In this document: in pieces, positions 1 to 64,000 of the stretch
Numbering within the stretch: the stretch's first letter is position 1
Layout: each line of letters opens with the position of its first letter
Source: Polyangiaceae bacterium
GTDB lineage: Bacteria; Myxococcota_A; Polyangia; Polyangiales; Polyangiaceae
DNA: 64,000 nt
Assembly (NCBI GenBank): GCA_025353725.1
Contig: JANXOF010000033.1
Location: 1-64,000, forward strand
Reading direction: 5' to 3'
Position numbers and translations under genes: made by a program
The notes under the pieces: model-generated
Databases searched by the model: none
Told to the model about the DNA's origin: nothing
Seen by the model: the letters and a program-made list of their open reading frames with translations, nothing else

Positions 1-207
1 GAGGAGACTGTCACCGTCGTAGCCGCGATCGGCGAGCAGGTTGGCTCCGCTCACGTCCTTCGTGAGCGTTTCAGCCAGGAGGTAGTCGTGCCGTTGCCCC
101 TCGGTAAGTTCGAACTGGACAGGGTTTCCGAGGGCGTCCACGCGAGCGTGAATCTTCGTGGTGAGTCCTCCGCGCGAACGTCCGATGGCTTCCGCACCAC
201 TTTTTTT
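1..207 (-). CDS. IS5-family transposase, downstream frame (orfB), partial
   Basis: Reading the minus strand in the third frame from the A7 run to the window edge gives a standard IS5 transposase core: GAEAIGRSRGGLTTKIHA, then FELTEGQRHDYLLAE, then LLADRGYDGD with the second catalytic Asp. The third catalytic residue lies outside the window. The frame is +1 (equivalently -2) relative to orfA at the A7 run, so ribosomal or polymerase slippage there would join the two. The product would cut and paste the element. Confidence 0.8.
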
Positions 208-532
208 GAGCGCCAGCACAATCCTGATGGGCTCTTACGATCGTGGCGTCGATCATGTAAGTCTCGCCATCTTGGTCGCTTGCGCACGCCTCGAAGACGC
301 GTTGCCAGACGCCACGGTGTTGCCACCGAGAGAACCGCGTGTACACCGACATCCAAGGTCCGAAGCGCTCTGGGAGGTCGCGCCAAGGCGCGCCCGTACG
401 AACAACCCAAAGCATCGCGTCGACCATCACCCGATTGCTCTTCAACGGCGGACCCATAGCCCCTCGCTTAGCGGGCAAGAGACCCGAAATTCGCCCCCAC
501 TGCTCATCACTCAGCTCATGTCGGCGCTGCAT
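71..532 (-). CDS. IS5-family transposase, upstream frame (orfA)
   Basis: This is the N-terminal half of an IS5-type transposase: the helix-turn-helix-like DUF4096 region (LSDEQWGRISGLLP, TGAPWRDLPERFGPW) followed by the first catalytic Asp in YMIDATIVRAHQ. After the residues AGAQKK the frame leaves transposase homology and only runs on by chance to base 71. The break falls on a run of seven A on the coding strand (201-207), and the homologous continuation (GAEAIGRSRGG) is in another frame. IS427-group members normally make one fused protein by frameshifting, so this could be a working element rather than a decayed one. Confidence 0.85.
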   Translation of the reverse strand: MQRRHELSDEQWGRISGLLPAKRGAMGPPLKSNRVMVDAMLWVVRTGAPWRDLPERFGPWMSVYTRFSRWQHRGVWQRVFEACASDQDGETYMIDATIVRAHQDCAGAQKKWCGSHRTFARRTHHEDSRSRGRPRKPCPVRTYRGATARLPPG

Positions 533-600
533 TCACCGCTATGAATCACACCCTGGCTCACATTAACAGCGAATATGCTGGCCGACATGGAAGACACTGC

Positions 601-1463
601 CTAGAGAAGAGCGAGCTCTATGCCCGCGGCTTCACTCTGGACAAAGAGGAAGTTTTTGCGCCCGAGAGCCACGACGCGAAGGGCATTTTCAGCAAGGTTA
701 TTGTCGAGCGGAAGCCGCGCGTCTCGCACGACGCGACCGAGGTAAAGCATGTTCGATCACGTGTCATTCGCCGCGCGGCCGAGCAGCGTTTTCGGTGCTT
801 GCGCCTGTCGAATCTGGCGCGCGAGTTGGAGAAGAGCGACGAAGAGTGGACGCGAATACGTGCGACGAAGCGCAAGATGATCGGCCGTGCCGAGAATTCC
901 TCGACGCTCGGCTTCGTGCTCGATTCCATACATGCACGCAATCAGCTCGAGAGCCTCAACCGCTTCGGGCACGTCACCGGCTTCGAAGTATTTCCGTCGC
1001 GCATGTGCGAGGCATCCAACGAAGCTTACGTTTGCCCTTTTCCTCCAACGAGCGCGTAACCGCGATAATCGCCTCCAAAGAAAGGCGCCTGTCGACCCGC
1101 CGAGCACGGCGAGAGAAAGGTCGCCACCACGCGTGAGACCGAAGGCGTAGCCCGCGAGGCTCTGACCAACAAAGCCCAGATAAACGCTTTCGACGTCCGC
1201 GTCGTCTGCTTGAAAGAGGGCTCATCCGCATGAACGAAATGAAGATGGCTATCGGCAACCTCCGCGGGTGTACGCGGAGGCCGAGCAATCTTCGGCATCT
1301 TGCCCATTTTCCCGGAGCGCTTGGCAAAGGCTTGCATCACCACTTCGAGCTTCGCTTCGACGGTGGCGAGTTGGCACTTTAGATGGTTGGCGAAATCCCG
1401 CCATTCACACCCGTGCTGCGTGTCGTTGTCGTTAGGCGGAAGCCATGAGGTAGCTTTGATCAT
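601..1463 (-). pseudogene. tnpC: IS66-family transposase TnpC remnant
   Basis: The start (MIKATSW, overlapping the tnpB stop as ATGA) leads into the IS66 N-terminal coil (NHLKCQLATVEAKLEVVMQAF). After KIARPPRTPAEVA the sequence jumps to the catalytic region FVHADEPSFKQ with KAFIWALLV, so a stretch of the core has been deleted. Another frame continues with FVGCLAHARRKYFEAGD, and a further shift near 757 leads to DARLPLDNNLAENALRVVAL, which contains the DDE glutamate, ending at a TAG at 601-603. About 290 codons remain of the roughly 500 of an intact TnpC, in at least three frames. It is a pseudogene. Confidence 0.85.
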
Positions 1464-1855
1464 GAAGCGCGCTGAAAGCCTCGCCCCTCGATGCGCCTTT
1501 TTTCGCGCTTGGGCTCCCATCGCGGCGCGCTCCGCACGACGCGTAGGTCGATGCCGTCGAGCAGCATCGCGAGCGATGCCGCGTCGAGCTCGATATGCGA
1601 CGACGTCTCAGGAGCATGCGATATGCAAAAGCCTCCGCGCTCCAATCGTTTATAAGAAACGACGGGTCCACCCGCACTGAAAAACAGGACTTTCACGCAG
1701 TCGCGCCTCCGCCCAAAGAAGACGAAAAGCGTGCCGCTGTAGGGATCGGCGTGCCAGAGCGAGCGTACGAGGGTCACGAGCCCGTCGTGCCCGCGTCGGA
1801 GATCGACTGGCGCTGTCGCAAGCACGACTTGAACGCACGGGCCGAGGCTCAGCAC
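1460..1855 (-). CDS. tnpB: IS66-family accessory protein TnpB
   Basis: The frame from the GTG at 1855 encodes about 131 residues of the IS66 Orf2 family. Recognisable signatures are TAPVDLRRGHDGLVTLV, DPYSGTLFVFFGRRRDCVKV, YKRLERGGF and SLAMLLDGIDLRVV. It overlaps the end of tnpA and the start of tnpC, as in intact IS66 elements. It is the only one of the three IS66 genes without an obvious lesion, though some conserved positions have drifted (FFSAGGP where the family has a Tyr/Trp-rich stretch). With tnpA and tnpC broken it has no partner here. Confidence 0.75.
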   Translation of the reverse strand: MLSLGPCVQVVLATAPVDLRRGHDGLVTLVRSLWHADPYSGTLFVFFGRRRDCVKVLFFSAGGPVVSYKRLERGGFCISHAPETSSHIELDAASLAMLLDGIDLRVVRSAPRWEPKREKRRIEGRGFQRAS

Positions 1856-2181
1856 GCGCGCGCCGAGGCGGATACGAGCGCGCCGAGGTGGTCTGCGGTG
1901 ATCTCGCCTCGCAAGGTATGGCGAACGGTGCCTACGTCGACGACGACCTCCAGCGCGCTGTCGCGTGACACGACGGCGTTGAGCGGCGCCGCGCGAACCT
2001 CCACCGGCAGCAGACGCGGCGCGCGGGTCGCAGTCGCGTGCGGTGTCGCGCGGAACTGCGACCGCCATCCGAGCAGCGTCCGCTTCTCCACGCCATAGCG
2101 CCTCACGATCGTGTCCGCGTCGACGCCGTCCGCACGCTCCTCGACCCGCTTCGCCTACCACTCCACCGCATGCTTTTTCAT
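1849..2181 (-). pseudogene. tnpA: IS66-family TnpA with premature stop
   Basis: From the ATG at 2181 the frame reads MKKHAVEW and then meets a TAG at 2157-2155. The same frame then continues as a typical small IS66 TnpA: AKRVEERADGVDADTIVRRY, a helix-turn-helix-like WRSQFR segment, and the C-terminal RHTLRGEITADHLGALVSA. The stop at codon 9 would abolish translation unless a downstream codon is used. Confidence 0.75.
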
Positions 2182-2282
2182 CGGCTCACTCCAGCATTGC
2201 GCGACGAATCGCGCACGGCGCCGACTTTCGTACGGTTACGTGGCTATGGCTGTCGCGCCGAACATCCTCGCCGTCGCGCACG

Positions 2283-2492
2283 GGAAACGACTTCCCGGCG
2301 GTGAGCTTTACGCGCCGCTTTCCCGCGTGGACTGGGCCAGGCTTTTGCGCCGCACCTTCGTGCGTGGAAGTAAAACGCTGTCTCTCATGCGGAGGGCGGA
2401 TGACGGTCCGCGCCGTCGTGATGGCCCCGGCGTCCATCGCTCGACTGCTCAGCGAGCAGCGTCGCCCGCGCGATTCGCCCGTCGCGGCCTGA
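2283..2492 (+). pseudogene. IS91-family transposase C-terminal remnant
   Basis: The plus strand carries APLSRVDWARLLRRTF in one frame and then CLSCGGRMTVRAVVMAP followed by ASIARLL in another, ending at a TGA at 2490-2492. Together these match the C-terminal tail of IS91-type Y2 transposases (a WA-LLRR-F motif, then a CxxCGGRM zinc-ribbon-like motif, then a helix of the form -I-RIL-). The two halves are in different frames, so a frameshift lies around 2358-2366. No catalytic tyrosine region is present upstream. It is a dead 3' fragment on the strand opposite to the neighbouring IS66 relic. Confidence 0.6.
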
Positions 2493-2704
2493 GCCACGCG
2501 CGACACGTCGCGCCTTGGCCGCGTTTCGCCAAACCCTCGACCTGACACCGCCCTACGTCCACTGAAGGCGGAATTTTGGACCGCAACGCGTCCCGTGCAC
2601 CCTCGGTGCCACTCCCTTGCGAGCCACGGGCCGCTACCGTGGCTTACTCTCCACGCCCCGCCATCGCGAAAGCCACGATTCTCCCGTAGCCGAGCACCCT
2701 ACCG

Positions 2705-3508
2705 GTGGTTCACTTGACCACCCCAGATGGATTCTGCGGTCTCGTTGGCGAGGGCGACACACACAAGAGCGGCGCTCCGCAAAGCATCTCACCACCGCGC
2801 ACAGCCTGGCACCGACTTTGCTCCACGGGAAAGCAACACCCGAGCGGTCGCGTGGCATCCGTGCCGTGCCATGCATCGGTTGCGACCACCTCTGCAACAC
2901 TCAGCCTCACACAAAAGGGAAGTACGAAGAATCACCGCGGATTTACGTTTCGTTTATCATTCGTTGCCGTCACTTGCGTCGCGCTCGCGTCGGTTGCACT
3001 GACGGGCTGCAACGACGTTGTCGATCCATCAAGCGAATCGAGTGAAAGTGGGCAGACGGCCCCTATCGGCGTGCGACTAACCGAAGCCCGAAAGAGCTTC
3101 TACTCCCAATCCAGTCGCATCCCATCGAAAGCCATGATGCTCGCCAACAAGACGCGCGCCATCACCTGCACCGAGCGGTACGAGACGATCTTCAAAGCGA
3201 CACCTTTTGTCGAAGCGGAAAACATCCCTTTCCAAATCGGTTTTGGTGGCCCCTCGTACGAACACATTAATTACTCTGATACCACGTATTTCTGTAACGA
3301 AGCCCCAGATAAGAAGGCTTGGAAGTGTTCCACTGACGCCACGGCTACGGAATACTTTTATATGAAAGCTGTCGGCGGTGAAGGCAACACGTTTGACAAG
3401 CTAATCCTTGAAAAATTCGATCGAGGCACCTATGGATTTGCGCACGTAACGGATTTCAACTCTAATATTGATGCACAGCCGGTCAACGAATACATTACAT
3501 GTCAGTAG
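2705..3508 (+). CDS. Putative lipoprotein, start unresolved
   Basis: The reliable part starts near 2935 with a basic N-region, a hydrophobic stretch (LSFVAVTCVALASVALTGC) and a lipobox Cys at 3008, followed by about 165 residues of unknown function including several Cys and many aromatic residues. The 77 codons before the signal peptide do not look like a secreted protein. No ATG, GTG or TTG lies at the proper place, although a ribosome-binding-like AAGGGAAG is at about 2919; GTG codons exist at 2852 and 2861. The true start may be lost or frameshifted. The base composition is more AT-rich than in the housekeeping genes, consistent with acquisition. I do not recognise the family. Confidence 0.55.
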   Translation: MVHLTTPDGFCGLVGEGDTHKSGAPQSISPPRTAWHRLCSTGKQHPSGRVASVPCHASVATTSATLSLTQKGSTKNHRGFTFRLSFVAVTCVALASVALTGCNDVVDPSSESSESGQTAPIGVRLTEARKSFYSQSSRIPSKAMMLANKTRAITCTERYETIFKATPFVEAENIPFQIGFGGPSYEHINYSDTTYFCNEAPDKKAWKCSTDATATEYFYMKAVGGEGNTFDKLILEKFDRGTYGFAHVTDFNSNIDAQPVNEYITCQ

Positions 3509-3544
3509 GGATGGTGCGGTCTTCTAACACTACTGCCGGACGTA

Positions 3545-3790
3545 TCAGGTGACCAGCACGTCCCGTGCGGCGAGCGTCGCATAAGGCGATGTCGAATGCC
3601 AAAACAACCTTGGTTGAGGAGCGACATCGTACGATGTTTTCACCGTGTTCGATTTGAGCATCCGGTCCATACCGCAAGCCTCGCCGGCGGCGCCGAGCAT
3701 CGTGAGCCGCGCCTGTGCAATGGCTGCGATGAAGAGCAGGCGGTCCTGCTGGTTGGGATTGCCGATGTGAGCTGAGGGGATGCCTCAGGT
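3545..3790 (-). pseudogene. Possible DDE-transposase C-terminal fragment
   Basis: A minus-strand frame ending at a TGA (3547-3545) reads HIGNPNQQDRLLFIAAIAQ followed by ARLTMLGAAGEACGMDRMLK. The pattern NPxxxDRLLFIAAIAQA-LTLLGAAGE--GMDRMLK-NT resembles, from memory, the tail of IS4-like transposases. Upstream coding sequence is missing. It accounts for part of the otherwise empty interval between the lipoprotein at 2.7-3.5 kb and the molybdopterin genes. The assignment is tentative. Confidence 0.35.
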
Positions 3791-3957
3791 TCGAGACACG
3801 AGAGTTCCCAGCCCGCTCCAGTGCGACGGTTTATTTACCTCTGGGAGCGGACTGCACCGACAACTCCGGGCGCGACCGATGGAAGCGTCTCATTCACCGG
3901 ACCTTGAGGATGAATTTTCCCCGATTGAGTGAATCTGATGCGATCTCGTTGAAAGCG

Positions 3958-4206
3958 TTACCCGCCAGCGACGGGGGGGATGAGCGCGAACGTGTCGCCA
4001 GGCGCGATGGGCTCCCCCCTTAACGCAAACTCTTCGTTACGTGCAAAACGCACGTAGTGCAGACAATCGACAAGGGCGGGGTGAATTACGCCGAGGTAAG
4101 CCGCAAAATCCCCAACCGTCTTTACTGCGGGCGGTGGGTCGACCTCTTCCACGTCAATGCCAAGTAGCTCGCGGATAGCGGCAAAATACAGAACCGTGAC
4201 GCTCAC
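3958..4206 (-). CDS. moaD: Molybdopterin synthase small subunit MoaD
   Basis: This 82-residue ubiquitin-fold protein ends in the Gly-Gly tail (PPVAGG) that is adenylated and thiocarboxylated so that it can donate sulfur to precursor Z, together with MoaE, to make molybdopterin. The N-terminal YFAAIRELLG and the C-terminal PGDTFALIPPVAGG are typical of the family. Its start overlaps the stop of moaB by 4 bp, indicating translational coupling. No moaE or moeB is visible in the window, so its partners must be encoded elsewhere. Confidence 0.9.
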   Translation of the reverse strand: MSVTVLYFAAIRELLGIDVEEVDPPPAVKTVGDFAAYLGVIHPALVDCLHYVRFARNEEFALRGEPIAPGDTFALIPPVAGG

Positions 4207-4691
4207 GGCTGGACCTTGTGGGCGGTCCGACCGTGAAGCAAGTCGACCGCGTGAACGAGGAGCGGCGCGATGAGCTCCCGGGCCGCGAGCCGTACGGCTC
4301 TTTCACTCCCTGGCACGGAGAACACGAGGCGGGTTCCGATCGTCCCCGCGGTCGCGCGAGAAAGAATCGCGCGCGGTCCTATCTCCTTCCACGAGAGACG
4401 TCGAAACGTTTCGCCGAAGCCGTCGATACGTTTATCGAACAACGCCTCGAGCGCCTCGAACGTCTGGTCGCGAGGCGCAATGCCCGTCCCGCCTGAAAAC
4501 ACGACAGCATCCGCTTCGTCGTTCGCCATGACGTCGCGAATAAGCTCGGTGATCCGGTCGGGCTCGTCGCGGACGATGACATGGCGCATACGCTGAAACG
4601 CGTGGAGCTCTTCAATCAACGCGCGACCGGAGACATCGTCGGCGTGAGTTCGGGTGTCGCTGACCGTTACGGTGATGACGCGCGGTGGCAT
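4203..4691 (-). CDS. moaB: Molybdenum cofactor biosynthesis protein MoaB
   Basis: A 162-residue MoaB/MogA-fold protein that binds molybdopterin and is linked to its adenylylation before molybdate insertion. Diagnostic features are VTVSDTRTHADDVSG at the N-terminus and the pterin-binding loop SGGTGIAPRDQT at about residues 85-97, followed by ALEALFDKRIDGFGE. It is the first gene of a two-gene minus-strand unit with moaD and diverges from moaA across about 65 bp that should hold both promoters. Confidence 0.9.
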   Translation of the reverse strand: MPPRVITVTVSDTRTHADDVSGRALIEELHAFQRMRHVIVRDEPDRITELIRDVMANDEADAVVFSGGTGIAPRDQTFEALEALFDKRIDGFGETFRRLSWKEIGPRAILSRATAGTIGTRLVFSVPGSERAVRLAARELIAPLLVHAVDLLHGRTAHKVQP

Positions 4692-4755
4692 ATCTGCGCA
4701 GCTTACGCGCCCTTTGAGCCTTGCCTCGTTCGATTTGCGCTAGAACCTTAGGCAG

Positions 4756-5793
4756 ATGCGCTCGCTACCCGTCCTCTCGTCGCGAGCGCCTTTGCAATGC
4801 CACGGCAACGACGCCACTGCTGCGATGAAACCCGGACAGATGCCGCCGCGATCTGTGCGCCTGTCCCTCACCGACCGGTGCGATCTCGCATGCGTTTATT
4901 GTCGCCCTCACAGGCAGGACGGCTACGTCGAGGAACGCCTCGACCTTGCCGCGTGGAAGACGATGGTTCACGGACTCGTCGCTGCCGGCGTTCGGCGTGT
5001 GCGCCTGACAGGCGGTGAACCTCTCCTCCACCGCGACGTCGTCGAAGTTGTTCGGTTTCTTCACACGCTCGACCTCGACGACCTCGCCATCACCACGAAC
5101 GCGACGCGCTTGGAAAAGCTCGCGCAACCCCTGCGCGATGCCGGGCTTCGCCGCCTCAATGTCTCTCTCGACACGCTCGATCCGGTGCGTTTCGAGCGCA
5201 TGACCCGCGGGGGCGATCTCCGCGGGGTGCTCCGCGGAATCGAGGGGGCGGTAGGCCTGGGCTTCGACGAGATTAAGCTCAACGCGGTTGTCGTCCGCGG
5301 CGAAAATGACACCGAGCTCGAGTCGCTCGTGCGCTGGTCGTGGGGTCGCGGCATCGTCCCTCGCCTGCTTGAGGTGATGGCGATAGGCGAAGGGGCAAAC
5401 CTCAAAGACCGCGTCGTCAGCGGGAGCGAGATGCGCGCGCGGCTCGACCACGTCCTCGAGTCTCAAGAGGCTGTTCGTGAGGCCGATCGTGGGCCCGCGC
5501 GTTACGTTGCGGCGCGCCACGATGGGACGAAAAAGGTCGGTTTCATCACCGGAACGTCCGATACGTACTGCAAAGGCTGCGATCGCCTCCGCGTAGCCTC
5601 GGACGGCGTGCTCCGGCCATGCCTCGCGACCAACGATGGTCTCGAAGCCTCCGAGTTCGCGCGCGCGGGCGACGCCGAGGGCGTAAAGCAGGCCATCGCT
5701 CTCGCCTGGACGATGAAGCCGGACGGCGACTCCTTCAAAGGATGTACGGAACCCTCGGCCGCCGACGTGAGCATGCGCGGTATCGGCGGCTAG
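4756..5793 (+). CDS. moaA: GTP 3',8-cyclase MoaA (radical SAM)
   Basis: The enzyme converts GTP to 3',8-cyclo-7,8-dihydro-GTP, the first step of molybdenum cofactor synthesis. The radical-SAM cluster motif is seen as CDLACVYC (CX3CX2C) near residue 45, and the C-terminal substrate-side cluster as CKGCDRL with a third Cys in VLRPC. It ends with RGIGG, the conserved C-terminal Gly-Gly motif. At 345 residues it has normal length. An ATG at 4825 gives a shorter N-terminus (MKPGQMPPRS) and is an equally plausible start. It is divergent from moaB-moaD. Confidence 0.92.
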   Translation: MRSLPVLSSRAPLQCHGNDATAAMKPGQMPPRSVRLSLTDRCDLACVYCRPHRQDGYVEERLDLAAWKTMVHGLVAAGVRRVRLTGGEPLLHRDVVEVVRFLHTLDLDDLAITTNATRLEKLAQPLRDAGLRRLNVSLDTLDPVRFERMTRGGDLRGVLRGIEGAVGLGFDEIKLNAVVVRGENDTELESLVRWSWGRGIVPRLLEVMAIGEGANLKDRVVSGSEMRARLDHVLESQEAVREADRGPARYVAARHDGTKKVGFITGTSDTYCKGCDRLRVASDGVLRPCLATNDGLEASEFARAGDAEGVKQAIALAWTMKPDGDSFKGCTEPSAADVSMRGIGG

Positions 5794-5831
5794 TTTCGAC
5801 GGGTACCGAGCGCGCCTCGCCCGACTGACCG

Positions 5832-6326
5832 CTATTCGGAACGAAAACTGTCGGTCGCGTTCGGGTTGCTCGGGAACGGCTTCAGATTCAAGTACCGACG
5901 CGGCGCCGGGAGCCCGGAGCCTTCGCCTCCGACGTCCGGACCGTGACCTGGCGCCGTAACCCCAGTTTCAAAGCTCAAAACACGCGAAAGGCCGTTGTAG
6001 CTGAAGGAAATCGAGTTCCCCGAGACTTGATAGGTGCCTGTAACGGGTGTCGTCCGGTCGGCGGGCTGCGGGTATGGCCTACGGGTAATGGCTGACGACG
6101 CCGAGAACGAACCGTTCGTCTTTAGAACCAGAGGGCCTTCGAAGAAGAAGGGGTTGAAGTCGTCTCTGCTGGAAAGCCACGTGCCTGCTACAGCTGTTTG
6201 CGTCAGCTCAGTGGCCGATTTGCCTTCTTGAGACTCCGTGGTTTCCTCTGTACCGCAATGGATGAGTCCAACGATACAGAGAGCTGCAGCAGCAAAGCGG
6301 GATATACTCGAACATTTATTAATCAT
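5832..6326 (-). CDS. Putative lipoprotein, lipocalin-like size
   Basis: A 164-residue protein with a lipoprotein signal peptide (AAALCIVGLIHC, lipobox Cys at about residue 24) and a mature part rich in Ser, Thr and Tyr. The segments VAGTWLSSRD, LVLKTNGSFSA and VTGTYQVSGNSISFSY have the G-W/G-Y spacing of small antiparallel-beta 'lipocalin-like' lipoproteins, but the family was not identified with certainty. It stands alone between moaA (convergent, 38 bp away) and a gene-poor stretch. Its AT-richer codon use resembles that of the lipoprotein at 2.7-3.5 kb. Confidence 0.7.
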   Translation of the reverse strand: MINKCSSISRFAAAALCIVGLIHCGTEETTESQEGKSATELTQTAVAGTWLSSRDDFNPFFFEGPLVLKTNGSFSASSAITRRPYPQPADRTTPVTGTYQVSGNSISFSYNGLSRVLSFETGVTAPGHGPDVGGEGSGLPAPRRYLNLKPFPSNPNATDSFRSE

Positions 6327-6941
6327 CTTTGTCGCAATTCTTTGTTAGCCCTCTTGCAGAGCGCAGAGGCGGGGATTGGCAAACGCGAACCCTTGCAGTC
6401 AATCACTGAGGTGTCCGCCGTCGTGGGAGAGTCACTGCCACGCCCTCCGGACGTGACAATGCGCGTTCTCGGCACGCTCCTTTTCCAAAATGGAAAGCGA
6501 AGAGCACAGCTTCCCGGTGTCCGGCAAGCCTCAGCCACAAGGCACTCGCGTAGCGCGACGCCGTACGCGTAGCGCTCGCAGGGGCCTGAACCTTGCGGAC
6601 GTCCCAGAGGTACGTGGCGTCACCTCGCGATGGTTTGAGAGGGCGATGTCTCGCGCGCGAACAGAATCGCGTCATCCTGCGCGGTAACGACGATAGGTCT
6701 GCGATCCTCCCGCGCCCATTCCAAGGTCCGCCAGCTTCGCCGACTGGCGAGCGGCCCCCGCCAGCCTCGCCGAGGACCGCACCGCAGCCCGTCGAGAGCG
6801 CGGCGCCGCGTCCACCTACAAGAAGTATATAGGCACGTCGTCACTCTCGCGATACGTCACGAAAGTGCGGAGCGCGGAGTGGCGCGACACGCGGTGGTCG
6901 ATCCGTACCGGGGCTTTCGCCGCCCTAACGCTTCGGCGCGC
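6327..6941. other. Gene-poor interval
   Basis: No reading frame in these 615 bases shows a recognisable domain or ribosome-binding site. A near-identical 16-bp direct repeat occurs at 6728-6743 and 6758-6773 (CCGCCAGCYTCGCCGA). The interval lies between a lipoprotein gene and a toxin pseudogene and probably consists of decayed sequence. Confidence 0.5.
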
Positions 6942-7328
6942 TCACCACATCCGGACGACTCCGTAACGGTCAAACAATGCCTCGTTCGAGACGAGTTTCA
7001 TCTGCCCCACCATCGATTGCGCGATAAGCGTTCGGTCGAATGGGCCCCGATGGTGGTCTGGAAGAGCGCCAGCGCGCGTCCCGTGTTCCATCGAAATATC
7101 CAACGGTTCGACCCCTTAGCCGCGAACGACTTCGGTGAGATGGAGAGCTACATCCTTCGCGTGGTCCAGCCGGCCGAGTCGAAACTTTATCAAAATTTCC
7201 CAAGCTGATGCTGAGCTCACAAACATAACGTTAGCCGCGTCCGCGAGGTGTGTCCGCGCACGGGTCGACAGCTTTTTATCGCCATCCAACCACCAGAGCC
7301 GTGCATGTGAATCGAGCAGTAGCTTTAT
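6942..7328 (-). pseudogene. VapC-type PIN-domain toxin, decayed
   Basis: Reading the minus strand from 7328 gives a whole PIN-domain toxin: KLLLDSHARLWWLDGDKK (first acidic residue), SSASAWEILIKFRLGRLD (conserved Glu), PLDISMEHG, and PFDRTLIAQSM followed by LFDRYGV (last acidic residues), ending at a TGA at 6944-6942. Two lesions are visible: the expected start codon is ATA (7328-7326), and an in-frame TAA interrupts the gene at 7118-7116. Intact family members cleave RNA and are about 130 residues long, matching the 129 codons here. It follows an intact antitoxin gene by 11 bp, the normal order for such pairs. Confidence 0.8.
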
Positions 7329-7339
7329 TCGCTAGCGAC

Positions 7340-7579
7340 CTAGCCCCAAGGGCCAAGCTCCCCCTTCGAGAGTGGCTCAAAGAACTCAGGCCCTACTTGA
7401 GTCCGCCCTTTCATCGCTCCAAACTTGCGTTCGGGTACCCTCGTCTCAAGGGGAACGAGCTTGGCCACGAGCACTTTGCCGCGCGCAATGAGGACCTCTT
7501 CACCAGCCTCGACTCTCTCAGTGAGCTTAGAAAAGTGCGTTTTTTCGGCATGCATCGTAACGGCTTGCTTGTCTGCCAT
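7340..7579 (-). CDS. Phd/YefM-family antitoxin (orphan)
   Basis: The 79-residue protein has the Phd/YefM fold signature near its N-terminus (VTMHAEKTHFSKLTERVEAG, then EEVLIARGKVLVAKLVPL), followed by the disordered toxin-binding tail that includes RTQVGPEFFEPL. It would dimerise, bind its own promoter and neutralise a PIN-domain toxin. The toxin gene immediately downstream is broken, leaving an orphan antitoxin that could still repress transcription or neutralise related toxins elsewhere. Confidence 0.85.
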   Translation of the reverse strand: MADKQAVTMHAEKTHFSKLTERVEAGEEVLIARGKVLVAKLVPLETRVPERKFGAMKGRTQVGPEFFEPLSKGELGPWG

Positions 7580-7823
7580 ACGAGACAGACTAACCCAACT
7601 TAGTCCGGTCTCAAGCCGCTGCGCCTCTGGCTATTGCGAGCCAGGCGCCGCGCCGGCCTCGACTCGTTGAAGGTCGGCCGACGCCCAGGTCACCTCGGCG
7701 TGCGTCGACATCCGTTCACGATGCGCCCTACCCACGAACGCTCGAACGACCAAGAACGTTTGCCATCCCTCTAAACGTTCCGATACGAAGCAAAGGGATC
7801 CGCGTTTCGAACAACGAAGCGCG

Positions 7824-8189
7824 CTATCGCCTCAGGCCATCGCGAATCGCTCTCGCGCGTTCATGGGTCGCAAAGAGCGCCGAGGACGTCCCATGCTGAG
7901 GGAGCTTGCTCACATTTTGCCCTTGCACCATCTAGCTATTACCGAAATCATCGAACGATTCTGCCGTTTGGTCGTGATGATTGATTCCGAGCATGTGACC
8001 GATTTCATGCAACACAATACGCCCAATCGGCCACTCGCTTTTCGTGTCGAGCGCATTGACGATAACGGCGTTGAAATCAACCCCCGGTTACTTCCGAAAG
8101 GTCGTCTCTGGATTCGCAGCCTCTACGTCGCAGGTCTGGAGCGGAATACTAAATCGGTGCAGAACGCACATCTCATGACGCGACTGTGA
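7824..8189 (-). pseudogene. Decayed metzincin (matrixin-like) zinc metalloprotease
   Basis: On the minus strand a frame reads VDFNAVIVNALDTKSEWPIG and then RIVLHEIGHMLGINHHD, which is the complete metzincin zinc motif HExxHxxGxxHxD at 8009-7971. The frame is closed upstream by a TAA (after the codons for FRK) and interrupted downstream by a TAG at 7934-7932 within GNS-stop-MVQG, before ending at a TAG at 7826-7824. Matrixin-like proteases from this group of bacteria have the same N-A-V-I-V-N lead-in before the zinc site. The plus-strand frame over this stretch is only its shadow. Confidence 0.65.
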
Positions 8190-8271
8190 CGCCGCCAACA
8201 ACAACAACAAAGCCAATTTCAGTTCTCACGGAGCTTCGAGAGGCGGACACACGAAGGCGATCGCGCCGGGT

Positions 8272-10179
8272 TCACTCGTTCACATCAAGGCCGACGATTT
8301 GCATAAGGCGCAGCGCGTTCGAGCTTTGCACAATGCCTTGCCTAAGCAAGTAGTCGAACGTCATGATCTCGCCGGTGACCTGCTCCTGAAAGTGGATATT
8401 TACGACTTGGTCGGGCATCGAAGTCGCGAGGTCTCCGAGGCCGAGATCGTGCGTCGAGACGGCCCCCATCGCCCCAAGGCGAAGAAGCTCACGCAGGATG
8501 GCGCGCGCACCGATAAGGCGTTCACGCGTGTTCGTACCGTGCAGAATCTCGTCAAGGAGGAAAAGAACGGTGCCTTGCTCAGCCCCGCTTTGCGTCTTGC
8601 GCGCGAGGTCGAGAACGAGCTTCAACTTCTTCAACTCGGCGTAAAATCGGCTTGTTCCTTCGTCGAGCGAATCCGAAACGCGCATGCTCGACGCCACGAC
8701 GAGACGCCCTAACCGAAGCGACTTGGCGCAGACGGGCGCACCGGCGTTTGCGAGCACGACATTGATGCCGATCGCCCTCAAAAGCGTGCTTTTGCCCGAC
8801 ATATTCGAACCGGTCACGACCAACCCGTGAGAGGGGCCAGGAACAATGACGTCGTTCGAGACGCGCTTTCCCGCTTCAATCAACGGGTGCCCGAGGGACT
8901 GCGCATCGAACGTCGCGTCGTCGACGAACTCGGGGAATGTATGGTCTGGCCTTTCGAACGCGAAACCCGCGAGCGAGGCAAGCGCCTCCACGTCAGCAAG
9001 CGCGCGGAACCAGCCGAACGCCACGCGACCCGCCCGCGACCGCCACCGGTCGAGAGCCAAGGCGCACCAGAGGTCCCACATCAACATAGGTCCGAGGAAG
9101 AACCGAAAAATTTCGTTGTTCCGCGCGTCGAGAAAGCCGACGATCCGCGACAGCGACGCCATCTCCTTCGTCGCCGATGCGCCGCTTTCGCGGAGGCGCT
9201 TTTGCAGTGCGACCAGCGCGGGCGCCTCGAACGTTTCGCGGTCGACAATGGCAAGCATTCTTCCGTAACGAGAAAGCGCCGTCTCCTTCGACGACGCGGC
9301 CTCGAGCGATGGCCCCATGCGCGAACGGAGGCGCGCAAGCGCTCCTATGCACAGCGCAAAAGGCACGAGAAAGACTACGCGAGGCACGAGACCGAACGAG
9401 CTCGCCACGGACGTGCCCACGGCGATCACTGGCAGGACGACCGCGAGTCCGTAGAGACTCGAAGGAAGAGCCTTGTTCGGCTCGGCACTCGTTTGGCCTG
9501 CCCACATGACAAACGGGCGCGGGTCGGGCTTGCCCTCGCCGAGCAAGCTTCCTTCGACCGCGAGTTCTTCACGAAAGCTAAGGCGCGGCGCGAGATCACG
9601 AACGGCCGCCTGACGCGCACGAATAACGTCCGTAAAGTCCGAGCCGAGCGCGGTCTGCGACGCCACTTGATCGCTTTTCTCGGAGGCATCGCGTGTGTTG
9701 CCGTTGTCGCCTGACAGCCAGCGCGCGAGAACCTCTTCGCCGAAGCGGGTCGACGTCGCGTCGAGAAGTTGGAATAGCGATGCCTTCCCGAAGACGTCAA
9801 GGTCGCCCGCGTACGGGTGCGTGTCGAGCGCCCAGCGTTCACCGATGGAGGGAAAGCTTCGCCACGCACCCGACATGCGCGCGAGCGCGCGTTCGTGAAA
9901 ACGGACGGCCGCCGATTTACGCTCTTTTGCCTCGTGGAGGCGCGCATGAACCACGACAAGGATCACGAAGAGCAGCACGAGACCGAAGACTGCGAACCAA
10001 GCCGCGGACGCCAAGTGCGCGAAGACGATGGTGGCGAGAAGCGCGATGGCACCGCCAAAAACCGCGAGTCGGGCCGTGGCGATAACGTTTGCGCGAGCCT
10101 CCAAGGAAACGAGGACGGCCCGATGGCTCTCGCGCGCTCGTTCGTGGATCTCCCGCGGGCCATAGACGATGTCGCTCAC
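8272..10179 (-). CDS. MutS-related membrane ATPase
   Basis: The C-terminal half is a MutS ATPase core: Walker A TGSNMSGKSTLLRAIG, the Q-loop/Walker B region FLLDEILHGTNTRERLIGA and the switch STHDLGLGDL. The mismatch-recognition domains of MutS are absent. Instead the N-terminal half holds a TM pair (within RLAVFGGAIALLATIVF and the following LVLLFVILVVV) and a second hydrophobic pair after LYGLAVVLPVIAV. This is the architecture of small membrane MutS-like proteins of unknown role, not of the repair enzyme. The GTG at 10179 (VSDIVYGPREIHERA) is chosen because longer forms would overlap the divergent gene at 10221; an ATG at 10422 is also in frame. Confidence 0.85.
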   Translation of the reverse strand: MSDIVYGPREIHERARESHRAVLVSLEARANVIATARLAVFGGAIALLATIVFAHLASAAWFAVFGLVLLFVILVVVHARLHEAKERKSAAVRFHERALARMSGAWRSFPSIGERWALDTHPYAGDLDVFGKASLFQLLDATSTRFGEEVLARWLSGDNGNTRDASEKSDQVASQTALGSDFTDVIRARQAAVRDLAPRLSFREELAVEGSLLGEGKPDPRPFVMWAGQTSAEPNKALPSSLYGLAVVLPVIAVGTSVASSFGLVPRVVFLVPFALCIGALARLRSRMGPSLEAASSKETALSRYGRMLAIVDRETFEAPALVALQKRLRESGASATKEMASLSRIVGFLDARNNEIFRFFLGPMLMWDLWCALALDRWRSRAGRVAFGWFRALADVEALASLAGFAFERPDHTFPEFVDDATFDAQSLGHPLIEAGKRVSNDVIVPGPSHGLVVTGSNMSGKSTLLRAIGINVVLANAGAPVCAKSLRLGRLVVASSMRVSDSLDEGTSRFYAELKKLKLVLDLARKTQSGAEQGTVLFLLDEILHGTNTRERLIGARAILRELLRLGAMGAVSTHDLGLGDLATSMPDQVVNIHFQEQVTGEIMTFDYLLRQGIVQSSNALRLMQIVGLDVNE

Positions 10180-10220
10180 AAACAAGCGAATACCACGGGC
10201 CGCAACCCGCGGAACGTGCC

Positions 10221-11120
10221 ATGTCCAAACGCGTCCAGATGCTGCGTTTTTTACGATTTTGTTCGCACTGCACGTGGAGGCATCAAGCCTATTTGCCGAC
10301 TTTTGTGCTTTTTTCTTCGGCGCTCCTTTGGGGCGGGCGCGGATGTGAAGACGCGTCGCCGTCGGCCACGGGATCCGCGTCGTCGGCCACGAACGCGAAC
10401 CGAGCGTACTCACCTTACGCATCGCTTACCGCGGCCGCAGCTCCCGCACCGTCGGACGGCTGCGCGCGCACCGGTTCACTCGAAGGCGTGGAGAGCGACC
10501 CCTCTTGTCTTGCCAAAAACGTTGACGAGACACTCATGCGAGACGCGATGAGGCAGCTCGCGTTTGACTTGCAGCCCGACACGGCCACCGTGACCGCCGG
10601 TACGGCTGCGATTCTTCGGTTAACGGTAACCAACCGGGCAGCCGTCGAAGTCGGAGTGCTTCTCGACGCCTCCCCGCTCAACACCACCGCGCGCCCCGAC
10701 TGGACGCGCCTCAAAGGTGTACCGGAGCCTAAGCTCGGTGATTCGGGCGTGCCCGCATCCGAACGATTTCGCTTTTTGCTCCCGGTGCGAACCCTCGACA
10801 CGCACCGAAGGAGCGTCGACGGCTTGCCGAGCACCCCCAGCACTAACACGGTCGTGCCTCGCGTCTTCCACGTGCGGCTTCGTCCTGGTGGCAAGCTTAC
10901 GCACATCTTTATGTGGTGGGCGCTCCGTATCCCAACTCCAGACCCGATTACCTACGATGACGCGGGCCATCGATTCGTCCCGAAGACTGCGCCGGTACCC
11001 CTTCCGCCCGCGGAGTACCTCGTGGTCGTTGATCTCCCTCTTCACGGGATCTCCCCGCCAGAGTCGACGATGACCACGCGCCTTCGCGTCGAGAAGCCAG
11101 ATACGAAGGGCGACCGCTGA
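10221..11120 (+). CDS. Putative exported protein of unknown function
   Basis: From the ATG at 10221 (MSKRVQMLRFLRFC) the protein has a hydrophobic segment (YLPTFVLFSSALLWGGRGC) that may be a signal or lipoprotein peptide, a Ala/Ser/Pro-rich linker, and a C-terminal domain of about 180 residues with beta-strand character (VTAGTAAILRLTVTNRAAVEVGV, FHVRLRPGGKLTHIFMWWAL, PAEYLVVVDLPLHG). The last domain resembles secreted immunoglobulin-like modules, but no family is recognised. It diverges from the MutS-like gene and converges closely with the CDF transporter gene (13 bp gap). Confidence 0.7.
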   Translation: MSKRVQMLRFLRFCSHCTWRHQAYLPTFVLFSSALLWGGRGCEDASPSATGSASSATNANRAYSPYASLTAAAAPAPSDGCARTGSLEGVESDPSCLAKNVDETLMRDAMRQLAFDLQPDTATVTAGTAAILRLTVTNRAAVEVGVLLDASPLNTTARPDWTRLKGVPEPKLGDSGVPASERFRFLLPVRTLDTHRRSVDGLPSTPSTNTVVPRVFHVRLRPGGKLTHIFMWWALRIPTPDPITYDDAGHRFVPKTAPVPLPPAEYLVVVDLPLHGISPPESTMTTRLRVEKPDTKGDR

Positions 11121-11133
11121 ATCGGCGCCGAGC

Positions 11134-12030
11134 TTATCGGCCGGCGATGCTCTCCAGCGTGTCCACGTGAACGAATGCGCGGCCGACGTCCGGTACGGCT
11201 TCGACCGCGCGTTGAACACGCTCACCGACATCATGGCTTTGAGTGGCGGAAAGCTGCGCATCGACAACGACCGCGATTTCGACGTGCAAGTGATTTCCGA
11301 CGTAATGCGCCGCGATGTGACCCATCGAATGCACTCCCGCGACGGCCGACGCCGCGACCCTCAACCGATGAGAGACCTCCGCAGCCGGCGCCTCACCCAT
11401 GAGGTATCGAAGATTTGCGCGGAACAAGGCAAAGCCGTTGCGCGCAATATACACGCATGTTCCAAGTGCAAAAACGGTATCCGCATACGGAACACCCGCG
11501 CGTATGGCCACGTAGCCCAGCGTCGACGCGGCGGTCGCGGCGAGGTCGTTGCGACTGTCCGAGATGACAGCATCCACGGCGGGGCTATTGGCCTTACGCG
11601 ACCGAAGTGCCAACGCCGCAAGAAAGGCCGACTTCGCTAGAAACTTGGCTCCGAACACGAAGAGCATCGACGTGTCGAGCGCGAGTACCTCGTGCGTGAA
11701 CGCGGCGCCAAGCGCGGCGCGTCCCACCTCGAGAGCCAAAACACACGCTAGGACCGCCGAGACCAGTGCACCGATTGGTTCGGCGCGGTCATGCCCAAAA
11801 GGGTGATTGGTATCTCCAGGTCGCGCACCGACGCGCGCCGTGAACGCGAGAATCCCGGTGACGGCTACGTCCATCAGCGAATCTGCTCCTTGCGCGAGCA
11901 CGAGGTGACTGCCAGTGACCGCAAAGACCGCGGCGTGTCCGAACACCAGCGACAGGTTCACGACCAACATGAGCGCGAGCCACTTCCACGATGCGCTCGG
12001 CGTCGACACTTTGGTGGTCGTGCATAGCAC
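11134..12030 (-). CDS. Cation diffusion facilitator (CDF) metal transporter
   Basis: A 298-residue inner-membrane protein with six predicted TM segments, expected to export Zn2+ or a related divalent metal by proton antiport. Family features are the TM2 motif GADSLMDVAV, the loop NHPFGHDRAEPIGALVSA, and the TM5 motif AVISDSRNDLAATAAS, supplying the Asp residues of the transport site. The C-terminal cytoplasmic domain (about residues 215-298, with HIAAHYVGNHLHVEIAVVVD) is the ferredoxin-like metal-sensing fold of CDF proteins. The metal specificity cannot be told from sequence. Confidence 0.92.
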   Translation of the reverse strand: MLCTTTKVSTPSASWKWLALMLVVNLSLVFGHAAVFAVTGSHLVLAQGADSLMDVAVTGILAFTARVGARPGDTNHPFGHDRAEPIGALVSAVLACVLALEVGRAALGAAFTHEVLALDTSMLFVFGAKFLAKSAFLAALALRSRKANSPAVDAVISDSRNDLAATAASTLGYVAIRAGVPYADTVFALGTCVYIARNGFALFRANLRYLMGEAPAAEVSHRLRVAASAVAGVHSMGHIAAHYVGNHLHVEIAVVVDAQLSATQSHDVGERVQRAVEAVPDVGRAFVHVDTLESIAGR

Positions 12031-12155
12031 GCTCGCCGGGCTCCGCGCAGCCTTCGCGCCCCCGTAATTCGCCGAGGAACCTCTGGGCGAGTTCGTGCGA
12101 ACGACCCACGAACTACGGTGCGGCGTCAGCCGACAGAAGCGTAAGCCGAGCCGAC

Positions 12156-13106
12156 CTAAAGTCCCGGCGGAGCCAAATCGACTCTAACGACGCAACCCAC
12201 GGAGGTACCATTGGCGACGCCGTGAAGGTAGCAGCTCGTGGCGCCGTTCGGGTTTGTTCCCGGCGGCAGCGAACGTACCGTTTTGGATACTTCGCCGGGC
12301 GCGGTCGCTCCGTTATCGTGTATAAATCCCACGTTTCCATTCCCGTGTACGGTTTGTGGGGAATCGCTCTTGTTCACGACTTCGACCGCGATATTGTTTC
12401 CCTTTTGTGTTTGCAGCGCGAGCGGCTTCGTCCCGAATCCAGGACCGCCCCAACCGTCAACGTTTTTTGCGCCTCCACCCGCGGCCAAGAGTGCAGCCGT
12501 ATTCACTGGGATTGTGAGGGTTACTTTCGGATTAACTTTGAAGTTTGCGTTCGCCGTTGCCTCAACTGCACCTGACATTGCTTTTACGACGACGGCCGAC
12601 GCCGCGCCGGGTGCCGACGGCACAGTCGTGTAGGGCACTTGAAGTGTCATCTTTGCGGTCGCTGGCGTCGTGTTGATGGTCACCGAGGCCGGGCTGAACG
12701 TCGCCGTTACGCCAGCGGGCAGGCCCGACGCGCTGAGCACGGCTTGTCCCTTGAACCCTGCCTTTGGTTCGACCGTTACCGTAATATCGATCGAAGTGCC
12801 GAGATCCGTGGCCGGGGTGGCCGTGCTGAGGGCGACGCCGAGCTGGCCTGTCGTCGTCCCCGCGGTACCGGGCGCCTGCGGCGTGGTTGTCGAATTCGGG
12901 TTAGCGGCTTGGTCCGCGTCGGGCAGCGCCCCAGGCTGCTCGCTCGGGTCGTTTGGTTTCGACCCACCCGCATTGTCGCCTGGCGAGCCGCCGGTGGTTG
13001 CAGAAGAACCGCGGCGGCCTATCACGGTCGAGGAGCTTGCGTCGCTGCACCCGGCCATCATGAGCGCACCTGCCGCGACGACCGAGACGAAGAGGGCGTT
13101 TCGCAT
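12156..13106 (-). CDS. Lipoprotein with cupredoxin-like C-terminal domain
   Basis: The 316-residue protein starts with a lipoprotein signal (SVVAAGALMMAGCSD, Cys about 20), then a Gly/Ser/Thr/Pro-rich spacer to residue 85. A beta-sandwich stretch follows (VTVEPKAGFKGQAVLSASG and GLPAGVTATFSPASVTI, resembling bacterial Ig-like repeats). The last 110 residues have a cupredoxin look: NNIAVEVVNKSDSPQTVHG supplies a first His, and ATSCYLHGVANG a Cys-x-x-His. A clear axial Met is not seen, so copper binding is unproven. It is separated from the CDF gene by 125 bp and could be co-transcribed with it, which would fit metal handling. Confidence 0.8.
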   Translation of the reverse strand: MRNALFVSVVAAGALMMAGCSDASSSTVIGRRGSSATTGGSPGDNAGGSKPNDPSEQPGALPDADQAANPNSTTTPQAPGTAGTTTGQLGVALSTATPATDLGTSIDITVTVEPKAGFKGQAVLSASGLPAGVTATFSPASVTINTTPATAKMTLQVPYTTVPSAPGAASAVVVKAMSGAVEATANANFKVNPKVTLTIPVNTAALLAAGGGAKNVDGWGGPGFGTKPLALQTQKGNNIAVEVVNKSDSPQTVHGNGNVGFIHDNGATAPGEVSKTVRSLPPGTNPNGATSCYLHGVANGTSVGCVVRVDLAPPGL

Positions 13107-13279
13107 AGACGCTCGGTGTGCAAGCGCGAAGCCACCTCGATTTAATCACCGTGGGCGTCGGTAGCAGCGCTGAACCGTGTCGCGCGGTGAACGGCGACGT
13201 GAGCTTTAAAATGCCATAAACGTCGTTGATTTTGGCAAGGCCGTGGAAAATTTCAGCACGAACGGGATCGCGCGCGCCA

Positions 13280-14641
13280 TCAGGTGGTGCTTGCTTGACC
13301 ACCGTGGGAGCGTCGCGATCCACGCCTCCGCCGCATACGCGTCCACGCGAGGAGAGGCAACCCCCCCCCCGCAATGACCCAGCCTCGTTCCGGGGCCGTC
13401 GTCGGCGCGCCGACGGCGTCGCACAGGCAAGACCTCCTCGCGGCAACGGCGGCTACAGGACCCCCAGCGTCTGACGTGCGGCTCGGCGCAGCCGACGTTG
13501 CTGGAGGAGGTCCCGCCTCGCGCGGGAGAAATTGTGCGAGCGTTTCGGGCCATGCGCCTTCACATAGACTTGGCGCGGCCGCACAAGCGACCGGCCCACG
13601 AACGTCGGCAAACGTCGCCAGAGATGATACCGTGCGGCCGCGATCAAGAGATACCGCGATGGCGGATCCGCCGAGCGTAAACGGGTTCTCACAAATAAAG
13701 AGACGACCTCCAGGCGCGTCGTGGAGGCACAAGACGCCGTGGTTCGACACGCGCTCGAAGTGTTCGCCACGATCCGTCGAGCGGAAGATGCCATCGGCGG
13801 GACGTCCCGAGCCCGCATACAGCGTTTTGCCATCGGCACCCTTGGTAAAGCCAAACATCGCGGTCTCCATCGAGAGCGTCTCTCGAAATGTCTTTCCGCT
13901 GTCCGTGGTGACGAGCACGGTACTGCCGGTCGTATGCAGGTGGCGTAAGACTACGCGATTGGCGTCTTTGGAGTCGACGACTGCGATGAAAAGTGGCCCG
14001 GTGTGGGCGAGGTCGTTCTTCGCGACGCGGAACGTCTTGCCCCCGTCGTCCGACCGCCACAGCCATCCGCGCACGGTGCCGTAAGGCTGCGCCGTCACGT
14101 ACATCGTCGAGGGGTTGGACGGCGCGACCTCGAGCGTCATCGGGTGAATATCGTCGGGAAGTAGCCCAAGCTTTGTCCAGACCGACCCAGGCGAAGTCAA
14201 GCGTCCCCACACGGCTCCCCTCTTGTCGGGAGCCCCCGTGAGCGCCCAAAGGGTTTCGCCTTTCGCGTCCGTCGTGAGGTCAACGAGCTGCTCGCCATCG
14301 AGCTCGGCGCTTGTCTCGACCGCGCAGCCATCGATCGTCGAGACGAGCCCGCGCTCGAGACCTACCCACAGCCTCCCGTCGCGCGTGACGGCGATAGGAG
14401 GGTCCCACGTGCCGCCGTACCCGAGCGTACGCTCACAAATCCAACGCCAAGAGGCGCCCGCATCCCTTGAAAGAAGAATACCGAACGTCGTGCGGAGAAA
14501 AACAGTCGACCCGTCGCCGGAGGGGACCGTGAGGATAGCCTGCGCTTGGGGGAATCGACCGTTTGCCCGCGCGGGCTGGGAGATACCAAACGACGTAAGA
14601 GCCATGAGCGCAACGGCGGACCAACGGCGGAGAGCAAGCAC
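13280..14641 (-). CDS. Secreted BNR-repeat (sialidase-fold) protein with MYXO-CTERM-like anchor
   Basis: A 453-residue exported protein: signal peptide (VALMALTSFGISQPARA), then a beta-propeller with several Asp-box/BNR-type turns (LSRDAGASWRW, RSDDGGKTFRV, TTDSGKTFRE, RSTDRGEHFERV, SLDRGRTVSSL). Such folds occur in sialidases and photosystem-II-stability-type proteins; catalytic Arg triad residues were not identified, so an enzymatic role is not claimed. The C-terminus has a Cys-x-Cys motif (SCLCDAVGAP), a short hydrophobic helix (VIAGGGLPLLAW) and an Arg cluster, the layout of a MYXO-CTERM sorting signal. Ten consecutive G bases encode part of that helix. Confidence 0.82.
   Translation of the reverse strand: MLALRRWSAVALMALTSFGISQPARANGRFPQAQAILTVPSGDGSTVFLRTTFGILLSRDAGASWRWICERTLGYGGTWDPPIAVTRDGRLWVGLERGLVSTIDGCAVETSAELDGEQLVDLTTDAKGETLWALTGAPDKRGAVWGRLTSPGSVWTKLGLLPDDIHPMTLEVAPSNPSTMYVTAQPYGTVRGWLWRSDDGGKTFRVAKNDLAHTGPLFIAVVDSKDANRVVLRHLHTTGSTVLVTTDSGKTFRETLSMETAMFGFTKGADGKTLYAGSGRPADGIFRSTDRGEHFERVSNHGVLCLHDAPGGRLFICENPFTLGGSAIAVSLDRGRTVSSLATFADVRGPVACAAAPSLCEGAWPETLAQFLPREAGPPPATSAAPSRTSDAGGPVAAVAARRSCLCDAVGAPTTAPERGWVIAGGGLPLLAWTRMRRRRGSRRSHGGQASTT
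13361..13370 (-). repeat. Poly-G(10) homopolymer in coding sequence
   Basis: Ten C on the plus strand (ten G on the coding strand) fall in the codons for Ala-Gly-Gly-Gly of the C-terminal anchor helix of the BNR-repeat protein. A one-base slip would replace the hydrophobic helix and Arg cluster with unrelated residues in another open frame. Confidence 0.9.
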
Positions 14642-14692
14642 GGTACGCTTCTACAGCCTGCGCCGCGCATCCGTCCCGTTTGCTTTCGGTGA

Positions 14693-15856
14693 CTACGGAA
14701 GGGCGTTGATCCAGGCGTCAAGTAGAGCGTGGCCGTTGACGTCGGGCGTGCGCGTGACCAACGGCGGCATTTGGTAGTCGGCGTTCGGCTCCTCCGCGGG
14801 AGCGACGCGGCGGCCCGAAAGCAGCGAAGTAAGGCTCGATGCGGGATCTTTAGGGGCAATGCGGAAGTACGGTTTTCCCGTTGCCGCGTTCGTCTTCGAA
14901 GAAGGAACCGAGACTGCGGTGATGTAAGCGTCGAGATCTTGGACTCTCGCCGACTTGGCTTTGAGCTGCGAGGGCCGGAGCAGGAAAAAAAGCTGCGTAA
15001 ATTGAGCCGCCGCAGCGGGGTTTGAGTTGTGACACGCGCCGCAGTTCGCGTGCAGCCACCCGAGGGCCTGCGCGGCCGTCCCGTTGTGGTCGTTGGGCAC
15101 TTCGAACGCCGTCGTCGGGGGCGCTCCGGACAGCCGGCCCTCGGCGGCGAGCATCGCGAGCGTAACGCCCTGCGCGGTCGGTAGCCCGAGGCTGACGGCC
15201 TCGAAACCAAGTACGGGCTCGGCGCGTCCGGCATGGCACGTATCGCACGCCGCGCGCGCGGGGACCTCGTAGGCAGGTCCGGCAACGCGCGCGACCTTGT
15301 CGCCGTTGTCCTTGCGAACGGCGTCGGTCTCGGCGTCGTTCCAGCGGTACGTCGTGTAGCGCCATGCGCCCTTCGACTTTTCATAAAGGCGCGTTTCGAT
15401 GCGCTTTGCGTTGAGTCGAAACTCTTTCCAGAACTTCGTGCCGTCCGGAAACGTCCACTCATCGAAGTTTGCAATGTTGATTTTCGCGCCGGGCGGGAGA
15501 TAGACAAAACGAGACTTATCCGCGCCATCGCTCCAAAACGTTACCCCCGGCATGTACGACCGGTTGTCGGCGCGGATGACTTTGGCATTAAAGTCGGAAT
15601 AAAGTCCCGCGCACTCGAGGTGCTTCTTTAGCCCGTCGCTGTCTGTCTCGGCGGCGCCTTCACAGTTTCTTGCCCACCCGCCGTGCGCGGCATCTCCCGC
15701 GTCGCTTTCTTGCACACCAGGACTTGCCTGCGCGTCGCGCCCGGCGAGATCCACCAGCGCCGTATCCCCTTCGGTAGGGGCGCTGCCACAACCCACCCAA
15801 GCCGCCAGCCCCAGAGGCATCACGACGAACGCGGCTCGCACTATTACGTTCTGCAT
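14693..15856 (-). CDS. Dihaem c-type cytochrome lipoprotein
   Basis: From the ATG at 15856 (MQNVIVRAAFV) the protein has a lipoprotein signal ending LGLAAWVGCGS, a linker, and a domain resembling the 'SO2930-family' dihaem proteins (VTFWSDGADKSRFVYLPP, WTFPDGTKFWKEF, TRLYEKSKGAWRYTTYRWN). Two haem-attachment motifs are visible, CDTCH (near 15235-15250) and CGACH (near 15030-15045). A longer start at 15928 exists but would precede the signal peptide with 24 extra residues. The product is expected in the periplasm or at the outer membrane, in electron transfer. It lies 51 bp upstream of the BNR-repeat gene on the same strand, so the two may share a transcript. Confidence 0.88.
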   Translation of the reverse strand: MQNVIVRAAFVVMPLGLAAWVGCGSAPTEGDTALVDLAGRDAQASPGVQESDAGDAAHGGWARNCEGAAETDSDGLKKHLECAGLYSDFNAKVIRADNRSYMPGVTFWSDGADKSRFVYLPPGAKINIANFDEWTFPDGTKFWKEFRLNAKRIETRLYEKSKGAWRYTTYRWNDAETDAVRKDNGDKVARVAGPAYEVPARAACDTCHAGRAEPVLGFEAVSLGLPTAQGVTLAMLAAEGRLSGAPPTTAFEVPNDHNGTAAQALGWLHANCGACHNSNPAAAAQFTQLFFLLRPSQLKAKSARVQDLDAYITAVSVPSSKTNAATGKPYFRIAPKDPASSLTSLLSGRRVAPAEEPNADYQMPPLVTRTPDVNGHALLDAWINALP

Positions 15857-16064
15857 CGTTCGATAAACGATATCCGAACCGCGGGCCCTTTCGCATCGTG
15901 GGCGGTAAATGCGCAAAATACTGAGCACATTCGAAGATAGTGTGTGCCTACCTCTGTCTTGGTCGGAGACTATGTTTTGAAGTGAAGGTCAAGTCACGAC
16001 ATCGAGTTCTGAATCTTCTGTTTGACTGCTTTTTATCCTGCTCACCCTTGCTTAAGCGGAACGC

Positions 16065-16700
16065 TCAGAACTTCTGAACGCACCGCGTGCTCGAGCAAAT
16101 CCAAGTGAAAGCCTTCCCTCGCGTGTCCTGACTGATGATGTCGCACGAAGCACATGGCCCACCGTTCGCGCACGAGCATCGTCGACCGCACGAGGCTGGC
16201 ACCCGCGTCTGATCGCATTCGAGCGCTTCGGCACAGTCCGCGTCTTTGACACATTCGCTGCCCGACTCACCGACGCACCCCTTGGGCCCAGTGGCGTTGC
16301 ACGTCTTGCACGAGGTCCGCGCGACCAAGAAATTGTCCGTGCAGTCGAGGAGTGTGGAACCATCGCACGCACGGTCCTTTGTGCCGCAGGCCACGCTTTG
16401 CCTAGCCGACAGGGCACAAAAGGCTTTTTTCGGAGCTGACCCCGAGGTCACGCACAAGCCGAAGCCGCAAGTCGACGTACCAAGCCATGTTGGGCTGCTC
16501 GAGTGGGCGTGATGGATGTCGTCGATACCCCCGCCATAAAACCCGCCGGCGTGTGCCGTGCAGACTTGGACTTCGTCGCCGGCGCAGCGGGAGCTGCCGA
16601 CCGTGCAGTCGTCGGCCGGGAGTCCGCATGCCTCCATCACGACGACAGCGAGAACTGCGGTACACAAGCCCGCGGCTATGCGCACTAAAGAAGACACCAT
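16065..16700 (-). CDS. Cysteine-rich putative lipoprotein
   Basis: A protein of about 211 residues counted from the Met at 16700 (MVSSLVRIAAG), with a hydrophobic signal ending VVVMEACGLP and more than 25 cysteines in the mature part. The tail (ECVKDADCAEALECDQ then GRRCSCANGGPCASC) repeats the C-x-x-D-x-D-C pattern of the Dickkopf/granulin-like secreted modules common in myxobacterial surface proteins. An ATG at 16736 adds 12 residues. The function is unknown; disulfide bonding in the periplasm or outside the cell is implied. Confidence 0.75.
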   Translation of the reverse strand: MVSSLVRIAAGLCTAVLAVVVMEACGLPADDCTVGSSRCAGDEVQVCTAHAGGFYGGGIDDIHHAHSSSPTWLGTSTCGFGLCVTSGSAPKKAFCALSARQSVACGTKDRACDGSTLLDCTDNFLVARTSCKTCNATGPKGCVGESGSECVKDADCAEALECDQTRVPASCGRRCSCANGGPCASCDIISQDTRGKAFTWICSSTRCVQKF

Positions 16701-16797
16701 TCCTCGAGAAGCGAGCATCGCGAACGCGCCGTGCACATCATATACCGAACGTCGGAAGGTGGCTTTGGCGACATTCGCCGGCCTCGAGCGACTAGTG

Positions 16798-17157
16798 TTA
16801 CGCGGCCACTGCGGCGGCTCGGCGACGCTTCGGTGTGGGCCATGCGAGAACGCGCCCGTGCGGTTCTGTCACCGTATCGCACGAGGCGTCGCGTTGAACC
16901 TTCGGCTCCCCACGAGTCGCCTTCGCGGTACCGCGCGCCTCTGACGCGAGCGCGACAGCGACCGCAAGACCCGAGAGGGTCAGGCGTGCCGTATCTTCAG
17001 TTCGTTGCACGAACTCGGCGTGTGCGAGCGCCCGCAGCGCACGCCTCACTTGGTGAGCGTCTTCACGAACATGAGCTACCAAGTCGTCGAGCGTCGCGGG
17101 TGCGGCCAGCCGAGACATGCGGAGGAGGACGCGGAGAAGGGCGGTCTCTGTGTTCAT
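16798..17157 (-). CDS. Small winged-helix transcriptional regulator
   Basis: About 119 residues from the ATG at 17157 (MNTETALLRVLLRM). The first 75 residues form a winged helix: helices in LLRVLLRMSRLAAP, TLDDLVAHV and DAHQVRRALRALAHAEFV, then a wing QRTEDTARLTLS. The remainder is an Ala/Arg-rich tail. It resembles MarR/IclR-type N-terminal domains but no family is firmly assigned. ATGs at 17184 and 17166 are in frame, but the promoter and inverted repeat just upstream favour 17157, which would make the transcript nearly leaderless. Autorepression is the likely regulation. Confidence 0.75.
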   Translation of the reverse strand: MNTETALLRVLLRMSRLAAPATLDDLVAHVREDAHQVRRALRALAHAEFVQRTEDTARLTLSGLAVAVALASEARGTAKATRGEPKVQRDASCDTVTEPHGRVLAWPTPKRRRAAAVAA

Positions 17158-17164
17158 GGACGCC

Positions 17165-17193
17165 ATTATGTTCAGCACTGAACATGCGTCCAA
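17165..17193 (-). promoter_or_regulatory. Promoter with operator in its 17-bp spacer
   Basis: On the minus strand a -35 box TTGGAC (17193-17188) and a -10 box CATAAT (17170-17165) are separated by exactly 17 bp (17187-17171). The inverted repeat ATGTTCAG-TG-CTGAACAT (17185-17168) fills that spacer and runs into the -10 box. Transcription would begin about 7 nt downstream, at the ATG 17157 of the winged-helix gene. The placement is ideal for steric autorepression. Confidence 0.65.
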
Positions 17194-17277
17194 CTACTGG
17201 CGTCGATTTCCGCTTAGTCGTTGAAATAACTAAGCTTATCGCACTGCCCTTCCGTGGTCTCCGGGCGCCGCCGGCCG

Positions 17278-19536
17278 TTACATCGCCGCGCCAAGCTCGT
17301 GGAGCAAGAAAGAGAGCTCATCCGCAAGCTCATCCGCGAGTTTGCTCACCGGCTTGCCCGCGCCATGCCCTGCCTTCGCCTCGACACGAATCAGGATCGG
17401 GCGGAGGGCGTCGCGCTGCGCTTCTTGCAAGCGCGCAGTCATTTTCCGCGCGTGCATGGGGTCGACGCGCGAGTCACTCGCGGCCGTCGTAAAAAGCATC
17501 GACGGATACCGCTCACCGTCTCGGACATGGTGATACGGCGAATACGCATAAAGAAAGGCAAAATCCTCTGGCTTCGCCGGGTCTCCGTATTCAGGAATCC
17601 AAAGCTTCGCGATACGAAAGCGCGGATAGCGGATCATGTCCGTGAGAGGCACCAATGACAGTCCCGCACGAAAGAGTTCGGGCCGCTGCGTCACCACCGT
17701 GGCCACGAGCAAGCCGCCGTTCGAGCCTCCGACGACACCGAGATGATCCGAAGTCGTCCATTTTTCCGCGATGAGCGTTTCGGCACACGCAATGAAGTCG
17801 TCAAAGACATTCTGCTTCTTTTCGCGCATGCCGCCTTGGTGCCACTCCTCGCCAAGCTCGCCGCCGCCGCGCAAAATCGCGGTCACCCAGACCGCGCCAC
17901 GACGGACGCTTGCGAGTGCGCGCGCACTGAACGCAGGTGTCTGGTTCACGTTGAAGCCGCCGTAGCCGTACAGAATCGTGGGGTGCGTGCCGTCGCGTTT
18001 CAGCCCCTTGTTCGCGATCACAAACATCGGGACGCGCGTGCCGTCCTTCGAGGTCGCGTAAAGTCGCTCGACTTCGAGATCGCCCGCTTGAAACGACGCC
18101 CCTACGCTCTCCCAAGGCTCGAGCTTTGTGGGCTCCTTCGTCGCGGCCCGCGCGCCGAGCTCGAGGCGGTGGACTTGCGGCGGCACGACGTAAGACGCGA
18201 AGGACACGAACGCCTCTTCACCGTCCCAAGCTCCCGTGAGGCTCGCGGTACCAATCGACGGCAACGCCACGGCGCCGTGCGCTTTCCCGTCGAGTCCGAA
18301 GCGCGCCACGCGCGTCGACGCCTCATGCAAATAGGTCGCGACGATTTCGTTTTTCGCGATCAAAACCTCGCCCAGAACGTCCGCGTTTTCCGCAAGAATC
18401 TCCTTCCACGCCGAGCGCTCAAGCTTGTCATAGGCAATGGCGAAGAGCTTATACTTAGGAGCGCCGTCGTTCGTTTGGATATAAAGTCGGTCATTCCTCA
18501 AGGTCGGGTCGAAGACAGCGTGAACGCCCTTCGCGACGGCGACCCACGTAGCGGTCGGAAGCGAAAGATTCTTAATCCAGACTTCGCTCTTGTCCCAGCC
18601 CTTATCCGCGCGAACGGCAAGCCAGCGCCCATCCGGTGAGATAAAAACCGTCGGCGTCTCGGTATTTTCGCGGCCGTCTCCGAAGACCACCGTGTCGAGC
18701 TTCGGATCCTGACCGAGCACGTGAAAAAAGATCTTCGAACCGTACTTTTCGTCGCCCGGCGGCACCGTGCCCGCGGCGGGGTAGCGCGAGTAATAGAAGG
18801 CTTTCCCGTCCGGTAGCCACGCTACGGATGCATGCCGCGTGTAGGGAATCGCGTCCGGTAAGTCCTTTCCACTCGCAACGTCGCGAACCAACAGCGTGCT
18901 CTCCTCGGACCCTGACTCGCTGCGCCCCCAGGCGATGCGCGCACCGTCGCGTGAAGGAAACCACCAGTCGAGGGCCGTCGTGCCATCCGCGGAGAGTGAA
19001 GACGCGTCGAGAATGACGCGGTCTCCGCCACGCACGCCATCTCGAACAAGAAGCGTCGGCTGATTCTGCGCGCCTTCGCGCTTCGTGTAAAAGTAGCGCC
19101 GCCCTCCGCGCTGCGTGGTGCGTGTGGTCGGCGCCGTCAACGTGCCCAGCCGCAGGAGGTCCTGCACCTCGCCGCGAAGGGCATCCCGGCCGGGCAGACG
19201 ATCCATCACCTTGCGCGTGCGCGCATTTTGCTCCTCGGTCCACGCGACGACCTCGGGCGACTCGCCATCCTCCAGCCACCGATAAGGGTCCGCGATGCGC
19301 GTTCCGTGAAGCTCTTCGACGACGCCGACCTTACGGGTCGCCGGGCTCTCACGGCCTCGGGCGCGAGGGCGACCGTCGTCATGCGATGTCGACGCGACGG
19401 TGAGCGGAGGAACAGCCGCGACCTTTGGCGGGTCGCACGCGCTGAGACCTGTTGACGCCAAAAAAAGCGCCGCGGCGCCCCGCCAACCAACACCAAAACG
19501 ACCGGCGAAAAGGCACCAAACGGGAGCACGCATCAT
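17278..19536 (-). CDS. Prolyl oligopeptidase family serine protease (S9A), lipoprotein
   Basis: A 752-residue enzyme expected to cleave proline-containing oligopeptides. An N-terminal lipobox (LASTGLSAC, Cys 34) predicts lipid anchoring outside the cytoplasm. A seven-bladed propeller domain (entered at VEELHGTRIADPYRWLEDGE) is followed by the alpha/beta-hydrolase domain with YGYGGFNVNQTP, the nucleophile elbow GVVGGSNGGLL, the catalytic Asp in SDSRVDPMHA and the catalytic His in AKAGHGAGKP. All three catalytic residues are present and the length is normal for the family. It is divergent from surE, with 44 bp between the start codons. Confidence 0.95.
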   Translation of the reverse strand: MMRAPVWCLFAGRFGVGWRGAAALFLASTGLSACDPPKVAAVPPLTVASTSHDDGRPRARGRESPATRKVGVVEELHGTRIADPYRWLEDGESPEVVAWTEEQNARTRKVMDRLPGRDALRGEVQDLLRLGTLTAPTTRTTQRGGRRYFYTKREGAQNQPTLLVRDGVRGGDRVILDASSLSADGTTALDWWFPSRDGARIAWGRSESGSEESTLLVRDVASGKDLPDAIPYTRHASVAWLPDGKAFYYSRYPAAGTVPPGDEKYGSKIFFHVLGQDPKLDTVVFGDGRENTETPTVFISPDGRWLAVRADKGWDKSEVWIKNLSLPTATWVAVAKGVHAVFDPTLRNDRLYIQTNDGAPKYKLFAIAYDKLERSAWKEILAENADVLGEVLIAKNEIVATYLHEASTRVARFGLDGKAHGAVALPSIGTASLTGAWDGEEAFVSFASYVVPPQVHRLELGARAATKEPTKLEPWESVGASFQAGDLEVERLYATSKDGTRVPMFVIANKGLKRDGTHPTILYGYGGFNVNQTPAFSARALASVRRGAVWVTAILRGGGELGEEWHQGGMREKKQNVFDDFIACAETLIAEKWTTSDHLGVVGGSNGGLLVATVVTQRPELFRAGLSLVPLTDMIRYPRFRIAKLWIPEYGDPAKPEDFAFLYAYSPYHHVRDGERYPSMLFTTAASDSRVDPMHARKMTARLQEAQRDALRPILIRVEAKAGHGAGKPVSKLADELADELSFLLHELGAAM

Positions 19537-19580
19537 GGTCGCGAGAGCCTAGTGCCGTGGTACGTTCGCGGCTACGAACG

Positions 19581-20384
19581 ATGCGTCCTCTAGTCCTCGT
19601 ATCCAATGACGACGGTTACCAAAGCTTGGGGATCCGCGCGTTGCGCGACGCGCTGGCCACGTGGGCTGACGTCGTCGTCGTGGCGCCTGAGACCGAGCAA
19701 AGCGCCACCAGCCACTCACTCAGTCTCTACCGACCTCTCCGAACGCGCGCCGTCGAGCCAGGCATGTTTGCCATTGACGGAACGCCAGCCGATTGCGTTT
19801 ACGTCGCGCTGCACGCCGCCACGCGCTTTCTTCCGCGCTGGCCCGACCTCGTGTGTTCGGGCATCAACCGCGGACTGAACCTCGGGCAAGACGCATTCTA
19901 TTCAGGAACGATTGCCGCCGCTCGCGAGGGCGCACTTCGGGGTATTCCCGCTATCGCGTCGAGCTCCGACGTCAATGCCGATGTCGTTCGCGTGGCCAAG
20001 CTCACGTCGCGTTTGGCCCGGAGCCTCTATGACGTAACCCACGGCGCGCTCGGTGCGGGCCCGAGACCAGGTCCGTCGGTGGTCCGCAACACGCCGCTGC
20101 TGAACCTCAATGTACCGCTCGAGTGGAACGGCAAAATTCAAAAGGCGCGTCTCGGTGCCCGCCTTTACGAAGAGGACATCGAGTTCCGCCTCGACCCGCG
20201 AGGGCGCGAATATCTTTGGGTAGGCGGCCCCGGCGTACGCCACGATCCGGATCCCGGCAGCGACACAGACGCCTACGACCGAGGGATAGCTTCCGTCACG
20301 TCACTCGTCCTCGACCTAACATCGCGCGACGACTCGCCGCTCACAGAATCGGTCCTCGCCGCCGTCCTTTCGCTCACCGACTAG
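19581..20384 (+). CDS. surE: 5'/3'-nucleotidase SurE
   Basis: SurE is a metal-dependent phosphatase acting on nucleoside 5'- and 3'-monophosphates and polyphosphate in stationary phase. The ATG at 19581 puts the diagnostic metal-binding start at residue 2 (RPLVLVSNDDGY). Other signatures are VVVVAPETEQSATSHSLSL, AIDGTPADCV and SGINRGLNLGQDAFYSGTIA. At 267 residues the length is normal. A strong hairpin terminator lies about 170 bp downstream, before the convergent EF-G gene. Confidence 0.94.
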   Translation: MRPLVLVSNDDGYQSLGIRALRDALATWADVVVVAPETEQSATSHSLSLYRPLRTRAVEPGMFAIDGTPADCVYVALHAATRFLPRWPDLVCSGINRGLNLGQDAFYSGTIAAAREGALRGIPAIASSSDVNADVVRVAKLTSRLARSLYDVTHGALGAGPRPGPSVVRNTPLLNLNVPLEWNGKIQKARLGARLYEEDIEFRLDPRGREYLWVGGPGVRHDPDPGSDTDAYDRGIASVTSLVLDLTSRDDSPLTESVLAAVLSLTD

Positions 20385-20556
20385 GACCGGTGGATCAACG
20401 GCCCCTGTCAGTTGAGTGCTCGGCGTACCCGGTGCTAGCGAAAATGTAGGGAATGCCTCATTTCAGGTGCAGCCGCAGGCCCTTTACGGTCGGCTTCTCG
20501 TCTCCAAGCTCGGCGAACGTTTGTCGTCCGACACGTCCGCGATACACCCGCATAAC

Positions 20557-20591
20557 AGAGGCCTGGTTTCTCGCGAAACCAGGGCTCTTTT
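20557..20591 (+). terminator. Rho-independent terminator, possibly bidirectional
   Basis: AGAGGCCTGGTTTC-TCGC-GAAACCAGGGCTCT forms a stem of about 13 bp with one mismatch, followed by TTTT on the plus strand. It lies between convergent surE (+) and the EF-G gene (-). The minus-strand side has a weaker U tract (CTCTGTT). Confidence 0.75.
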
Positions 20592-20665
20592 AGCAAGGGT
20601 CACCTTCGGCCCCGCCACCTCGACACGCGAGCCGTCAAGCGCCCGCGTGAAGGTTCCGACAGCCG

Positions 20666-22798
20666 CTACTTGCGCGCGGCTTCGGCGGCGAGCTTCTCGC
20701 GGTACTTCTTGGTCATCTCTTCTTGCTCTTGCTTCGGCACGATGGCGTAGCGAGCAAACTCCATGGTGAACGTTCCCTTGCCCTGCGTCGCAGAGCGCAA
20801 GTCGGTCGAGTAACCGAACATGGCATTCAGAGGAACCTCGCACGTAACGCTGACCGTGTCACCGCCCACGGTCTCGAGAATCACGCCACGCCGCTGGTTC
20901 ACTTGCCCGACGACCGAGCCCTGGAACTCCGTCGGAACGTCGATTTCGACCTTCATGATGGGTTCCAAAATGGTCGGGTTTGCGTTCGCATACGCCTCGC
21001 GGAAGCCCATGAGGGCTGCCGTCTTGAACGCCATTTCGGACGAGTCGACCGCGTGCGCCGCTCCGTCGTTGACTGCGCAGCGAATGCCCACGATCGGGAA
21101 GCCGATGAGGGTGCCCTTGCGTACGCCGTCCTTGAAGCCCTTGTCGCACGAAGAGATAAACTCGCGCGGAATGGACCCACCGGTCACGTCATCGAGGAAC
21201 TCGTAAGTCTCGACAGCGTCCGCCGGGAGCGGCTCGATATAGCCCATGATTTTGGCGTATTGGCCCGAACCACCGGTCTGCTTCTTGTGCGTGTAGGCGA
21301 TCTCGGCGCGGCGCGTAATGGACTCGCGGTACGCGACTTGCGGTTTGCCAGCGACGACTTCACAGGCGTACTCCCGGCGCATGCGCTCCATGTAGATGTC
21401 GAGGTGAAGCTCGCCCATCCCGCTGATGATGGTCTGTTGCGACTCCTCATCTTGATGCACGCGGAACGTCGGATCCTCCTTCGTAAAGCGGTTGAGAGCC
21501 TTCGAGAAGTTCGCTTCCGCGGCGCGATCTTTCGGCGCGACCGCGAGCGAGATGACAGCGGCCGGCACGTGCATCGACGTGAGGGTCAGGTTGACTTTAC
21601 CGTCCGTGAACGTTTCGCCGGAGCTCGCTTCGACGCCGTAAAACGCGACAATGTCGCCAGCTTCGGCCGACGGAATCTCTTCGCGATCTTCGGAGTGCAT
21701 TCGGAACATACGGGGAACCCGCACCTTCCGCATCTCGTTGCTCACGTTGTAAATCGTGTCGCCAGCGGAAACCGTGCCTTGATAGACCCGGAAGTACGTC
21801 AACTGCCCGTACTTATCCTGCTGGAGCTTGAACGCCAAACCAACGAACGGCTTCGTCGGATCAGAGTCGACAACGACCTTCTCCTCGCCCTTGCTCTGGT
21901 CGTGGGCCTCGTTGAGAACCTCAGTGGGACGCGGCAGGTAGTGCACGACGCCGTCAAGCAAAAGCTGAACGCCCTTGTTCTTGATCGCAGAGCCGCACAT
22001 GACCGGCGTCATCTTTAGCGCGAGCGTCGCGCGGCGAATGGCGGCGCGCAGCTCCTCGACGGAAATCGGCTCCTCGTTGAGGAACTTCTCGGCAAGAAGG
22101 TCGTCGACGTCAGCGACCTCTTGCACGATCTTCTCTCGCGCTTCGGCCGCGGCCTTAGCGTACTCCGCAGGAACCTCCTCCTCGCGAATCGTCTCGCCGT
22201 CTTGGCCGTCGAAGTAGAAAGCCTTGCCGATAATCGGGTCGATAATTCCTTTGAATTCCGACTCCGCGCCCATCGGCACTTGGATCTTCACCGGGTGGTG
22301 GCCAAGCTTCTCCTTGAGCATGTCAGAGACGCGCTCGTAGTTCGCGCCCGGGTTGTCCATCTTGTTGATGAACGCTATGCGCGGCACGTGATAGCGCTTC
22401 ATCTGCCTGTCGACGGTGATCGACTGGCTCTGCACTCCTTTGCCGGAGTCGAGCACGAGAATCGCGCCGTCGAGCACACGGAGGGCCCGCTCGACTTCGA
22501 TCGTAAAGTCGACGTGACCGGGGGTGTCGATGATGTTTACGTTGTGCGGCTGAAACTGCTCCTGCGAGCCGTTCCACACGCAGTACGTCGCGGCGGACTG
22601 AATCGTGATGCCCTTCTCGCGCTCGAGGTCCATCGAGTCCATCTTGGCGCCGACGCCGTCCTTACCGCGGACTTCATGGATTTTGTGGATTCGACCCGTG
22701 TAGAACAGGATTCGCTCGGTGAGCGTTGTCTTGCCCGAGTCGATGTGCGCCGAGATGCCGATATTACGGATGCGGTCAAGGGGAATACGAGCGGCCAA
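20666..22798 (-). CDS. fusA: Elongation factor G, mtEFG1/spdEFG1-like
   Basis: A 710-residue translational GTPase driving ribosomal translocation: G1 AHIDSGKTT, switch region [14 protein letters not shown]3 [21 protein letters not shown]4 NKMD, followed by domains II-V ending in [15 protein letters not shown]. Several stretches match mitochondrial EF-G1 more than the canonical str-operon [74 protein letters not shown]. No rpsL, rpsG or tuf is adjacent, as expected for the standalone spdEFG1 type. The symbol is used in the broad sense. Confidence 0.95.
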
Positions 22799-22956
22799 GG
22801 GATTCTCTCTCTGTTCCGAAGGGGAGGCCTGGAGGGTTCAGGATGCCGCGTCCAGTTACCACGTCGGTGACCGATTTGGCCCGGCGAAAGTTGACGACGT
22901 CTGATTCTGCGGCGCTTGAGCGCGCCGGCCAGGCCTCGCACGCATGAGGTTCCGCT

Positions 22957-23151
22957 TTATCGCGTCTTAGGTTCGCGGCTGAGGTTGGACCACGCCACGA
23001 AAAGGTCACGCAGGAGGCCCACGGGGTCGACCCCCTCGCCCGCTCGCGGGGCTCGGACGACCGGCCAGCCAGGTGCGACCTCGTCGTCGCACGGCAAAAA
23101 ACCGTTCGCGCAGCTCAGCCGAAAGGCGCTCGTGCCCGTGGCGTTGCTCAT
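22957..23151 (-). CDS. Small hypothetical protein coupled to the PilZ gene
   Basis: A 64-residue frame whose ATG (23151) overlaps the stop of the PilZ gene by 4 bp (ATGA). Third codon positions are strongly G/C, as in real genes of this chromosome. It has two Cys (SCANGFLPC), an acidic-hydrophobic middle and ends NLSREPKTR. No homologous family is recognised. Overlap and codon use argue for a real gene, but its short length leaves doubt. Confidence 0.5.
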   Translation of the reverse strand: MSNATGTSAFRLSCANGFLPCDDEVAPGWPVVRAPRAGEGVDPVGLLRDLFVAWSNLSREPKTR

Positions 23152-23603
23152 GGGGCGAGACCGAGGATCGTGGCCGTCCAGTGGATACGCTGAGGGCGGC
23201 TGGGAAGCGGCGGAGGTACGCGGCGCAGGTGTCCGCGGAGGATGAGCCGCTTCACGCGATCAAGCGTCGAAAACGAGAGCCCCACGCCCGCACCGCGATC
23301 GCCTCCACGTCGACCTCGGACGATACGAGCAACGCGTGCTTCGCTGTCAAACCAAAGGCCCAATTGCGTCGCGCGAAACGAAACGATGAGGCTTTCGCCA
23401 ACCTCGAGATCGTCATCCGTCGAAACGAACATTCCGTCGGGCGAAAGGTTTAGAGCCGTCTGCGCGACCCGCCTGAAATCACGCTCGCGCACGACCTCGC
23501 ACGAGAACGCAAGCGCGCGACGCACCTCACGGCGATCGTTGCGTCGTACGAGCGTGAGCCGATGTCTCGAAGCGGGACCCGACACGAGAGCGCGCTGCGT
23601 CAT
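23148..23603 (-). CDS. PilZ-domain protein
   Basis: A 151-residue protein made almost entirely of a PilZ beta-barrel. The features seen are the N-terminal Arg-rich loop (RRNDRREVRRALAF), the motif NLSPDGMFVSTD corresponding to the D/N-x-S-x-x-G signature, and ARVARIV with GVGLSF at the end of the barrel. PilZ domains bind c-di-GMP or serve as adaptors in motility and exopolysaccharide control. The RxxxR and xSxxG elements are present, so nucleotide binding is possible. Its stop overlaps the start of a small ORF. Confidence 0.82.
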   Translation of the reverse strand: MTQRALVSGPASRHRLTLVRRNDRREVRRALAFSCEVVRERDFRRVAQTALNLSPDGMFVSTDDDLEVGESLIVSFRATQLGLWFDSEARVARIVRGRRGGDRGAGVGLSFSTLDRVKRLILRGHLRRVPPPLPSRPQRIHWTATILGLAP

Positions 23604-23655
23604 ACGGGAATCGTAGAAAGAACGCCCGTGGATGGGCCAACAACTCCGCTTCCTT

Positions 23656-24741
23656 TCATGGCATCCGCGACGCCTGCTTTCGCGTCTTCACGGCTCGCAG
23701 AGGCGTAGCGGGAGTACGAGCTGCGGGTGCGACAGGTGCGACAGGTGCGACAGGCGATGGCGCCCGCTGCGACGACGCGACGGGAAAATCTGCACAGCAG
23801 CGAAAGCCTGTCGAGTAGTCGTGGTATCGCGCGCCGTGCACGCTGGTTTGGTACCCGCACCCCTCGCCGTGTCCGACGCTCGCGACGTCCTGATAGTAGC
23901 CGCCGTAGAACGTACCTCCAGAGTCTGCGACCCACTCGTGAAGGTTTCCCACCATATCATAAACGCCATATCCGTTCGTGCAGCCACGATGCTCACCCGT
24001 GCGCGAGAGCGTTCCGTCTTGCTGATTCAGGCTCGGTTGGTTCATCGTCGACCAACCCCAGCGCCCACGCCCGTAGAGACTAAGAATAGGGCTCTTGCCG
24101 GTATCGTTGCATCGGCCAGGCTCACGGCGATCCCCGTATCCAAACGACTTCGCATCGGGGCCGCGGCACGCCTGTCCCCATTCCTCTGCGCGACATAAGC
24201 GTTTACTCGACGACGCGCACGCGCGCTGCGCCTCGACCGCACTAATGTACCCTTGTGGAAAGACATCAGGCGCGCTGACGGCCCTCACAAGGCGGGGCGA
24301 ATCGACCTGCGAGAAGGGTGAGTGCGCGCGCTCCTCGCCGTCGGGCAGCACATCGACGAGCGTGGCTTCATACCGATCGATGCAAAATTTCCCTTCGACG
24401 CTCACCATCGCGCGCGGGCAATCGCCGCGCATGCCATCGCCGCGGTCTCCTTTAGGTTGGACCTCGAGACTGCGTAAGGCGCGAAAGCTTGCCGTTGCGG
24501 AGTGGCCACTTTCGGCGTTCACGAATTCTGGTAAGTCGGCCTCGACGTGCGACGTCGCGAGCGCGCTTTCGCCCCCCGTCACGCGGCACGCCATGACGGG
24601 GAGAACCACGCCGAGAAGTACCGCGAAGTGACGGCTATCGCGGAACGCGAGCGGCACGCTACGTTCCAGCCTTCCGTGTGCCTGCCGGTTCAAACACGTG
24701 ACCCTAGCTAAGAAGGATGACGCCCGATTGACGCCGCGCAA
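23656..24741 (-). CDS. Formylglycine-generating-enzyme-like (SUMF1) lipoprotein
   Basis: The 361-residue protein has a FGE-sulfatase fold: MVSVEGKFCIDRYEATLVD at the start, SAVEAQRACASSSKRLCRAEEW in the middle and GCTNGYGVYDMVGNLHEWV near the end, closing with STGFRCCADF. FGE domains either oxidise a Cys to formylglycine in sulfatases or act as ligand-binding domains. No sulfatase is nearby and the active-site Cys pair was not established, so a binding or structural role is equally likely. A hydrophobic stretch (FAVLLGVVLPVMAC) implies a lipoprotein; a GTG at 24657 would give a signal peptide of normal length. The C-terminal tail holds an APV tandem repeat. Confidence 0.8.
   Translation of the reverse strand: MRGVNRASSFLARVTCLNRQAHGRLERSVPLAFRDSRHFAVLLGVVLPVMACRVTGGESALATSHVEADLPEFVNAESGHSATASFRALRSLEVQPKGDRGDGMRGDCPRAMVSVEGKFCIDRYEATLVDVLPDGEERAHSPFSQVDSPRLVRAVSAPDVFPQGYISAVEAQRACASSSKRLCRAEEWGQACRGPDAKSFGYGDRREPGRCNDTGKSPILSLYGRGRWGWSTMNQPSLNQQDGTLSRTGEHRGCTNGYGVYDMVGNLHEWVADSGGTFYGGYYQDVASVGHGEGCGYQTSVHGARYHDYSTGFRCCADFPVASSQRAPSPVAPVAPVAPAARTPATPLRAVKTRKQASRMP
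23727..23753. repeat. 9-bp tandem repeat, three copies
   Basis: Three perfect copies of GTGCGACAG (plus strand) encode an APV-APV-APV run on the minus strand in the C-terminal tail of the FGE-like lipoprotein. As the unit is a multiple of 3, changes in copy number would keep the frame. Confidence 0.9.
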
Positions 24742-24808
24742 GCCGCTCGCTCACGCCTCCACGTGAGACTCCATCCCCAAATGTAGGTAACCGTCGGACG
24801 TCGTAAGC

Positions 24809-25618
24809 TCAGCGACCGGTCCATACGGCCGGTCGCTTTTCGAGGAACGCGGTCAGTCCCTCGCGCGCGTCATCCGTGCCAAGCACTTCTCCGAGCTTCG
24901 TTCGCAGCAGCGGAAGCGCCTTGTCGAGGTCCAAGTCTTCCTGCGCGGCAAACGCGCGGAGTCCTAGACGTACGGCCACCGAACTCTTCGCCGCGATGGC
25001 CTCTGTCATCTCGCTCACCGCGGCGTCGAGAAACTCAGCGCCCACGGCGCGGTTGAGAAGGCCGATGCTCACCGCTCGCTCGGCACTCATCTTTTTTCCG
25101 AGCACCATCATCTCGACAAGCTCACGCCTAGGAACGACGCGCGCGAGCACGGCCATAATCATCATCGGGAACAGACCCACGTGAATTTCGGGCGTCCCAA
25201 GCGTCGCTTCGACGTCAGCCACGGCAAATGTCGCAGCCGCGACGAGACCGAGACCGCCCCCCATGGCCGGCCCGTTGACGCGCGCGACAATCGGCTTTTC
25301 GGCCCGCATCATCGCAAGCAGGAGGTCCGCGTAGTCGCCTTTGGGCGGAAGGACCTGCCCCTCCCCACCGCTTGGGGTCATCTGCGCAAAGTCGCCGCCC
25401 GCGCAGAAGGCGCCGCCTTCACCCGTGAGTACAAGCGACCGCACGCTTTCATCGGCGTGGGCGTCATCGATCGCGTACAGAAGTTCGTTAATCATTTGAG
25501 GCCCGATCGCGTTTCGGCGTTCGGGATTGAAGAGCGTGAGCGTCCTCACTCCGTGAGCGCCGCTCATCGTTCGTATCTTCGCGTAGAGGCGCGTCGGTGG
25601 CGTTGTCGGCGTCGCCAT
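24809..25618 (-). CDS. Enoyl-CoA hydratase/isomerase family protein
   Basis: A 269-residue crotonase-fold enzyme. The CoA-binding/oxyanion loop is seen as LTGEGGAFCAGGDFAQM, the second oxyanion segment as ARVNGPAMGGGLGLVAA, and the acidic active-site region as LGTPEIHVGLFPMM. The exact reaction (hydration, isomerisation or C-C cleavage) cannot be told from sequence. It is the last gene of a minus-strand unit after marR and the BKACE gene; its ATG touches the BKACE stop, so the two are coupled. That context suggests breakdown of a 3-keto acid through CoA thioesters. Confidence 0.92.
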   Translation of the reverse strand: MATPTTPPTRLYAKIRTMSGAHGVRTLTLFNPERRNAIGPQMINELLYAIDDAHADESVRSLVLTGEGGAFCAGGDFAQMTPSGGEGQVLPPKGDYADLLLAMMRAEKPIVARVNGPAMGGGLGLVAAATFAVADVEATLGTPEIHVGLFPMMIMAVLARVVPRRELVEMMVLGKKMSAERAVSIGLLNRAVGAEFLDAAVSEMTEAIAAKSSVAVRLGLRAFAAQEDLDLDKALPLLRTKLGEVLGTDDAREGLTAFLEKRPAVWTGR

Positions 25619-26583
25619 CAGGCAACGCCAGCCGGTTGGAGTGTCGAGCTCGCGCTCAGCGACGACGCCAAAGCGCGCGGAACAAACTGGTCGAGCCCAA
25701 GAATTTCCTTTGCTTGCTCGACCGTCGCGACTTTACGTCCACAGTCTCGCACCATCCGTGCCGCGACCTCGACGAGTTCACCGTTTGACTGCGCAACGTC
25801 ACCATTTGGCAAGTAGAGATTGTCTTCGAGCCCCGCTCGAATATTTCCGCCGAGCGCGAGTGCCGCCCCGATCATGCGCCAGCCGCACTTTGAGATACCG
25901 ATGACCTCCCACTCACTGCCGGCGGGCATAATTTTGGTTTGAAGCTGCAAGCTTTCGACGAGGGGCGGGATACCGCCAAGAACGTTGAGAATGAACGAAA
26001 ACTGTAGCGGCTTCTTGAGCACCCCCATATCGAGTAGGGGCCAGATACCGTACGTGTGACCGGTATCGAAGCACTCGAGCTCGGGCTTGACTCCTGCCTC
26101 GTTCATCGCCTCCAAGAGCTTTATAATTTTCGCGTACGTATTCGGAAACACCATATCGAAAACGAACTGCTTTCGATTCTCGGAATACTTTGAGTAATTC
26201 ATGGTGCCCATATTCAGGGCAGCGATGTGCGGGCGACTCTCTTTGATGTACGTCGCCTGCTCGGTCACGTCTTCGAGAATGGTCCCGGTCGAAAAGTTGA
26301 GAAGCACCGGACAGCGCTTCTCTATTTCAGCTTTAATGCTCGCGAACACCTTCGGATCGAACGTCGGTGCGCCGTCTTCATGTCGAGCGTGGAGATGAAC
26401 GACCGCCGCGCCAGCGTCGTACGCACGTTTGCATTCCTCCGCAATCTCAACAGGGGTGTACGGAATACCCGAACACTGTTTTCGATTCGCGAGCACTCCT
26501 GTCACCGCACACGTGATGACACAGAGATCGGCGTCGCGCGTCAACGAAACAGCTTTTGCACCGGCATTTTTTATCATCGTCAT
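25618..26583 (-). CDS. BKACE-family beta-keto acid cleavage enzyme (DUF849)
   Basis: BKACE enzymes condense a beta-keto acid with acetyl-CoA and split it into acetoacetate and a new acyl-CoA, using a catalytic zinc ion. The family signatures are CAVTGVLANRKQCSGIPYTP at the N-terminus, the zinc ligands in AAVVHLHARHEDG, LNFSTGTI, and KPELECFDTGHTYG. The length (321) is normal for a TIM barrel of this family. The natural substrate (3-keto-5-aminohexanoate, dehydrocarnitine or another) is not predictable by eye. It lies between marR (19 bp upstream) and an enoyl-CoA hydratase gene. Confidence 0.9.
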   Translation of the reverse strand: MTMIKNAGAKAVSLTRDADLCVITCAVTGVLANRKQCSGIPYTPVEIAEECKRAYDAGAAVVHLHARHEDGAPTFDPKVFASIKAEIEKRCPVLLNFSTGTILEDVTEQATYIKESRPHIAALNMGTMNYSKYSENRKQFVFDMVFPNTYAKIIKLLEAMNEAGVKPELECFDTGHTYGIWPLLDMGVLKKPLQFSFILNVLGGIPPLVESLQLQTKIMPAGSEWEVIGISKCGWRMIGAALALGGNIRAGLEDNLYLPNGDVAQSNGELVEVAARMVRDCGRKVATVEQAKEILGLDQFVPRALASSLSASSTLQPAGVA

Positions 26584-26602
26584 CTGTATTTTTCCCCGGT
26601 TG

Positions 26603-27109
26603 TCAGAGTGTCTTTTGCTTAGCCATGTCGCTTTGAACGTCGTGCTGCACGCGCTTTGCGATTTTGGCCAGAATTCGCATTAAATCATGGGCTTCTTGAG
26701 ACGATAGACTTTCAAGTGCTGATTTGAATATTTCCATCGGCTCGACGGGTATCGCGCGTGCGAGCGTCTGACCTTTCGGACTAAGTCGAATGCGTACGAC
26801 CCTCCGATCCTCGGTCGAGCGCTCGCGCACCACAAGGCCCTCCCGTTCCATGCGGTCGATAATCCCAGTTACGGTGCTGTTCTGGGCCCTAATTTTTTCC
26901 GAGAGCTCCGAAAGCGTGAGGTCTGAAACCTCTTCGAGAAGTTTGAGCACGGTAAGCTGCGGTCCCGTGAGGTCCGCTCGTCGTGCGAGCTCCTTCGTAA
27001 TTCGACGGCTCTCCGTGTAGAGATAAATCGTCGCCTCGACGACCTGATCGACCTCGCTTTTGCGCAGCGATTTATCCAAGTTCGAATGTTCCGTTGAAGG
27101 CGACGTCAT
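26603..27109 (-). CDS. MarR-family transcriptional regulator
   Basis: A 168-residue winged-helix regulator with the MarR core: LTGPQLTVLKLLEEVSDLTL, the recognition helix SELSEKIRAQNSTVTGIIDRM, and the wing EGLVVRERSTEDRRVVRIRLS. A long helical N-terminus and the C-terminal dimerisation helix are also present. It is the first gene of the unit leading into the BKACE and enoyl-CoA hydratase genes and probably controls that unit in response to an acyl-CoA or carboxylic acid ligand. The gene on the other side (GNAT acetyltransferase) is divergent. Confidence 0.93.
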   Translation of the reverse strand: MTSPSTEHSNLDKSLRKSEVDQVVEATIYLYTESRRITKELARRADLTGPQLTVLKLLEEVSDLTLSELSEKIRAQNSTVTGIIDRMEREGLVVRERSTEDRRVVRIRLSPKGQTLARAIPVEPMEIFKSALESLSSQEAHDLMRILAKIAKRVQHDVQSDMAKQKTL

Positions 27110-27222
27110 TGAGGACCAGACGTTTGGCTCTCGTTCGTTCGGCGGCGCCGCGAGGCAAACTCTTTCGTGTGCGAAATATCGACCGTTTGGAGGCAGCCGT
27201 CAACGGGTTTACCATCCCTCGA

Positions 27223-27753
27223 ATGACGCGCTTGGTAACACCTCGGCTCATCCTCGAACCCATGAGCCTTGCGCTCGTCGAGGCGGTCTTTCGCTCGGAT
27301 CGAGCGGCGGTCGAGCAGATGGTAGGCGCGAAGGTTCCGGCAGCGTGGCCGGGCCGCGTCCTCGTCGAACGTGCGTTCAGCGCATCCCTTGACGCCATCC
27401 GAGCCGATCCAGAAACGCGCCTCTGGGGGGATCGCTTGATGATCACGCGCGAAGGCAACGAGCGCCTCGTCATCGGGAGCATCATCTTCCACGGACGGCC
27501 CGACGCGTCGGGCGTCGCCGAGGTGGGCTACGGCGTCGAGGAGAGCTGGCAGCGAAAGGGCGTCGCCACCGAGGGCACACGCGCGGCGATCGAATGGGCC
27601 CTGTCGCAAAAGGGTGTTCGAACCGTGACGGCAACCACGCCTCCGTGGCACGCCGCCTCCATCCGAGTGCTAGAAAAGTCGGGCCTCGTGAGGGTCGGGA
27701 GCGAAGACCACGAGCTCCTCGGTGAGGTGCTTCGGTTCTCACGCTCCCGGTGA
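27223..27753 (+). CDS. GNAT-family N-acetyltransferase (RimJ/RimL-like)
   Basis: From the ATG at 27223 (MTRLVTPRLILEPM) the protein has the N-terminal TPRL-L-P motif of RimJ/RimL-type acetyltransferases. It then carries VAEVGYGVEESWQRKGVATEG, which includes the acetyl-CoA-binding loop Q-x-x-G-x-A, and ends with ASIRVLEKSGLVRVG. The 176-residue length fits. Such enzymes acetylate N-terminal or small-molecule amines; the substrate is unknown. A start at 27094 would add 43 residues that overlap the marR start region and looks unlikely. Confidence 0.88.
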   Translation: MTRLVTPRLILEPMSLALVEAVFRSDRAAVEQMVGAKVPAAWPGRVLVERAFSASLDAIRADPETRLWGDRLMITREGNERLVIGSIIFHGRPDASGVAEVGYGVEESWQRKGVATEGTRAAIEWALSQKGVRTVTATTPPWHAASIRVLEKSGLVRVGSEDHELLGEVLRFSRSR

Positions 27754-27822
27754 GTCTCAAGGCGTCGTAACGTCGTCCTCCGTGAATGGCATCTGTAGCC
27801 TCTTCGCGGTACACACGGCGCC

Positions 27823-28773
27823 ATGGTTCCGTCGCGTCGCATTTTCGCAGTTTGCCTTTTTGCCTTCGTCGGAACGGGCCTACTCGCGGCGACCAGCCGT
27901 GTCACCACGGCGCGCGGCGATGGCGTTGCCGACGCAGGGGGAACGATAAACGCCGTCGCCTTGCCTCTGCCCCAAGGCTCTCCGCTAACGCCAGTCGCTA
28001 CCGGCGTGGCCCCGACCACCGGAGGGATTCCGCCTGCCCCATCCCCGACTCCGCCGCCCTCAGCGACGACTCCCGAGCCGCATCCGCGCGACGGCGACCA
28101 CGGCAAGGTTTCCGTAACGATAGACACCGAAACGCTGGGTTGCAGGGAGCAGGCGGCCCAGTCCTTCCTGGTCCGCGGCAACTGGTTTCCCCGTACAAGC
28201 GACGCTGCAAAACAGAAAGAGGGACGAAAGCTCCTCGAAAGCTCCATCGCGTACCGCACGTCGAAATACGGGTACTTTGAAGGTTTCGGGAGTTCCAAAG
28301 CGAATCCCCATCCGCCGAAGCACTACGCAAAGTCTACGACGTTCATGGGTATGAGCGTGCAGGTCCATGAGCGCATCGTTCCCGCACTCAAATGCGTGGA
28401 AGCGGCACTCGTGAGCAGCGGAGCCGGGAGCGCATACAAGCCACGCGCCATGGGCGGCCTTCGTTTTCGCAATACGTACCGCGGCGTCGAAATCTCGAAC
28501 CACGTCTACGGCATCGCGATCGACATCGAGCCCGATCGCAACACGTGCTGCGGCTGCGTAGCCCCCTGGCCGGACCATCCCCTTTGCAAAGCCAAGGACA
28601 AGACCGTCTGGGAGCGAATGGCGATGCCGAAGTCATGGGTCGAGACGTTCGAGCGTTTTGGATTCTACTGGCTCGGCCACGACGTGCTCCAAGACACGAT
28701 GCACTTCGAATTCCTCGGCGATCCGGACAAGATTACGGAGCCAGCAAGCAAGCCCGCGCCTGCGAAACCATGA
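27823..28773 (+). CDS. M15-type D,D-/L,D-carboxypeptidase-like peptidase
   Basis: A 316-residue exported protein with an N-terminal hydrophobic signal (IFAVCLFAFVGTGLLAATS), a Pro/Thr-rich linker and a C-terminal peptidase M15 (VanY/extensin-like) domain. Zinc-site features are SNHVYGIAIDIEPDRNTCCG (the H-x-x-G-x-A-x-D motif) and DTMHFEFLGDP (the second His motif), with FERFGFYWLGHD between them. It is expected to trim peptidoglycan peptides in the periplasm. It is on the plus strand upstream of yceD, separated by about 90 bp. Confidence 0.87.
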   Translation: MVPSRRIFAVCLFAFVGTGLLAATSRVTTARGDGVADAGGTINAVALPLPQGSPLTPVATGVAPTTGGIPPAPSPTPPPSATTPEPHPRDGDHGKVSVTIDTETLGCREQAAQSFLVRGNWFPRTSDAAKQKEGRKLLESSIAYRTSKYGYFEGFGSSKANPHPPKHYAKSTTFMGMSVQVHERIVPALKCVEAALVSSGAGSAYKPRAMGGLRFRNTYRGVEISNHVYGIAIDIEPDRNTCCGCVAPWPDHPLCKAKDKTVWERMAMPKSWVETFERFGFYWLGHDVLQDTMHFEFLGDPDKITEPASKPAPAKP

Positions 28774-28861
28774 GCCACCTGCCCCTCCGAAAGGTCTGGA
28801 AAGCAAAGGGGCTTGCGCTTCGCTCGATAACGCCTAGAAGTGCGCGCCGAACGGACAACTT

Positions 28862-29422
28862 ATGAGCGCACACGAGTTTACGATAAAAACGACCGAGCTT
28901 GATGCTGGCGGCAAGGATTACAGCCACGCGATCCGTGTTGCGTGGATGCGCGGAGCCCTTGAGGACCACGAAGCGAACCCCACCGGAACTGAAGGCCGCG
29001 TCGCGTTCCGTGCCTCGAAAAGCGGTCATGATGTCGTGGTCCACGGCACGATTGACGCCGCGCTGCGTGTGCCGTGCGCGCGTTGCCTCGAAGACGTCGA
29101 CATCGACGTTCACGCGGACGTCAGCGTCCTCTACGTCCCTGGCTCGAAGGTCAAAGACACGCCGAAAGACGCCGAAGTCGAGTACACGCTCGAAGACGCG
29201 GAAGCCGACACTCTGCCTTACGACGGCGAGACCGTCGTGCTCGACGACCTCGTTCGCGACGAGCTGTTGTTGGGTCTCCCCATGATTCCCTTGTGCTCGG
29301 ACGACTGCCCGGGTATGTCCCCCGCCCCGGGAGTTGGAGCGATGTCTGCTCCCGAAACGAGAGATATCGATCCCCGCCTCGCGCCGCTTCTGGCGTTCCA
29401 GGGCAAGACGACGAAGATTTGA
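28862..29422 (+). CDS. yceD: YceD-family protein (DUF177), 23S rRNA accumulation
   Basis: A 186-residue DUF177/YceD protein. Its signature PCARCLEDVDIDVHADVSVLY is at about residues 75-95, and it has the acidic C-terminal half and the VLDDLVRDELLLGLPMIPLC segment that includes a CxxxC-type metal site. YceD proteins help accumulation of the large-subunit rRNA and are almost always encoded directly before ribosomal protein L32, as here, where rpmF begins 28 bp downstream. Confidence 0.92.
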   Translation: MSAHEFTIKTTELDAGGKDYSHAIRVAWMRGALEDHEANPTGTEGRVAFRASKSGHDVVVHGTIDAALRVPCARCLEDVDIDVHADVSVLYVPGSKVKDTPKDAEVEYTLEDAEADTLPYDGETVVLDDLVRDELLLGLPMIPLCSDDCPGMSPAPGVGAMSAPETRDIDPRLAPLLAFQGKTTKI

Positions 29423-29450
29423 TTCTCTTTGACTTTCAAAGGAGTATGCC

Positions 29451-29642
29451 GTGGCGGTCCCCAAGCGACGAACGAGCCGATCTAGACGCAACATGCGCCG
29501 CGCGAATCACGACAAGGTGACGCCGGTTCAACTCATTGCCTGCGCCAACTGCGGCGAACCTGTGATCCCCCACCGCGCATGTGCTTCGTGCGGTCACTAC
29601 AAGGGGCGTGAAGTAATGCCGGGCAAAGCCGAGAAAAGCTAG
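29451..29642 (+). CDS. rpmF: 50S ribosomal protein L32
   Basis: The 63-residue protein begins at a GTG (codons for VAVPKRRTSRSRRNMRRANH) preceded by AAAGGAG. It carries the zinc-ribbon CANCGEPVIPHRACASCGHY, diagnostic of the zinc-binding form of L32. It forms a unit with yceD. The next gene in most genomes is plsX, but here a hairpin and then fabH follow. Confidence 0.97.
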   Translation: MAVPKRRTSRSRRNMRRANHDKVTPVQLIACANCGEPVIPHRACASCGHYKGREVMPGKAEKS

Positions 29643-29688
29643 AGCTAGGTAGTCGACTCGCTCGCGCGCCAACGAGAACGAGCGACTC

Positions 29689-29724
29689 GGACAGGCACAG
29701 GCTCTGTGTCTTGTCCTACTTTTG
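29689..29724 (+). terminator. Probable terminator after rpmF
   Basis: GGACAGGCACAG-GCT-CTGTGTCTTGTCC forms a 12-bp stem with one G-U pair and one bulge, followed by TACTTTT. It lies 46 bp after the rpmF stop and separates yceD-rpmF from fabH. Partial read-through is possible. Confidence 0.5.
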
Positions 29725-29889
29725 GCTGTTAACGGAGTTTCGGTGCGAATGTTGCCTTGATGCGTCGGCTCTACCGTCGATTTATCAAGGCTTATTTGTG
29801 TCAGGCACATCCCTCTTTTCCCAGCTTCGACTGCGCTGTCTGTGACGCTAACGATAAGCGCGGCCGCACTTCACGAGATCGTGCCCTAA

Positions 29890-30897
29890 ATGATGAGTCC
29901 AGCCTCACGCATCCTCGGAACGGGTCACTATCTCCCCGAGGGCGTGCGCACGAACGCTGACCTCGAGAAGATGGTTGACACCACCGACCAGTGGATCTTC
30001 GACCGCACGGGTATTCGAGAGCGGCGGATAGCACCCGACGGCGTCGTAACCAGCGACATGGCCACGGCGGCCGCGAAGAACGCGCTCGATGCCGCGGGAC
30101 TCGAGCCACCGGACATTGACCTTATTCTTGTCGGCACCGTCACGCCCGACATGCCCATGCCTGCGACAGCTGTTTTTGTGCAGCAGAAACTCGGAGCGCG
30201 GAACTGTCCTGCGATGGACCTTTCGGCGGCATGCGCGGGATTTCTGTTCGGACTGACCATCGCGGACCAGTTCATTCGGACGGGTGCGATGACCCACGTC
30301 TTGGTCATCGGCGTTGAGCTCTTGTCTCGTGTCGTCAACTGGGAAGATCGCACGACATGCGTGCTCTTCGGAGACGGCGCAGGCGCTGTCATTCTCGGTC
30401 CGGCGGGCGGAGCGACGAGCACGGATGGGAAGCCGCGTGGTTTGCTCGCGACGAAGATCCAGTCCGACGGGTTACTGGCGCAGTCCCTCATGATTCCGGG
30501 CGGTGGCTCGGTCATGCCCATGTCGGCGGATATACTGGCGCTGAAGAAGCACAAGGTACACATGCGCGGTCAGGACATCTTTAAAGTCGCGGTCAAGAAC
30601 CTTTATGCAGCGACCAAGGAGGCGCTCGATATGACCGGGATGACCGCCGATCAGGTCGACTGGATCTGCCCCCACCAAGCCAACCTTCGCATTATCGACT
30701 TCGCGGCGACACGGCTCGGCGTTCCGAAAGACAAGGTGCTCACCAACATCGATCGCGTCGGGAACACATCGAGCGCCTCCATCCCGATTTTGCTCGATGA
30801 GAGCATTCGATCCGGAAAAGTGAAGCCGGGCGAGACGGTGGCGATGTGTGCGCTCGGCGCTGGGATCTCGTGGGGTGGCGCCATCGTTCGGATGTAG
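29890..30897 (+). CDS. fabH: Beta-ketoacyl-ACP synthase III
   Basis: FabH condenses acetyl-CoA (or a branched starter) with malonyl-ACP to begin fatty-acid synthesis. The catalytic Cys is in MDLSAACAGFLFGL, the His in CPHQANLRIIDFAA, and the Asn in GNTSSASIPILL. The N-terminus has ILGTGHYLPEGVRTN and DQWIFDRTGIRERR. The length (335) is normal. It is the first gene of the fab run, directly followed by two lipoprotein genes and then fabD. Confidence 0.97.
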   Translation: MMSPASRILGTGHYLPEGVRTNADLEKMVDTTDQWIFDRTGIRERRIAPDGVVTSDMATAAAKNALDAAGLEPPDIDLILVGTVTPDMPMPATAVFVQQKLGARNCPAMDLSAACAGFLFGLTIADQFIRTGAMTHVLVIGVELLSRVVNWEDRTTCVLFGDGAGAVILGPAGGATSTDGKPRGLLATKIQSDGLLAQSLMIPGGGSVMPMSADILALKKHKVHMRGQDIFKVAVKNLYAATKEALDMTGMTADQVDWICPHQANLRIIDFAATRLGVPKDKVLTNIDRVGNTSSASIPILLDESIRSGKVKPGETVAMCALGAGISWGGAIVRM

Positions 30898-30911
30898 CCC
30901 GCGGGCACGGT

Positions 30912-31538
30912 ATGCTCCGGAGCATGGCCCGCTCGCTCGTTCGCGCCGCGCTCGCCGCGCTCGCCGCGCTCGCCGCGCTCGGACTTCTTGGTGCATGCAC
31001 GACAACAGCCCGAATCAATGACGTCTATATGGCGCTCGACGGGCAGGGCGATCGCAAGCGAAGTGTCTTCTATACGGATACGAAAGAAGTCCACTGCGTC
31101 GTCGAGATGGGCGTCGGCCGGGCTGGAACGACCGTCGAAGCTGTCTTGAGACAGATCCAAAGCTATGACTTTAGGGCGGATCGCTTCCAAGACACGAACC
31201 GCGTCGTAGCCAACGCCGAAGCGTCGCCGCAGCCGGCGGCTGGAATTCAGAAGCTCGACGTCACGATGTCACCCGTCGGCCCGGATGGCGAAGACGCTGC
31301 GGGTTCGCCGTTTCCACCGGGTCGCTTTAAGTGTGAGGCCTACCTCGATGGCGCTTTGGAGCAGGAGGCGACGTTCAACATCGACTTTCCACCGTGCCCG
31401 CAGGCAAGCGTAAGAACGGCTACGCTTTGCTACGGATTCTACAAAAAGGAGCTCTCTTGCCCGAAGTACGGCCTGTCCTCAAGCGACCCTGCGACATGTA
31501 CGTGTCGAGCGGCCTCAGGCTGGGAGTGCCAAAAGTGA
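30912..31538 (+). CDS. Putative lipoprotein inside the fab gene run
   Basis: From the ATG at 30912 (MLRSMARSLVRAALAAL) the protein has a signal peptide whose core is a 9-bp tandem repeat and a lipobox (LGLLGACTTT). The mature part is about 180 residues, with DTKEVHCVVEMGVGRAGTTV early and six Cys in the C-terminal third (including YKKELSCPKYG and CTCRAASGWEC). The function is unknown. It starts only 14 bp after fabH, and its stop overlaps the next lipoprotein gene, so all three are probably one transcript. An ATG at 30924 is an alternative start. Confidence 0.78.
   Translation: MLRSMARSLVRAALAALAALAALGLLGACTTTARINDVYMALDGQGDRKRSVFYTDTKEVHCVVEMGVGRAGTTVEAVLRQIQSYDFRADRFQDTNRVVANAEASPQPAAGIQKLDVTMSPVGPDGEDAAGSPFPPGRFKCEAYLDGALEQEATFNIDFPPCPQASVRTATLCYGFYKKELSCPKYGLSSSDPATCTCRAASGWECQK
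30945..30980 (+). repeat. 9-bp tandem repeat, four copies, in signal peptide
   Basis: Four perfect copies of GCCGCGCTC encode the ALAALAALAAL hydrophobic core of the lipoprotein signal peptide. Copy-number change would lengthen or shorten the core by three residues without a frameshift. Confidence 0.95.
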
Positions 31539-31867
31539 GGCGGAGCCGCTCCGACTTCACGAAACTGCGTCGGCGCAGCGTTCTCAAAGCCGCCACACGC
31601 GGACGAGTGAGCCGAGCGATCGGCGGGTCCTACAGGCTTCTGTGCCGGATCACGTTTTGCGCACTCTTTCTCGCTTCGTCTACCGCCTGCATTTTTGACC
31701 AGAGCACCTACTCAGGCGGCGGGCGACTCGACAAGGGAGCCGCCGCGACCACGGCAAGCGTGCAGGCCGCCGATGCAACGAAGGGTGCTCCTCCTCCACG
31801 GGCGCCCACTGCGCTCACACGCGATGCGGCGCTCACGCGGGACGCCGACAGCGCCGACGGCGGCTGA
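31535..31867 (+). CDS. Small putative lipoprotein
   Basis: A 110-residue protein from a GTG at 31535 that overlaps the preceding stop (GTGA). A basic N-region is followed by a hydrophobic segment and a lipobox (FCALFLASSTACIFD), leaving a mature part of about 60 residues, low-complexity and Ala/Thr/Asp-rich (ALTRDAALTRDADSADGG). It has no recognisable domain. A GTG at 31607 would give a more typical signal peptide. It ends 54 bp before fabD. Confidence 0.65.
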   Translation: MRRSRSDFTKLRRRSVLKAATRGRVSRAIGGSYRLLCRITFCALFLASSTACIFDQSTYSGGGRLDKGAAATTASVQAADATKGAPPPRAPTALTRDAALTRDADSADGG

Positions 31868-31921
31868 GGCGACGCAGCTCGTTCTTGGATTCCCCCTTTA
31901 CTTGCGCTATCGACCGCGCAT

Positions 31922-32905
31922 ATGGCGGAACGCGAATCCTCGGTTGCGTGGCTCTTTCCAGGACAGGGCGCGCAGTTCGTCGGGATGGGAAAGGATCTCG
32001 TCGAGGCCTCCTTCGCCGCGCGTGAGGTCTTCGCGAGGGCGGATGCGGCGCTCAACGAGCCCCTGTCCAAAATAATTCTCGAAGGGCCCGAGGCCTTGCT
32101 GACGCTCACCGCGAACGCGCAGCCCGCGCTCGTTACGATGAGCGCGGCGATCCTCGCGGCGCTTCGTGAGCGGTACCCGAACCTCAGGCCACCGCGCTTT
32201 GCGGCGGGCCACTCACTCGGAGAATACTCGGCACTTGTCGCGTCCGAAGCGCTCACGCTCGAAGATGCCGTGCGCCTTGTGCGAGCACGCGGCCTGGCCA
32301 TGCAGGCCGCCGTCGCGCCAGGTCAGGGCGCCATGGCTGCCGTCATGGGCGTCGAGGCTGCGGAGCTCGAACTGATTTGCGCGAAGGTCAGTGCTTCACG
32401 GGACGAAGGCGACGTGCCCTACGGAGTTGTGAGTTGCGCTAATTTCAACGCCCCCGGACAGATTGTGATTGCAGGTTCGGCGACGGCCGTGGCACGCGTT
32501 TCCGAAGAGGCCACGGCGGTGAGGGGAAAAGTGATTCCCCTCAAAGTCAGCGCACCGTTTCATTGCGCGCTCATGGAGCCGGCTGCGCGCGCTCTCGAAG
32601 CCGAGCTTGCGACCATCCCCATAAGCCCCCTCGCCTTTCCAGTCGTCGCGAACGTCGATGCCAAGCCAAACTTCGATCCCACGCGAGTGAAGCCGCTTCT
32701 CGTCCGGCAAGTCGATGGCCCGGTGCGGTGGGAGCAAGTTGTGCGCTTTATGCACGCCGAGGGGGTCACTCATGCGCTCGAGATGGGACCGGGGAAGGTG
32801 CTCGCGGGCCTTTGCAGGCGCATCGCGAAAGAGATGAAAGTACTGAGTATCAGTGACATTTCAGGCATCACGGCCGCGGACGCTCTCGCAGACTTTTTGG
32901 CGTAA
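31922..32905 (+). CDS. fabD: Malonyl-CoA:ACP transacylase
   Basis: FabD moves malonyl from CoA to acyl carrier protein. The features seen are FPGQGAQFVGMGKDL at the N-terminus, the nucleophile elbow AGHSLGEYSALVASEAL, the conserved Gln/Arg region ARGLAMQAAVAPGQGAM, and the catalytic His in KVSAPFHCALME. At 327 residues it is of normal length. It lies in order between the two lipoprotein genes and fabG. Confidence 0.97.
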   Translation: MAERESSVAWLFPGQGAQFVGMGKDLVEASFAAREVFARADAALNEPLSKIILEGPEALLTLTANAQPALVTMSAAILAALRERYPNLRPPRFAAGHSLGEYSALVASEALTLEDAVRLVRARGLAMQAAVAPGQGAMAAVMGVEAAELELICAKVSASRDEGDVPYGVVSCANFNAPGQIVIAGSATAVARVSEEATAVRGKVIPLKVSAPFHCALMEPAARALEAELATIPISPLAFPVVANVDAKPNFDPTRVKPLLVRQVDGPVRWEQVVRFMHAEGVTHALEMGPGKVLAGLCRRIAKEMKVLSISDISGITAADALADFLA

Positions 32906-32989
32906 CCGCAGGCGCCCCCAAAGCTTACGAATCACCCCGGCTCGCGCGGAAAACTTGAGCCTTCGAAACGCACGGAAAGCAGAGAATCA

Positions 32990-33736
32990 ATGTTCCAGCT
33001 AAGCGGCAAAGTTGCCCTCGTCACCGGCGGTTCACGAGGGATCGGTCGTGCGTGCGCGGAAGCTCTTGCGGAGCAGGGTGCCACCGTCGTTGTCAACTAC
33101 GTCAAGGGCGAGGCGCAGGCCCGGGAGGTCGCGGATCAGATCGTCGCAAACGGTGGCAAAGCGGAAATCGCGGGCTTCGACGTCGCCGATACGAAAGCCA
33201 CCGAGTCCGCGATTGAGGAGCTTGCGAAGCGCCACGGTCGCTTGGACGTGTTGGTGGCCAATGCGGGAATCTCGATCGACGGCTTACTTCTTCGTCTTAA
33301 AGACGAGGACACGGATCGACTCTTTCAAGTCAACGTAAAAGGCTCACTCGCCTGCGCAAAGGCGGCCACCAAGGTCATGATGCGCGCCAAAACCGGCCGG
33401 ATTATCTTCCTGTCGAGCGTCGTCGGCGAAATGGGCAACGCCGGCCAAACGGCCTACGCAGCCTCCAAGGCAGCCGTCATCGGTGCCGCCAAGTCCATCG
33501 CACGGGAGTTCGCCTCACGAAGCATTACCGTCAACGTCATCTCCCCGGGCTTCATAGACACCGACATGACAAGCGGAATGACCGAGGCGATGAAGGAACA
33601 GCTCGTCAAAGTGGTTCCGCTCGGTCGCACGGGCACGGCCCGCGAAATCGCGGGCGCTTGCGTGTATCTAGCAAGCGATGAAGCCGCTTACGTCACGGGC
33701 CAGGTGATCCGCGTGAACGGCGGAATGTACGTCTGA
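32990..33736 (+). CDS. fabG: 3-oxoacyl-ACP reductase
   Basis: An NADPH-dependent short-chain dehydrogenase for the first reduction of the fatty-acid cycle. The cofactor loop is [16 protein letters not shown] and the structural motif is VANAGIS. The catalytic Ser-Tyr-Lys are found in [10 protein letters not shown] followed by [13 protein letters not shown]. The C-terminus ends with [15 protein letters not shown], as is usual for FabG. The 248-residue length is standard. Confidence 0.97.
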
Positions 33737-33880
33737 ACGCGCTTCGCGCAGCCAACGAACGCCGGCCGAGACTCAGGCGGTTGCGATTCGCGCGAAGGCT
33801 GTGTAGAACGGCCGCTCGGGTGTAGCACCCCAACGTCACTACCCAATTTACGGGTCACCGGAAATCGACGAGGCATACGA

Positions 33881-34123
33881 ATGGCTCAGGACATCGGTAC
33901 CGAGGTCAAGCGCATCATCAAAGAGCAGCTCGACGTCGAAGAGAAAGATATCAAGCCCGAGTCCTCGTTTATCGACGACCTCGGCGCAGACTCGCTCGGA
34001 CTCGTCGAGCTCGTCCTCGCGTTCGAGGAAGCCTTCGAGATCGACATCCCGGACGAAGACACCGAGAAGATCCGCACCGTCCAAGACGCGGTCGACTACA
34101 TCGGGAAACACGCGAAAAAATAG
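33881..34123 (+). CDS. acpP: Acyl carrier protein
   Basis: An 80-residue acidic four-helix protein that carries fatty-acid intermediates on phosphopantetheine. The modification site Ser lies in [20 protein letters not shown], followed by the acidic helix [18 protein letters not shown]. It is encoded between fabG and fabF, 36 bp before fabF. Confidence 0.98.
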
Positions 34124-34159
34124 AACGATTCGTTCGACCTTCGAAAGAAGTATTCCGTC

Positions 34160-35416
34160 ATGGCTAGCGAACGCGTCGTCATCACCGGCATCGGCCTCGT
34201 TACTCCCGTCGCGATTGGAAAGCGCGAATCGTGGGAGGCTCTTCTTGCGGGAAAGAGCGGGATCGCGCCGATCACCCTCTTTGACTGCGCGGCCTTCCGC
34301 GTTCGCTTTGCCGGCGAGGTGAAGGGGTGGGACGATGCCCGACTTCGCTTCATCGAGCGAAAAAAGCTCAAAGAGATGGACCGGTTCACCGAGTTCGCGC
34401 TCGGCGCCGCGGACATGGCGGTGAAAGATGCCGAACTGTCTCTCACGGAGGAGGAGCGAAACGAGGCCGGATGCTTCGTTGGCGTCGGCCTGGGAGGTCT
34501 TTCGACGCTTGAAAAGACCAAGCAGACGCTGATGGAGAAAGGGCCGCAAAAGATAAGCCCGTACTCGATTCCGGGCATCATCGCGAACCTTGCGGCTGGT
34601 CAAGTGTCGATGGCCCACGGCCTTCGCGGGCCCAGCTACTGCAACACGAGTGCTTGTTCGAGCGGCGCTCACGCCATCGGAGAAGCCGCGGAATGGATTC
34701 GGCGCGGCAAGATGCACGTGATGGTGTGCGGCGGAGCCGAAGCGACCGTAACGCCCGTCGGAATCGGTGGTTTTGAGGCGATGCATGCGCTGTCGAAGCG
34801 CAACGACAACCCGGAAGGCGCCAGCCGTCCGTTCGACTCGGGCCGTGATGGATTTGTGTGCGGCGAGGGCGCAGGCATTGTCGTTTTAGAGTCGCTGACA
34901 CGCGCCCGCAAGCGCGGCGCCCGCATCTACGCCGAGATCACGGGCTACGGCGCCTCGAGCGACGCTCACCACCTCACGAATCCTGCGCCGCACGGCGAGG
35001 GCGCTCAGCGGTCGATGCGAATGGCGCTCAGCGACGCCGGCATCTCGCCCGACGCCGTCGGGTACGTCAATGCCCACGGGACGTCGACCCCGGTAGGTGA
35101 CATTGCTGAGAGCGAGGCGATAACAGCGGTTTTCGGGCACCACGCGACGAGCAAAGAGCTCTGGGTAAGCTCAACGAAGTCGATGATGGGGCACCTCCTC
35201 GGAGCCGCCGGCGCCGTCGAAAGCGCCCTCTGCGCGCTCGCCATTGCCGAAGGTAAAATACCTCCTACGATCAACCTGACAAATCCAGACCCACAGTGCC
35301 CACTGGACTACGTCGCCAACACGGCGCGTGAGCGTCACATTAAGCACGCACTCAACAACTCGTTTGGTTTTGGCGGAACAAATTGTTCGCTGGTGCTTTC
35401 TCGGTATGCGGGTTGA
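34160..35416 (+). CDS. fabF: Beta-ketoacyl-ACP synthase II
   Basis: FabF elongates acyl-ACP by two carbons. The catalytic Cys is in [18 protein letters not shown], the first His in [15 protein letters not shown], the Lys and second His in [18 protein letters not shown], and the Phe gatekeeper region is [13 protein letters not shown]. At 418 residues it is complete. It ends 3 bp before rpiB. Confidence 0.97.
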
Positions 35417-35419
35417 CCT

Positions 35420-35857
35420 ATGGCGAAAATTGCCATCGCTTCCGACCACGGCGGTTTCCGACTCAAAGCCGAGCTCCGCGAACTCCTGGTAAACGCTGGC
35501 AACGACGTGACCGACCTCGGAACGGCGGACGCCGTGACCAGTTGCGACTACCCGGACTTCGCTCATGCCGTTGCGGCGAACATCCTGAGCCAAACGGCCG
35601 CGTTGGGGATTCTCGTGTGCGGCACCGGCGTCGGAATGGCCATCGCGGCCAACCGCCACGCGGGCATTCGCGCCGTCGTGTGTTCGGACACGTACACAGC
35701 ACGACTGAGTCGGGCCCACAACGCGACGAATATTCTTTGCCTTGGCGAACGCGTTGTAGGGAGCGGTCTCGCGTGGGACATCGTCAACGCGTGGCTCGCG
35801 GAGCCGGCCTCCGGCGACGAGCGGCACCTGCGACGACGCGCCAAGATAGAGCTTTGA
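35420..35857 (+). CDS. rpiB: Ribose-5-phosphate isomerase B
   Basis: RpiB interconverts ribose-5-phosphate and ribulose-5-phosphate. This 145-residue protein has IASDHGGFRLKAEL at the start, the catalytic Cys in GILVCGTGVGMAIAANR, and TARLSRAHNATNILCLGERV towards the end, all typical of RpiB. It follows fabF almost without a gap, so it is probably expressed from the same transcript. Confidence 0.95.
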   Translation: MAKIAIASDHGGFRLKAELRELLVNAGNDVTDLGTADAVTSCDYPDFAHAVAANILSQTAALGILVCGTGVGMAIAANRHAGIRAVVCSDTYTARLSRAHNATNILCLGERVVGSGLAWDIVNAWLAEPASGDERHLRRRAKIEL

Positions 35858-35946
35858 CGCCCGTTGCGCACACTGTCGTAAGCGCGCGACCCGTCGTTCG
35901 CTTGGGCGCTGACGGCACGCGTGATCGTGATACGGAGTTATAAGTC

Positions 35947-36411
35947 GTGAAGTGCCCCTCGTGTGCGCACCCGGAAAGCAGAGTCACGGATTCACGGGCC
36001 GGAACGGCAGGAGACGTGATTCGTCGGCGCCGTGAGTGCGAGGCTTGTGCGCGGCGATTCACCACGTACGAGCGCGTTGAGGAAGTCTTCCCGCTGCTCA
36101 TCAAAAAGGACGGCCGTCGCGAAACCTTCGACCGCCAAAAGGTGCTCAGCGGACTTAAGCGCGCCTGCGACAAACGCGCCGTCTCCATCGAGAGGCTGGA
36201 GGTCATCGTCGACGCCATCGAACGGGAGCTCATCGATAGCGGCGATAAAGAAGTAGGTGCGCAGCTCGTAGGTGAGCGCGTCATGAGCCATTTGCGCGCG
36301 GTCGATCCCGTCGCCTATGTTCGCTTCGCGAGCGTATATCGTCAGTTCAAGGACATCGACGAGTTGCGCTCGGAGATTGATCAGCTCGCCCGCAAGGACG
36401 TCAAATCATGA
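35947..36411 (+). CDS. nrdR: Transcriptional repressor NrdR
   Basis: NrdR represses ribonucleotide reductase genes in response to the nucleotide pool. The GTG start at 35947 puts the zinc ribbon at once ([17 protein letters not shown], then [18 protein letters not shown]), followed by the ATP-cone domain ([20 protein letters not shown] to [18 protein letters not shown]). At 154 residues it is complete. The stop overlaps the start of ribD by 4 bp, an arrangement seen in many bacteria. Confidence 0.96.
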
Positions 36412-37667
36412 GCGGCAACGACCCAAAAGACCCGAAAGATTCTGCGTCCGTACGACCGGTCTCTACGACGAGCGGCGCAAAGGGAGACGCCGAAGCGGCC
36501 TCATCACAAGCTCCGAATTTTTCGCACTCTTCGCCGTCGGAACGTTCAGGTTCGCGGGTCTCACCCCTCACGACGGACGACGAACAATGGATGGACGTCG
36601 CACTGGCGCACGCGAAGAATGGCCGACCGTCGCCCAATCCGCACGTCGGCGCCATCGTCGTAAAGGATGGCCACGTAGTGGGCAGCGCTCACCACGAGCG
36701 TGCGGGGACCGACCATGCCGAAATTGCTGCCCTTCGCGCGGCAGGTGCCCATACCCGAGGCGCTTCGCTCTACGTGACGCTCGAGCCGTGCAACCACCAC
36801 GGGCGCACTCCGCCTTGCACGGATGCGATCTTGGCGTCCCACGTTGCGCGGGTCGTCATCGGCGTACGCGACCCAAACCCTCACGTCGAGGGCGGTGGCC
36901 TCGAGAGACTTCGACAGGCGGGTATCGAGGTCGTAGAGGGCGTTCGAGAGGAGAAGGCCCGAGCGCGAATCGCTCCTTGGGCAAAACACATTACGATCGC
37001 CTTGCCGTACGTATCTCTGAAGCTTGCACTCTCCCTCGACGGACGTATTGCGACCCGAACCGGTGAATCAAAGTGGGTGACCGGACCAGACGCTCGCGCC
37101 AAAGTTCATCTCCTGCGCTCGAAGAGCGACGGGATCGCGATCGGGATAGGTACAGCTCTTGCTGACGATCCGCGACTGACGGTTCGCGACGCGCCCGGGG
37201 AAAGCCCCGTGCGCATTGTTTTCGACACCAAGCTGCGACTCCCGCCCGCCTCGCGGCTCGTGCAAACTGCACGTGAAACGCGGCTGCTTGTGCTCTGCGG
37301 CCATGACGCGTCGGTCGAAGCCGAAGAGCAGCTCGGCGCGCTCGGCGTCGAGTGCCTACGCATGCCCGTCTTGGCCGAGGGACGGATCGACGTGTTCGCG
37401 GCGCTCCGCGGGCTCGCGCAGCGGGGAATCGTCAACCTGATGGTCGAAGGTGGTGCAGAGCTCGCGGGGAGCTTTCTCGCCGGCCGATTCGCAGACGAGC
37501 TTCATGTGTTTGTAGCTCCTATCCTGCTGGGTCCGCGTGGCCGCGCGGGAGCCGTCGACTGGGCAGGACCTGACACGCCTCAAACCGCGCCGCGGATCAA
37601 AGCCCCCGCCTGGGAGCTCGTCGGTCACGACGCCTACGTCCACGGTCCCCTCCTTTACCCGGATTGA
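36408..37667 (+). CDS. ribD: Bifunctional riboflavin biosynthesis deaminase/reductase RibD
   Basis: RibD carries out the second (deamination) and third (reduction) steps of riboflavin synthesis. The deaminase zinc site is seen in [14 protein letters not shown] and [17 protein letters not shown]. The reductase domain has [20 protein letters not shown] and [15 protein letters not shown]. The first 60 residues are a Ser/Lys/Asp-rich extension without counterpart in typical RibD (normally about 365 residues against 419 here), so an internal start near residue 57 is possible. No other rib gene is nearby. Confidence 0.94.
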
Positions 37668-37742
37668 TTACCCGGATGGATCGTTCATCAGACTCTCCGC
37701 GCGCTCGCGTGGTGGCCGCTTCAGCGTTAGGCTCTCTAAAGA

Positions 37743-38255
37743 ATGGTTCGCACAATTCTTCACTACCCCGACAAGCGACTTCGGGATCACGGCGAAAAGA
37801 TCACAACGGTCACCCCTGAGCTCCGCAAGCTCATCGACGATATGGCCGAGACGATGTACGCCGCCCCCGGAGTCGGACTCGCGGCGACGCAAATCGGTGA
37901 AAAGCTTCAGCTCTTTATCATCGACGTCGCGGATGCCGACGAGCCAAGCGAGCTCCGCGTCTTCATCAATCCGGAGATCCTCGAAAGCACAGGCGAGCTT
38001 ACCTGGGCCGAAGGCTGCCTGAGCTTTCCTGGAATTACGGAGGACATCGACAGGTCAGCGCGCGTCCGCGTGCGCGCCCAAGACGGTGACGGCCACTGGT
38101 TCGAGCTTGAAGCGGAGGGGCTGCTTGCCGTGGCCATCCAACACGAATACGACCACTTACACGGCGAGCTGATGATCGACCACATGGGCCCGCTTAAAAA
38201 GCGACTTACCCACCGCAAGATGCTCAAGCGCGTCGACGGCCATTCCGTCGCTTAG
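37743..38255 (+). CDS. def: Peptide deformylase
   Basis: Peptide deformylase removes the N-formyl group from new proteins. The three motifs are present: GVGLAATQIG, EGCLSFPGI (metal-binding Cys) and QHEYDHLHGEL (the two His ligands and catalytic Glu). At 170 residues it matches type 1 enzymes. It ends the plus-strand housekeeping run and converges with the FHA-protein gene. Confidence 0.97.
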   Translation: MVRTILHYPDKRLRDHGEKITTVTPELRKLIDDMAETMYAAPGVGLAATQIGEKLQLFIIDVADADEPSELRVFINPEILESTGELTWAEGCLSFPGITEDIDRSARVRVRAQDGDGHWFELEAEGLLAVAIQHEYDHLHGELMIDHMGPLKKRLTHRKMLKRVDGHSVA

Positions 38256-38331
38256 GCGAGCGACGCAGGCAGACGAGATTTCGGCGCGCCTTCCAGGCCG
38301 AATCATCTGTGCGCCCTCGAGAGTCGACGGC

Positions 38332-40494
38332 CTACTGACGGCCTGAACGCTTAAACATCCCCGCATCGACCTTCAGGCCTCGTGCCGAGAACTCACTCGC
38401 GACGCGCGGGACCACGCCCGTCGCGCTGAACGATCCGTCGGTCGTCCCTTGGCCCGGGTTCGAGTCAGGAGTGAAGACAAAGACGTCGCGAGCGAGGATG
38501 CCTTTTGCGTCGGATCCGCCGAGTTCAGCGATGCGCGTAATCCGAACGCGCCCGTCCGGAAGTTGGAGAACTTCGACGGCGATATCGAACAAGTCGCCGA
38601 CGACGTCACGCATACTCTCGACGCTGAGCCCTGGTCGATACACGACAAGCTGACCGACGAGCCGCGCGAGCGCTTGACGAAGCGTTGGCGCCGATACTGA
38701 AGCGAGGACCCCTTCGCAGCCTTCAAGCATGGCATCGAGCGTCGCAGCCGCAACGCCGCCAGTGAGGTGATCGACGATAAGTCGGTCGGGACGAAGTCGC
38801 GCAGCACCGCGGACCATGCGTTCACCCGAAGCCTCCGAATCCGTGAAACGCAAAGACACAATCTGCGCGTCGACGAGCGCGATTTCCTCGAGGGCTTGCA
38901 CGACCACGACGCGCTCGGGAACAGGCCCCGCCGAGCCGAGAGCCGACAGCACGACTGCAGCGGACACACCTGAAACGAGAATGTTTGCATGCGACGCGAC
39001 GCAGGCCTCGAGAAACTGCGCCATTAGAGGCGACACCGCGGCCTCATTGACAAGTTGCTCGAGCGTCGCTTCGACGCGACGTCGCTTTCTGACCGAGAGC
39101 GCGAGGTGCGCGGACGTTGGCGGCGCCATCGCCACGAAGGAAAGACGGGGAAGGTCGCGCTCGAGGAAAGCCTCTCCGGCGCGCCACGCGTCGCCGCTTT
39201 GATACGCGAGGCGCTCTATCGCTCGACGGAACGCGTCTTCGCTACTGAAGGCGCCGGGTTCGTGTGTACACACGTTCCGACCGACACGAAGCGTCGAGGC
39301 TTGGTCGTAGCGGGTAAAGTGGACTTCGAGAACGTCGTCGTCATCGAGGTGCGCTGCGAGGGCGCCGAGGCCCACGAGTTCGCGTGTGGCTTCCTTCATG
39401 ACGGCGTCGAGGTCGATGGCTTCGGGTGCCTCGCCTTCTTCGCGCATCGCGGCCACCTGCTCACGTGCCGCGCGCTCTATCGCGCTTATGAGGCCCTCAG
39501 AAACCAGCGAACTTTCTCGCAGGGGCGAGAGGTCAATCGCGTCTGAAATTCGGCCGAGGAGCATCGTGAGGGCAAGGCGATGACCGGCCTGGAGTGCACT
39601 GTCTTTGGCGACGATCCGTGCGGGCGAAACGCTGGCGCGCGGCGAAGACGGCGAGGCCAAAACAGAGTGAACAGGGGCCGGCGAAAGGTTCGAAGGGCGC
39701 GGTGAGCCACTAGGTAGTTCGAGCGCGACCGGCACGGCGGTCCTCAAGGGGAATGCTGTCGCTCTCGAGAGTGGAGAGGTCTGGGCAGGAGGAAGCGTGT
39801 GGGACGGCCCCAGTGCGAGCGGCACGGCCACCGCGCGCTCCAAGACCTTCGGAAGCGGAAGAGGCGTCGTCGCCGGACGCTGGAGGTCAGCCTCTTCGCT
39901 CGCGAGCAAACGCGTCGTTAGCTTGGCTACGGGCGGGAGCTTTTCGAGATGGGCAGGCGCGCTGTCATCAGGCTCGTCATGGAGGGAGTAGTTGGTCTCG
40001 CTGCCCTCGGGCGCCCGAGGGGGCATGGCGGGAGGGGCCTCCGATACGTTCGACGCCTTCGATTGCGGGAGCGGAACTCCTGGTGGAGAGGTCGACGCCT
40101 GGAGGGTTGCGACGTGCGGTCTGCCCGACGGGCGCGGCTGCGCGGGGATCGCGCCAGCGACGATGGGGGCAGCTTCTCCTACCTGAGCCGAGGCCGCGAT
40201 CGCCGCCGCCGTCTCGAGGCAGATGACGAAGTCGCCAATGTAGATTTTGTCGCCTTCGCGGACGATCGTAGCTTGAGCGATCTTCCGACCGTTTACGTAG
40301 GTCCCGTTCGTGCTTTTGAGGTCGGTAACGATGAAGCGAGCGTCGCGGAAAAGTAGCCGAGCGTGGTGCTTGGATACGTTTCCTTTCGGGAGCACAAGGT
40401 CGTTGCCTTGCACACGCCCGACATTGATCTCGTTTTTCTCGAAGCTCTCGCGCCGTTCGGCGCCACCTTTTTCGCTGATGAGGATGGCAAACAC
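38332..40494 (-). CDS. FHA domain fused to a degenerate CpaF/TadA-like ATPase
   Basis: Residues 1-100 are a canonical FHA phosphothreonine-binding domain ([39 protein letters not shown]). A Pro/Ala/Ser-rich linker of about 200 residues follows. The last 400 residues follow the CpaF/TadA secretion-ATPase fold ([48 protein letters not shown] at the end), but the P-loop position reads [16 protein letters not shown] where CpaF has GGTGSGKTT, and GEVRG is replaced by DHLTG. Without the Lys and Glu it should not hydrolyse ATP. The likely role is a phosphorylation-dependent adaptor of a Tad-like machine. Confidence 0.85.
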
Positions 40495-40572
40495 GCGGGC
40501 TATGATTGTCAGGGGTTTCCGAGAGCTTTGTCAATCATGCGATCGTAGGGTCGCGCGACAAGGCGCCTCCCG

Positions 40573-40806
40573 CTAGTCGCCTTTCGGGGTGCGACGTCCT
40601 TTTACCTCTGTGGCAACAAACCCGAGAAGCTCGCCCGCAAGTGCCATCACGTCGCGCTCGACGTAGCCACTCGCGCGGAGCTCGCGGTAGATAGTTTTCG
40701 CAAGAATTGTCAAGGCCTTGGGGTCACGATCGCGAGGATGGGTATCAAAAAGCAGCGCCATTCGGTCTTGAGGCAAAGCAACATTTAGGCCACAAGCTGA
40801 CGACAC
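40573..40806 (-). CDS. Small conserved-looking hypothetical protein
   Basis: A 77-residue protein, largely helical (AKTIYRELRASGYVERDVMALAGELLG), with good G/C at third positions and no known motif. It lies upstream of the FHA-CpaF-like gene on the same strand, 78 bp away, and could be its operon partner. I do not recognise the family. Confidence 0.55.
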   Translation of the reverse strand: MSSACGLNVALPQDRMALLFDTHPRDRDPKALTILAKTIYRELRASGYVERDVMALAGELLGFVATEVKGRRTPKGD

Positions 40807-40931
40807 GACATTGCCGGTGGTTCAGCGGTAAACGGAGCGGTCGACGCGAAAGAGAATGCTCGGAGAAACGACGGGGCCGCAAACTGGACTACGCACTTAC
40901 GAGGTGCGGGACGCGTGGTAGGTTGTCGCCT

Positions 40932-42377
40932 ATGGCGGACGTGGAGGCGGGGGTGAGCCTTGATGCGGCGCATGACGACGGCAGCGCGAAGGTCTCGTCC
41001 TCCGCTTTGCAGCCTTCCCCTCCCCTTCGACAGCACACCGCACGGTGGCTCGAGCCGGCGAGCCGGCGACGTCGCCTCGTGTTCGCCGCGGGCATCTACA
41101 TCGCGTGCGTGTTCGCCTTTGCTTTGATTGCGGGCGACAGACTGACCACCCACACCGCGTACAACCACTTCGCACACCTCGCAGATGCGTGGCTTCACGG
41201 TCGTCATGATCTCCGCTTCGGCGCGCCGGGCTACGCGGGCAACAACGACTTTGCGGTGTTCGAGGGTAGGACGCACATTAGCTTTCCTCCGTTCCCTGCA
41301 CTTCTAATGCTGCCCTTCGTGGCCCTCGCACGGAGCCCCGAAAACTTCCGTGACGCGCAATTCGTAGTCTGGCTCGCAGGAGTCGGACCGGCCGTCCTTT
41401 TTCTCGTACTGGAGAAGCTTCGGCGCACGGAACGAGCTCCGCGCTCAGAAAAAGAGAATCTTCAACTCGCCCTGCTTTTCGCTTTCGGAACCGTCTATTT
41501 TTTTACCGCGGTGCAAGGCACCGTGTGGTTCGCGGCGCACGTCGTAGGCGTCGGCCTCACCGCTTTGTTCGTGCTTTGCGCCCTCGATGCAAAGCACCCC
41601 GCACTCGCCGGGTTGCTGCTTGGCTTGATGTTTTTGACGCGAGTAACGACGTTGCTCATCGGCGTATTTTTTCTCTTTGAGGCGATGCGTGCATCGTACA
41701 CTGTACGGTCGACCGTAGAACTGCGTCGAGGCGTCGACTATCGCAAGCTCGCGCGCTTATGCGCTCTGGCGGCAGTTCCCGTCTGCTGCGCTCTTGGGGT
41801 CGCGTCGTGGCTGAACGGTCAGCGTTACCATGACCTGCGGCCATGGGCTTTCGGTCACGAATACCTAACCGTCGGCTGGCAGACCCGCATTCGCACGTGG
41901 GGCCTCTTCAACTACCACTTTCTCCCGCGAAACCTCGGAGTGATGTGGGCGAGTCTTCCGTGGAACGTCGCGCCCAAAGGCGCCGCCCGCACGCCGGGCA
42001 CGTGGCCGTTCACCATCAGCGGCCATGGCCTCGCGCTATGGTTTACGTCTCCCCTCTACCTGTGGCTCCTGCGGCCATTGAAATCGAAGGCGACGGCCCT
42101 GACCTGGGCGGCTTTCGCCGCAGCAAGTGGCCCGATGGTGATGAACCTTTGTTACCAGAACAGTGGATGGTTCCAATTCGGCTATCGCTTCTCGAACGAC
42201 TACGCCGTCTTGCTTTTCATCATGCTCGCCGTAGGCGTGAGGCGCATGGGCCGCGTGTTTTGGGTCGCGGCGGCATGGTCGGTGTCGTGGAACCTCCTGG
42301 GAGCTGTCACCTTTGAACGCGAAGCCTACGGCGCGCTCTATTCGCGCGACCCGAACGCCTTCTTCCCCCCCGACTGA
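40932..42377 (+). CDS. Polytopic membrane protein, GT-C glycosyltransferase-like
   Basis: About 481 residues from the ATG at 40932 (MADVEAGVSLDA). A cytoplasmic N-terminus of about 50 residues is followed by some nine to eleven TM helices (FAAGIYIACVFAFALIAGD, FFTAVQGTVWFAAHVVGVGL, LLGLMFLTRVTTLLIGVFF). The large first loop (HTAYNHFAHLADAWLHGRHD) and later NFHF-type loops resemble GT-39/GT-C mannosyltransferases acting on lipid-linked sugars. No defining catalytic motif was established, so the assignment is by topology only. An upstream ATG at 40707 would overlap the divergent small gene and is disfavoured. Confidence 0.75.
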   Translation: MADVEAGVSLDAAHDDGSAKVSSSALQPSPPLRQHTARWLEPASRRRRLVFAAGIYIACVFAFALIAGDRLTTHTAYNHFAHLADAWLHGRHDLRFGAPGYAGNNDFAVFEGRTHISFPPFPALLMLPFVALARSPENFRDAQFVVWLAGVGPAVLFLVLEKLRRTERAPRSEKENLQLALLFAFGTVYFFTAVQGTVWFAAHVVGVGLTALFVLCALDAKHPALAGLLLGLMFLTRVTTLLIGVFFLFEAMRASYTVRSTVELRRGVDYRKLARLCALAAVPVCCALGVASWLNGQRYHDLRPWAFGHEYLTVGWQTRIRTWGLFNYHFLPRNLGVMWASLPWNVAPKGAARTPGTWPFTISGHGLALWFTSPLYLWLLRPLKSKATALTWAAFAAASGPMVMNLCYQNSGWFQFGYRFSNDYAVLLFIMLAVGVRRMGRVFWVAAAWSVSWNLLGAVTFEREAYGALYSRDPNAFFPPD

Positions 42378-42431
42378 CATGTGACTGACACGTGACGGAG
42401 CCAAGCGGGCGTCAAGGCGACGCGTTCTTGG

Positions 42432-43250
42432 CTACTTCTTCTTCTCGTCGCGGGACACCGTGATGCTCTTTATGATCACCGTCGCTTGCGGCTTGTCCTG
42501 AATGCCGGTGGGCACGTTTGCAATGTCGTGAACGACCTCGACCGGCGCGCACTCTCCGAAGATTGTGTAGCTGCGGTCCAGGTGCGCCGCAGCTGCGTCG
42601 GTGATGAAAAACTGAGCGCCGTTCGTGTTCGGTCCGCGGTTCGCCATGCACAGGAGGCCTGCGCGATCGTGTTTGGCGCCCTCCCAGAGCTCATCTTTAA
42701 TAACGTAGCCAGGCTCCCCGGCGCCCGTGCCCTTCGCATCTCCGCCCTGGATCATAAAGCCCTTGATAATTCGGTGAAACGTAGTCCCGTCGTACGCATG
42801 CTTGTTGACCCACACGCCCGTTTCTGAGTCCTTCCACGCACGCTTGCCCGTCGCGAGACCGATGAAGTTTGCGACGGTGACGGGAGCTTTGTCTTCGAAG
42901 AGCCTGCACTGCAGTGCCCCCTTGGACGTTTCGATTTTGGCGATGATGGCGCCTTTGCCAGGGACGTCTTTCAAGGCGTCGCTCAAGCTAAAGGTTCCGC
43001 CTAGTGGATCGCGGCCAGGCTCTCCCGCGGCGGCGCTACCGGAACTCGAAGCACCCGCGCCAGGGTCCGCTTTTGCGGCTCCCGTCGCGCTCGTTCCAGA
43101 GGGTGCCGTCGTTCCTTTGGCGTTCGCAGTATCTTTTGAAGACGCCGGGTCGAGCTCCGCAGGTGGGCTTTTGCAACCCAGACCTCCAAGGGCTACGTAC
43201 GCGAGAAGGCCACCGACGAGGACGAACGTAGAATCGAGTACCGGGCGCAT
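42432..43250 (-). CDS. Cyclophilin-type peptidyl-prolyl isomerase, lipoprotein
   Basis: A 272-residue protein with a lipobox (VALGGLGCKS), an Ala/Gly/Ser-rich linker to about residue 90 and a cyclophilin domain. The active-site Arg lies in TTFHRIIKGFMIQGGDAKGT, with MANRGPNTNGAQFFITDAAA and YTIFGECAPVEVVHDI following. It is predicted to catalyse proline isomerisation on exported proteins while anchored to a membrane. It lies 36 bp downstream of the DUF192 gene on the same strand and may share its transcript. Confidence 0.93.
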   Translation of the reverse strand: MRPVLDSTFVLVGGLLAYVALGGLGCKSPPAELDPASSKDTANAKGTTAPSGTSATGAAKADPGAGASSSGSAAAGEPGRDPLGGTFSLSDALKDVPGKGAIIAKIETSKGALQCRLFEDKAPVTVANFIGLATGKRAWKDSETGVWVNKHAYDGTTFHRIIKGFMIQGGDAKGTGAGEPGYVIKDELWEGAKHDRAGLLCMANRGPNTNGAQFFITDAAAAHLDRSYTIFGECAPVEVVHDIANVPTGIQDKPQATVIIKSITVSRDEKKK

Positions 43251-43286
43251 GGCTCGATACCTACCACAGCTCGCAAAGGCTCGCGC

Positions 43287-44030
43287 TCAGCGCGCAGCTG
43301 CGGGGATAACCATTTTCTGTCCTGCTCGGACGCCATGCTGCCGAGTCCAACCCGCATTCGTTTCGAGAACCCAGGAGGACGGACAGCCGACGCTACGGGT
43401 CGTGTCGGTCAGCGGCGTCGCCCCCTCGACGATGCCGACCACGAACCCATCATCCTCGACGAAGACAAGGTCGAGCGGTATGCATGTATTATGCATCCAA
43501 AAACTGTGAACGCGTCGTTCACCAAGGCGAAACAGCATGCCGCGGTCGGCGGGCATTGAGGTGCGGTACATCAACCCGCGCTGAACTTCGGCCTCAGACG
43601 CTACGAGCTCCACGTCGATACGGACGTCGTGGCCTCGGTCTCCAGCTCCAGCTCCTTCCGGAAAACTGACCTGTATCTCTTTCAAATGCGAAACCCCGTC
43701 CGGGTCGCGGGGGCAAAGGGCCGCGGCCACGGGAAGGAGAGCGGGCGGTGCCGCAACGGGCGTGGCGAGGAGGCACCGACCGCCATCATCGAATCTGCCA
43801 TCCGTACTGTAGGGTGCCGATGCGCGTTCGGCGTAAGTGCGTTTCGAGGAGTCTGGGAACAAGGCCGACGTCGTCGGCGAAGCAGCGGGCGACGGCTCAG
43901 GTGGCGTACGACCACACGCGCTCGCAGCGCCGAGTGCCCCAATCAGCATGGCGACCGCAGACGCCCGGTCGAGGCCGGTTCGGCCGTCACGAAGCGTTGA
44001 ATCAGCTACGAAGTCCGTCGCTCGGCGCAT
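43287..44030 (-). CDS. DUF192-family lipoprotein
   Basis: A 247-residue protein with a lipobox (LIGALGAASACGRT) and a Pro/Ser/Ala-rich linker, ending in a DUF192 domain of about 115 residues. The signatures are EVQRGLMYRTSMPADRGMLF, SFWMHNTCIPLDLVFVEDDG and WVLETNAGWTRQHGVRAGQ. DUF192 proteins are small exported proteins of unknown function. A Met at about residue 28 (MLIGALG) could be a later start that leaves a short signal peptide. It forms a probable two-gene unit with the cyclophilin. Confidence 0.87.
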   Translation of the reverse strand: MRRATDFVADSTLRDGRTGLDRASAVAMLIGALGAASACGRTPPEPSPAASPTTSALFPDSSKRTYAERASAPYSTDGRFDDGGRCLLATPVAAPPALLPVAAALCPRDPDGVSHLKEIQVSFPEGAGAGDRGHDVRIDVELVASEAEVQRGLMYRTSMPADRGMLFRLGERRVHSFWMHNTCIPLDLVFVEDDGFVVGIVEGATPLTDTTRSVGCPSSWVLETNAGWTRQHGVRAGQKMVIPAAAR

Positions 44031-44108
44031 GTTCCGGACATGGCACGGCGGACTCCCCGTGTCACCCTCGTGGGACCGCGAGCGGGCTCTTCAGCGCGTC
44101 CGCCTTTC

Positions 44109-44160
44109 AAAAAAATGGCGCCGCGTCCGAACTCGGGGGGGCGAGTCTCAACGCGGCGCC
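44109..44160 (-). terminator. Strong rho-independent terminator downstream of the HMG-CoA lyase gene
   Basis: On the minus strand GGCGCCGCGT and ACGCGGCGCC form a perfect 10-bp stem with an inner ACTCG/CGAGT stem, followed directly by ATTTTTTT (A7 on the plus strand, 44109-44115). It lies about 155 bp after the lyase stop and before the DUF192 gene. Confidence 0.85.
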
Positions 44161-44214
44161 AATCGCACCTGGAGCAATGAACGTGCCAGCGAAAATTACG
44201 AACATTCGCGACAC

Positions 44215-44277
44215 TAGCCCGCATCCACATTTCATTTAAGAAATAAAATTCCTCATATGTGGAAGAGCGGCGGGCTA
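44215..44277. repeat. 63-bp inverted repeat with AT-rich loop
   Basis: TAGCCCGC/GCGGGCTA (8 bp) and TCCACAT/ATGTGGA (7 bp) form nested stems around a 26-nt AT-rich loop. It lies between the HMG-CoA lyase stop and its terminator. In a high-GC genome the AT-rich loop stands out. Confidence 0.75.
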
Positions 44278-44313
44278 AATCATGCGACTTGTCACACATT
44301 TGACGAACGAGTG

Positions 44314-45291
44314 TCAGGCGCGAAGACTTCGTATTCCCGCCTGATGAACCTTTCCGGGCAGGGCTCGACCCACAATGCTTTCCGCGGCCTTCGCCGCCTC
44401 AACAAGTCGCTCCAAGTCGAGCCCCGTCGCGATGCCCATGCCGTGAAGCATGTAGGCCAAGTCTTCCGTGGCTACATTCCCCGCCGCGCCCGGCGCGTAG
44501 GGACAGCCTCCCATGCCGCCAACGGAAGCATCGAAGTGGCGCACCCCCATCTCCAAGCCGACGATAATGTTCGAAAGAGCCGTTCCGCGCGTGTCATGCA
44601 TGTGCATCGCCACGCTGTCCAAAGGAAGCTCGCCGAGCGCACGCGCCATGATGTCGCGCGTCTGACGCGGAGTTCCTGACCCAATGGTGTCGCCTAGGGA
44701 GACTTGGTAGCAGCCCATCTCGTGCAGCTTTAAGGCGATTTCGATGGCGCGCCGAGGGTCGATGTCGCCCTCATAAGGACAACCCCAGACGGTCGAAACG
44801 TAGCCACGGACGCGCATGCCGTAGTCCAAGGCGGGCCCGATGGTCTCCTCGAACTCGGCGAGGGTCGCATCGATGCTCTTATTAATGTTCTTCCGGTTAT
44901 GGGTCTCGCTCGCGCTCATAAACACGGCGATTTCATCGATACCTGCGGCCCTAGCGCGTGCGAGGCCACGCGCGTTTGGACACAGAGCGCTAAAACGTAA
45001 GCGTTGACCTTCCAGAAGGTGGTCTGTGCTCGAAGCCTGCGGCGTCGGGTGAGCCGCCAAGAGTGCCTCGGCGAGCTCGTCAGCATCCGCGAGTTGCGGA
45101 ATCCACTTTGGGGAGACGAAGCTTGTGATCTCGATGCGCTTTAGACCTGCGGCGACGAGCGCATCCACCAGGCGAAGCTTCCCGCGCAGAGGCACCGTTG
45201 CATTCTCGTTCTGCAACCCGTCGCGAGGCGACACCTCGTAGAGGCTGACTCGCCCGGGAACCGCGGCAAAAAGATCGGGCGCGAGAGTCAT
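44314..45291 (-). CDS. mvaB: Hydroxymethylglutaryl-CoA lyase
   Basis: The enzyme splits HMG-CoA into acetoacetate and acetyl-CoA, the last step of leucine degradation. The features are YEVSPRDGLQNENATVPL at the N-terminus (metal-binding Asp and catalytic Arg), SLGDTIGSGTPRQT, the His pair in VAMHMHDTRGTAL, and the catalytic Cys loop GGMGGCPYAPGAAGN followed by VATEDLAYML. At 325 residues it is somewhat longer than bacterial homologues. It stands alone on its strand, with its own terminator. Confidence 0.95.
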   Translation of the reverse strand: MTLAPDLFAAVPGRVSLYEVSPRDGLQNENATVPLRGKLRLVDALVAAGLKRIEITSFVSPKWIPQLADADELAEALLAAHPTPQASSTDHLLEGQRLRFSALCPNARGLARARAAGIDEIAVFMSASETHNRKNINKSIDATLAEFEETIGPALDYGMRVRGYVSTVWGCPYEGDIDPRRAIEIALKLHEMGCYQVSLGDTIGSGTPRQTRDIMARALGELPLDSVAMHMHDTRGTALSNIIVGLEMGVRHFDASVGGMGGCPYAPGAAGNVATEDLAYMLHGMGIATGLDLERLVEAAKAAESIVGRALPGKVHQAGIRSLRA

Positions 45292-45380
45292 CGTTCTTTT
45301 TTAGCTTAATTTCCTTCGTTTTGACTGTGGCCTCGCGAAGTCCGGGCCCCTTTTCGAAGGTCAGCGAGTAGGCTAGTTCC

Positions 45381-46148
45381 ATGACTGATGATGGCCGTTC
45401 ACCGCTGAGCGCTCTCAAAGGTCGACTCGCGGACGTTTACGTCCCTGCCCTCGTGTCTGGTTCACTGACCGCCCTCGCGCGGCGACTTGGAGAACGCGCG
45501 ACGATCGAAGACCCACGCTTTGGTCGGTGCGCAGGTCTGGCCGCGATCGAACCGCTGCTCGCGCGGCTTGCGACCGAATTCGCCGAATCCCAAGCAACTT
45601 ACACGCAGCTTGCGTCAACCGCGGGAACAGACCGCGACGCGACCGAGGGCCGACTCATCGTCAAAAGCGACGGAAGGACGCGCGACCTACCCATCGCCGT
45701 CGTTGCCGAACGGCGGCGGCTGCGCGAAATCGAGCTGCGTGTGTACTATTCGTTCGAGGGCTCGCCGTCGACACGGCAGGCTCGCACGGGGGCGAGTGCT
45801 GAGCTGGCCGGCCCGCACGAAGTCACGACGTCTTCCATCGACGCTATCGTGGACAACCTGAGACGCGGACTTGTTCACGATGCGCTCGCGAAGTTCGAGG
45901 AACGCGGGCGCCTTATTGACACGAACGGGCGCACGCACCAGCGGAACGACGGCGCACTGAGCGCGTTCTTGACGGGGTTTGTAGCGCTCGACGTCTTCGG
46001 TACTGCGGAGGACAGCCGTACGTCATGCATAGAGGCCGTCGTCACCCGGAGCGGGCGCGGAGCCAATGTTGAATCCAAGCCCACACTCCTCGCCTTCGAG
46101 CGCGGGGACAGCGGGCTGGTTCGCGAGCTCCGTATCTACGAAAGGTGA
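45381..46148 (+). CDS. Protein with two SnoaL/NTF2-like domains
   Basis: A 255-residue cytosolic protein that appears to hold two related halves. Each begins with an amphipathic helix and is followed by a curved sheet, as in SnoaL/NTF2-like proteins (half 1: LKGRLADVYVPALVSGSLTA to ELRVYYSFEG; half 2: SIDAIVDNLRRGLVHDALAK to LVRELRIYER). The matching ends (LREIELRVYY and LVRELRIYE) support an internal duplication. The ligand or reaction is unknown. Confidence 0.7.
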   Translation: MTDDGRSPLSALKGRLADVYVPALVSGSLTALARRLGERATIEDPRFGRCAGLAAIEPLLARLATEFAESQATYTQLASTAGTDRDATEGRLIVKSDGRTRDLPIAVVAERRRLREIELRVYYSFEGSPSTRQARTGASAELAGPHEVTTSSIDAIVDNLRRGLVHDALAKFEERGRLIDTNGRTHQRNDGALSAFLTGFVALDVFGTAEDSRTSCIEAVVTRSGRGANVESKPTLLAFERGDSGLVRELRIYER

Positions 46149-46168
46149 ATCGCGTGGTTAGCAGCGAG

Positions 46169-46423
46169 CTAGGTCAGCTTCGCCACCGCCTCCCCAAGCT
46201 TTTCGCAGCATGACTCATACTTGAGATTGCCTGTTCCTGACGCGTCAAAGTGCAGGCAAACATCGACCGGCCCCTTCGCGTGGAAAGGACATTTCGCCGA
46301 AACGAGGCGCATCCCGAGATCACGTGCCGCTTGACGGAGCTCGCTCACCACTTTTTGGTTTTGGACATCCTCGAGCGCCATCGTTTTACGACCGACAGCA
46401 ATCGTCACTTTGACCGGAACCAT
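46169..46423 (-). CDS. Small Cys-containing protein coupled to purF
   Basis: An 84-residue protein from the ATG at 46423 ([20 protein letters not shown]). It has three Cys (SAKCPFHAKG, CLHF and ESCCEKLGEAV carry them) and ends with a helix. The purF stop and this start share one base (TAATG), so it should be translationally coupled to purF. No known family is recognised; the Cys/His placement could bind a metal. Confidence 0.65.
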   Translation of the reverse strand: MVPVKVTIAVGRKTMALEDVQNQKVVSELRQAARDLGMRLVSAKCPFHAKGPVDVCLHFDASGTGNLKYESCCEKLGEAVAKLT

Positions 46424-47994
46424 TAGACCCCCGAAAGACGAAGATGCCGCTTCGTCGACGGCGTAAAGGCAATCGCGTACTGACCGCTGAAACAAGCGTG
46501 GCAAAAGTGAGCCCGACTGCGATCGCGCGTGTCGTCTCCTACCTCTGTCACCGCGTCGAGCATGCCGTCGAGCGAGAGATACGCGAGTGAGTCAGCCGTC
46601 ACGTAGCGAGCGATCTCGTCAACGGTGTGGCTGGAGGCAATCAGCTCACTCCGCGTCGGCGTGTTGATTCCGTAGTAGCAAGGCCACTGCGTCGGCGGGC
46701 TTGAAATACGAAGGTGAACTTCCCGCGCGCCGGCGTCGCGCACCATCTTGATAATTTTGCGAGACGTCGTGCCGCGAACGATGGAGTCGTCAAGGACGAC
46801 CACGCGCTTGCCTTTGATGACGCCTGCGACTGGATTGAGCTTTAGGCGCACGCCGAAATGACGAATCGACTCTTGTGGCTCGATAAACGTACGGCCGACG
46901 TAGTGCGACCGGATAAGGCCCATCTCAAAAGGAATGCCCAACTTCCCCGCGTAGCCTATCGCCGCCGGTACGCCTGAGTCAGGCACCGGGATAACGACGT
47001 CGGCCTCCACCGGGTTTTCGAGCGCGAGCCTGCGACCAAGCTCCTTGCGAACCTCGTACACGCTGCGCCCGTTGAGATTCGAATCGGGACGTGCAAAGTA
47101 CACGTACTCAAAGACACATCGCTGCGGTTTCGGCAAATCTGGCAAGCGCGTGCTTTTGACGCCAGCGCTGTCGATGACGAGCATCTCGCCGGGCTCGACG
47201 TCCCGCATGTACTCTGCACCGATGAGATCGAAGGCAATCGGCTCGCTCGCGACGACGTACGCGTCTTTTCGGCGGGAGGGCAAAATGCCAAGGCAGAGAG
47301 GGCGGATTCCGCGCGGATCGCGCACGGCGATGACCGTATCCGGCGTCATGAAGAGCAGCGAATAAGCGCCCTCCACCTTCGACAACGCGTCGCGAATCCG
47401 GTCTTCAATCGAAACCTCTTTGCTGCGCGCGACGAGATGGACGAGCACCTCCGTATCCGACGTGGACGAGAAAATGGAGCCCTGACGCTCGAGCTCGGCG
47501 CGCACTTCCTCCGCGTTCGTCAGGTTACCGTTGTGACAAACCGCGAGGGAGCCGCCCGCGTAGTCAACCGCGAAGGGCTGCGCATTCCGAATATGCGACC
47601 CGCCGGCCGTGGAGTAACGGACGTGCCCAATAGCAAGATGCCCCGGAAGCTTTTGGAGCTGCTCGGCGCCGAAGGTGTCTTGAACGAGGCCCATCGCCCG
47701 GTGGGCAAAAAGCCCCTCCCCGTCGCTCGTGACGATGCCGGCCGACTCCTGACCTCGGTGCTGAAGCGCGTGCAACCCGAGGTACGCGATATTGGAAGCT
47801 TCCGTGTGTCCGTAGACCGCTACGACGCCGCAATGGTCGTGGAAACGATCGTCATCGGTATCGAACAGCGGAGTGCCGTCACCATCGAGTAAACCGCTTG
47901 GCGGTAACACCTGCGACCGGCCCAACCGCGATCCTAGGGTCGCGCATCCGTCCGCCGGGTCAAGAACGGTGATGGAGCGATGCTTCGTCAGCAT
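46423..47994 (-). CDS. purF: Amidophosphoribosyltransferase
   Basis: PurF makes phosphoribosylamine from PRPP and glutamine, the first committed step of purine synthesis. The N-terminal nucleophile Cys is in [10 protein letters not shown] (residue 55), exposed only after removal of a 54-residue leader. The glutaminase domain continues with [17 protein letters not shown], and the PRTase domain has the PRPP loop [18 protein letters not shown]. The total of 523 residues is normal apart from the unusually long leader; an internal start cannot be excluded. Confidence 0.95.
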
Positions 47995-48038
47995 GGGGTG
48001 GGCGGGAAGGTAATCGCGCCCCCGCGCAGACGCCAGCG

Positions 48039-48806
48039 CTACCGTGGTTCGGATGAAGCAACGGGCGCCGGGTAGGTCGCGGTGACAGCTACCTTGTACC
48101 TGACGTGTGTGTGCGCCATGGATGCGAGCGGCAGCGCTTGAAGCTTAGCGGTGACACTGGCTGAGCACGCCTTCATCACCTTCGGGGAGCACCGAAGGCA
48201 CGTCGGCACCACGACATGCGCGGACGCCTTCTTGAAGTTTACCTCTGCAACGTAGTGAGCCGCTCCGCCGCTCGGCGGAATACACGAAGGCGCGAGCTCC
48301 GCAATCGCAGACGCGAGGGCGCGCTCGACGTCGACGAGCGGGTCACAATCCTCCGCTGCGGTCGAGCCCCTTCCCGGCTTCTGGCACAGAAGCGTCGTGA
48401 ATGGCCCAAACGTCGGCTTCGTGCTCGGGAGCCCGCGATCGTCAAGCCTCGTCGGACGACCCGACGCGCCGTCTGCGGCCGGAAGCGAAAGAGCCCCTCC
48501 GTCGAGGGAAAGAGGGACCACCCGTGCGTCGGCGCGCGGGCGGCGCCAGAGGTAGAGCGGAATGGCGACCAACGCGAGTCCGAGCACCAAAGCCACGACC
48601 ACGTGTGCCCGCGCTGGCCGGTCGGCCGCGAGCTCCAAGGCACTGAAACTCGGGCGCGACCGCAGCATGGCGAGCGGCTCGGAAGGAGGAAGCGAGGCGC
48701 GCACCGGTCTCCCCGGATCCGCGCGAACCATCGCGGTGGAGTGCGTTGAAAGCGTCGCACGCGCGTTCGCTGGGCTAGCGCGCGGGACAGGCGAGGAATC
48801 TCCCAC
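48039..48806 (-). CDS. Single-pass membrane protein of unknown function
   Basis: A 255-residue protein with a cytoplasmic N-terminus of about 65 residues, one TM helix ([19 protein letters not shown]) and a periplasmic C-terminal domain. The last 70 residues ([20 protein letters not shown] to [14 protein letters not shown]) have alternating hydrophobic strands with a few Cys and resemble TonB-C-like or AgmX-like domains seen in Myxococcota. It is the last gene of the kinase/PEGA unit, 11 bp after the FHA-kinase gene. Confidence 0.72.
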
Positions 48807-48817
48807 GAGCGCATTGC

Positions 48818-50542
48818 CTAGGTCGGGTCGATCAGCGCGCGCACGTTCATCCCCGGCTCATAACGCGCGATCGAAGCCACCAGGTCGAGTCCTTCGGGCA
48901 GCATCCCCTGAACTTGACCCACCACCTGCTCCACCAGATTTCGAGCCTCTTGTTGACCCGGCCCGGTCATACAAATGGCGAACCGAAGCGGTCCCGTACG
49001 TCCACCGGTAACGGCCGTGAGGGACAGGAGAAGCATGTCGGTGAGTTCGACTACACGCGTCGCAGCGCGCCGAAAAGCGAGCATTTCGAGGATTGTCGGG
49101 CGGTCCGAGACGAGTCGATTCGGGCCGCGGATCTCGTAGCGCGCGAGGCTGAGAGGCTGCTCGACCCAGTCGCTGAAGGCCGCCTCTTCGTCGAGCGCAC
49201 GCGTAAAGTTATCGCGGAGCAAAAGCCCTGTGAGACCGTCGCGGCGCGAAAGGTAGTTCCGGGCGCGCTTGTGGGGCAGGCTCTCGCTCGCGAAGCTCAC
49301 CAGTTTGAGTCGCAACTCGCCGATCTGAAACTCCCCTCCGTGCATCAGATTTACGATCTTTTTGCGCTCGTACGTGTGTTCGACATACGTGCCGTTCGTC
49401 GAGCCGAGATCGTCGATCGTCCAGGAACCCGTCGCCCACTTCACGTTCGCGTGATGACCGCTCACCGTGGCTTCGGGAACGACGATGTCGACGTCGCTTC
49501 GGCGACCGATCGTGAGGCTCGGCCGTTCGAGCACGATGAGCTCGCCGACGAACTCAGGCGCGTTCGTCGCAAACGTCGCGAGCAGCGACTGCGAGCCGGG
49601 AGCGAACGCCGATTGCGCATTTCGTCCGGGAGGCGGCCCGGGGTCGAGGCGCTCATGCGGAACCTGAACCGGATTCGTCGTGAGCTGCGCCGGGTTGAAA
49701 AAGCGCAGGTGCCGTGCCGGGAGGCGCTGTTGCGGGTCGTCGGCAAGACACCGGAAGATTTGCTTAATTTCGTCGACGCTCAGGCCGGCGGGCACGTCGA
49801 ACATGATCTGCTGACGCATGGGCTTCGAGCGAGGCTTGTAGCCGGGCTCGGGGACGCGGCACGTCCACATCTCCCAAAGGGCAAGACCGAGCGCGTAGAG
49901 GTCGTCCTCGATCGAAGCGCCGCCCGAACGAATTCGCTCGGGCGCCATATAGTTCGGGGTGCCCCCATCCGGCGGAGCGCCCGGGCGGCGAGCCGAAAGG
50001 CGCGCACGTTCTTTCGCGAAGCCGAAGTCGAGAACGATGGCTTTGCCTATCGAACCATCCGGGTTCGAGGTCACCATCACGTTGCCCGGTTTCAGGTCGC
50101 CGTGCACCAAGCCGCAGGCATGGATAGCCGCCACGCCCTGACAAAGATCTGCCGCGATCCTCCGAAATTCGTCCGAGGTGTAACCGCCTTGAGCCTTCTT
50201 CCGCCGAATGTGGGTGTGGAGCGTTTGACCCGTGATGTGTTCCATCACGAGGATGGGCCCGTACGCCGACGGTGCGAGGTCGTGGACCCTGCAAACGTTC
50301 GGGTTCGACACCGTACGCGCGAGGATCAGCTCCTGCCGAAGCGCCTCGTCGTCGCCGGGCATGCGCGCCTCCTCGCGCACGATCTTCAACGCCACCGGCT
50401 GTTGCGTCGTTCGGTCGTAGGCAAGAAAGACCTCACCCATGCCTCCCTTGCCGAGGCTTTGGCGGATCTCATAGCGATCGTTGATCACCGACCCGTGAGT
50501 GATCGGGGGCGGCGTAGGTGTCGTGCGCTGCGTCTCGGTCAT
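48818..50542 (-). CDS. Soluble Ser/Thr protein kinase with C-terminal FHA domain
   Basis: From the ATG at 50542 (MTETQRTTPTPPP) the protein has an N-terminal Hanks-type kinase (P-loop LGKGGMGEVFLAYD, Lys in PVALKIVREEA, DFG in IVLDFGFAKE) and, from about residue 340, an FHA domain (LTIGRRSDVDIVVPEATVSG, HHANV, GSTNGTYVE). The catalytic loop reads LVHGDLKPGNVMV, so the HRD arginine is replaced by Gly (non-RD). No TM segment is seen, so it acts in the cytoplasm. A further 120-residue C-terminal domain is unassigned. It follows the PEGA gene by 78 bp. Confidence 0.9.
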   Translation of the reverse strand: MTETQRTTPTPPPITHGSVINDRYEIRQSLGKGGMGEVFLAYDRTTQQPVALKIVREEARMPGDDEALRQELILARTVSNPNVCRVHDLAPSAYGPILVMEHITGQTLHTHIRRKKAQGGYTSDEFRRIAADLCQGVAAIHACGLVHGDLKPGNVMVTSNPDGSIGKAIVLDFGFAKERARLSARRPGAPPDGGTPNYMAPERIRSGGASIEDDLYALGLALWEMWTCRVPEPGYKPRSKPMRQQIMFDVPAGLSVDEIKQIFRCLADDPQQRLPARHLRFFNPAQLTTNPVQVPHERLDPGPPPGRNAQSAFAPGSQSLLATFATNAPEFVGELIVLERPSLTIGRRSDVDIVVPEATVSGHHANVKWATGSWTIDDLGSTNGTYVEHTYERKKIVNLMHGGEFQIGELRLKLVSFASESLPHKRARNYLSRRDGLTGLLLRDNFTRALDEEAAFSDWVEQPLSLARYEIRGPNRLVSDRPTILEMLAFRRAATRVVELTDMLLLSLTAVTGGRTGPLRFAICMTGPGQQEARNLVEQVVGQVQGMLPEGLDLVASIARYEPGMNVRALIDPT

Positions 50543-50620
50543 TGCCTGCGCGTCTGGTTGCCTTTGTAGCAACGCCAAGGAGCGTCGTTCATTCTAGGAG
50601 CTGAAGCAACAGGGAACGCC

Positions 50621-51661
50621 TTAGCGGAACTGGATGGGGCGACTCGCCTGGACGATGCCCGGGTTGAGGTTGCCGCTTGGGCCGCTGTACGTCGGCTCTC
50701 CTTTGAACAGAAAATAACCGCCCGTGGCTAAACCGCCGGCGAGCACAACGCCTCCCGCGACCCAAACCCACGTCGGAAGGCCCTTGCTCGGTTCGGGCTC
50801 AAGGGTTACGGCGACCTCGCGCGCCTGTCGGTCCTGGATGAGCACCTCGGCTTGGTACGTACGCATCTTCGGGGCCGTTACTTTTAGCGTGTGCCCACCC
50901 GTCGACAAAACACCCGACCAACCCCCCGTGCCGACCACGCGGCCGTCGACAAGGACAGTGGACCCCGGCGAGGCGTGGACGCTCAGTCGGCCATCATGGA
51001 TGATCTTCACCATCGCGATGGCGACCGAGACGCGCGCGGCTCCGCCGACGGGGACGTCCTTTAAAACCTCTTCGAAGCCCTCCTTTCGGACCCGAAGTTT
51101 GCGTAACCCGATGTCGACCACGACGGGTGGAACCGGCGAGCCACCGATGGCCTCGTCGTCGATGCTGAGTTCGGCGCCGGGTTCGTCAATCGTCACCTGG
51201 AGCGTTGCAGTGAACGGCTCCATGACCTGAACGAGTTCGCGGGCGTCGCTCTTGTCTTGCGCTCCGAGAACGGCCTCGCCCTCCTTCAAGTATTGCCGAA
51301 TGAGGTGAAGGGACCGAGCGTAGTGGCGGAGGTTTTTCTCGCACGCCGCCATGTTCCATAGGAGACGCGGATCTTTCGACCGCGCGTAGGCGCTCGAAAA
51401 CTTCACGAGCGAACCGGCGTGGTCGCCGTCCGCGTACAGCACCTTGCCTGAGGCGTAATCGGCTTTGGAGTCACCCTCGAGCGTGTCGGCGAGCGAGGGT
51501 GTTGACGGCGCGGCTGCGGGTGGAATTGCCGCGGGGACTAGCGCGGGAACCGGAACAGCCGCCGAATCGCGTTTGGGGCGAGTCGGCTTTTGCGCGTACG
51601 CCTCACTCACGAACAGCGAAGCGGCAAGAATACCGGTAAGCCCTATCGGCAGTTTCATCAC
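50621..51661 (-). CDS. PEGA-domain exported or membrane protein
   Basis: A 346-residue protein: signal peptide (GLTGILAASLFVSEAYA), Pro/Ala-rich linker, a TPR-like helical region (YADGDHAGSLVKFSSAYA, LLWNMAACEKNLRHYARSLH), two PEGA-type beta segments (LQVTIDEPGAELSIDDEAIG, LSVHASPGSTVLVDGRVVG) and a C-terminal TM helix (VWVAGGVVLAGGLATGGYFL). PEGA proteins are commonly encoded next to Ser/Thr kinases in Myxococcota. Its ATG overlaps the stop of the upstream kinase gene by 4 bp. Confidence 0.88.
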   Translation of the reverse strand: MMKLPIGLTGILAASLFVSEAYAQKPTRPKRDSAAVPVPALVPAAIPPAAAPSTPSLADTLEGDSKADYASGKVLYADGDHAGSLVKFSSAYARSKDPRLLWNMAACEKNLRHYARSLHLIRQYLKEGEAVLGAQDKSDARELVQVMEPFTATLQVTIDEPGAELSIDDEAIGGSPVPPVVVDIGLRKLRVRKEGFEEVLKDVPVGGAARVSVAIAMVKIIHDGRLSVHASPGSTVLVDGRVVGTGGWSGVLSTGGHTLKVTAPKMRTYQAEVLIQDRQAREVAVTLEPEPSKGLPTWVWVAGGVVLAGGLATGGYFLFKGEPTYSGPSGNLNPGIVQASRPIQFR

Positions 51662-53169
51662 TTGAGTCCCATTTGTAGAGGGTTCTTGTCGGGCGCGAGA
51701 GCCGGCGACGCCGAGGCAGGAGGTGAGGCCGAAGCCACGATTCCAGCGTCATGCTTTCCACGCCGCTGCGCGGACGCGCGCGGGGACGAAGCTAGAAACG
51801 GGGCGGGCGGCGCCGCAGAAACGGCGGGCGGAGGAGTCGTCACGACGGCGTCGGCGTTTTCCGCGACGACCGCGGGTGGAACCACGGCGGACAGCAAAGG
51901 TTGCGCCGACGCGACGAGCCCTACGGAGCTTCGCGCGTCAGGCGCTCGCAGGGCGACACGAGTGGCGATAACAAACGCCGCCGAGACGGTCGCCAAGGAC
52001 GCGATTCCCATCAGCATTTGAGCACGTCGCTTGCGCGGTGGACTCTCCGCAGCGGGCCGCGCGTTTGGAAAAGCCTGAACTGGGGCTTCGGCGAACGCCG
52101 CGGGCGCAACGGGGCTCGTCAAGTTCGTCATGGCCACCGACTGAGGGGCAGCCATCGCGCCAACGATGCCCGTTCGATCGGCTCCCTCCGAGGCGGCTGC
52201 CGACGACAAAAGCTCCAGCGACAGCCGAGGCTGCGAACGCTGTCCCTCGGCGCCGGCGGTCGGCAAAAGCGACGCGCCGAGTACGCGAGCGATTTTCTCG
52301 ACGGTTTCCTGCTGGCCCTGCGACGCAAAGGGGGCGAGCGCCACGGCAAACTCTTTGACCGACGCATGCCGCTCATGCGGCTTGTTCTGCATGCAGCGGG
52401 CGATGGCGAACTCGAGGTCGAGCGTCACTTCCGGTCGTAGCGAGGAGAGGCGTTCAGGCTCGTTGTTCAGGATAGCGCCGATGATCTCCGCGAGCGTGTC
52501 GCCGTCGAACGGCTTCCGATTCGACAAAAGCTCGAACAAGATCACGCCCAACGCCCAAATATCGGACCGCGCGTCCACATGCTTGCTCGCAATGAGCTGT
52601 TCGGGCGACATGTAGTGCGGCGTACCCATGACCGCCGCCGTTTGAGTCAGCGCTTGGCTCGCCGTGTCCGCGACTTTCGAGATTCCGAAGTCTAAGACTT
52701 TGACGATCGAGCGCCTGTCCGGTCGCTTCGCCAGAAACAAGTTGGCGGGCTTCAGGTCGCGGTGAACGATTCCCGCGGCGTGCGCTTCGGCGAGTGCCTC
52801 GCAAGCTTCGAGGACGTAACCGACCGCGTCGGCTATCGGAAGCGGCCCGCAGCGATCGAGGAGATGAGAGAGGTCTTCGCCCTCGAGATACTCGAGCACC
52901 ATGAAGGGCGCGCCGTCGTCGAACTTGCCGACGTCGAGCACCCGCGCGACGTGCTCTCCCCGGATTTTCGCCGCCGCTCTGGCCTCTCGTGCAAACCGCT
53001 CGACGATTTCGGGATTCGCGAGAGTCTCGGGCAGGAGGTACTTGATAGCGACTTTTTGATCGAGCTCGATATGGCGTGCGGCGACCACCACGCCCATGCC
53101 GCCGACGCCGAGCACGCGCTCGATAATGTACTTTCCGGCGAGCGTGCCGCCGATTTCTGGCACCGGCAT
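51658..53169 (-). CDS. Transmembrane Ser/Thr protein kinase (Pkn type)
   Basis: From the ATG at 53169 (MPVPEIGGTLAGKYIIERVL) residues 12-275 form a Hanks-type kinase: P-loop LGVGGMGVVVAARH, VAIKYLLPE, catalytic loop IVHRDLKPANLFLAKRPD, DFG in KVLDFGISKV, and the activation segment ending GTPHYMSPEQL. A TM helix (LMGIASLATVSAAFVIATRV) near residue 390 is followed by a Pro/Ala-rich external tail of about 110 residues. The start is chosen because it shares one base with the upstream stop (TGATG). A longer start at 53244 is also in frame. Confidence 0.93.
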   Translation of the reverse strand: MPVPEIGGTLAGKYIIERVLGVGGMGVVVAARHIELDQKVAIKYLLPETLANPEIVERFAREARAAAKIRGEHVARVLDVGKFDDGAPFMVLEYLEGEDLSHLLDRCGPLPIADAVGYVLEACEALAEAHAAGIVHRDLKPANLFLAKRPDRRSIVKVLDFGISKVADTASQALTQTAAVMGTPHYMSPEQLIASKHVDARSDIWALGVILFELLSNRKPFDGDTLAEIIGAILNNEPERLSSLRPEVTLDLEFAIARCMQNKPHERHASVKEFAVALAPFASQGQQETVEKIARVLGASLLPTAGAEGQRSQPRLSLELLSSAAASEGADRTGIVGAMAAPQSVAMTNLTSPVAPAAFAEAPVQAFPNARPAAESPPRKRRAQMLMGIASLATVSAAFVIATRVALRAPDARSSVGLVASAQPLLSAVVPPAVVAENADAVVTTPPPAVSAAPPAPFLASSPRASAQRRGKHDAGIVASASPPASASPALAPDKNPLQMGLK

Positions 53170-55193
53170 CAGGGACCACATTCCGCGGGAGCGCGAATGC
53201 GATAGGCGCCGCCGGTTTGGGCCAGTGTTCCGAAGAATGCCCAATACACGTAGAGCCCATTGGGGCCAGCCCCGAGGTCAACGCCGAGCGCATCTCCGGG
53301 TGCGCCGCGCAAATCGGCGAGAACCGTGGGAGCGACAGCGACAGCGCCGCCGGTAGGAACCCACAGAATACCTACGTTTGACGAATAGAATACGCACTTG
53401 TCATTCGCGACGATCCCACGCGGGTAGAGCAGATTCCCGTGCTTCGTCAGTGCGCTTACGCCCGCTTGATCGACCAGCTTTGTAAATGCAGTGGCTCCCG
53501 TTTGTGTTGGCGCGGGGTTGGCGCGGTACACGGAGTTGCCCTGCAAAAAGAAAGCGGCTCGCTGCTGCACGACGACCGCCGACCGGAGCGCCTCAATGGG
53601 TCCGCTTCCCCCCGTTGGATCCCCTAGCCCGCAAACGACGGAGGTCGGCGGCATAACGCTGCAGTGAAACATGAGACCGTCGCGCGTTCCAAAAAGGAAC
53701 TGGCCTTGCGGTAACGCCGCTATCGTCGTCGCGCGTGTCATCGGCGCACCCGCCTGTTCCGTCGCACCCGCGATGTCACTCGCCGCAATAGACACGGACC
53801 CAGGCCCTCCGGAATCCATCGCCCAAAAGTACTGTTGAGTCATCCCTGCGCCGAGGTACGCGACGCCCTGCGGCCGGTTGCCAGGAGGCACGAACGGGAT
53901 GGAGGACACCTTCAAATTCGTGGCAGGACCGGAAACGATAAATCCTAAGTTGTTTTCGACCTCGGCTATCGCCACGGAGGTGTCATAACCGGAAATGAAT
54001 CGCGTGCCGGGTCGAGAATTGATGACGCCCTGACCCACCTGCTTTCCAGGCGTGCCGTCGCTGACTACCGCGAGGCCTTGCTCACCGGCGACGTAAAGTG
54101 CTGTCCCCGCCAGGGCGACTCCTGTGACGAAGCTTTCCGGCATGACGAGCTCGGGGACTCCAGCATTCGGTAGTCCTCCCTCCCCGTTCGAAGGCACTCC
54201 GCCGTCGACGCCCGTTGGACGCGACGCGCCACCGCTGCACAGCGGCTGCGATGAAAGCTTCGCCGGACAGCGCCCGACAGCGCCGTAAAGCTCCGCGCGC
54301 TTCGAGGTGATAAGCCGGCAAAAGGGCGCGGCGAGTTCGACGGTCTGACCCACGACGCGCCAGCCTGCGTCACCGTTGTCGATCGGGACGAAGCACCGGC
54401 CGTCGAGACAGGTCCCCACGTCAGAGGTCGCGAGAGCCAGGTTCGCCGTGACCGGATCCTGGCCGCTCAGCGGAAACGAGCAACGTCCGCTCGCGTCTGT
54501 AGCCGCAACGAAACCGTCGATCGGCTGCGCGCCGGCAAGGCACGTGCGCGGTTCGAAGCAGGCGCCTCCGCGGCTTTCCTCCCCAAAAACTAGGCTGGCC
54601 GCGTAGTCGGGAAGCGTGGCCGAATCGACGAACGAGCTTTTGCACACGCCGTCGATGACGGTTTCGTCGGGGTCTGCGCACACCGAGATAACGGCAGCGC
54701 CGTAGGGGTCGAACTCGTCCTCCGTCACAAGTCCCGGAGTGACGCCGGGACCGGGAGGGAGGTACTGCGCGGGTAGCTCGCCCGTGGCCGATCCGTCGTT
54801 CACAAACGTGAGCGGGACGTTCAGCAGTCCCGTACGCCCACCGCGCGGCACCGTCGTGCGAATGTCGCGGAGTACCCGTGGTTTGCGATCCTGAAACGCA
54901 ATCACGCGGACGCGAATGGTGAGGTTCGGGTCGTCAGGTTCGACGATGGCGATCGTACCTGGCATTTCGACCGTGCCGTCCGGCCTGACGCGCCCTACTA
55001 CGTTGTGCTTGACCGCGGTCCCCGCCTTGATGGTCAGCGACACCACGCTGATGTCCTTCGGCGTTTGCAGGTCGGTCGTGATGGCGAGCATCAGGCCGCC
55101 CTTTTTCGAGCCGCAGCCAGGAAGTATCGCCGTAAGCGTCGCGAGGGAGAAGGTCGCAGCAGCCGCCAGCGAGCGAAGAGCGATCACAGCCAT
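53169..55193 (-). CDS. Large lipoprotein, probable beta-propeller
   Basis: A 674-residue protein with a lipobox (LATLTAILPGCGSKK, Cys about 27), a beta-sandwich-like N-terminal region (LMLAITTDLQTPKDISVVSL to VRDI), a Cys-rich middle, and a C-terminal half of repeated strand pairs (VTGVALAGTALYVAGEQGLA, LTKHGNLLYPRGIVANDKC, GPNGLYVYWAFFGTLAQ) that look like beta-propeller blades. It is the first gene of the kinase block and may be a surface sensor or substrate. Its stop overlaps the kinase start, so expression is coupled. Confidence 0.8.
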   Translation of the reverse strand: MAVIALRSLAAAATFSLATLTAILPGCGSKKGGLMLAITTDLQTPKDISVVSLTIKAGTAVKHNVVGRVRPDGTVEMPGTIAIVEPDDPNLTIRVRVIAFQDRKPRVLRDIRTTVPRGGRTGLLNVPLTFVNDGSATGELPAQYLPPGPGVTPGLVTEDEFDPYGAAVISVCADPDETVIDGVCKSSFVDSATLPDYAASLVFGEESRGGACFEPRTCLAGAQPIDGFVAATDASGRCSFPLSGQDPVTANLALATSDVGTCLDGRCFVPIDNGDAGWRVVGQTVELAAPFCRLITSKRAELYGAVGRCPAKLSSQPLCSGGASRPTGVDGGVPSNGEGGLPNAGVPELVMPESFVTGVALAGTALYVAGEQGLAVVSDGTPGKQVGQGVINSRPGTRFISGYDTSVAIAEVENNLGFIVSGPATNLKVSSIPFVPPGNRPQGVAYLGAGMTQQYFWAMDSGGPGSVSIAASDIAGATEQAGAPMTRATTIAALPQGQFLFGTRDGLMFHCSVMPPTSVVCGLGDPTGGSGPIEALRSAVVVQQRAAFFLQGNSVYRANPAPTQTGATAFTKLVDQAGVSALTKHGNLLYPRGIVANDKCVFYSSNVGILWVPTGGAVAVAPTVLADLRGAPGDALGVDLGAGPNGLYVYWAFFGTLAQTGGAYRIRAPAECGP

Positions 55194-55250
55194 CGCGAGG
55201 AAGGCTACGGCAAAGACGAGTTCAAGAGCAACGAGCGAACTTGGCTTACA

Positions 55251-58010
55251 TCAAGACACGAGGCCGTACAGACTCTCGAGCGCTTCATCCAACTTGGTCA
55301 CCTCCGTGCCCCCTGCTTGCGCCATATCAGGCCGGCCGCCGCCTGCGCCTCCGAGAAGCTGCGCTATCGGCCTAATGAGATCGCCCGCTTTGAACTTCCC
55401 GACAAGTGACTTGGAGACGGTGCAGACGAGCTGCGCTTTTGGACCGTGGATAGAGCCAAGTAGGACGATCGCGTCGCCGAGCTTATCGCGTAGCTTTTCG
55501 GCGAGTTCGCGAAGCATCGCCACATCATCAACGTCGACTTTGGCCGCAATGACCTTTCCGAACGGGAACGCGCGGGCTCTCGCGACGAGGTCATCGACAC
55601 GTCCACCGGCCCCCGAACCCGCGCTGCCTCCAGAGCCGCCGAAGGCTACTTTTCGTTTGAGCTCGCTCAGCTCCTTTTCGGCTTTTTTACTGTCTTCGAT
55701 GAGCTTTTCGATCTTTTCGAGAAGCTCGCTCGGGGCTGCCTTCAGGAGCTTCGCGGCGCTCTTCACGGAACTCTCGAGCTGCCTCACGTAGCTCAGGGCG
55801 TTCAAGCCGGTAGCCGCCTCGATGCGCCGCACGCCGGCCGCGATACCGCTATCGGAGAGAATCTTGAAGAGGCCGATTTCGCCCAGCGAGCGCGCATGGG
55901 TACCTCCGCACAGCTCGACCGAGTCGGTGGTCATCGTGAGAACGCGAACGACGTCGCCATACTTATCGCCAAAAATCGCCAACGCCCCGCGCTGCTTCGC
56001 CTCCGACTGCGAGAGAACGTCGGTCACCACATTCGCGGCTTGAAGGATTTTATCATTCACGAGATCCTCAATGGTTTGGAGCTGTTCGGGCGTGAGCGCC
56101 TTCGCCGCCGAATAGTCGAAACGAAGCCGCGAAGGCCCCACCAGAGAGCCCTTTTGAGTCGCCGTCTCCCCGACTGTCTTACGTAAGGCCCAGTGGAGCA
56201 AATGGGTGGCTGAATGGTTTCGGCGCGTCGCGCTGCGGAGGGCGTGAGCGACTTCGAGATGCACGACGTCTCCCACGGACACCACGCCGGAGATCACCTC
56301 GCCGAGATGCACAATGAGCCCGTCAAGCGGCTTCTGTGTATCTTCCACGCGAATGACGGCGCCGCCCGTCGTCCGAATTTCCCCGCAATCGCCCACTTGA
56401 CCACCGGACTCGCCGTAGAACGGCGTCTCGTCGACCACGACCGCGACCTTGTCCCCACGCTTCACGGCGAGCGTCGGCGTGCTCGGTGACACCTCGCCGT
56501 GGGCAAGAAACAGCACCCGACCTTCGCCCTCTTCGCGGTCGTAGCCCGTAAAGCGCACGCTCGCGGCCGAGGCGCCGCCGTGAGCCTCGCGCAGGGCCTC
56601 GAGAGCTTTTTGGTAAATGGAGGCGACGGCGTCATCCATCCGGAACGCCTCGCTGCGCGCTTTTTGCTCGGCCATCGCACGCTCGTAGGCGCCTACGTCG
56701 ATCGTCAAGTGGCGCTCGTGCGCGATAACCTCGGTGAGGTCCATCGGGAATCCGTACGTGTCATACAGCTTGAACACGGCGTCGCCCGGAATCACTGTCC
56801 CGCCGGACTTTCCGAGTCGCCCGACCTCTTCATCGAGCATCTTGAGACCGCGGTCGATGGTCTCGCGAAAGCGGACCTCCTCCTGCTCGACCACGCTCGC
56901 GATAATCTCTTTGCGCGCGATGAGCTCGGGATAGGCCTCCCCCATTTGGCTGACGACCTCGAGCGCGACTTCGTGGAGAAACGGCTTTGTGATTCCTAAG
57001 CGATGCCCGTGACGAATCGCTCGTCGCATGACACGCCGAAGCACGTAAGGGCGCGCGGCGCGATCGGGGAACACGCCTTCAGAAATCAAAAAGGCTGTCA
57101 GTCGCGCGTGGTCGGCAATGACACGCATCGAGACGTCGTCAGGGCTTTGCGAGCCGCCGTAGCGCTTGCCCGAAAGCTGCGCCCCTTTCTCAACGAGTGA
57201 CCGCAGCAGGTCGGTATCGTAATTTGTCGTCTTGCCTTGAAGCACGCTCGTCATGCGCTCGAGCCCCGCGCCCGTGTCGACCGCAGGCTTCGGAAGCGGG
57301 CTTAGCGCGTACCCACCGCCTTCGATTTCGGTGCGGTTGAACTGCATGAAGACGAGGTTCCAAATCTCCATCCAACCCTTGCCATCGTGCGTCGGCTCTT
57401 CACCGAACGTCGAAGGCGTGGGCGCGCCGTCCCCCGTGAAGAAGTGGAGCTCAGTGCACGGGCCACACGGGCCGGTGTCGCCCATCTGCCAGAAATTGTC
57501 GCCGGGCATTCCAGGAATACCGATGATGCGGTCGTCACCGAAGCCTGTCACTTTTTTCCAAAGCGCGCGCGCCTCGTCGTCGGCCGGAACCCCCTCGGCG
57601 CCTCCGAATACCGTGATTACGAGTCGCTCTTTAGGAATCTCCCACTCCCGCGTGAGAAGCTCCCAGGCAAACGGGATAGCGTCTTCCTTGAAATAATCGC
57701 CAAAGCTGAAGTTGCCGAGCATCTCGAAAAACGTGTGATGACGTGCAGTGACGCCGACGTTTTCGAGGTCGTTGTGTTTCCCCGAAATTCGGATGCACTT
57801 CTGGCTCGACGTCGCACGAGTGAACGGGCGGCGGTCTTTTCCGGTAAAGACATCTTTGAAGGGGACCATGCCTGCGTTCGTAAACATCAGCGTCGGATCG
57901 TTTTCAGGAATGAGCGGCGCCGAAGCGCACACCTCGTGGCCTTTGCCTTTGAAAAACGAAAGAAACGAGGCGCGGATCTGAGAGCTAAGCAAGCTTGTCT
58001 TCGAGCTCAT
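55251..58010 (-). CDS. alaS: Alanyl-tRNA synthetase
   Basis: AlaRS charges tRNA-Ala. From the ATG at 58010 the protein (about 919 residues) has the class II core (FKGKGHEVCASAPLIPENDP, TLMFTNAGMVPFKDVF, ARHHTFFEMLGNFSFGDYFK), the editing-domain zinc motifs HSATHLLHW and ELCGGTHARSLGEI, and the C-terminal Gly-rich/DHHA1 region (LLGGAGGGRPDMAQAGG). Upstream ATGs exist (58175) but would give a non-homologous basic N-terminus. A small hairpin lies directly before the start codon. Confidence 0.96.
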   Translation of the reverse strand: MSSKTSLLSSQIRASFLSFFKGKGHEVCASAPLIPENDPTLMFTNAGMVPFKDVFTGKDRRPFTRATSSQKCIRISGKHNDLENVGVTARHHTFFEMLGNFSFGDYFKEDAIPFAWELLTREWEIPKERLVITVFGGAEGVPADDEARALWKKVTGFGDDRIIGIPGMPGDNFWQMGDTGPCGPCTELHFFTGDGAPTPSTFGEEPTHDGKGWMEIWNLVFMQFNRTEIEGGGYALSPLPKPAVDTGAGLERMTSVLQGKTTNYDTDLLRSLVEKGAQLSGKRYGGSQSPDDVSMRVIADHARLTAFLISEGVFPDRAARPYVLRRVMRRAIRHGHRLGITKPFLHEVALEVVSQMGEAYPELIARKEIIASVVEQEEVRFRETIDRGLKMLDEEVGRLGKSGGTVIPGDAVFKLYDTYGFPMDLTEVIAHERHLTIDVGAYERAMAEQKARSEAFRMDDAVASIYQKALEALREAHGGASAASVRFTGYDREEGEGRVLFLAHGEVSPSTPTLAVKRGDKVAVVVDETPFYGESGGQVGDCGEIRTTGGAVIRVEDTQKPLDGLIVHLGEVISGVVSVGDVVHLEVAHALRSATRRNHSATHLLHWALRKTVGETATQKGSLVGPSRLRFDYSAAKALTPEQLQTIEDLVNDKILQAANVVTDVLSQSEAKQRGALAIFGDKYGDVVRVLTMTTDSVELCGGTHARSLGEIGLFKILSDSGIAAGVRRIEAATGLNALSYVRQLESSVKSAAKLLKAAPSELLEKIEKLIEDSKKAEKELSELKRKVAFGGSGGSAGSGAGGRVDDLVARARAFPFGKVIAAKVDVDDVAMLRELAEKLRDKLGDAIVLLGSIHGPKAQLVCTVSKSLVGKFKAGDLIRPIAQLLGGAGGGRPDMAQAGGTEVTKLDEALESLYGLVS

Positions 58011-58012
58011 GG

Positions 58013-58033
58013 AGGTGCCGATTCTTAGCACCT
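58013..58033 (-). promoter_or_regulatory. Hairpin immediately upstream of alaS
   Basis: AGGTGC and GCACCT (6 bp, 9-nt loop) lie 3 nt before the alaS ATG on the minus strand. The stem covers the only Shine-Dalgarno-like bases (AAAGGTG), so it may hide the ribosome-binding region. The inference rests on sequence only. Confidence 0.35.
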
Positions 58034-58062
58034 TTCGCGCCTTTTTACGCGGTTTCCGAAGT

Positions 58063-58974
58063 CTACTTCGCGAGCGTCGCAATCTCCGAGCCCACGCTCG
58101 CGATGGCACTCTCGACGGCGCCGTTGACGGCGCGATCTTGAAGCGCTTCGAGCTGCCGAGCCGCATTAAAGCCATTCGCCGGCGAAGCTGACGCGGAGGA
58201 CAGAGACGAGTTGCGAAAGTTGGACGCCTGGGCCGACGGCGCGCCGTCGCTGGCCGAGGCTGAGCCCCCGATGGTCCCCTTCAAGATTTGCTGCGGTATG
58301 CGCCGAATCGAGAAATCCACGTGCGCCGAAACCACCACGCCGCCATCCGTCGCCATCGACCGTGAAAGACGCGTGAGGTTTCCGTCGACGAGCAGAACGG
58401 GAATCTTTCGTGCAGCCGCGCGGCGAAGGACCCCTGCGTCGGCGGCTTCAAGAATCAGGGCGCCGCGAATCAGACTCGCCCTGGTACGGGCCGCCGTTCG
58501 CATCAGCGCGTCGAGGTCCGTGCGTTGTCCCGTGTTGTTTCGCATCGCGCCGAGCTGAACCACGTAACGCGCGGTCTCTACGCCCTTCAGCAGGTCAACG
58601 GCGGCGTCGCGAGATACGCGAAGCTTTTCGGCGGCGTCTTTCATGGAAGACTTCGCGCTCGGAAACGATTCCGTTCGCATGGCTTGCTGAAGTGCGGGCA
58701 CGGCGTCTTTGTCACCGAGCGCCCCGAGCGACACGGCACACGCGACGCGGACGGCCGGATGAGGATCGCGGAGCCCGGCTTCGAGGTCTGCGCGCGCCGT
58801 CACGCCGCCCGCGCGGCCGAGTCGGAGAGCCGCTTGCACGCGCACACGAAAGTCGGTCGACTCGACGAGTTCGCGGTCGACGGCGAAAGCCTTCGAGTGG
58901 CCGAACGCCGTCAGCATAGCCACCGCAAAGAGCAGGCATCTCAGATGCCGCTGCACGACCCGATGGGCGCTCAA
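58063..58974 (-). CDS. Exported HEAT-repeat protein
   Basis: A 303-residue protein with a cleavable signal (LLFAVAMLTAFGHSKAFA) and two or three HEAT/PBS-lyase-like repeats in the first 110 residues (VRVQAALRLGRAGGVTARAD, VRVACAVSLGALGDKDAVPA). The rest has a phosphatase- or nuclease-like beta pattern (AARKIPVLLVDGNLTRL) and a Ser/Ala-rich tail. Its ATG overlaps the stop of the upstream TlpA-like gene by 4 bp. The function is unknown; HEAT repeats mediate protein contacts. Confidence 0.78.
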   Translation of the reverse strand: MSAHRVVQRHLRCLLFAVAMLTAFGHSKAFAVDRELVESTDFRVRVQAALRLGRAGGVTARADLEAGLRDPHPAVRVACAVSLGALGDKDAVPALQQAMRTESFPSAKSSMKDAAEKLRVSRDAAVDLLKGVETARYVVQLGAMRNNTGQRTDLDALMRTAARTRASLIRGALILEAADAGVLRRAAARKIPVLLVDGNLTRLSRSMATDGGVVVSAHVDFSIRRIPQQILKGTIGGSASASDGAPSAQASNFRNSSLSSASASPANGFNAARQLEALQDRAVNGAVESAIASVGSEIATLAK

Positions 58975-59573
58975 AGGAGGCTCTTGAGCTCGGCCTCGAC
59001 CTCAACCTCTTCGCCTTCGCGATAGCCGACATGAACAAACCGAATGACACCCTTCTTATCGACGATGAACGAAGACGGCATGGTGGGTGGACGCCACTTG
59101 TTTGCTATTTTCTTGTCAACGTCCCAGAAAAGCGGAAAATTCGCGCCGTACGCAGCGCCGAATTCCTTCAAGCCCTTCGGCTCGTCATCCTCACTGATAG
59201 CGACGACCTCGAGGCCCGACGCGGCGAACTTCACGCGAAGCGCTTCGAGCTTGGGGAACGACTTTTTGCACGGCTCGCACCACGTCGCCCAGAAGTCCAC
59301 GAGGACGACTTTTCCGGTCGACTCTCCAAGGGAGAACTTGCCCTTGCCGTTGGCGCTCTCGGCGGTGAACTCAGGGGCGGGGTTATTGACTAAGTCATGC
59401 TTCGCGCCACGGCTGCCACCCGAAGGCGAAGACGTGGGCGACTCGGCAGACCCGACCGCGCTATCGCAAGCCGAGCCAAACACGGCACCACATACGAAGA
59501 CGCCGCTGACGCCCCTGAGCACCACGGTCGCTCCGAGGTACTTTTTACGGCGCGCGCGCAAGGCAAGCATCAT
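58971..59573 (-). CDS. TlpA/ResA-type thiol-disulfide protein
   Basis: A 200-residue thioredoxin-fold protein with an N-terminal membrane or lipoprotein signal (GVFVCGAVFGSACDS) and the redox motif WATWCEPCKKSFP. LGESTGKVVLVDFWATW and the later FIVDKKGVIRFVHVGY are typical of TlpA/ResA. It would act in the periplasm, keeping thiols reduced for haem attachment (a dihaem cytochrome lies at 14.7-15.9 kb) or for Cys-rich lipoproteins. Its stop overlaps the HEAT-repeat gene, so the two are co-translated. Confidence 0.92.
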   Translation of the reverse strand: MMLALRARRKKYLGATVVLRGVSGVFVCGAVFGSACDSAVGSAESPTSSPSGGSRGAKHDLVNNPAPEFTAESANGKGKFSLGESTGKVVLVDFWATWCEPCKKSFPKLEALRVKFAASGLEVVAISEDDEPKGLKEFGAAYGANFPLFWDVDKKIANKWRPPTMPSSFIVDKKGVIRFVHVGYREGEEVEVEAELKSLL

Positions 59574-59690
59574 GGCATTCTACGGTATCAGAGCGGCAGG
59601 CAAGCGCGAGTGACTCCGTGCCTGCAGGGCGTCTTTACAGCTATGCGCGGGTCACCCGATACAGGCCACCGATCGCCGGCGAAAAAGCCG

Positions 59691-60515
59691 CTACTTCGTT
59701 TCGGAGCAGGTTTTCTTCCCTGCACTCGAAGTGCAAGATGTCCCCTTCGGGCAGTCGCCGTCAGCCTTGCACGGACGTCGGCAAACCGGAGGGACGAGCA
59801 CGAATCCAGACGGACACACGCCCGACGTAGGTTGCACTTGAAGCACCGGAAGCGAGGTCGCCCTCACGACGACGCCAGCGTCTGGACTTACCGCGGGGGG
59901 AACTGCCGTGCCCGAATCGGGCCTCGCAGCGACCGCTAAGCCTGAATCGAGCGCACCCGTGCCGCCTGCGTCGTTCTTCAACCCACCCGCGTCAGCGAGG
60001 GCTCCGACTTTACCCGCGACGCTACCGCCCAGACCACCGGCTACGACGGGAACGACAGGCAGAACGGCTCCGGGCAACGCGAACGCTTCCGGCGCGATCC
60101 AACCGAGCAGCTTTGTGCCGTCTGCCGTAGTTGGGTCGTCGAAGCGCACAAGCACCGCGGTACTAAAGAATTTGGCAATCTTGACGACCGGGGTGCCCTT
60201 TGCGAGCGTCGCAACGTCGGCGCCGCTTGCGGGAAACGCCTTGGCCTTCGTCCCGTCTTTGCCAATCAAGGCAGGCTCGTCAGCGATTTTCGTCTCGCTC
60301 GCATACCGTAATACGTCTTTTTCGTTCTTCGCGCCGCTCCCCGACACGGCCACGGTAGGAGCGGTCGCGACGGACGACTCGTCGTCGGCGGCCAGGTCCT
60401 TCTTCTTTTTTAACAGTGCGCAACCGCTCAGAAGGGCACAGGAAAGAACGAGCGAGACAACGGGGAAGAGCGTCGGAAATCGAGACTTTGCGAACATCAT
60501 CATCCTCACTTGCAA
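59691..60515 (-). CDS. Lipoprotein with SH3-like domain and Cys-rich tail (copy 1)
   Basis: A 274-residue lipoprotein (SCALLSGCALLKKKK) with an SH3-like segment in the first half (VATLAKGTPVVKIAKFFST to LLGWIAPEAF), a Gly/Ala-rich linker, and a C-terminal Cys-rich module (CRRPCKADGDCPKGTSC). It is a paralogue of the gene directly upstream (VATLAKGGSV, LMGWVNQDSF). The ATG at 60515 overlaps the upstream gene by 10 bp; an ATG at 60500 (MMFAKSRFP region) would avoid that. SH3-like and Cys-knot-type modules suggest binding to cell-wall or surface ligands. Confidence 0.82.
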   Translation of the reverse strand: MQVRMMMFAKSRFPTLFPVVSLVLSCALLSGCALLKKKKDLAADDESSVATAPTVAVSGSGAKNEKDVLRYASETKIADEPALIGKDGTKAKAFPASGADVATLAKGTPVVKIAKFFSTAVLVRFDDPTTADGTKLLGWIAPEAFALPGAVLPVVPVVAGGLGGSVAGKVGALADAGGLKNDAGGTGALDSGLAVAARPDSGTAVPPAVSPDAGVVVRATSLPVLQVQPTSGVCPSGFVLVPPVCRRPCKADGDCPKGTSCTSSAGKKTCSETK

Positions 60516-61426
60516 ATGTCGCGGTTAGCCGCGCAAACCTTGGGTCCCGTGCAGTTCAAACACAGCGGCGACGCTGCGGGACACCCACCGATTCTCACGC
60601 AATTTCGATGGCAAAGGTTGTCTTTCACCAGCGTAAAGTCCGACGGACACTTGCCGTTTGTCGGCGCAAGAACGCCTACGCTAGCGGCCGGTTCCGCTGC
60701 GGTTGCGGGCACGACAGGAATCGCCGGAACGACGACCGGTGGCGGCGCGGAGGCATCGACCGAGACGCGCGGCGCACCGACGACCGTGCAAACGGTGACG
60801 GCGTCGCCTTTGCCGCCGGTCGCAAGCAGCCTGTTCGCCGCCCCCTTGCACGCTTGTCCGTTCGCACAATCGCTATCAAGGGTGCAGACTTTCCCGCAAA
60901 ACGGCGTATCGCCAATAAGTGCAGTTTCGGGCGCAGCGCATTTGACGAATGCGGTCCCTGCGTCGACCGGCGCTGTGAACGAGTCTTGATTTACCCAGCC
61001 CATGAGCCTTCGCTGGTCTTTCGGATTCGTGAATGCGACCAAAAAGAACTTGTCGCGCTGCGCCAATTCCGTGACGGAACCGCCTTTCGCGAGTGTCGCG
61101 ACGACCTTTCCGATGCCAGGGATCTCGCGCACGTTGGTCACGCGTTGAAGTGTCCCGAGGACGTTTTCGAGCTTCTTCTCATCCGGGAAGCGCGACACAT
61201 CGTTCTCATTGGCCGCCGTCGGAGTCACAACGGCATTCACGACCGGTGGTGGAGCGGCGTCGGCCTGCTCGGCCACCACCGGAGTTGCTTCCGCATCGGC
61301 CTCGCTTACGGCGCCGAGCTTCTTGGCCAGAAGGCCGCAGCCGCTCATCCAAACGAGCGAGACGAACGACACGAGCGCTAAGCCCGTCAGCTTCGAGAAC
61401 CCAAGACTTCGGGTGGACGTCGGCAT
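60506..61426 (-). CDS. Lipoprotein with SH3-like domain and Cys-rich modules (copy 2)
   Basis: A 306-residue lipoprotein (VSLVWMSGCGLLAKK) with the same SH3-like block (VATLAKGGSVTELAQRDKFF then LMGWVNQDSFTAP) and two Cys-rich modules (CGKVCTLDSDCANGQACKG and CHRNCVRIGGCPAASPLC). Its stop overlaps the start region of copy 1, so they form a tandem duplicated pair in one transcript. The function is unknown. Confidence 0.82.
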   Translation of the reverse strand: MPTSTRSLGFSKLTGLALVSFVSLVWMSGCGLLAKKLGAVSEADAEATPVVAEQADAAPPPVVNAVVTPTAANENDVSRFPDEKKLENVLGTLQRVTNVREIPGIGKVVATLAKGGSVTELAQRDKFFLVAFTNPKDQRRLMGWVNQDSFTAPVDAGTAFVKCAAPETALIGDTPFCGKVCTLDSDCANGQACKGAANRLLATGGKGDAVTVCTVVGAPRVSVDASAPPPVVVPAIPVVPATAAEPAASVGVLAPTNGKCPSDFTLVKDNLCHRNCVRIGGCPAASPLCLNCTGPKVCAANRDICK

Positions 61427-61485
61427 TTGCGCCGGAGGCTATCAGGAAGATTCTTGCGGCCGAAAATTAACGGCAGGGGCCAGCG

Positions 61486-62595
61486 TCAACGCTCGCTGTC
61501 CACCGCAGAGAGCCAGCTAAAGAGAATGCGGTAGCCTTCAAAGAGGAGCGAAAGCTCCGTCGATTCGTTCTTTTGGTGCGCCTGGGCGTTCTCGCCGGGG
61601 CCGAAGTTGATCGCCGCCATGCCGAGCTGAGAAAACCGAGCTACGTCGGTCCACGCCTGTTTCGGCTCAATGCTACGAACGCCGGCTTCAATAAGCGCCT
61701 TGACGAGCGGATGCGACGCGTTCGGCATCGCAGCGGGCGCGAGGTCGGTGAATTGCACATCGGCCTTGTCGCCCACGAGCGCAAGAACGTCTTGCTGTGC
61801 GACGGCAAGAGGCGTGTTCGGCGCAAAGCGATGATTCAGGTTCAACGTGAAGGCATCGGGGACGACATTCCGACCGCGACCGCCGTTCGCGAGGGTTACC
61901 GTGGTCGTCGTGCGATAGAGAAGTCCGTCGATGTGATGCTCGATGGGCGCAAGGACGGCGAGCCTATCGAGGAGCCCGGCGGCCTTTGTGATGGCGTTCT
62001 CGCCCTCCCACGGCCGCGCGCTGTGGCCGGTCCGACCATGAAACGTGACGGTCGCCTGAATCGACCCGCAACAACCGAGATGAAGGCGGTTATCGGACGG
62101 TTCGAGGCAAACGGCCAAGTCGGCCGTTTTGAGATCGGCGTCCTCGTCGAGCACGCGCCCTAGCTCGTTCTCGACGAACGACCCCTCCTCACGCGCGTAG
62201 AACACGAGTGTGACGTCGCAGCCCGCGAAGTCGCCTAGCGTCTCCGCGATGACAATCATGACGGCGAGGCCGCTTTTCATGTCGGCTGCCCCGGCGCCGA
62301 AGCAGCGGCCGTGCTCGATACGCGCCGGACCGTTCTCCGTGCGCACGGTGTCGAGATGCCCCGCCAGAACGATGTGCGGCCTGCCCGTCTCACGACCACG
62401 CACCAGAGGAACCACGATCGAATCTCCGTAGCGACGGATTGGACTCGCGAGATCGAGTCGCGCCAGACGCTCGGACACGGCGTCGCAGAGAGCTCTTTCA
62501 TCGCCAATCGGAGACGCGATGGCGCAAAGCCAGAGAAGCGTCTCCTCGAGCGAAATGGCCGTCGGCGTGCGCGTGGCGAGCGTCTCCATGGCCAT
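61486..62595 (-). CDS. dapE: Succinyl-diaminopimelate desuccinylase-like M20 peptidase
   Basis: DapE removes succinate from N-succinyl-L,L-diaminopimelate in lysine and peptidoglycan synthesis. The di-zinc M20 signatures are IVLAGHLDTVRTENG, GAGAADMKSGLAVM and YAREEGSFVENELG (catalytic Glu). The lid domain with HGRTGHSARPWEGENAI follows. At 369 residues it is of normal length. It lies 28 bp downstream of dapD, supporting the DapE assignment over a generic M20 peptidase. Confidence 0.92.
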   Translation of the reverse strand: MAMETLATRTPTAISLEETLLWLCAIASPIGDERALCDAVSERLARLDLASPIRRYGDSIVVPLVRGRETGRPHIVLAGHLDTVRTENGPARIEHGRCFGAGAADMKSGLAVMIVIAETLGDFAGCDVTLVFYAREEGSFVENELGRVLDEDADLKTADLAVCLEPSDNRLHLGCCGSIQATVTFHGRTGHSARPWEGENAITKAAGLLDRLAVLAPIEHHIDGLLYRTTTTVTLANGGRGRNVVPDAFTLNLNHRFAPNTPLAVAQQDVLALVGDKADVQFTDLAPAAMPNASHPLVKALIEAGVRSIEPKQAWTDVARFSQLGMAAINFGPGENAQAHQKNESTELSLLFEGYRILFSWLSAVDSER

Positions 62596-62623
62596 CTAAG
62601 CTACGCTTTCGTCGACGACGCCG

Positions 62624-63463
62624 TCAGACCGGAACGTTGAAATCGCGCAGAGCGGCGTTGAGGCTGACTTTGCGGTCGGTGCTCGCGGTTCGCTTTCCGA
62701 TAATGAGCGCACATGGCACCCCGTACGAGCCTGCAGGAAAGGCCTTCATTCGCGTCCCCGGAATGACGACCGAGCGCGCCGGGACGCGCCCGCGATACTC
62801 CACCACGTCGGATCCGCTGACGTCGAGGATCACGGTCGAAGACGTGAGCACCACGCCCGTCCCGATGACCGCCTCTTGGCCCACGTGAACGCCCTCGACA
62901 ATGACGACGCGCGAACCGATAAACGCGCCATCCTCCACAACCACGGGACTTGCGCCGGGTGGCTCCAGGACGCCGCCGATACCGACGCCCCCCGACAGGT
63001 GGCAATCGCGACCAATCTGCGCGCACGAACCGACCGTGGCCCATGTGTCGACCAGCGTGCCCGACCCGACCCGAGCCCCGATGTTCACGTACCCCGGCAT
63101 GACAATGACGCCCGGTTCGCAAAAAGCACCAAACCGCACGACCCCCGGCGGGACGACGCGGATCTTCTGCGCTGCGAGGTTCTTTTTGAGCGGAATCTTG
63201 TCATGAAACTCAAATGGACCGACCTCCAGCGTCTCCATCGCGCGGATGGCGAAGTACAGAAGAATGGCCTCTTTGACCCACGCGTGCGTGATCCAAGCGG
63301 TTCCCTCGGGCGACCCCGGTTCGGGTGGTGACGCGACGCGAAGCCCGCCTCGATCGAGGTTGGCAATCGTTCGCTCCACCGCCGCGACGTGAACCGAGTC
63401 TTTCAACAAGGCGCGGTCCGCGAAAGCGGCCTCGATGAGCCCTCGGTCCTGCGGGTCGCTCAT
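62624..63463 (-). CDS. dapD: Tetrahydrodipicolinate N-succinyltransferase
   Basis: DapD succinylates tetrahydrodipicolinate, two steps before DapE. From the ATG at 63463 (MSDPQDRGLIEAAFADRALL) the protein has an N-terminal helical domain and a left-handed beta-helix built from hexapeptide repeats (VVRFGAFCEPGVIVMPGYVN, IGARVGSGTLVDTWATVGSC, IGRDCHLSGGVGIGGVLEP). Upstream in-frame ATG (63676) would overlap ndk and is rejected. It forms an operon with dapE and begins 4 bp after ndk. Confidence 0.94.
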   Translation of the reverse strand: MSDPQDRGLIEAAFADRALLKDSVHVAAVERTIANLDRGGLRVASPPEPGSPEGTAWITHAWVKEAILLYFAIRAMETLEVGPFEFHDKIPLKKNLAAQKIRVVPPGVVRFGAFCEPGVIVMPGYVNIGARVGSGTLVDTWATVGSCAQIGRDCHLSGGVGIGGVLEPPGASPVVVEDGAFIGSRVVIVEGVHVGQEAVIGTGVVLTSSTVILDVSGSDVVEYRGRVPARSVVIPGTRMKAFPAGSYGVPCALIIGKRTASTDRKVSLNAALRDFNVPV

Positions 63464-63467
63464 GGGT

Positions 63468-63899
63468 TCAGCCGGCGACGGGAGCGACTTTGCTTGCAGG
63501 GAAAAAATAGCCGATTTCAACGCGGGCGTTTTCGGCAGAATCGGACCCGTGAACCGCATTTTCCCCGACGTTGCCGCCGTGAGCCTTCCGAATCGTACCC
63601 TCGGTCGCCTTTGCGGGGTCGGTCGCGCCCATGAGCTCGCGGTACTTGGCGACAGCGTCTTCCCGCTCGAGGACAACGACGAAAACGGGCGAGCGCGTCA
63701 TGAACTCTACAAGCTCACCGAAAAACGGTCGGGCCTTGTGGACGGCGTAAAACCCCTCGGCGACCTTCCTGGAAAGCGGCATCCGCTCGCACGCCACGAC
63801 GTCGAAGCCCGCGACCTCGAGCATTTGAAGAATCGCTCCCGCGCGCTTCTTTTCGACAGCGTCCGGCTTGATGATGCAGAGGGTGCGTTCGACGGTCAT
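63468..63899 (-). CDS. ndk: Nucleoside diphosphate kinase
   Basis: Ndk transfers the terminal phosphate between NTPs and NDPs. From the ATG at 63899 (MTVERTLCIIKPDAVEKK) the 143-residue protein has the family fold and the phosphorylated His in NAVHGSDSAENA. KAHGGNVGENAVHGSDS spans the active site. The length matches bacterial Ndk. It is the first gene of the ndk-dapD-dapE run on the minus strand. Confidence 0.96.
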   Translation of the reverse strand: MTVERTLCIIKPDAVEKKRAGAILQMLEVAGFDVVACERMPLSRKVAEGFYAVHKARPFFGELVEFMTRSPVFVVVLEREDAVAKYRELMGATDPAKATEGTIRKAHGGNVGENAVHGSDSAENARVEIGYFFPASKVAPVAG

Positions 63900-64000
63900 G
63901 AAATTCTCGCTTCGCAAAGTGAAAGGAAAGAGTCGCGCTGCCAGCTCCGTGCGCCATCGCACCGACGCTCGACGGCGAGCTAGGGCTTAGAAGGGGTGTG

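Follow-up and report, generated by a model that had tools for sequence, protein, structure and literature searches.

The LexA box of Myxococcus xanthus has been defined experimentally as CTRHAMRYBYGTTCAGS, and LexA binding at lexA and recA2 was shown by gel shift; a recN box with two changes is not bound (PMC9705874). LexA directly represses only five genes in this species, most damage-induced genes being under other, partly unknown routes, and pafBC is also present (PMC9705874). The mycobacterial PafBC motif is tTGTCRgtg-8 nt-TannnT (PMC5656591). For leaderless genes with a TANNNT element adjoining the start, there is experimental precedent in Deinococcus (PMC12340547). We analysed a promoter of a Polyangiaceae bacterium against this background. 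It lies in a window (the whole stretch of DNA analysed, 64,000 nucleotides) which is part of contig 68 of a 6.6-Mb genome.

Layout of the promoter

The gene encodes a 119-aa winged-helix protein (16798–17157, minus strand, stop codon included), and its ATG is at 17157–17155. Read on the minus strand, the whole promoter is TTGGAC GCATGTTCAGTGCTGAA CATAAT GGCGTCC ATG. The −35 element TTGGAC (17188–17193) is followed by a 17-nt spacer (17187–17171) and the −10 element CATAAT (17165–17170), all on the minus strand; the −10 element ends 7 nt before the ATG, and a leaderless or near-leaderless mRNA is predicted. Matched across the upstream regions of homologues, the conserved register of the −35 element is TGGACG (17187–17192). 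The palindrome ATGTTCAG-TG-CTGAACAT (17185–17168) has 8-bp arms, and all but its last three bases lie in the spacer, the rest being in the −10 element. Thus the exact 17-bp spacing, the inverted repeat filling the spacer and entering the −10 box, and the start codon 7 nt beyond it, all described in the first-pass annotation, are correct readings of the sequence. The second arm, CTGAAC (17170–17175, minus strand), reaches the first base of CATAAT and is invariant within the genus.

The same stretch contains a putative LexA (SOS) box, TTGGAC-GCAT-GTTCAG (17178–17193, minus strand), recognised by its resemblance to the M. xanthus consensus. The box overlaps the −35 element with its left half, and its right half belongs to the palindrome's first arm. 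Further upstream, the element AAATCGACGCC (17199–17209, minus strand) occupies columns −15 to −7 of the anchored alignment; in other genera, these columns hold CTGAACGC half-sites. The upstream neighbour is an S9 prolyl oligopeptidase gene (17278–19536, minus strand; Pfam), which marks the orthologous locus and adjoins the homologue in 14 other loci (tblastn). Between this gene and the promoter there is also an inverted repeat, GCTTAGT-N10-ACTAAGC (17212–17235).

An alternative start was considered, in which an in-frame TTG at 17193 or ATG at 17166–17164 would place the operator inside the coding region. As this upstream frame is not maintained in most orthologues, we prefer the ATG at 17157 as the start.

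The palindrome is flanked by an outer 7-bp inverted repeat, TGGACGC/GCGTCCA. Together, the inner and outer repeats could form a hairpin acting as a terminator or in translational control, and a 14-bp stem with a 4-nt bulge that reaches the start region can indeed be drawn. The folding energy, however, is unexceptional (z −1.17; matched by 25 of 200 shuffles), a U-run is absent, the arms vary by loss and not by compensation, and the inferred start site places the repeat upstream of the transcript. We consider such an RNA element highly improbable.

Conservation of the promoter module

All 11 other genomes of the genus, whose members are relatives of Labilithrix (Myxococcota), contain a homologue of the gene (12 genomes including the present one). 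A profile search finds homologues in 135 of 183 genomes from the order, and strong scores also come from one further family of the class. With a closer profile, the closest named relatives containing the gene are metagenome-assembled genomes of Labilithrix sp. (Myxococcota); named genomes searched with the single protein or a broad profile gave no matches. More distant winged-helix paralogues without the promoter module occur in the same genomes (L104, L108–L111), several of them without an Ala-Ala end.

Shuffles of the window yield about 1.3 palindromes with up to three mismatches per window, so the match in the window alone is weak evidence. Across the genus, GTTCAG-NN-CTGAAC is present exactly once per genome in 12 of 12 genomes, always at the winged-helix gene, which is more than chance. 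The genome search proposed earlier to find a regulon with the perfect palindrome thus returned a single site per genome, and the pattern reveals no regulon.

We read the regions upstream of 85 homologues; the homologues are related and not independent, and start codons and control ORFs were chosen mechanically. The anchor [CT]T[GA][GT]AC is matched in full in 60 of the 85 regions, most others being one base off; in 53 of these 60 full matches, the hexamer begins at a distance of 36–38 nt from the start codon. Across the order, which is one of soil myxobacteria, the consensus of the module is an A-rich or CTGAACGC element, AAA[C/T]TGGAC, N4, GTTCAGT, about 8 free bases, TAnnnT, 6–7 nt and ATG. 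A register of TGGACn, about 18 bp and a TAnnnT (variants TAAGCT, TAAGGT, TACAGT and TAGGGT) that stops 6–7 nt short of the ATG gives the better promoter in the relatives. Of the 85 homologues, 24 have a TAnnnT with 7 nt between it and the start codon, and 9 have one with 6 nt (33/85 together); a start codon 6–9 nt after the −10 element is a conserved trait of these regions. Since TAnnnT lies 6–7 nt before the start in many homologues, a leaderless or near-leaderless start appears to be conserved across the order. The earlier proposal that the mRNA begins at or next to the ATG is consistent with this layout, which is kept in dozens of genera.

The two arms differ in their distribution: GTTCAG is common across the order, whereas CTGAAC, fixed in the genus, is present in only some other genera. 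The full GTTCAG-NN-CTGAAC is found in 20 of the 85 upstream regions, and the core CAG-NN-CTG in 35 (2 of 174 controls). In two upstream regions (L073 and L091), arrays of several direct-orientation CTGAAC half-sites precede the homologue. A second conserved element close to CTTATCGAAGTG lies about 60–75 nt before the start codon in L074, L079, L088, L089, L090 and L106. The homologue L014 (genome G008) has an early stop which shortens the protein to an end in HSA; its promoter retains the palindrome GTTCAGTGCTGAAC.

According to the first-pass annotation, this layout is that of autorepression: a dimer of the winged-helix protein would bind GTTCAG-TG-CTGAAC between the −35 and −10 elements, either alone or as a second layer over LexA. 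A symmetric operator over its own promoter, as a self-repressing regulator requires, is present. The perfect palindrome has one copy in each genome of the genus, at no other gene, as a dedicated local repressor predicts, and the enrichment of the core and the many promoters with extra CTGAAC/GTTCAG half-sites further upstream point the same way. Against this, most other genera keep the first arm but have lost or shifted the second.

The winged-helix protein and its C-terminal tail

The AlphaFold model (mean pLDDT 83) contains helices at residues 3–16, 23–30 and 34–46, a two-stranded wing and a long helix at 61–78; the winged helix is predicted confidently for residues 1–76 approximately and is followed by a low-confidence tail. 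Conservation is highest in the wing and the following helix (RLTLxGLAxAVA). The best Foldseek matches of the predicted monomer are MarR-like and of modest score (MepR, E about 5e-4, TM 0.55–0.59), and the resemblance of the predicted fold to MarR-like dimeric repressors would suit an autorepressor.

The first-pass annotation could name no family for the protein, and the searches bear this out: the winged helix falls below every family cut-off searched. For the window protein, the MarR family (PF01047/PF12802) scores 12.6 bits against a cut-off of 24.6; Pfam and NCBIfam gave no match above cut-off, and PHROGs and PADLOC gave at best E about 0.002 for models that have no cut-off. A description of the winged-helix family was not found in a literature search either; it appears to be undescribed in the databases and literature searched. 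Direct kinship with the DNA-binding domain of LexA was considered and set aside: a single hhalign comparison gave a probability of 79 and an E-value of 1.6e-5, which any winged helix may reach.

Concerning the recognition helix, entropy at the exposed positions is 2.6–3.2 bits, and there is variation within the genus. Residues 35, 36, 38, 39, 42 and 43 vary strongly even where the site is invariant. A recognition helix that is not conserved where the operator is, including within the genus, argues against the protein as the reader of its own promoter.

The protein ends in the tail RRRAAAVAA (16801–16827, minus strand), a putative ClpX-type degron with an ending similar to that of the genome's own tmRNA tag, ANDNAIAFSVAA. 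A C-terminal AA is found in 69 of 82 homologues vs 5 of 244 control ORFs, and a C-terminal A in 77 of 82 vs 31 of 244. Most exceptions to the AA ending finish in VA, the residue preceding AA is most often Arg, and the tail before the end is variable in both length and sequence. The tmRNA tags end in LAA in the relatives examined and in VAA in the present genome, and the AVAA end of the window protein matches the latter. In two relatives of the genus (L203 and L204) the tag is ANDNAIALAA, as opposed to the tag of the present genome (L205). Within the genus, it is also the window protein that has VAA as its end in place of RAA. A ClpX-type degron would be the simplest reading of the conserved Ala-Ala tail.

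The same element at lexA, recA and recN

The lexA promoter of the same genome, TTGACTCGGGTACACGTGTTCAGTAGCCTGAACAAC-GTG, contains the same two half-sites, again with 7 nt from a TAnnnT −10 element to the start. Six genomes of the genus were scanned with GNAC-N4-GTTCAGT: the pattern leads to lexA and the winged-helix gene in four of them, to lexA only in one and to neither in one, and nearly all the remaining matches sit within long open frames. Each genome has two recA paralogues, as in M. xanthus. One paralogue has CTGAAC within 250 nt in 12 of 12 genomes, the other in 0 of 8. TGGAC-N4-GTTCAG also precedes recN in one genome (G058), and in another (G035) it lies at another promoter and is followed by TAGGGT; other extra matches are mostly inside open frames.

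Sites of the LexA type with up to four mismatches are found within 60 nt upstream of 77 of 85 homologues, 36 of 50 lexA genes and 19 of 174 control ORFs; for GTTCAG on the coding strand, the numbers are 52 of 85, 31 of 50 and 4 of 174. The LexA recognition helix itself, RSTNGVNDHLRALERKG, is nearly invariant (41 of 45 matches). Because the LexA helix is so constant and that of the winged-helix protein varies where the site is fixed, LexA is the likelier reader. The half-site GTTCAG/CTGAAC corresponds to the conserved half of the myxobacterial LexA box, and TGGAC-N4-GTTCAG is built in the same way as that of M. xanthus; being common to lexA and one recA promoter, the half-site favours LexA further and weakens autorepression. 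The earlier proposal is borne out as to a conserved, operator-like element within the spacer of the promoter. Its default reading, autorepression, is not supported, and we regard it as rather unlikely.

The match to LexA is imperfect in several respects. Compared with the M. xanthus consensus, the site has two mismatches in plus-strand orientation or four in minus-strand orientation, and M. xanthus LexA failed to bind a recN box that carried two changes (PMC9705874). GTTCAG is found in only 31 of the 50 lexA promoters, and the surroundings of lexA in several further families within the order showed no GTTCAG, though the module is kept at the winged-helix gene. The CTGAAC arm and the extra upstream half-sites are left unexplained by a LexA box.

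A LexA-independent damage promoter of the PafBC type was also weighed, in which GTTCAGTG-N7-TAnnnT would be an activator site in the spacer. The mycobacterial motif is similarly placed and has a TCRGTG core (PMC5656591), and M. xanthus possesses pafBC. The motif proper, however, is found in none of the 85 homologue upstream regions, and the half-site is oppositely oriented at recA and abuts the −10 element at lexA; this explanation is improbable.

Proposed regulation

The likely explanation is a compact SOS promoter read by LexA, in front of a leaderless winged-helix gene with a degron-like end; LexA, and not the winged-helix protein itself, is most likely the reader of the palindrome site. 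This draws on what is seen in the sequences: the promoter layout, the resemblance of the box, its sharing with lexA and recA, and the conservation. From these we infer LexA binding, damage induction, the leaderless start, instability and function. LexA would bind TGGAC-N4-GTTCAG over the −35 element and the spacer, and would thereby block RNA polymerase. Upon DNA damage, LexA cleavage would allow transcription to begin at the ATG or beside it, giving a leaderless mRNA. The product, with its conserved Ala-Ala end, is a candidate ClpXP substrate; the winged-helix protein is thus probably SOS-induced and short-lived, and an SOS effector that probably binds DNA would appear in a brief pulse. Beside the −10 element, the CTGAAC arm may serve LexA as an additional half-site, or a second protein may bind there.

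A wider, two-tier SOS response in Polyangiales can be envisaged, in which LexA would control few direct genes, including the leaderless, rapidly degraded winged-helix protein, and this would relay the damage signal to further genes or to the nucleoid, perhaps binding its own CTGAAC arm. We put this forward as a speculative extension with a low probability. A Polyangiales target of the LexA type, encoding a winged-helix protein with a degron-like tail in dozens of genera, is a concrete candidate for one of the other damage-response routes mentioned above for M. xanthus. The locus also shows that, when a single genome is read, a LexA half-site can pass for a self-operator.

Comparison with known systems

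As in the LexA regulon of M. xanthus (lexA, recA2, pafBC-cyaA), the half-site GTTCAG is conserved in the promoter and is common to lexA and a recA, and LexA seems to act on regulators and not on repair genes. The differences here are the left half of the box (TGGAC, not CTRHAM), the second, inverted CTGAAC arm, and the winged-helix target, which is not among the named direct LexA targets. The protein resembles the small winged-helix proteins of the MarR, Lrs14 and archaeal AF1382 types in its predicted fold, in the C-terminal helix after the wing and in weak profile matches; it differs from them in falling below the family cut-offs, in its variable recognition helix and in a long basic tail ending in Ala-Ala. 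The AA or VA end is like that of the ssrA (tmRNA) tags and ClpX degrons (ANDNAIALAA and ANDNAIAFSVAA), whereas here the putative degron is encoded in the gene itself and Arg usually precedes AA. Finally, the promoter shares with the leaderless genes of Deinococcus (PMC12340547) a TAnnnT −10 element a few nt before the start and the absence of a Shine-Dalgarno sequence, and differs from them in that its −35-like element is conserved and its spacer contains a box of the repressor type.
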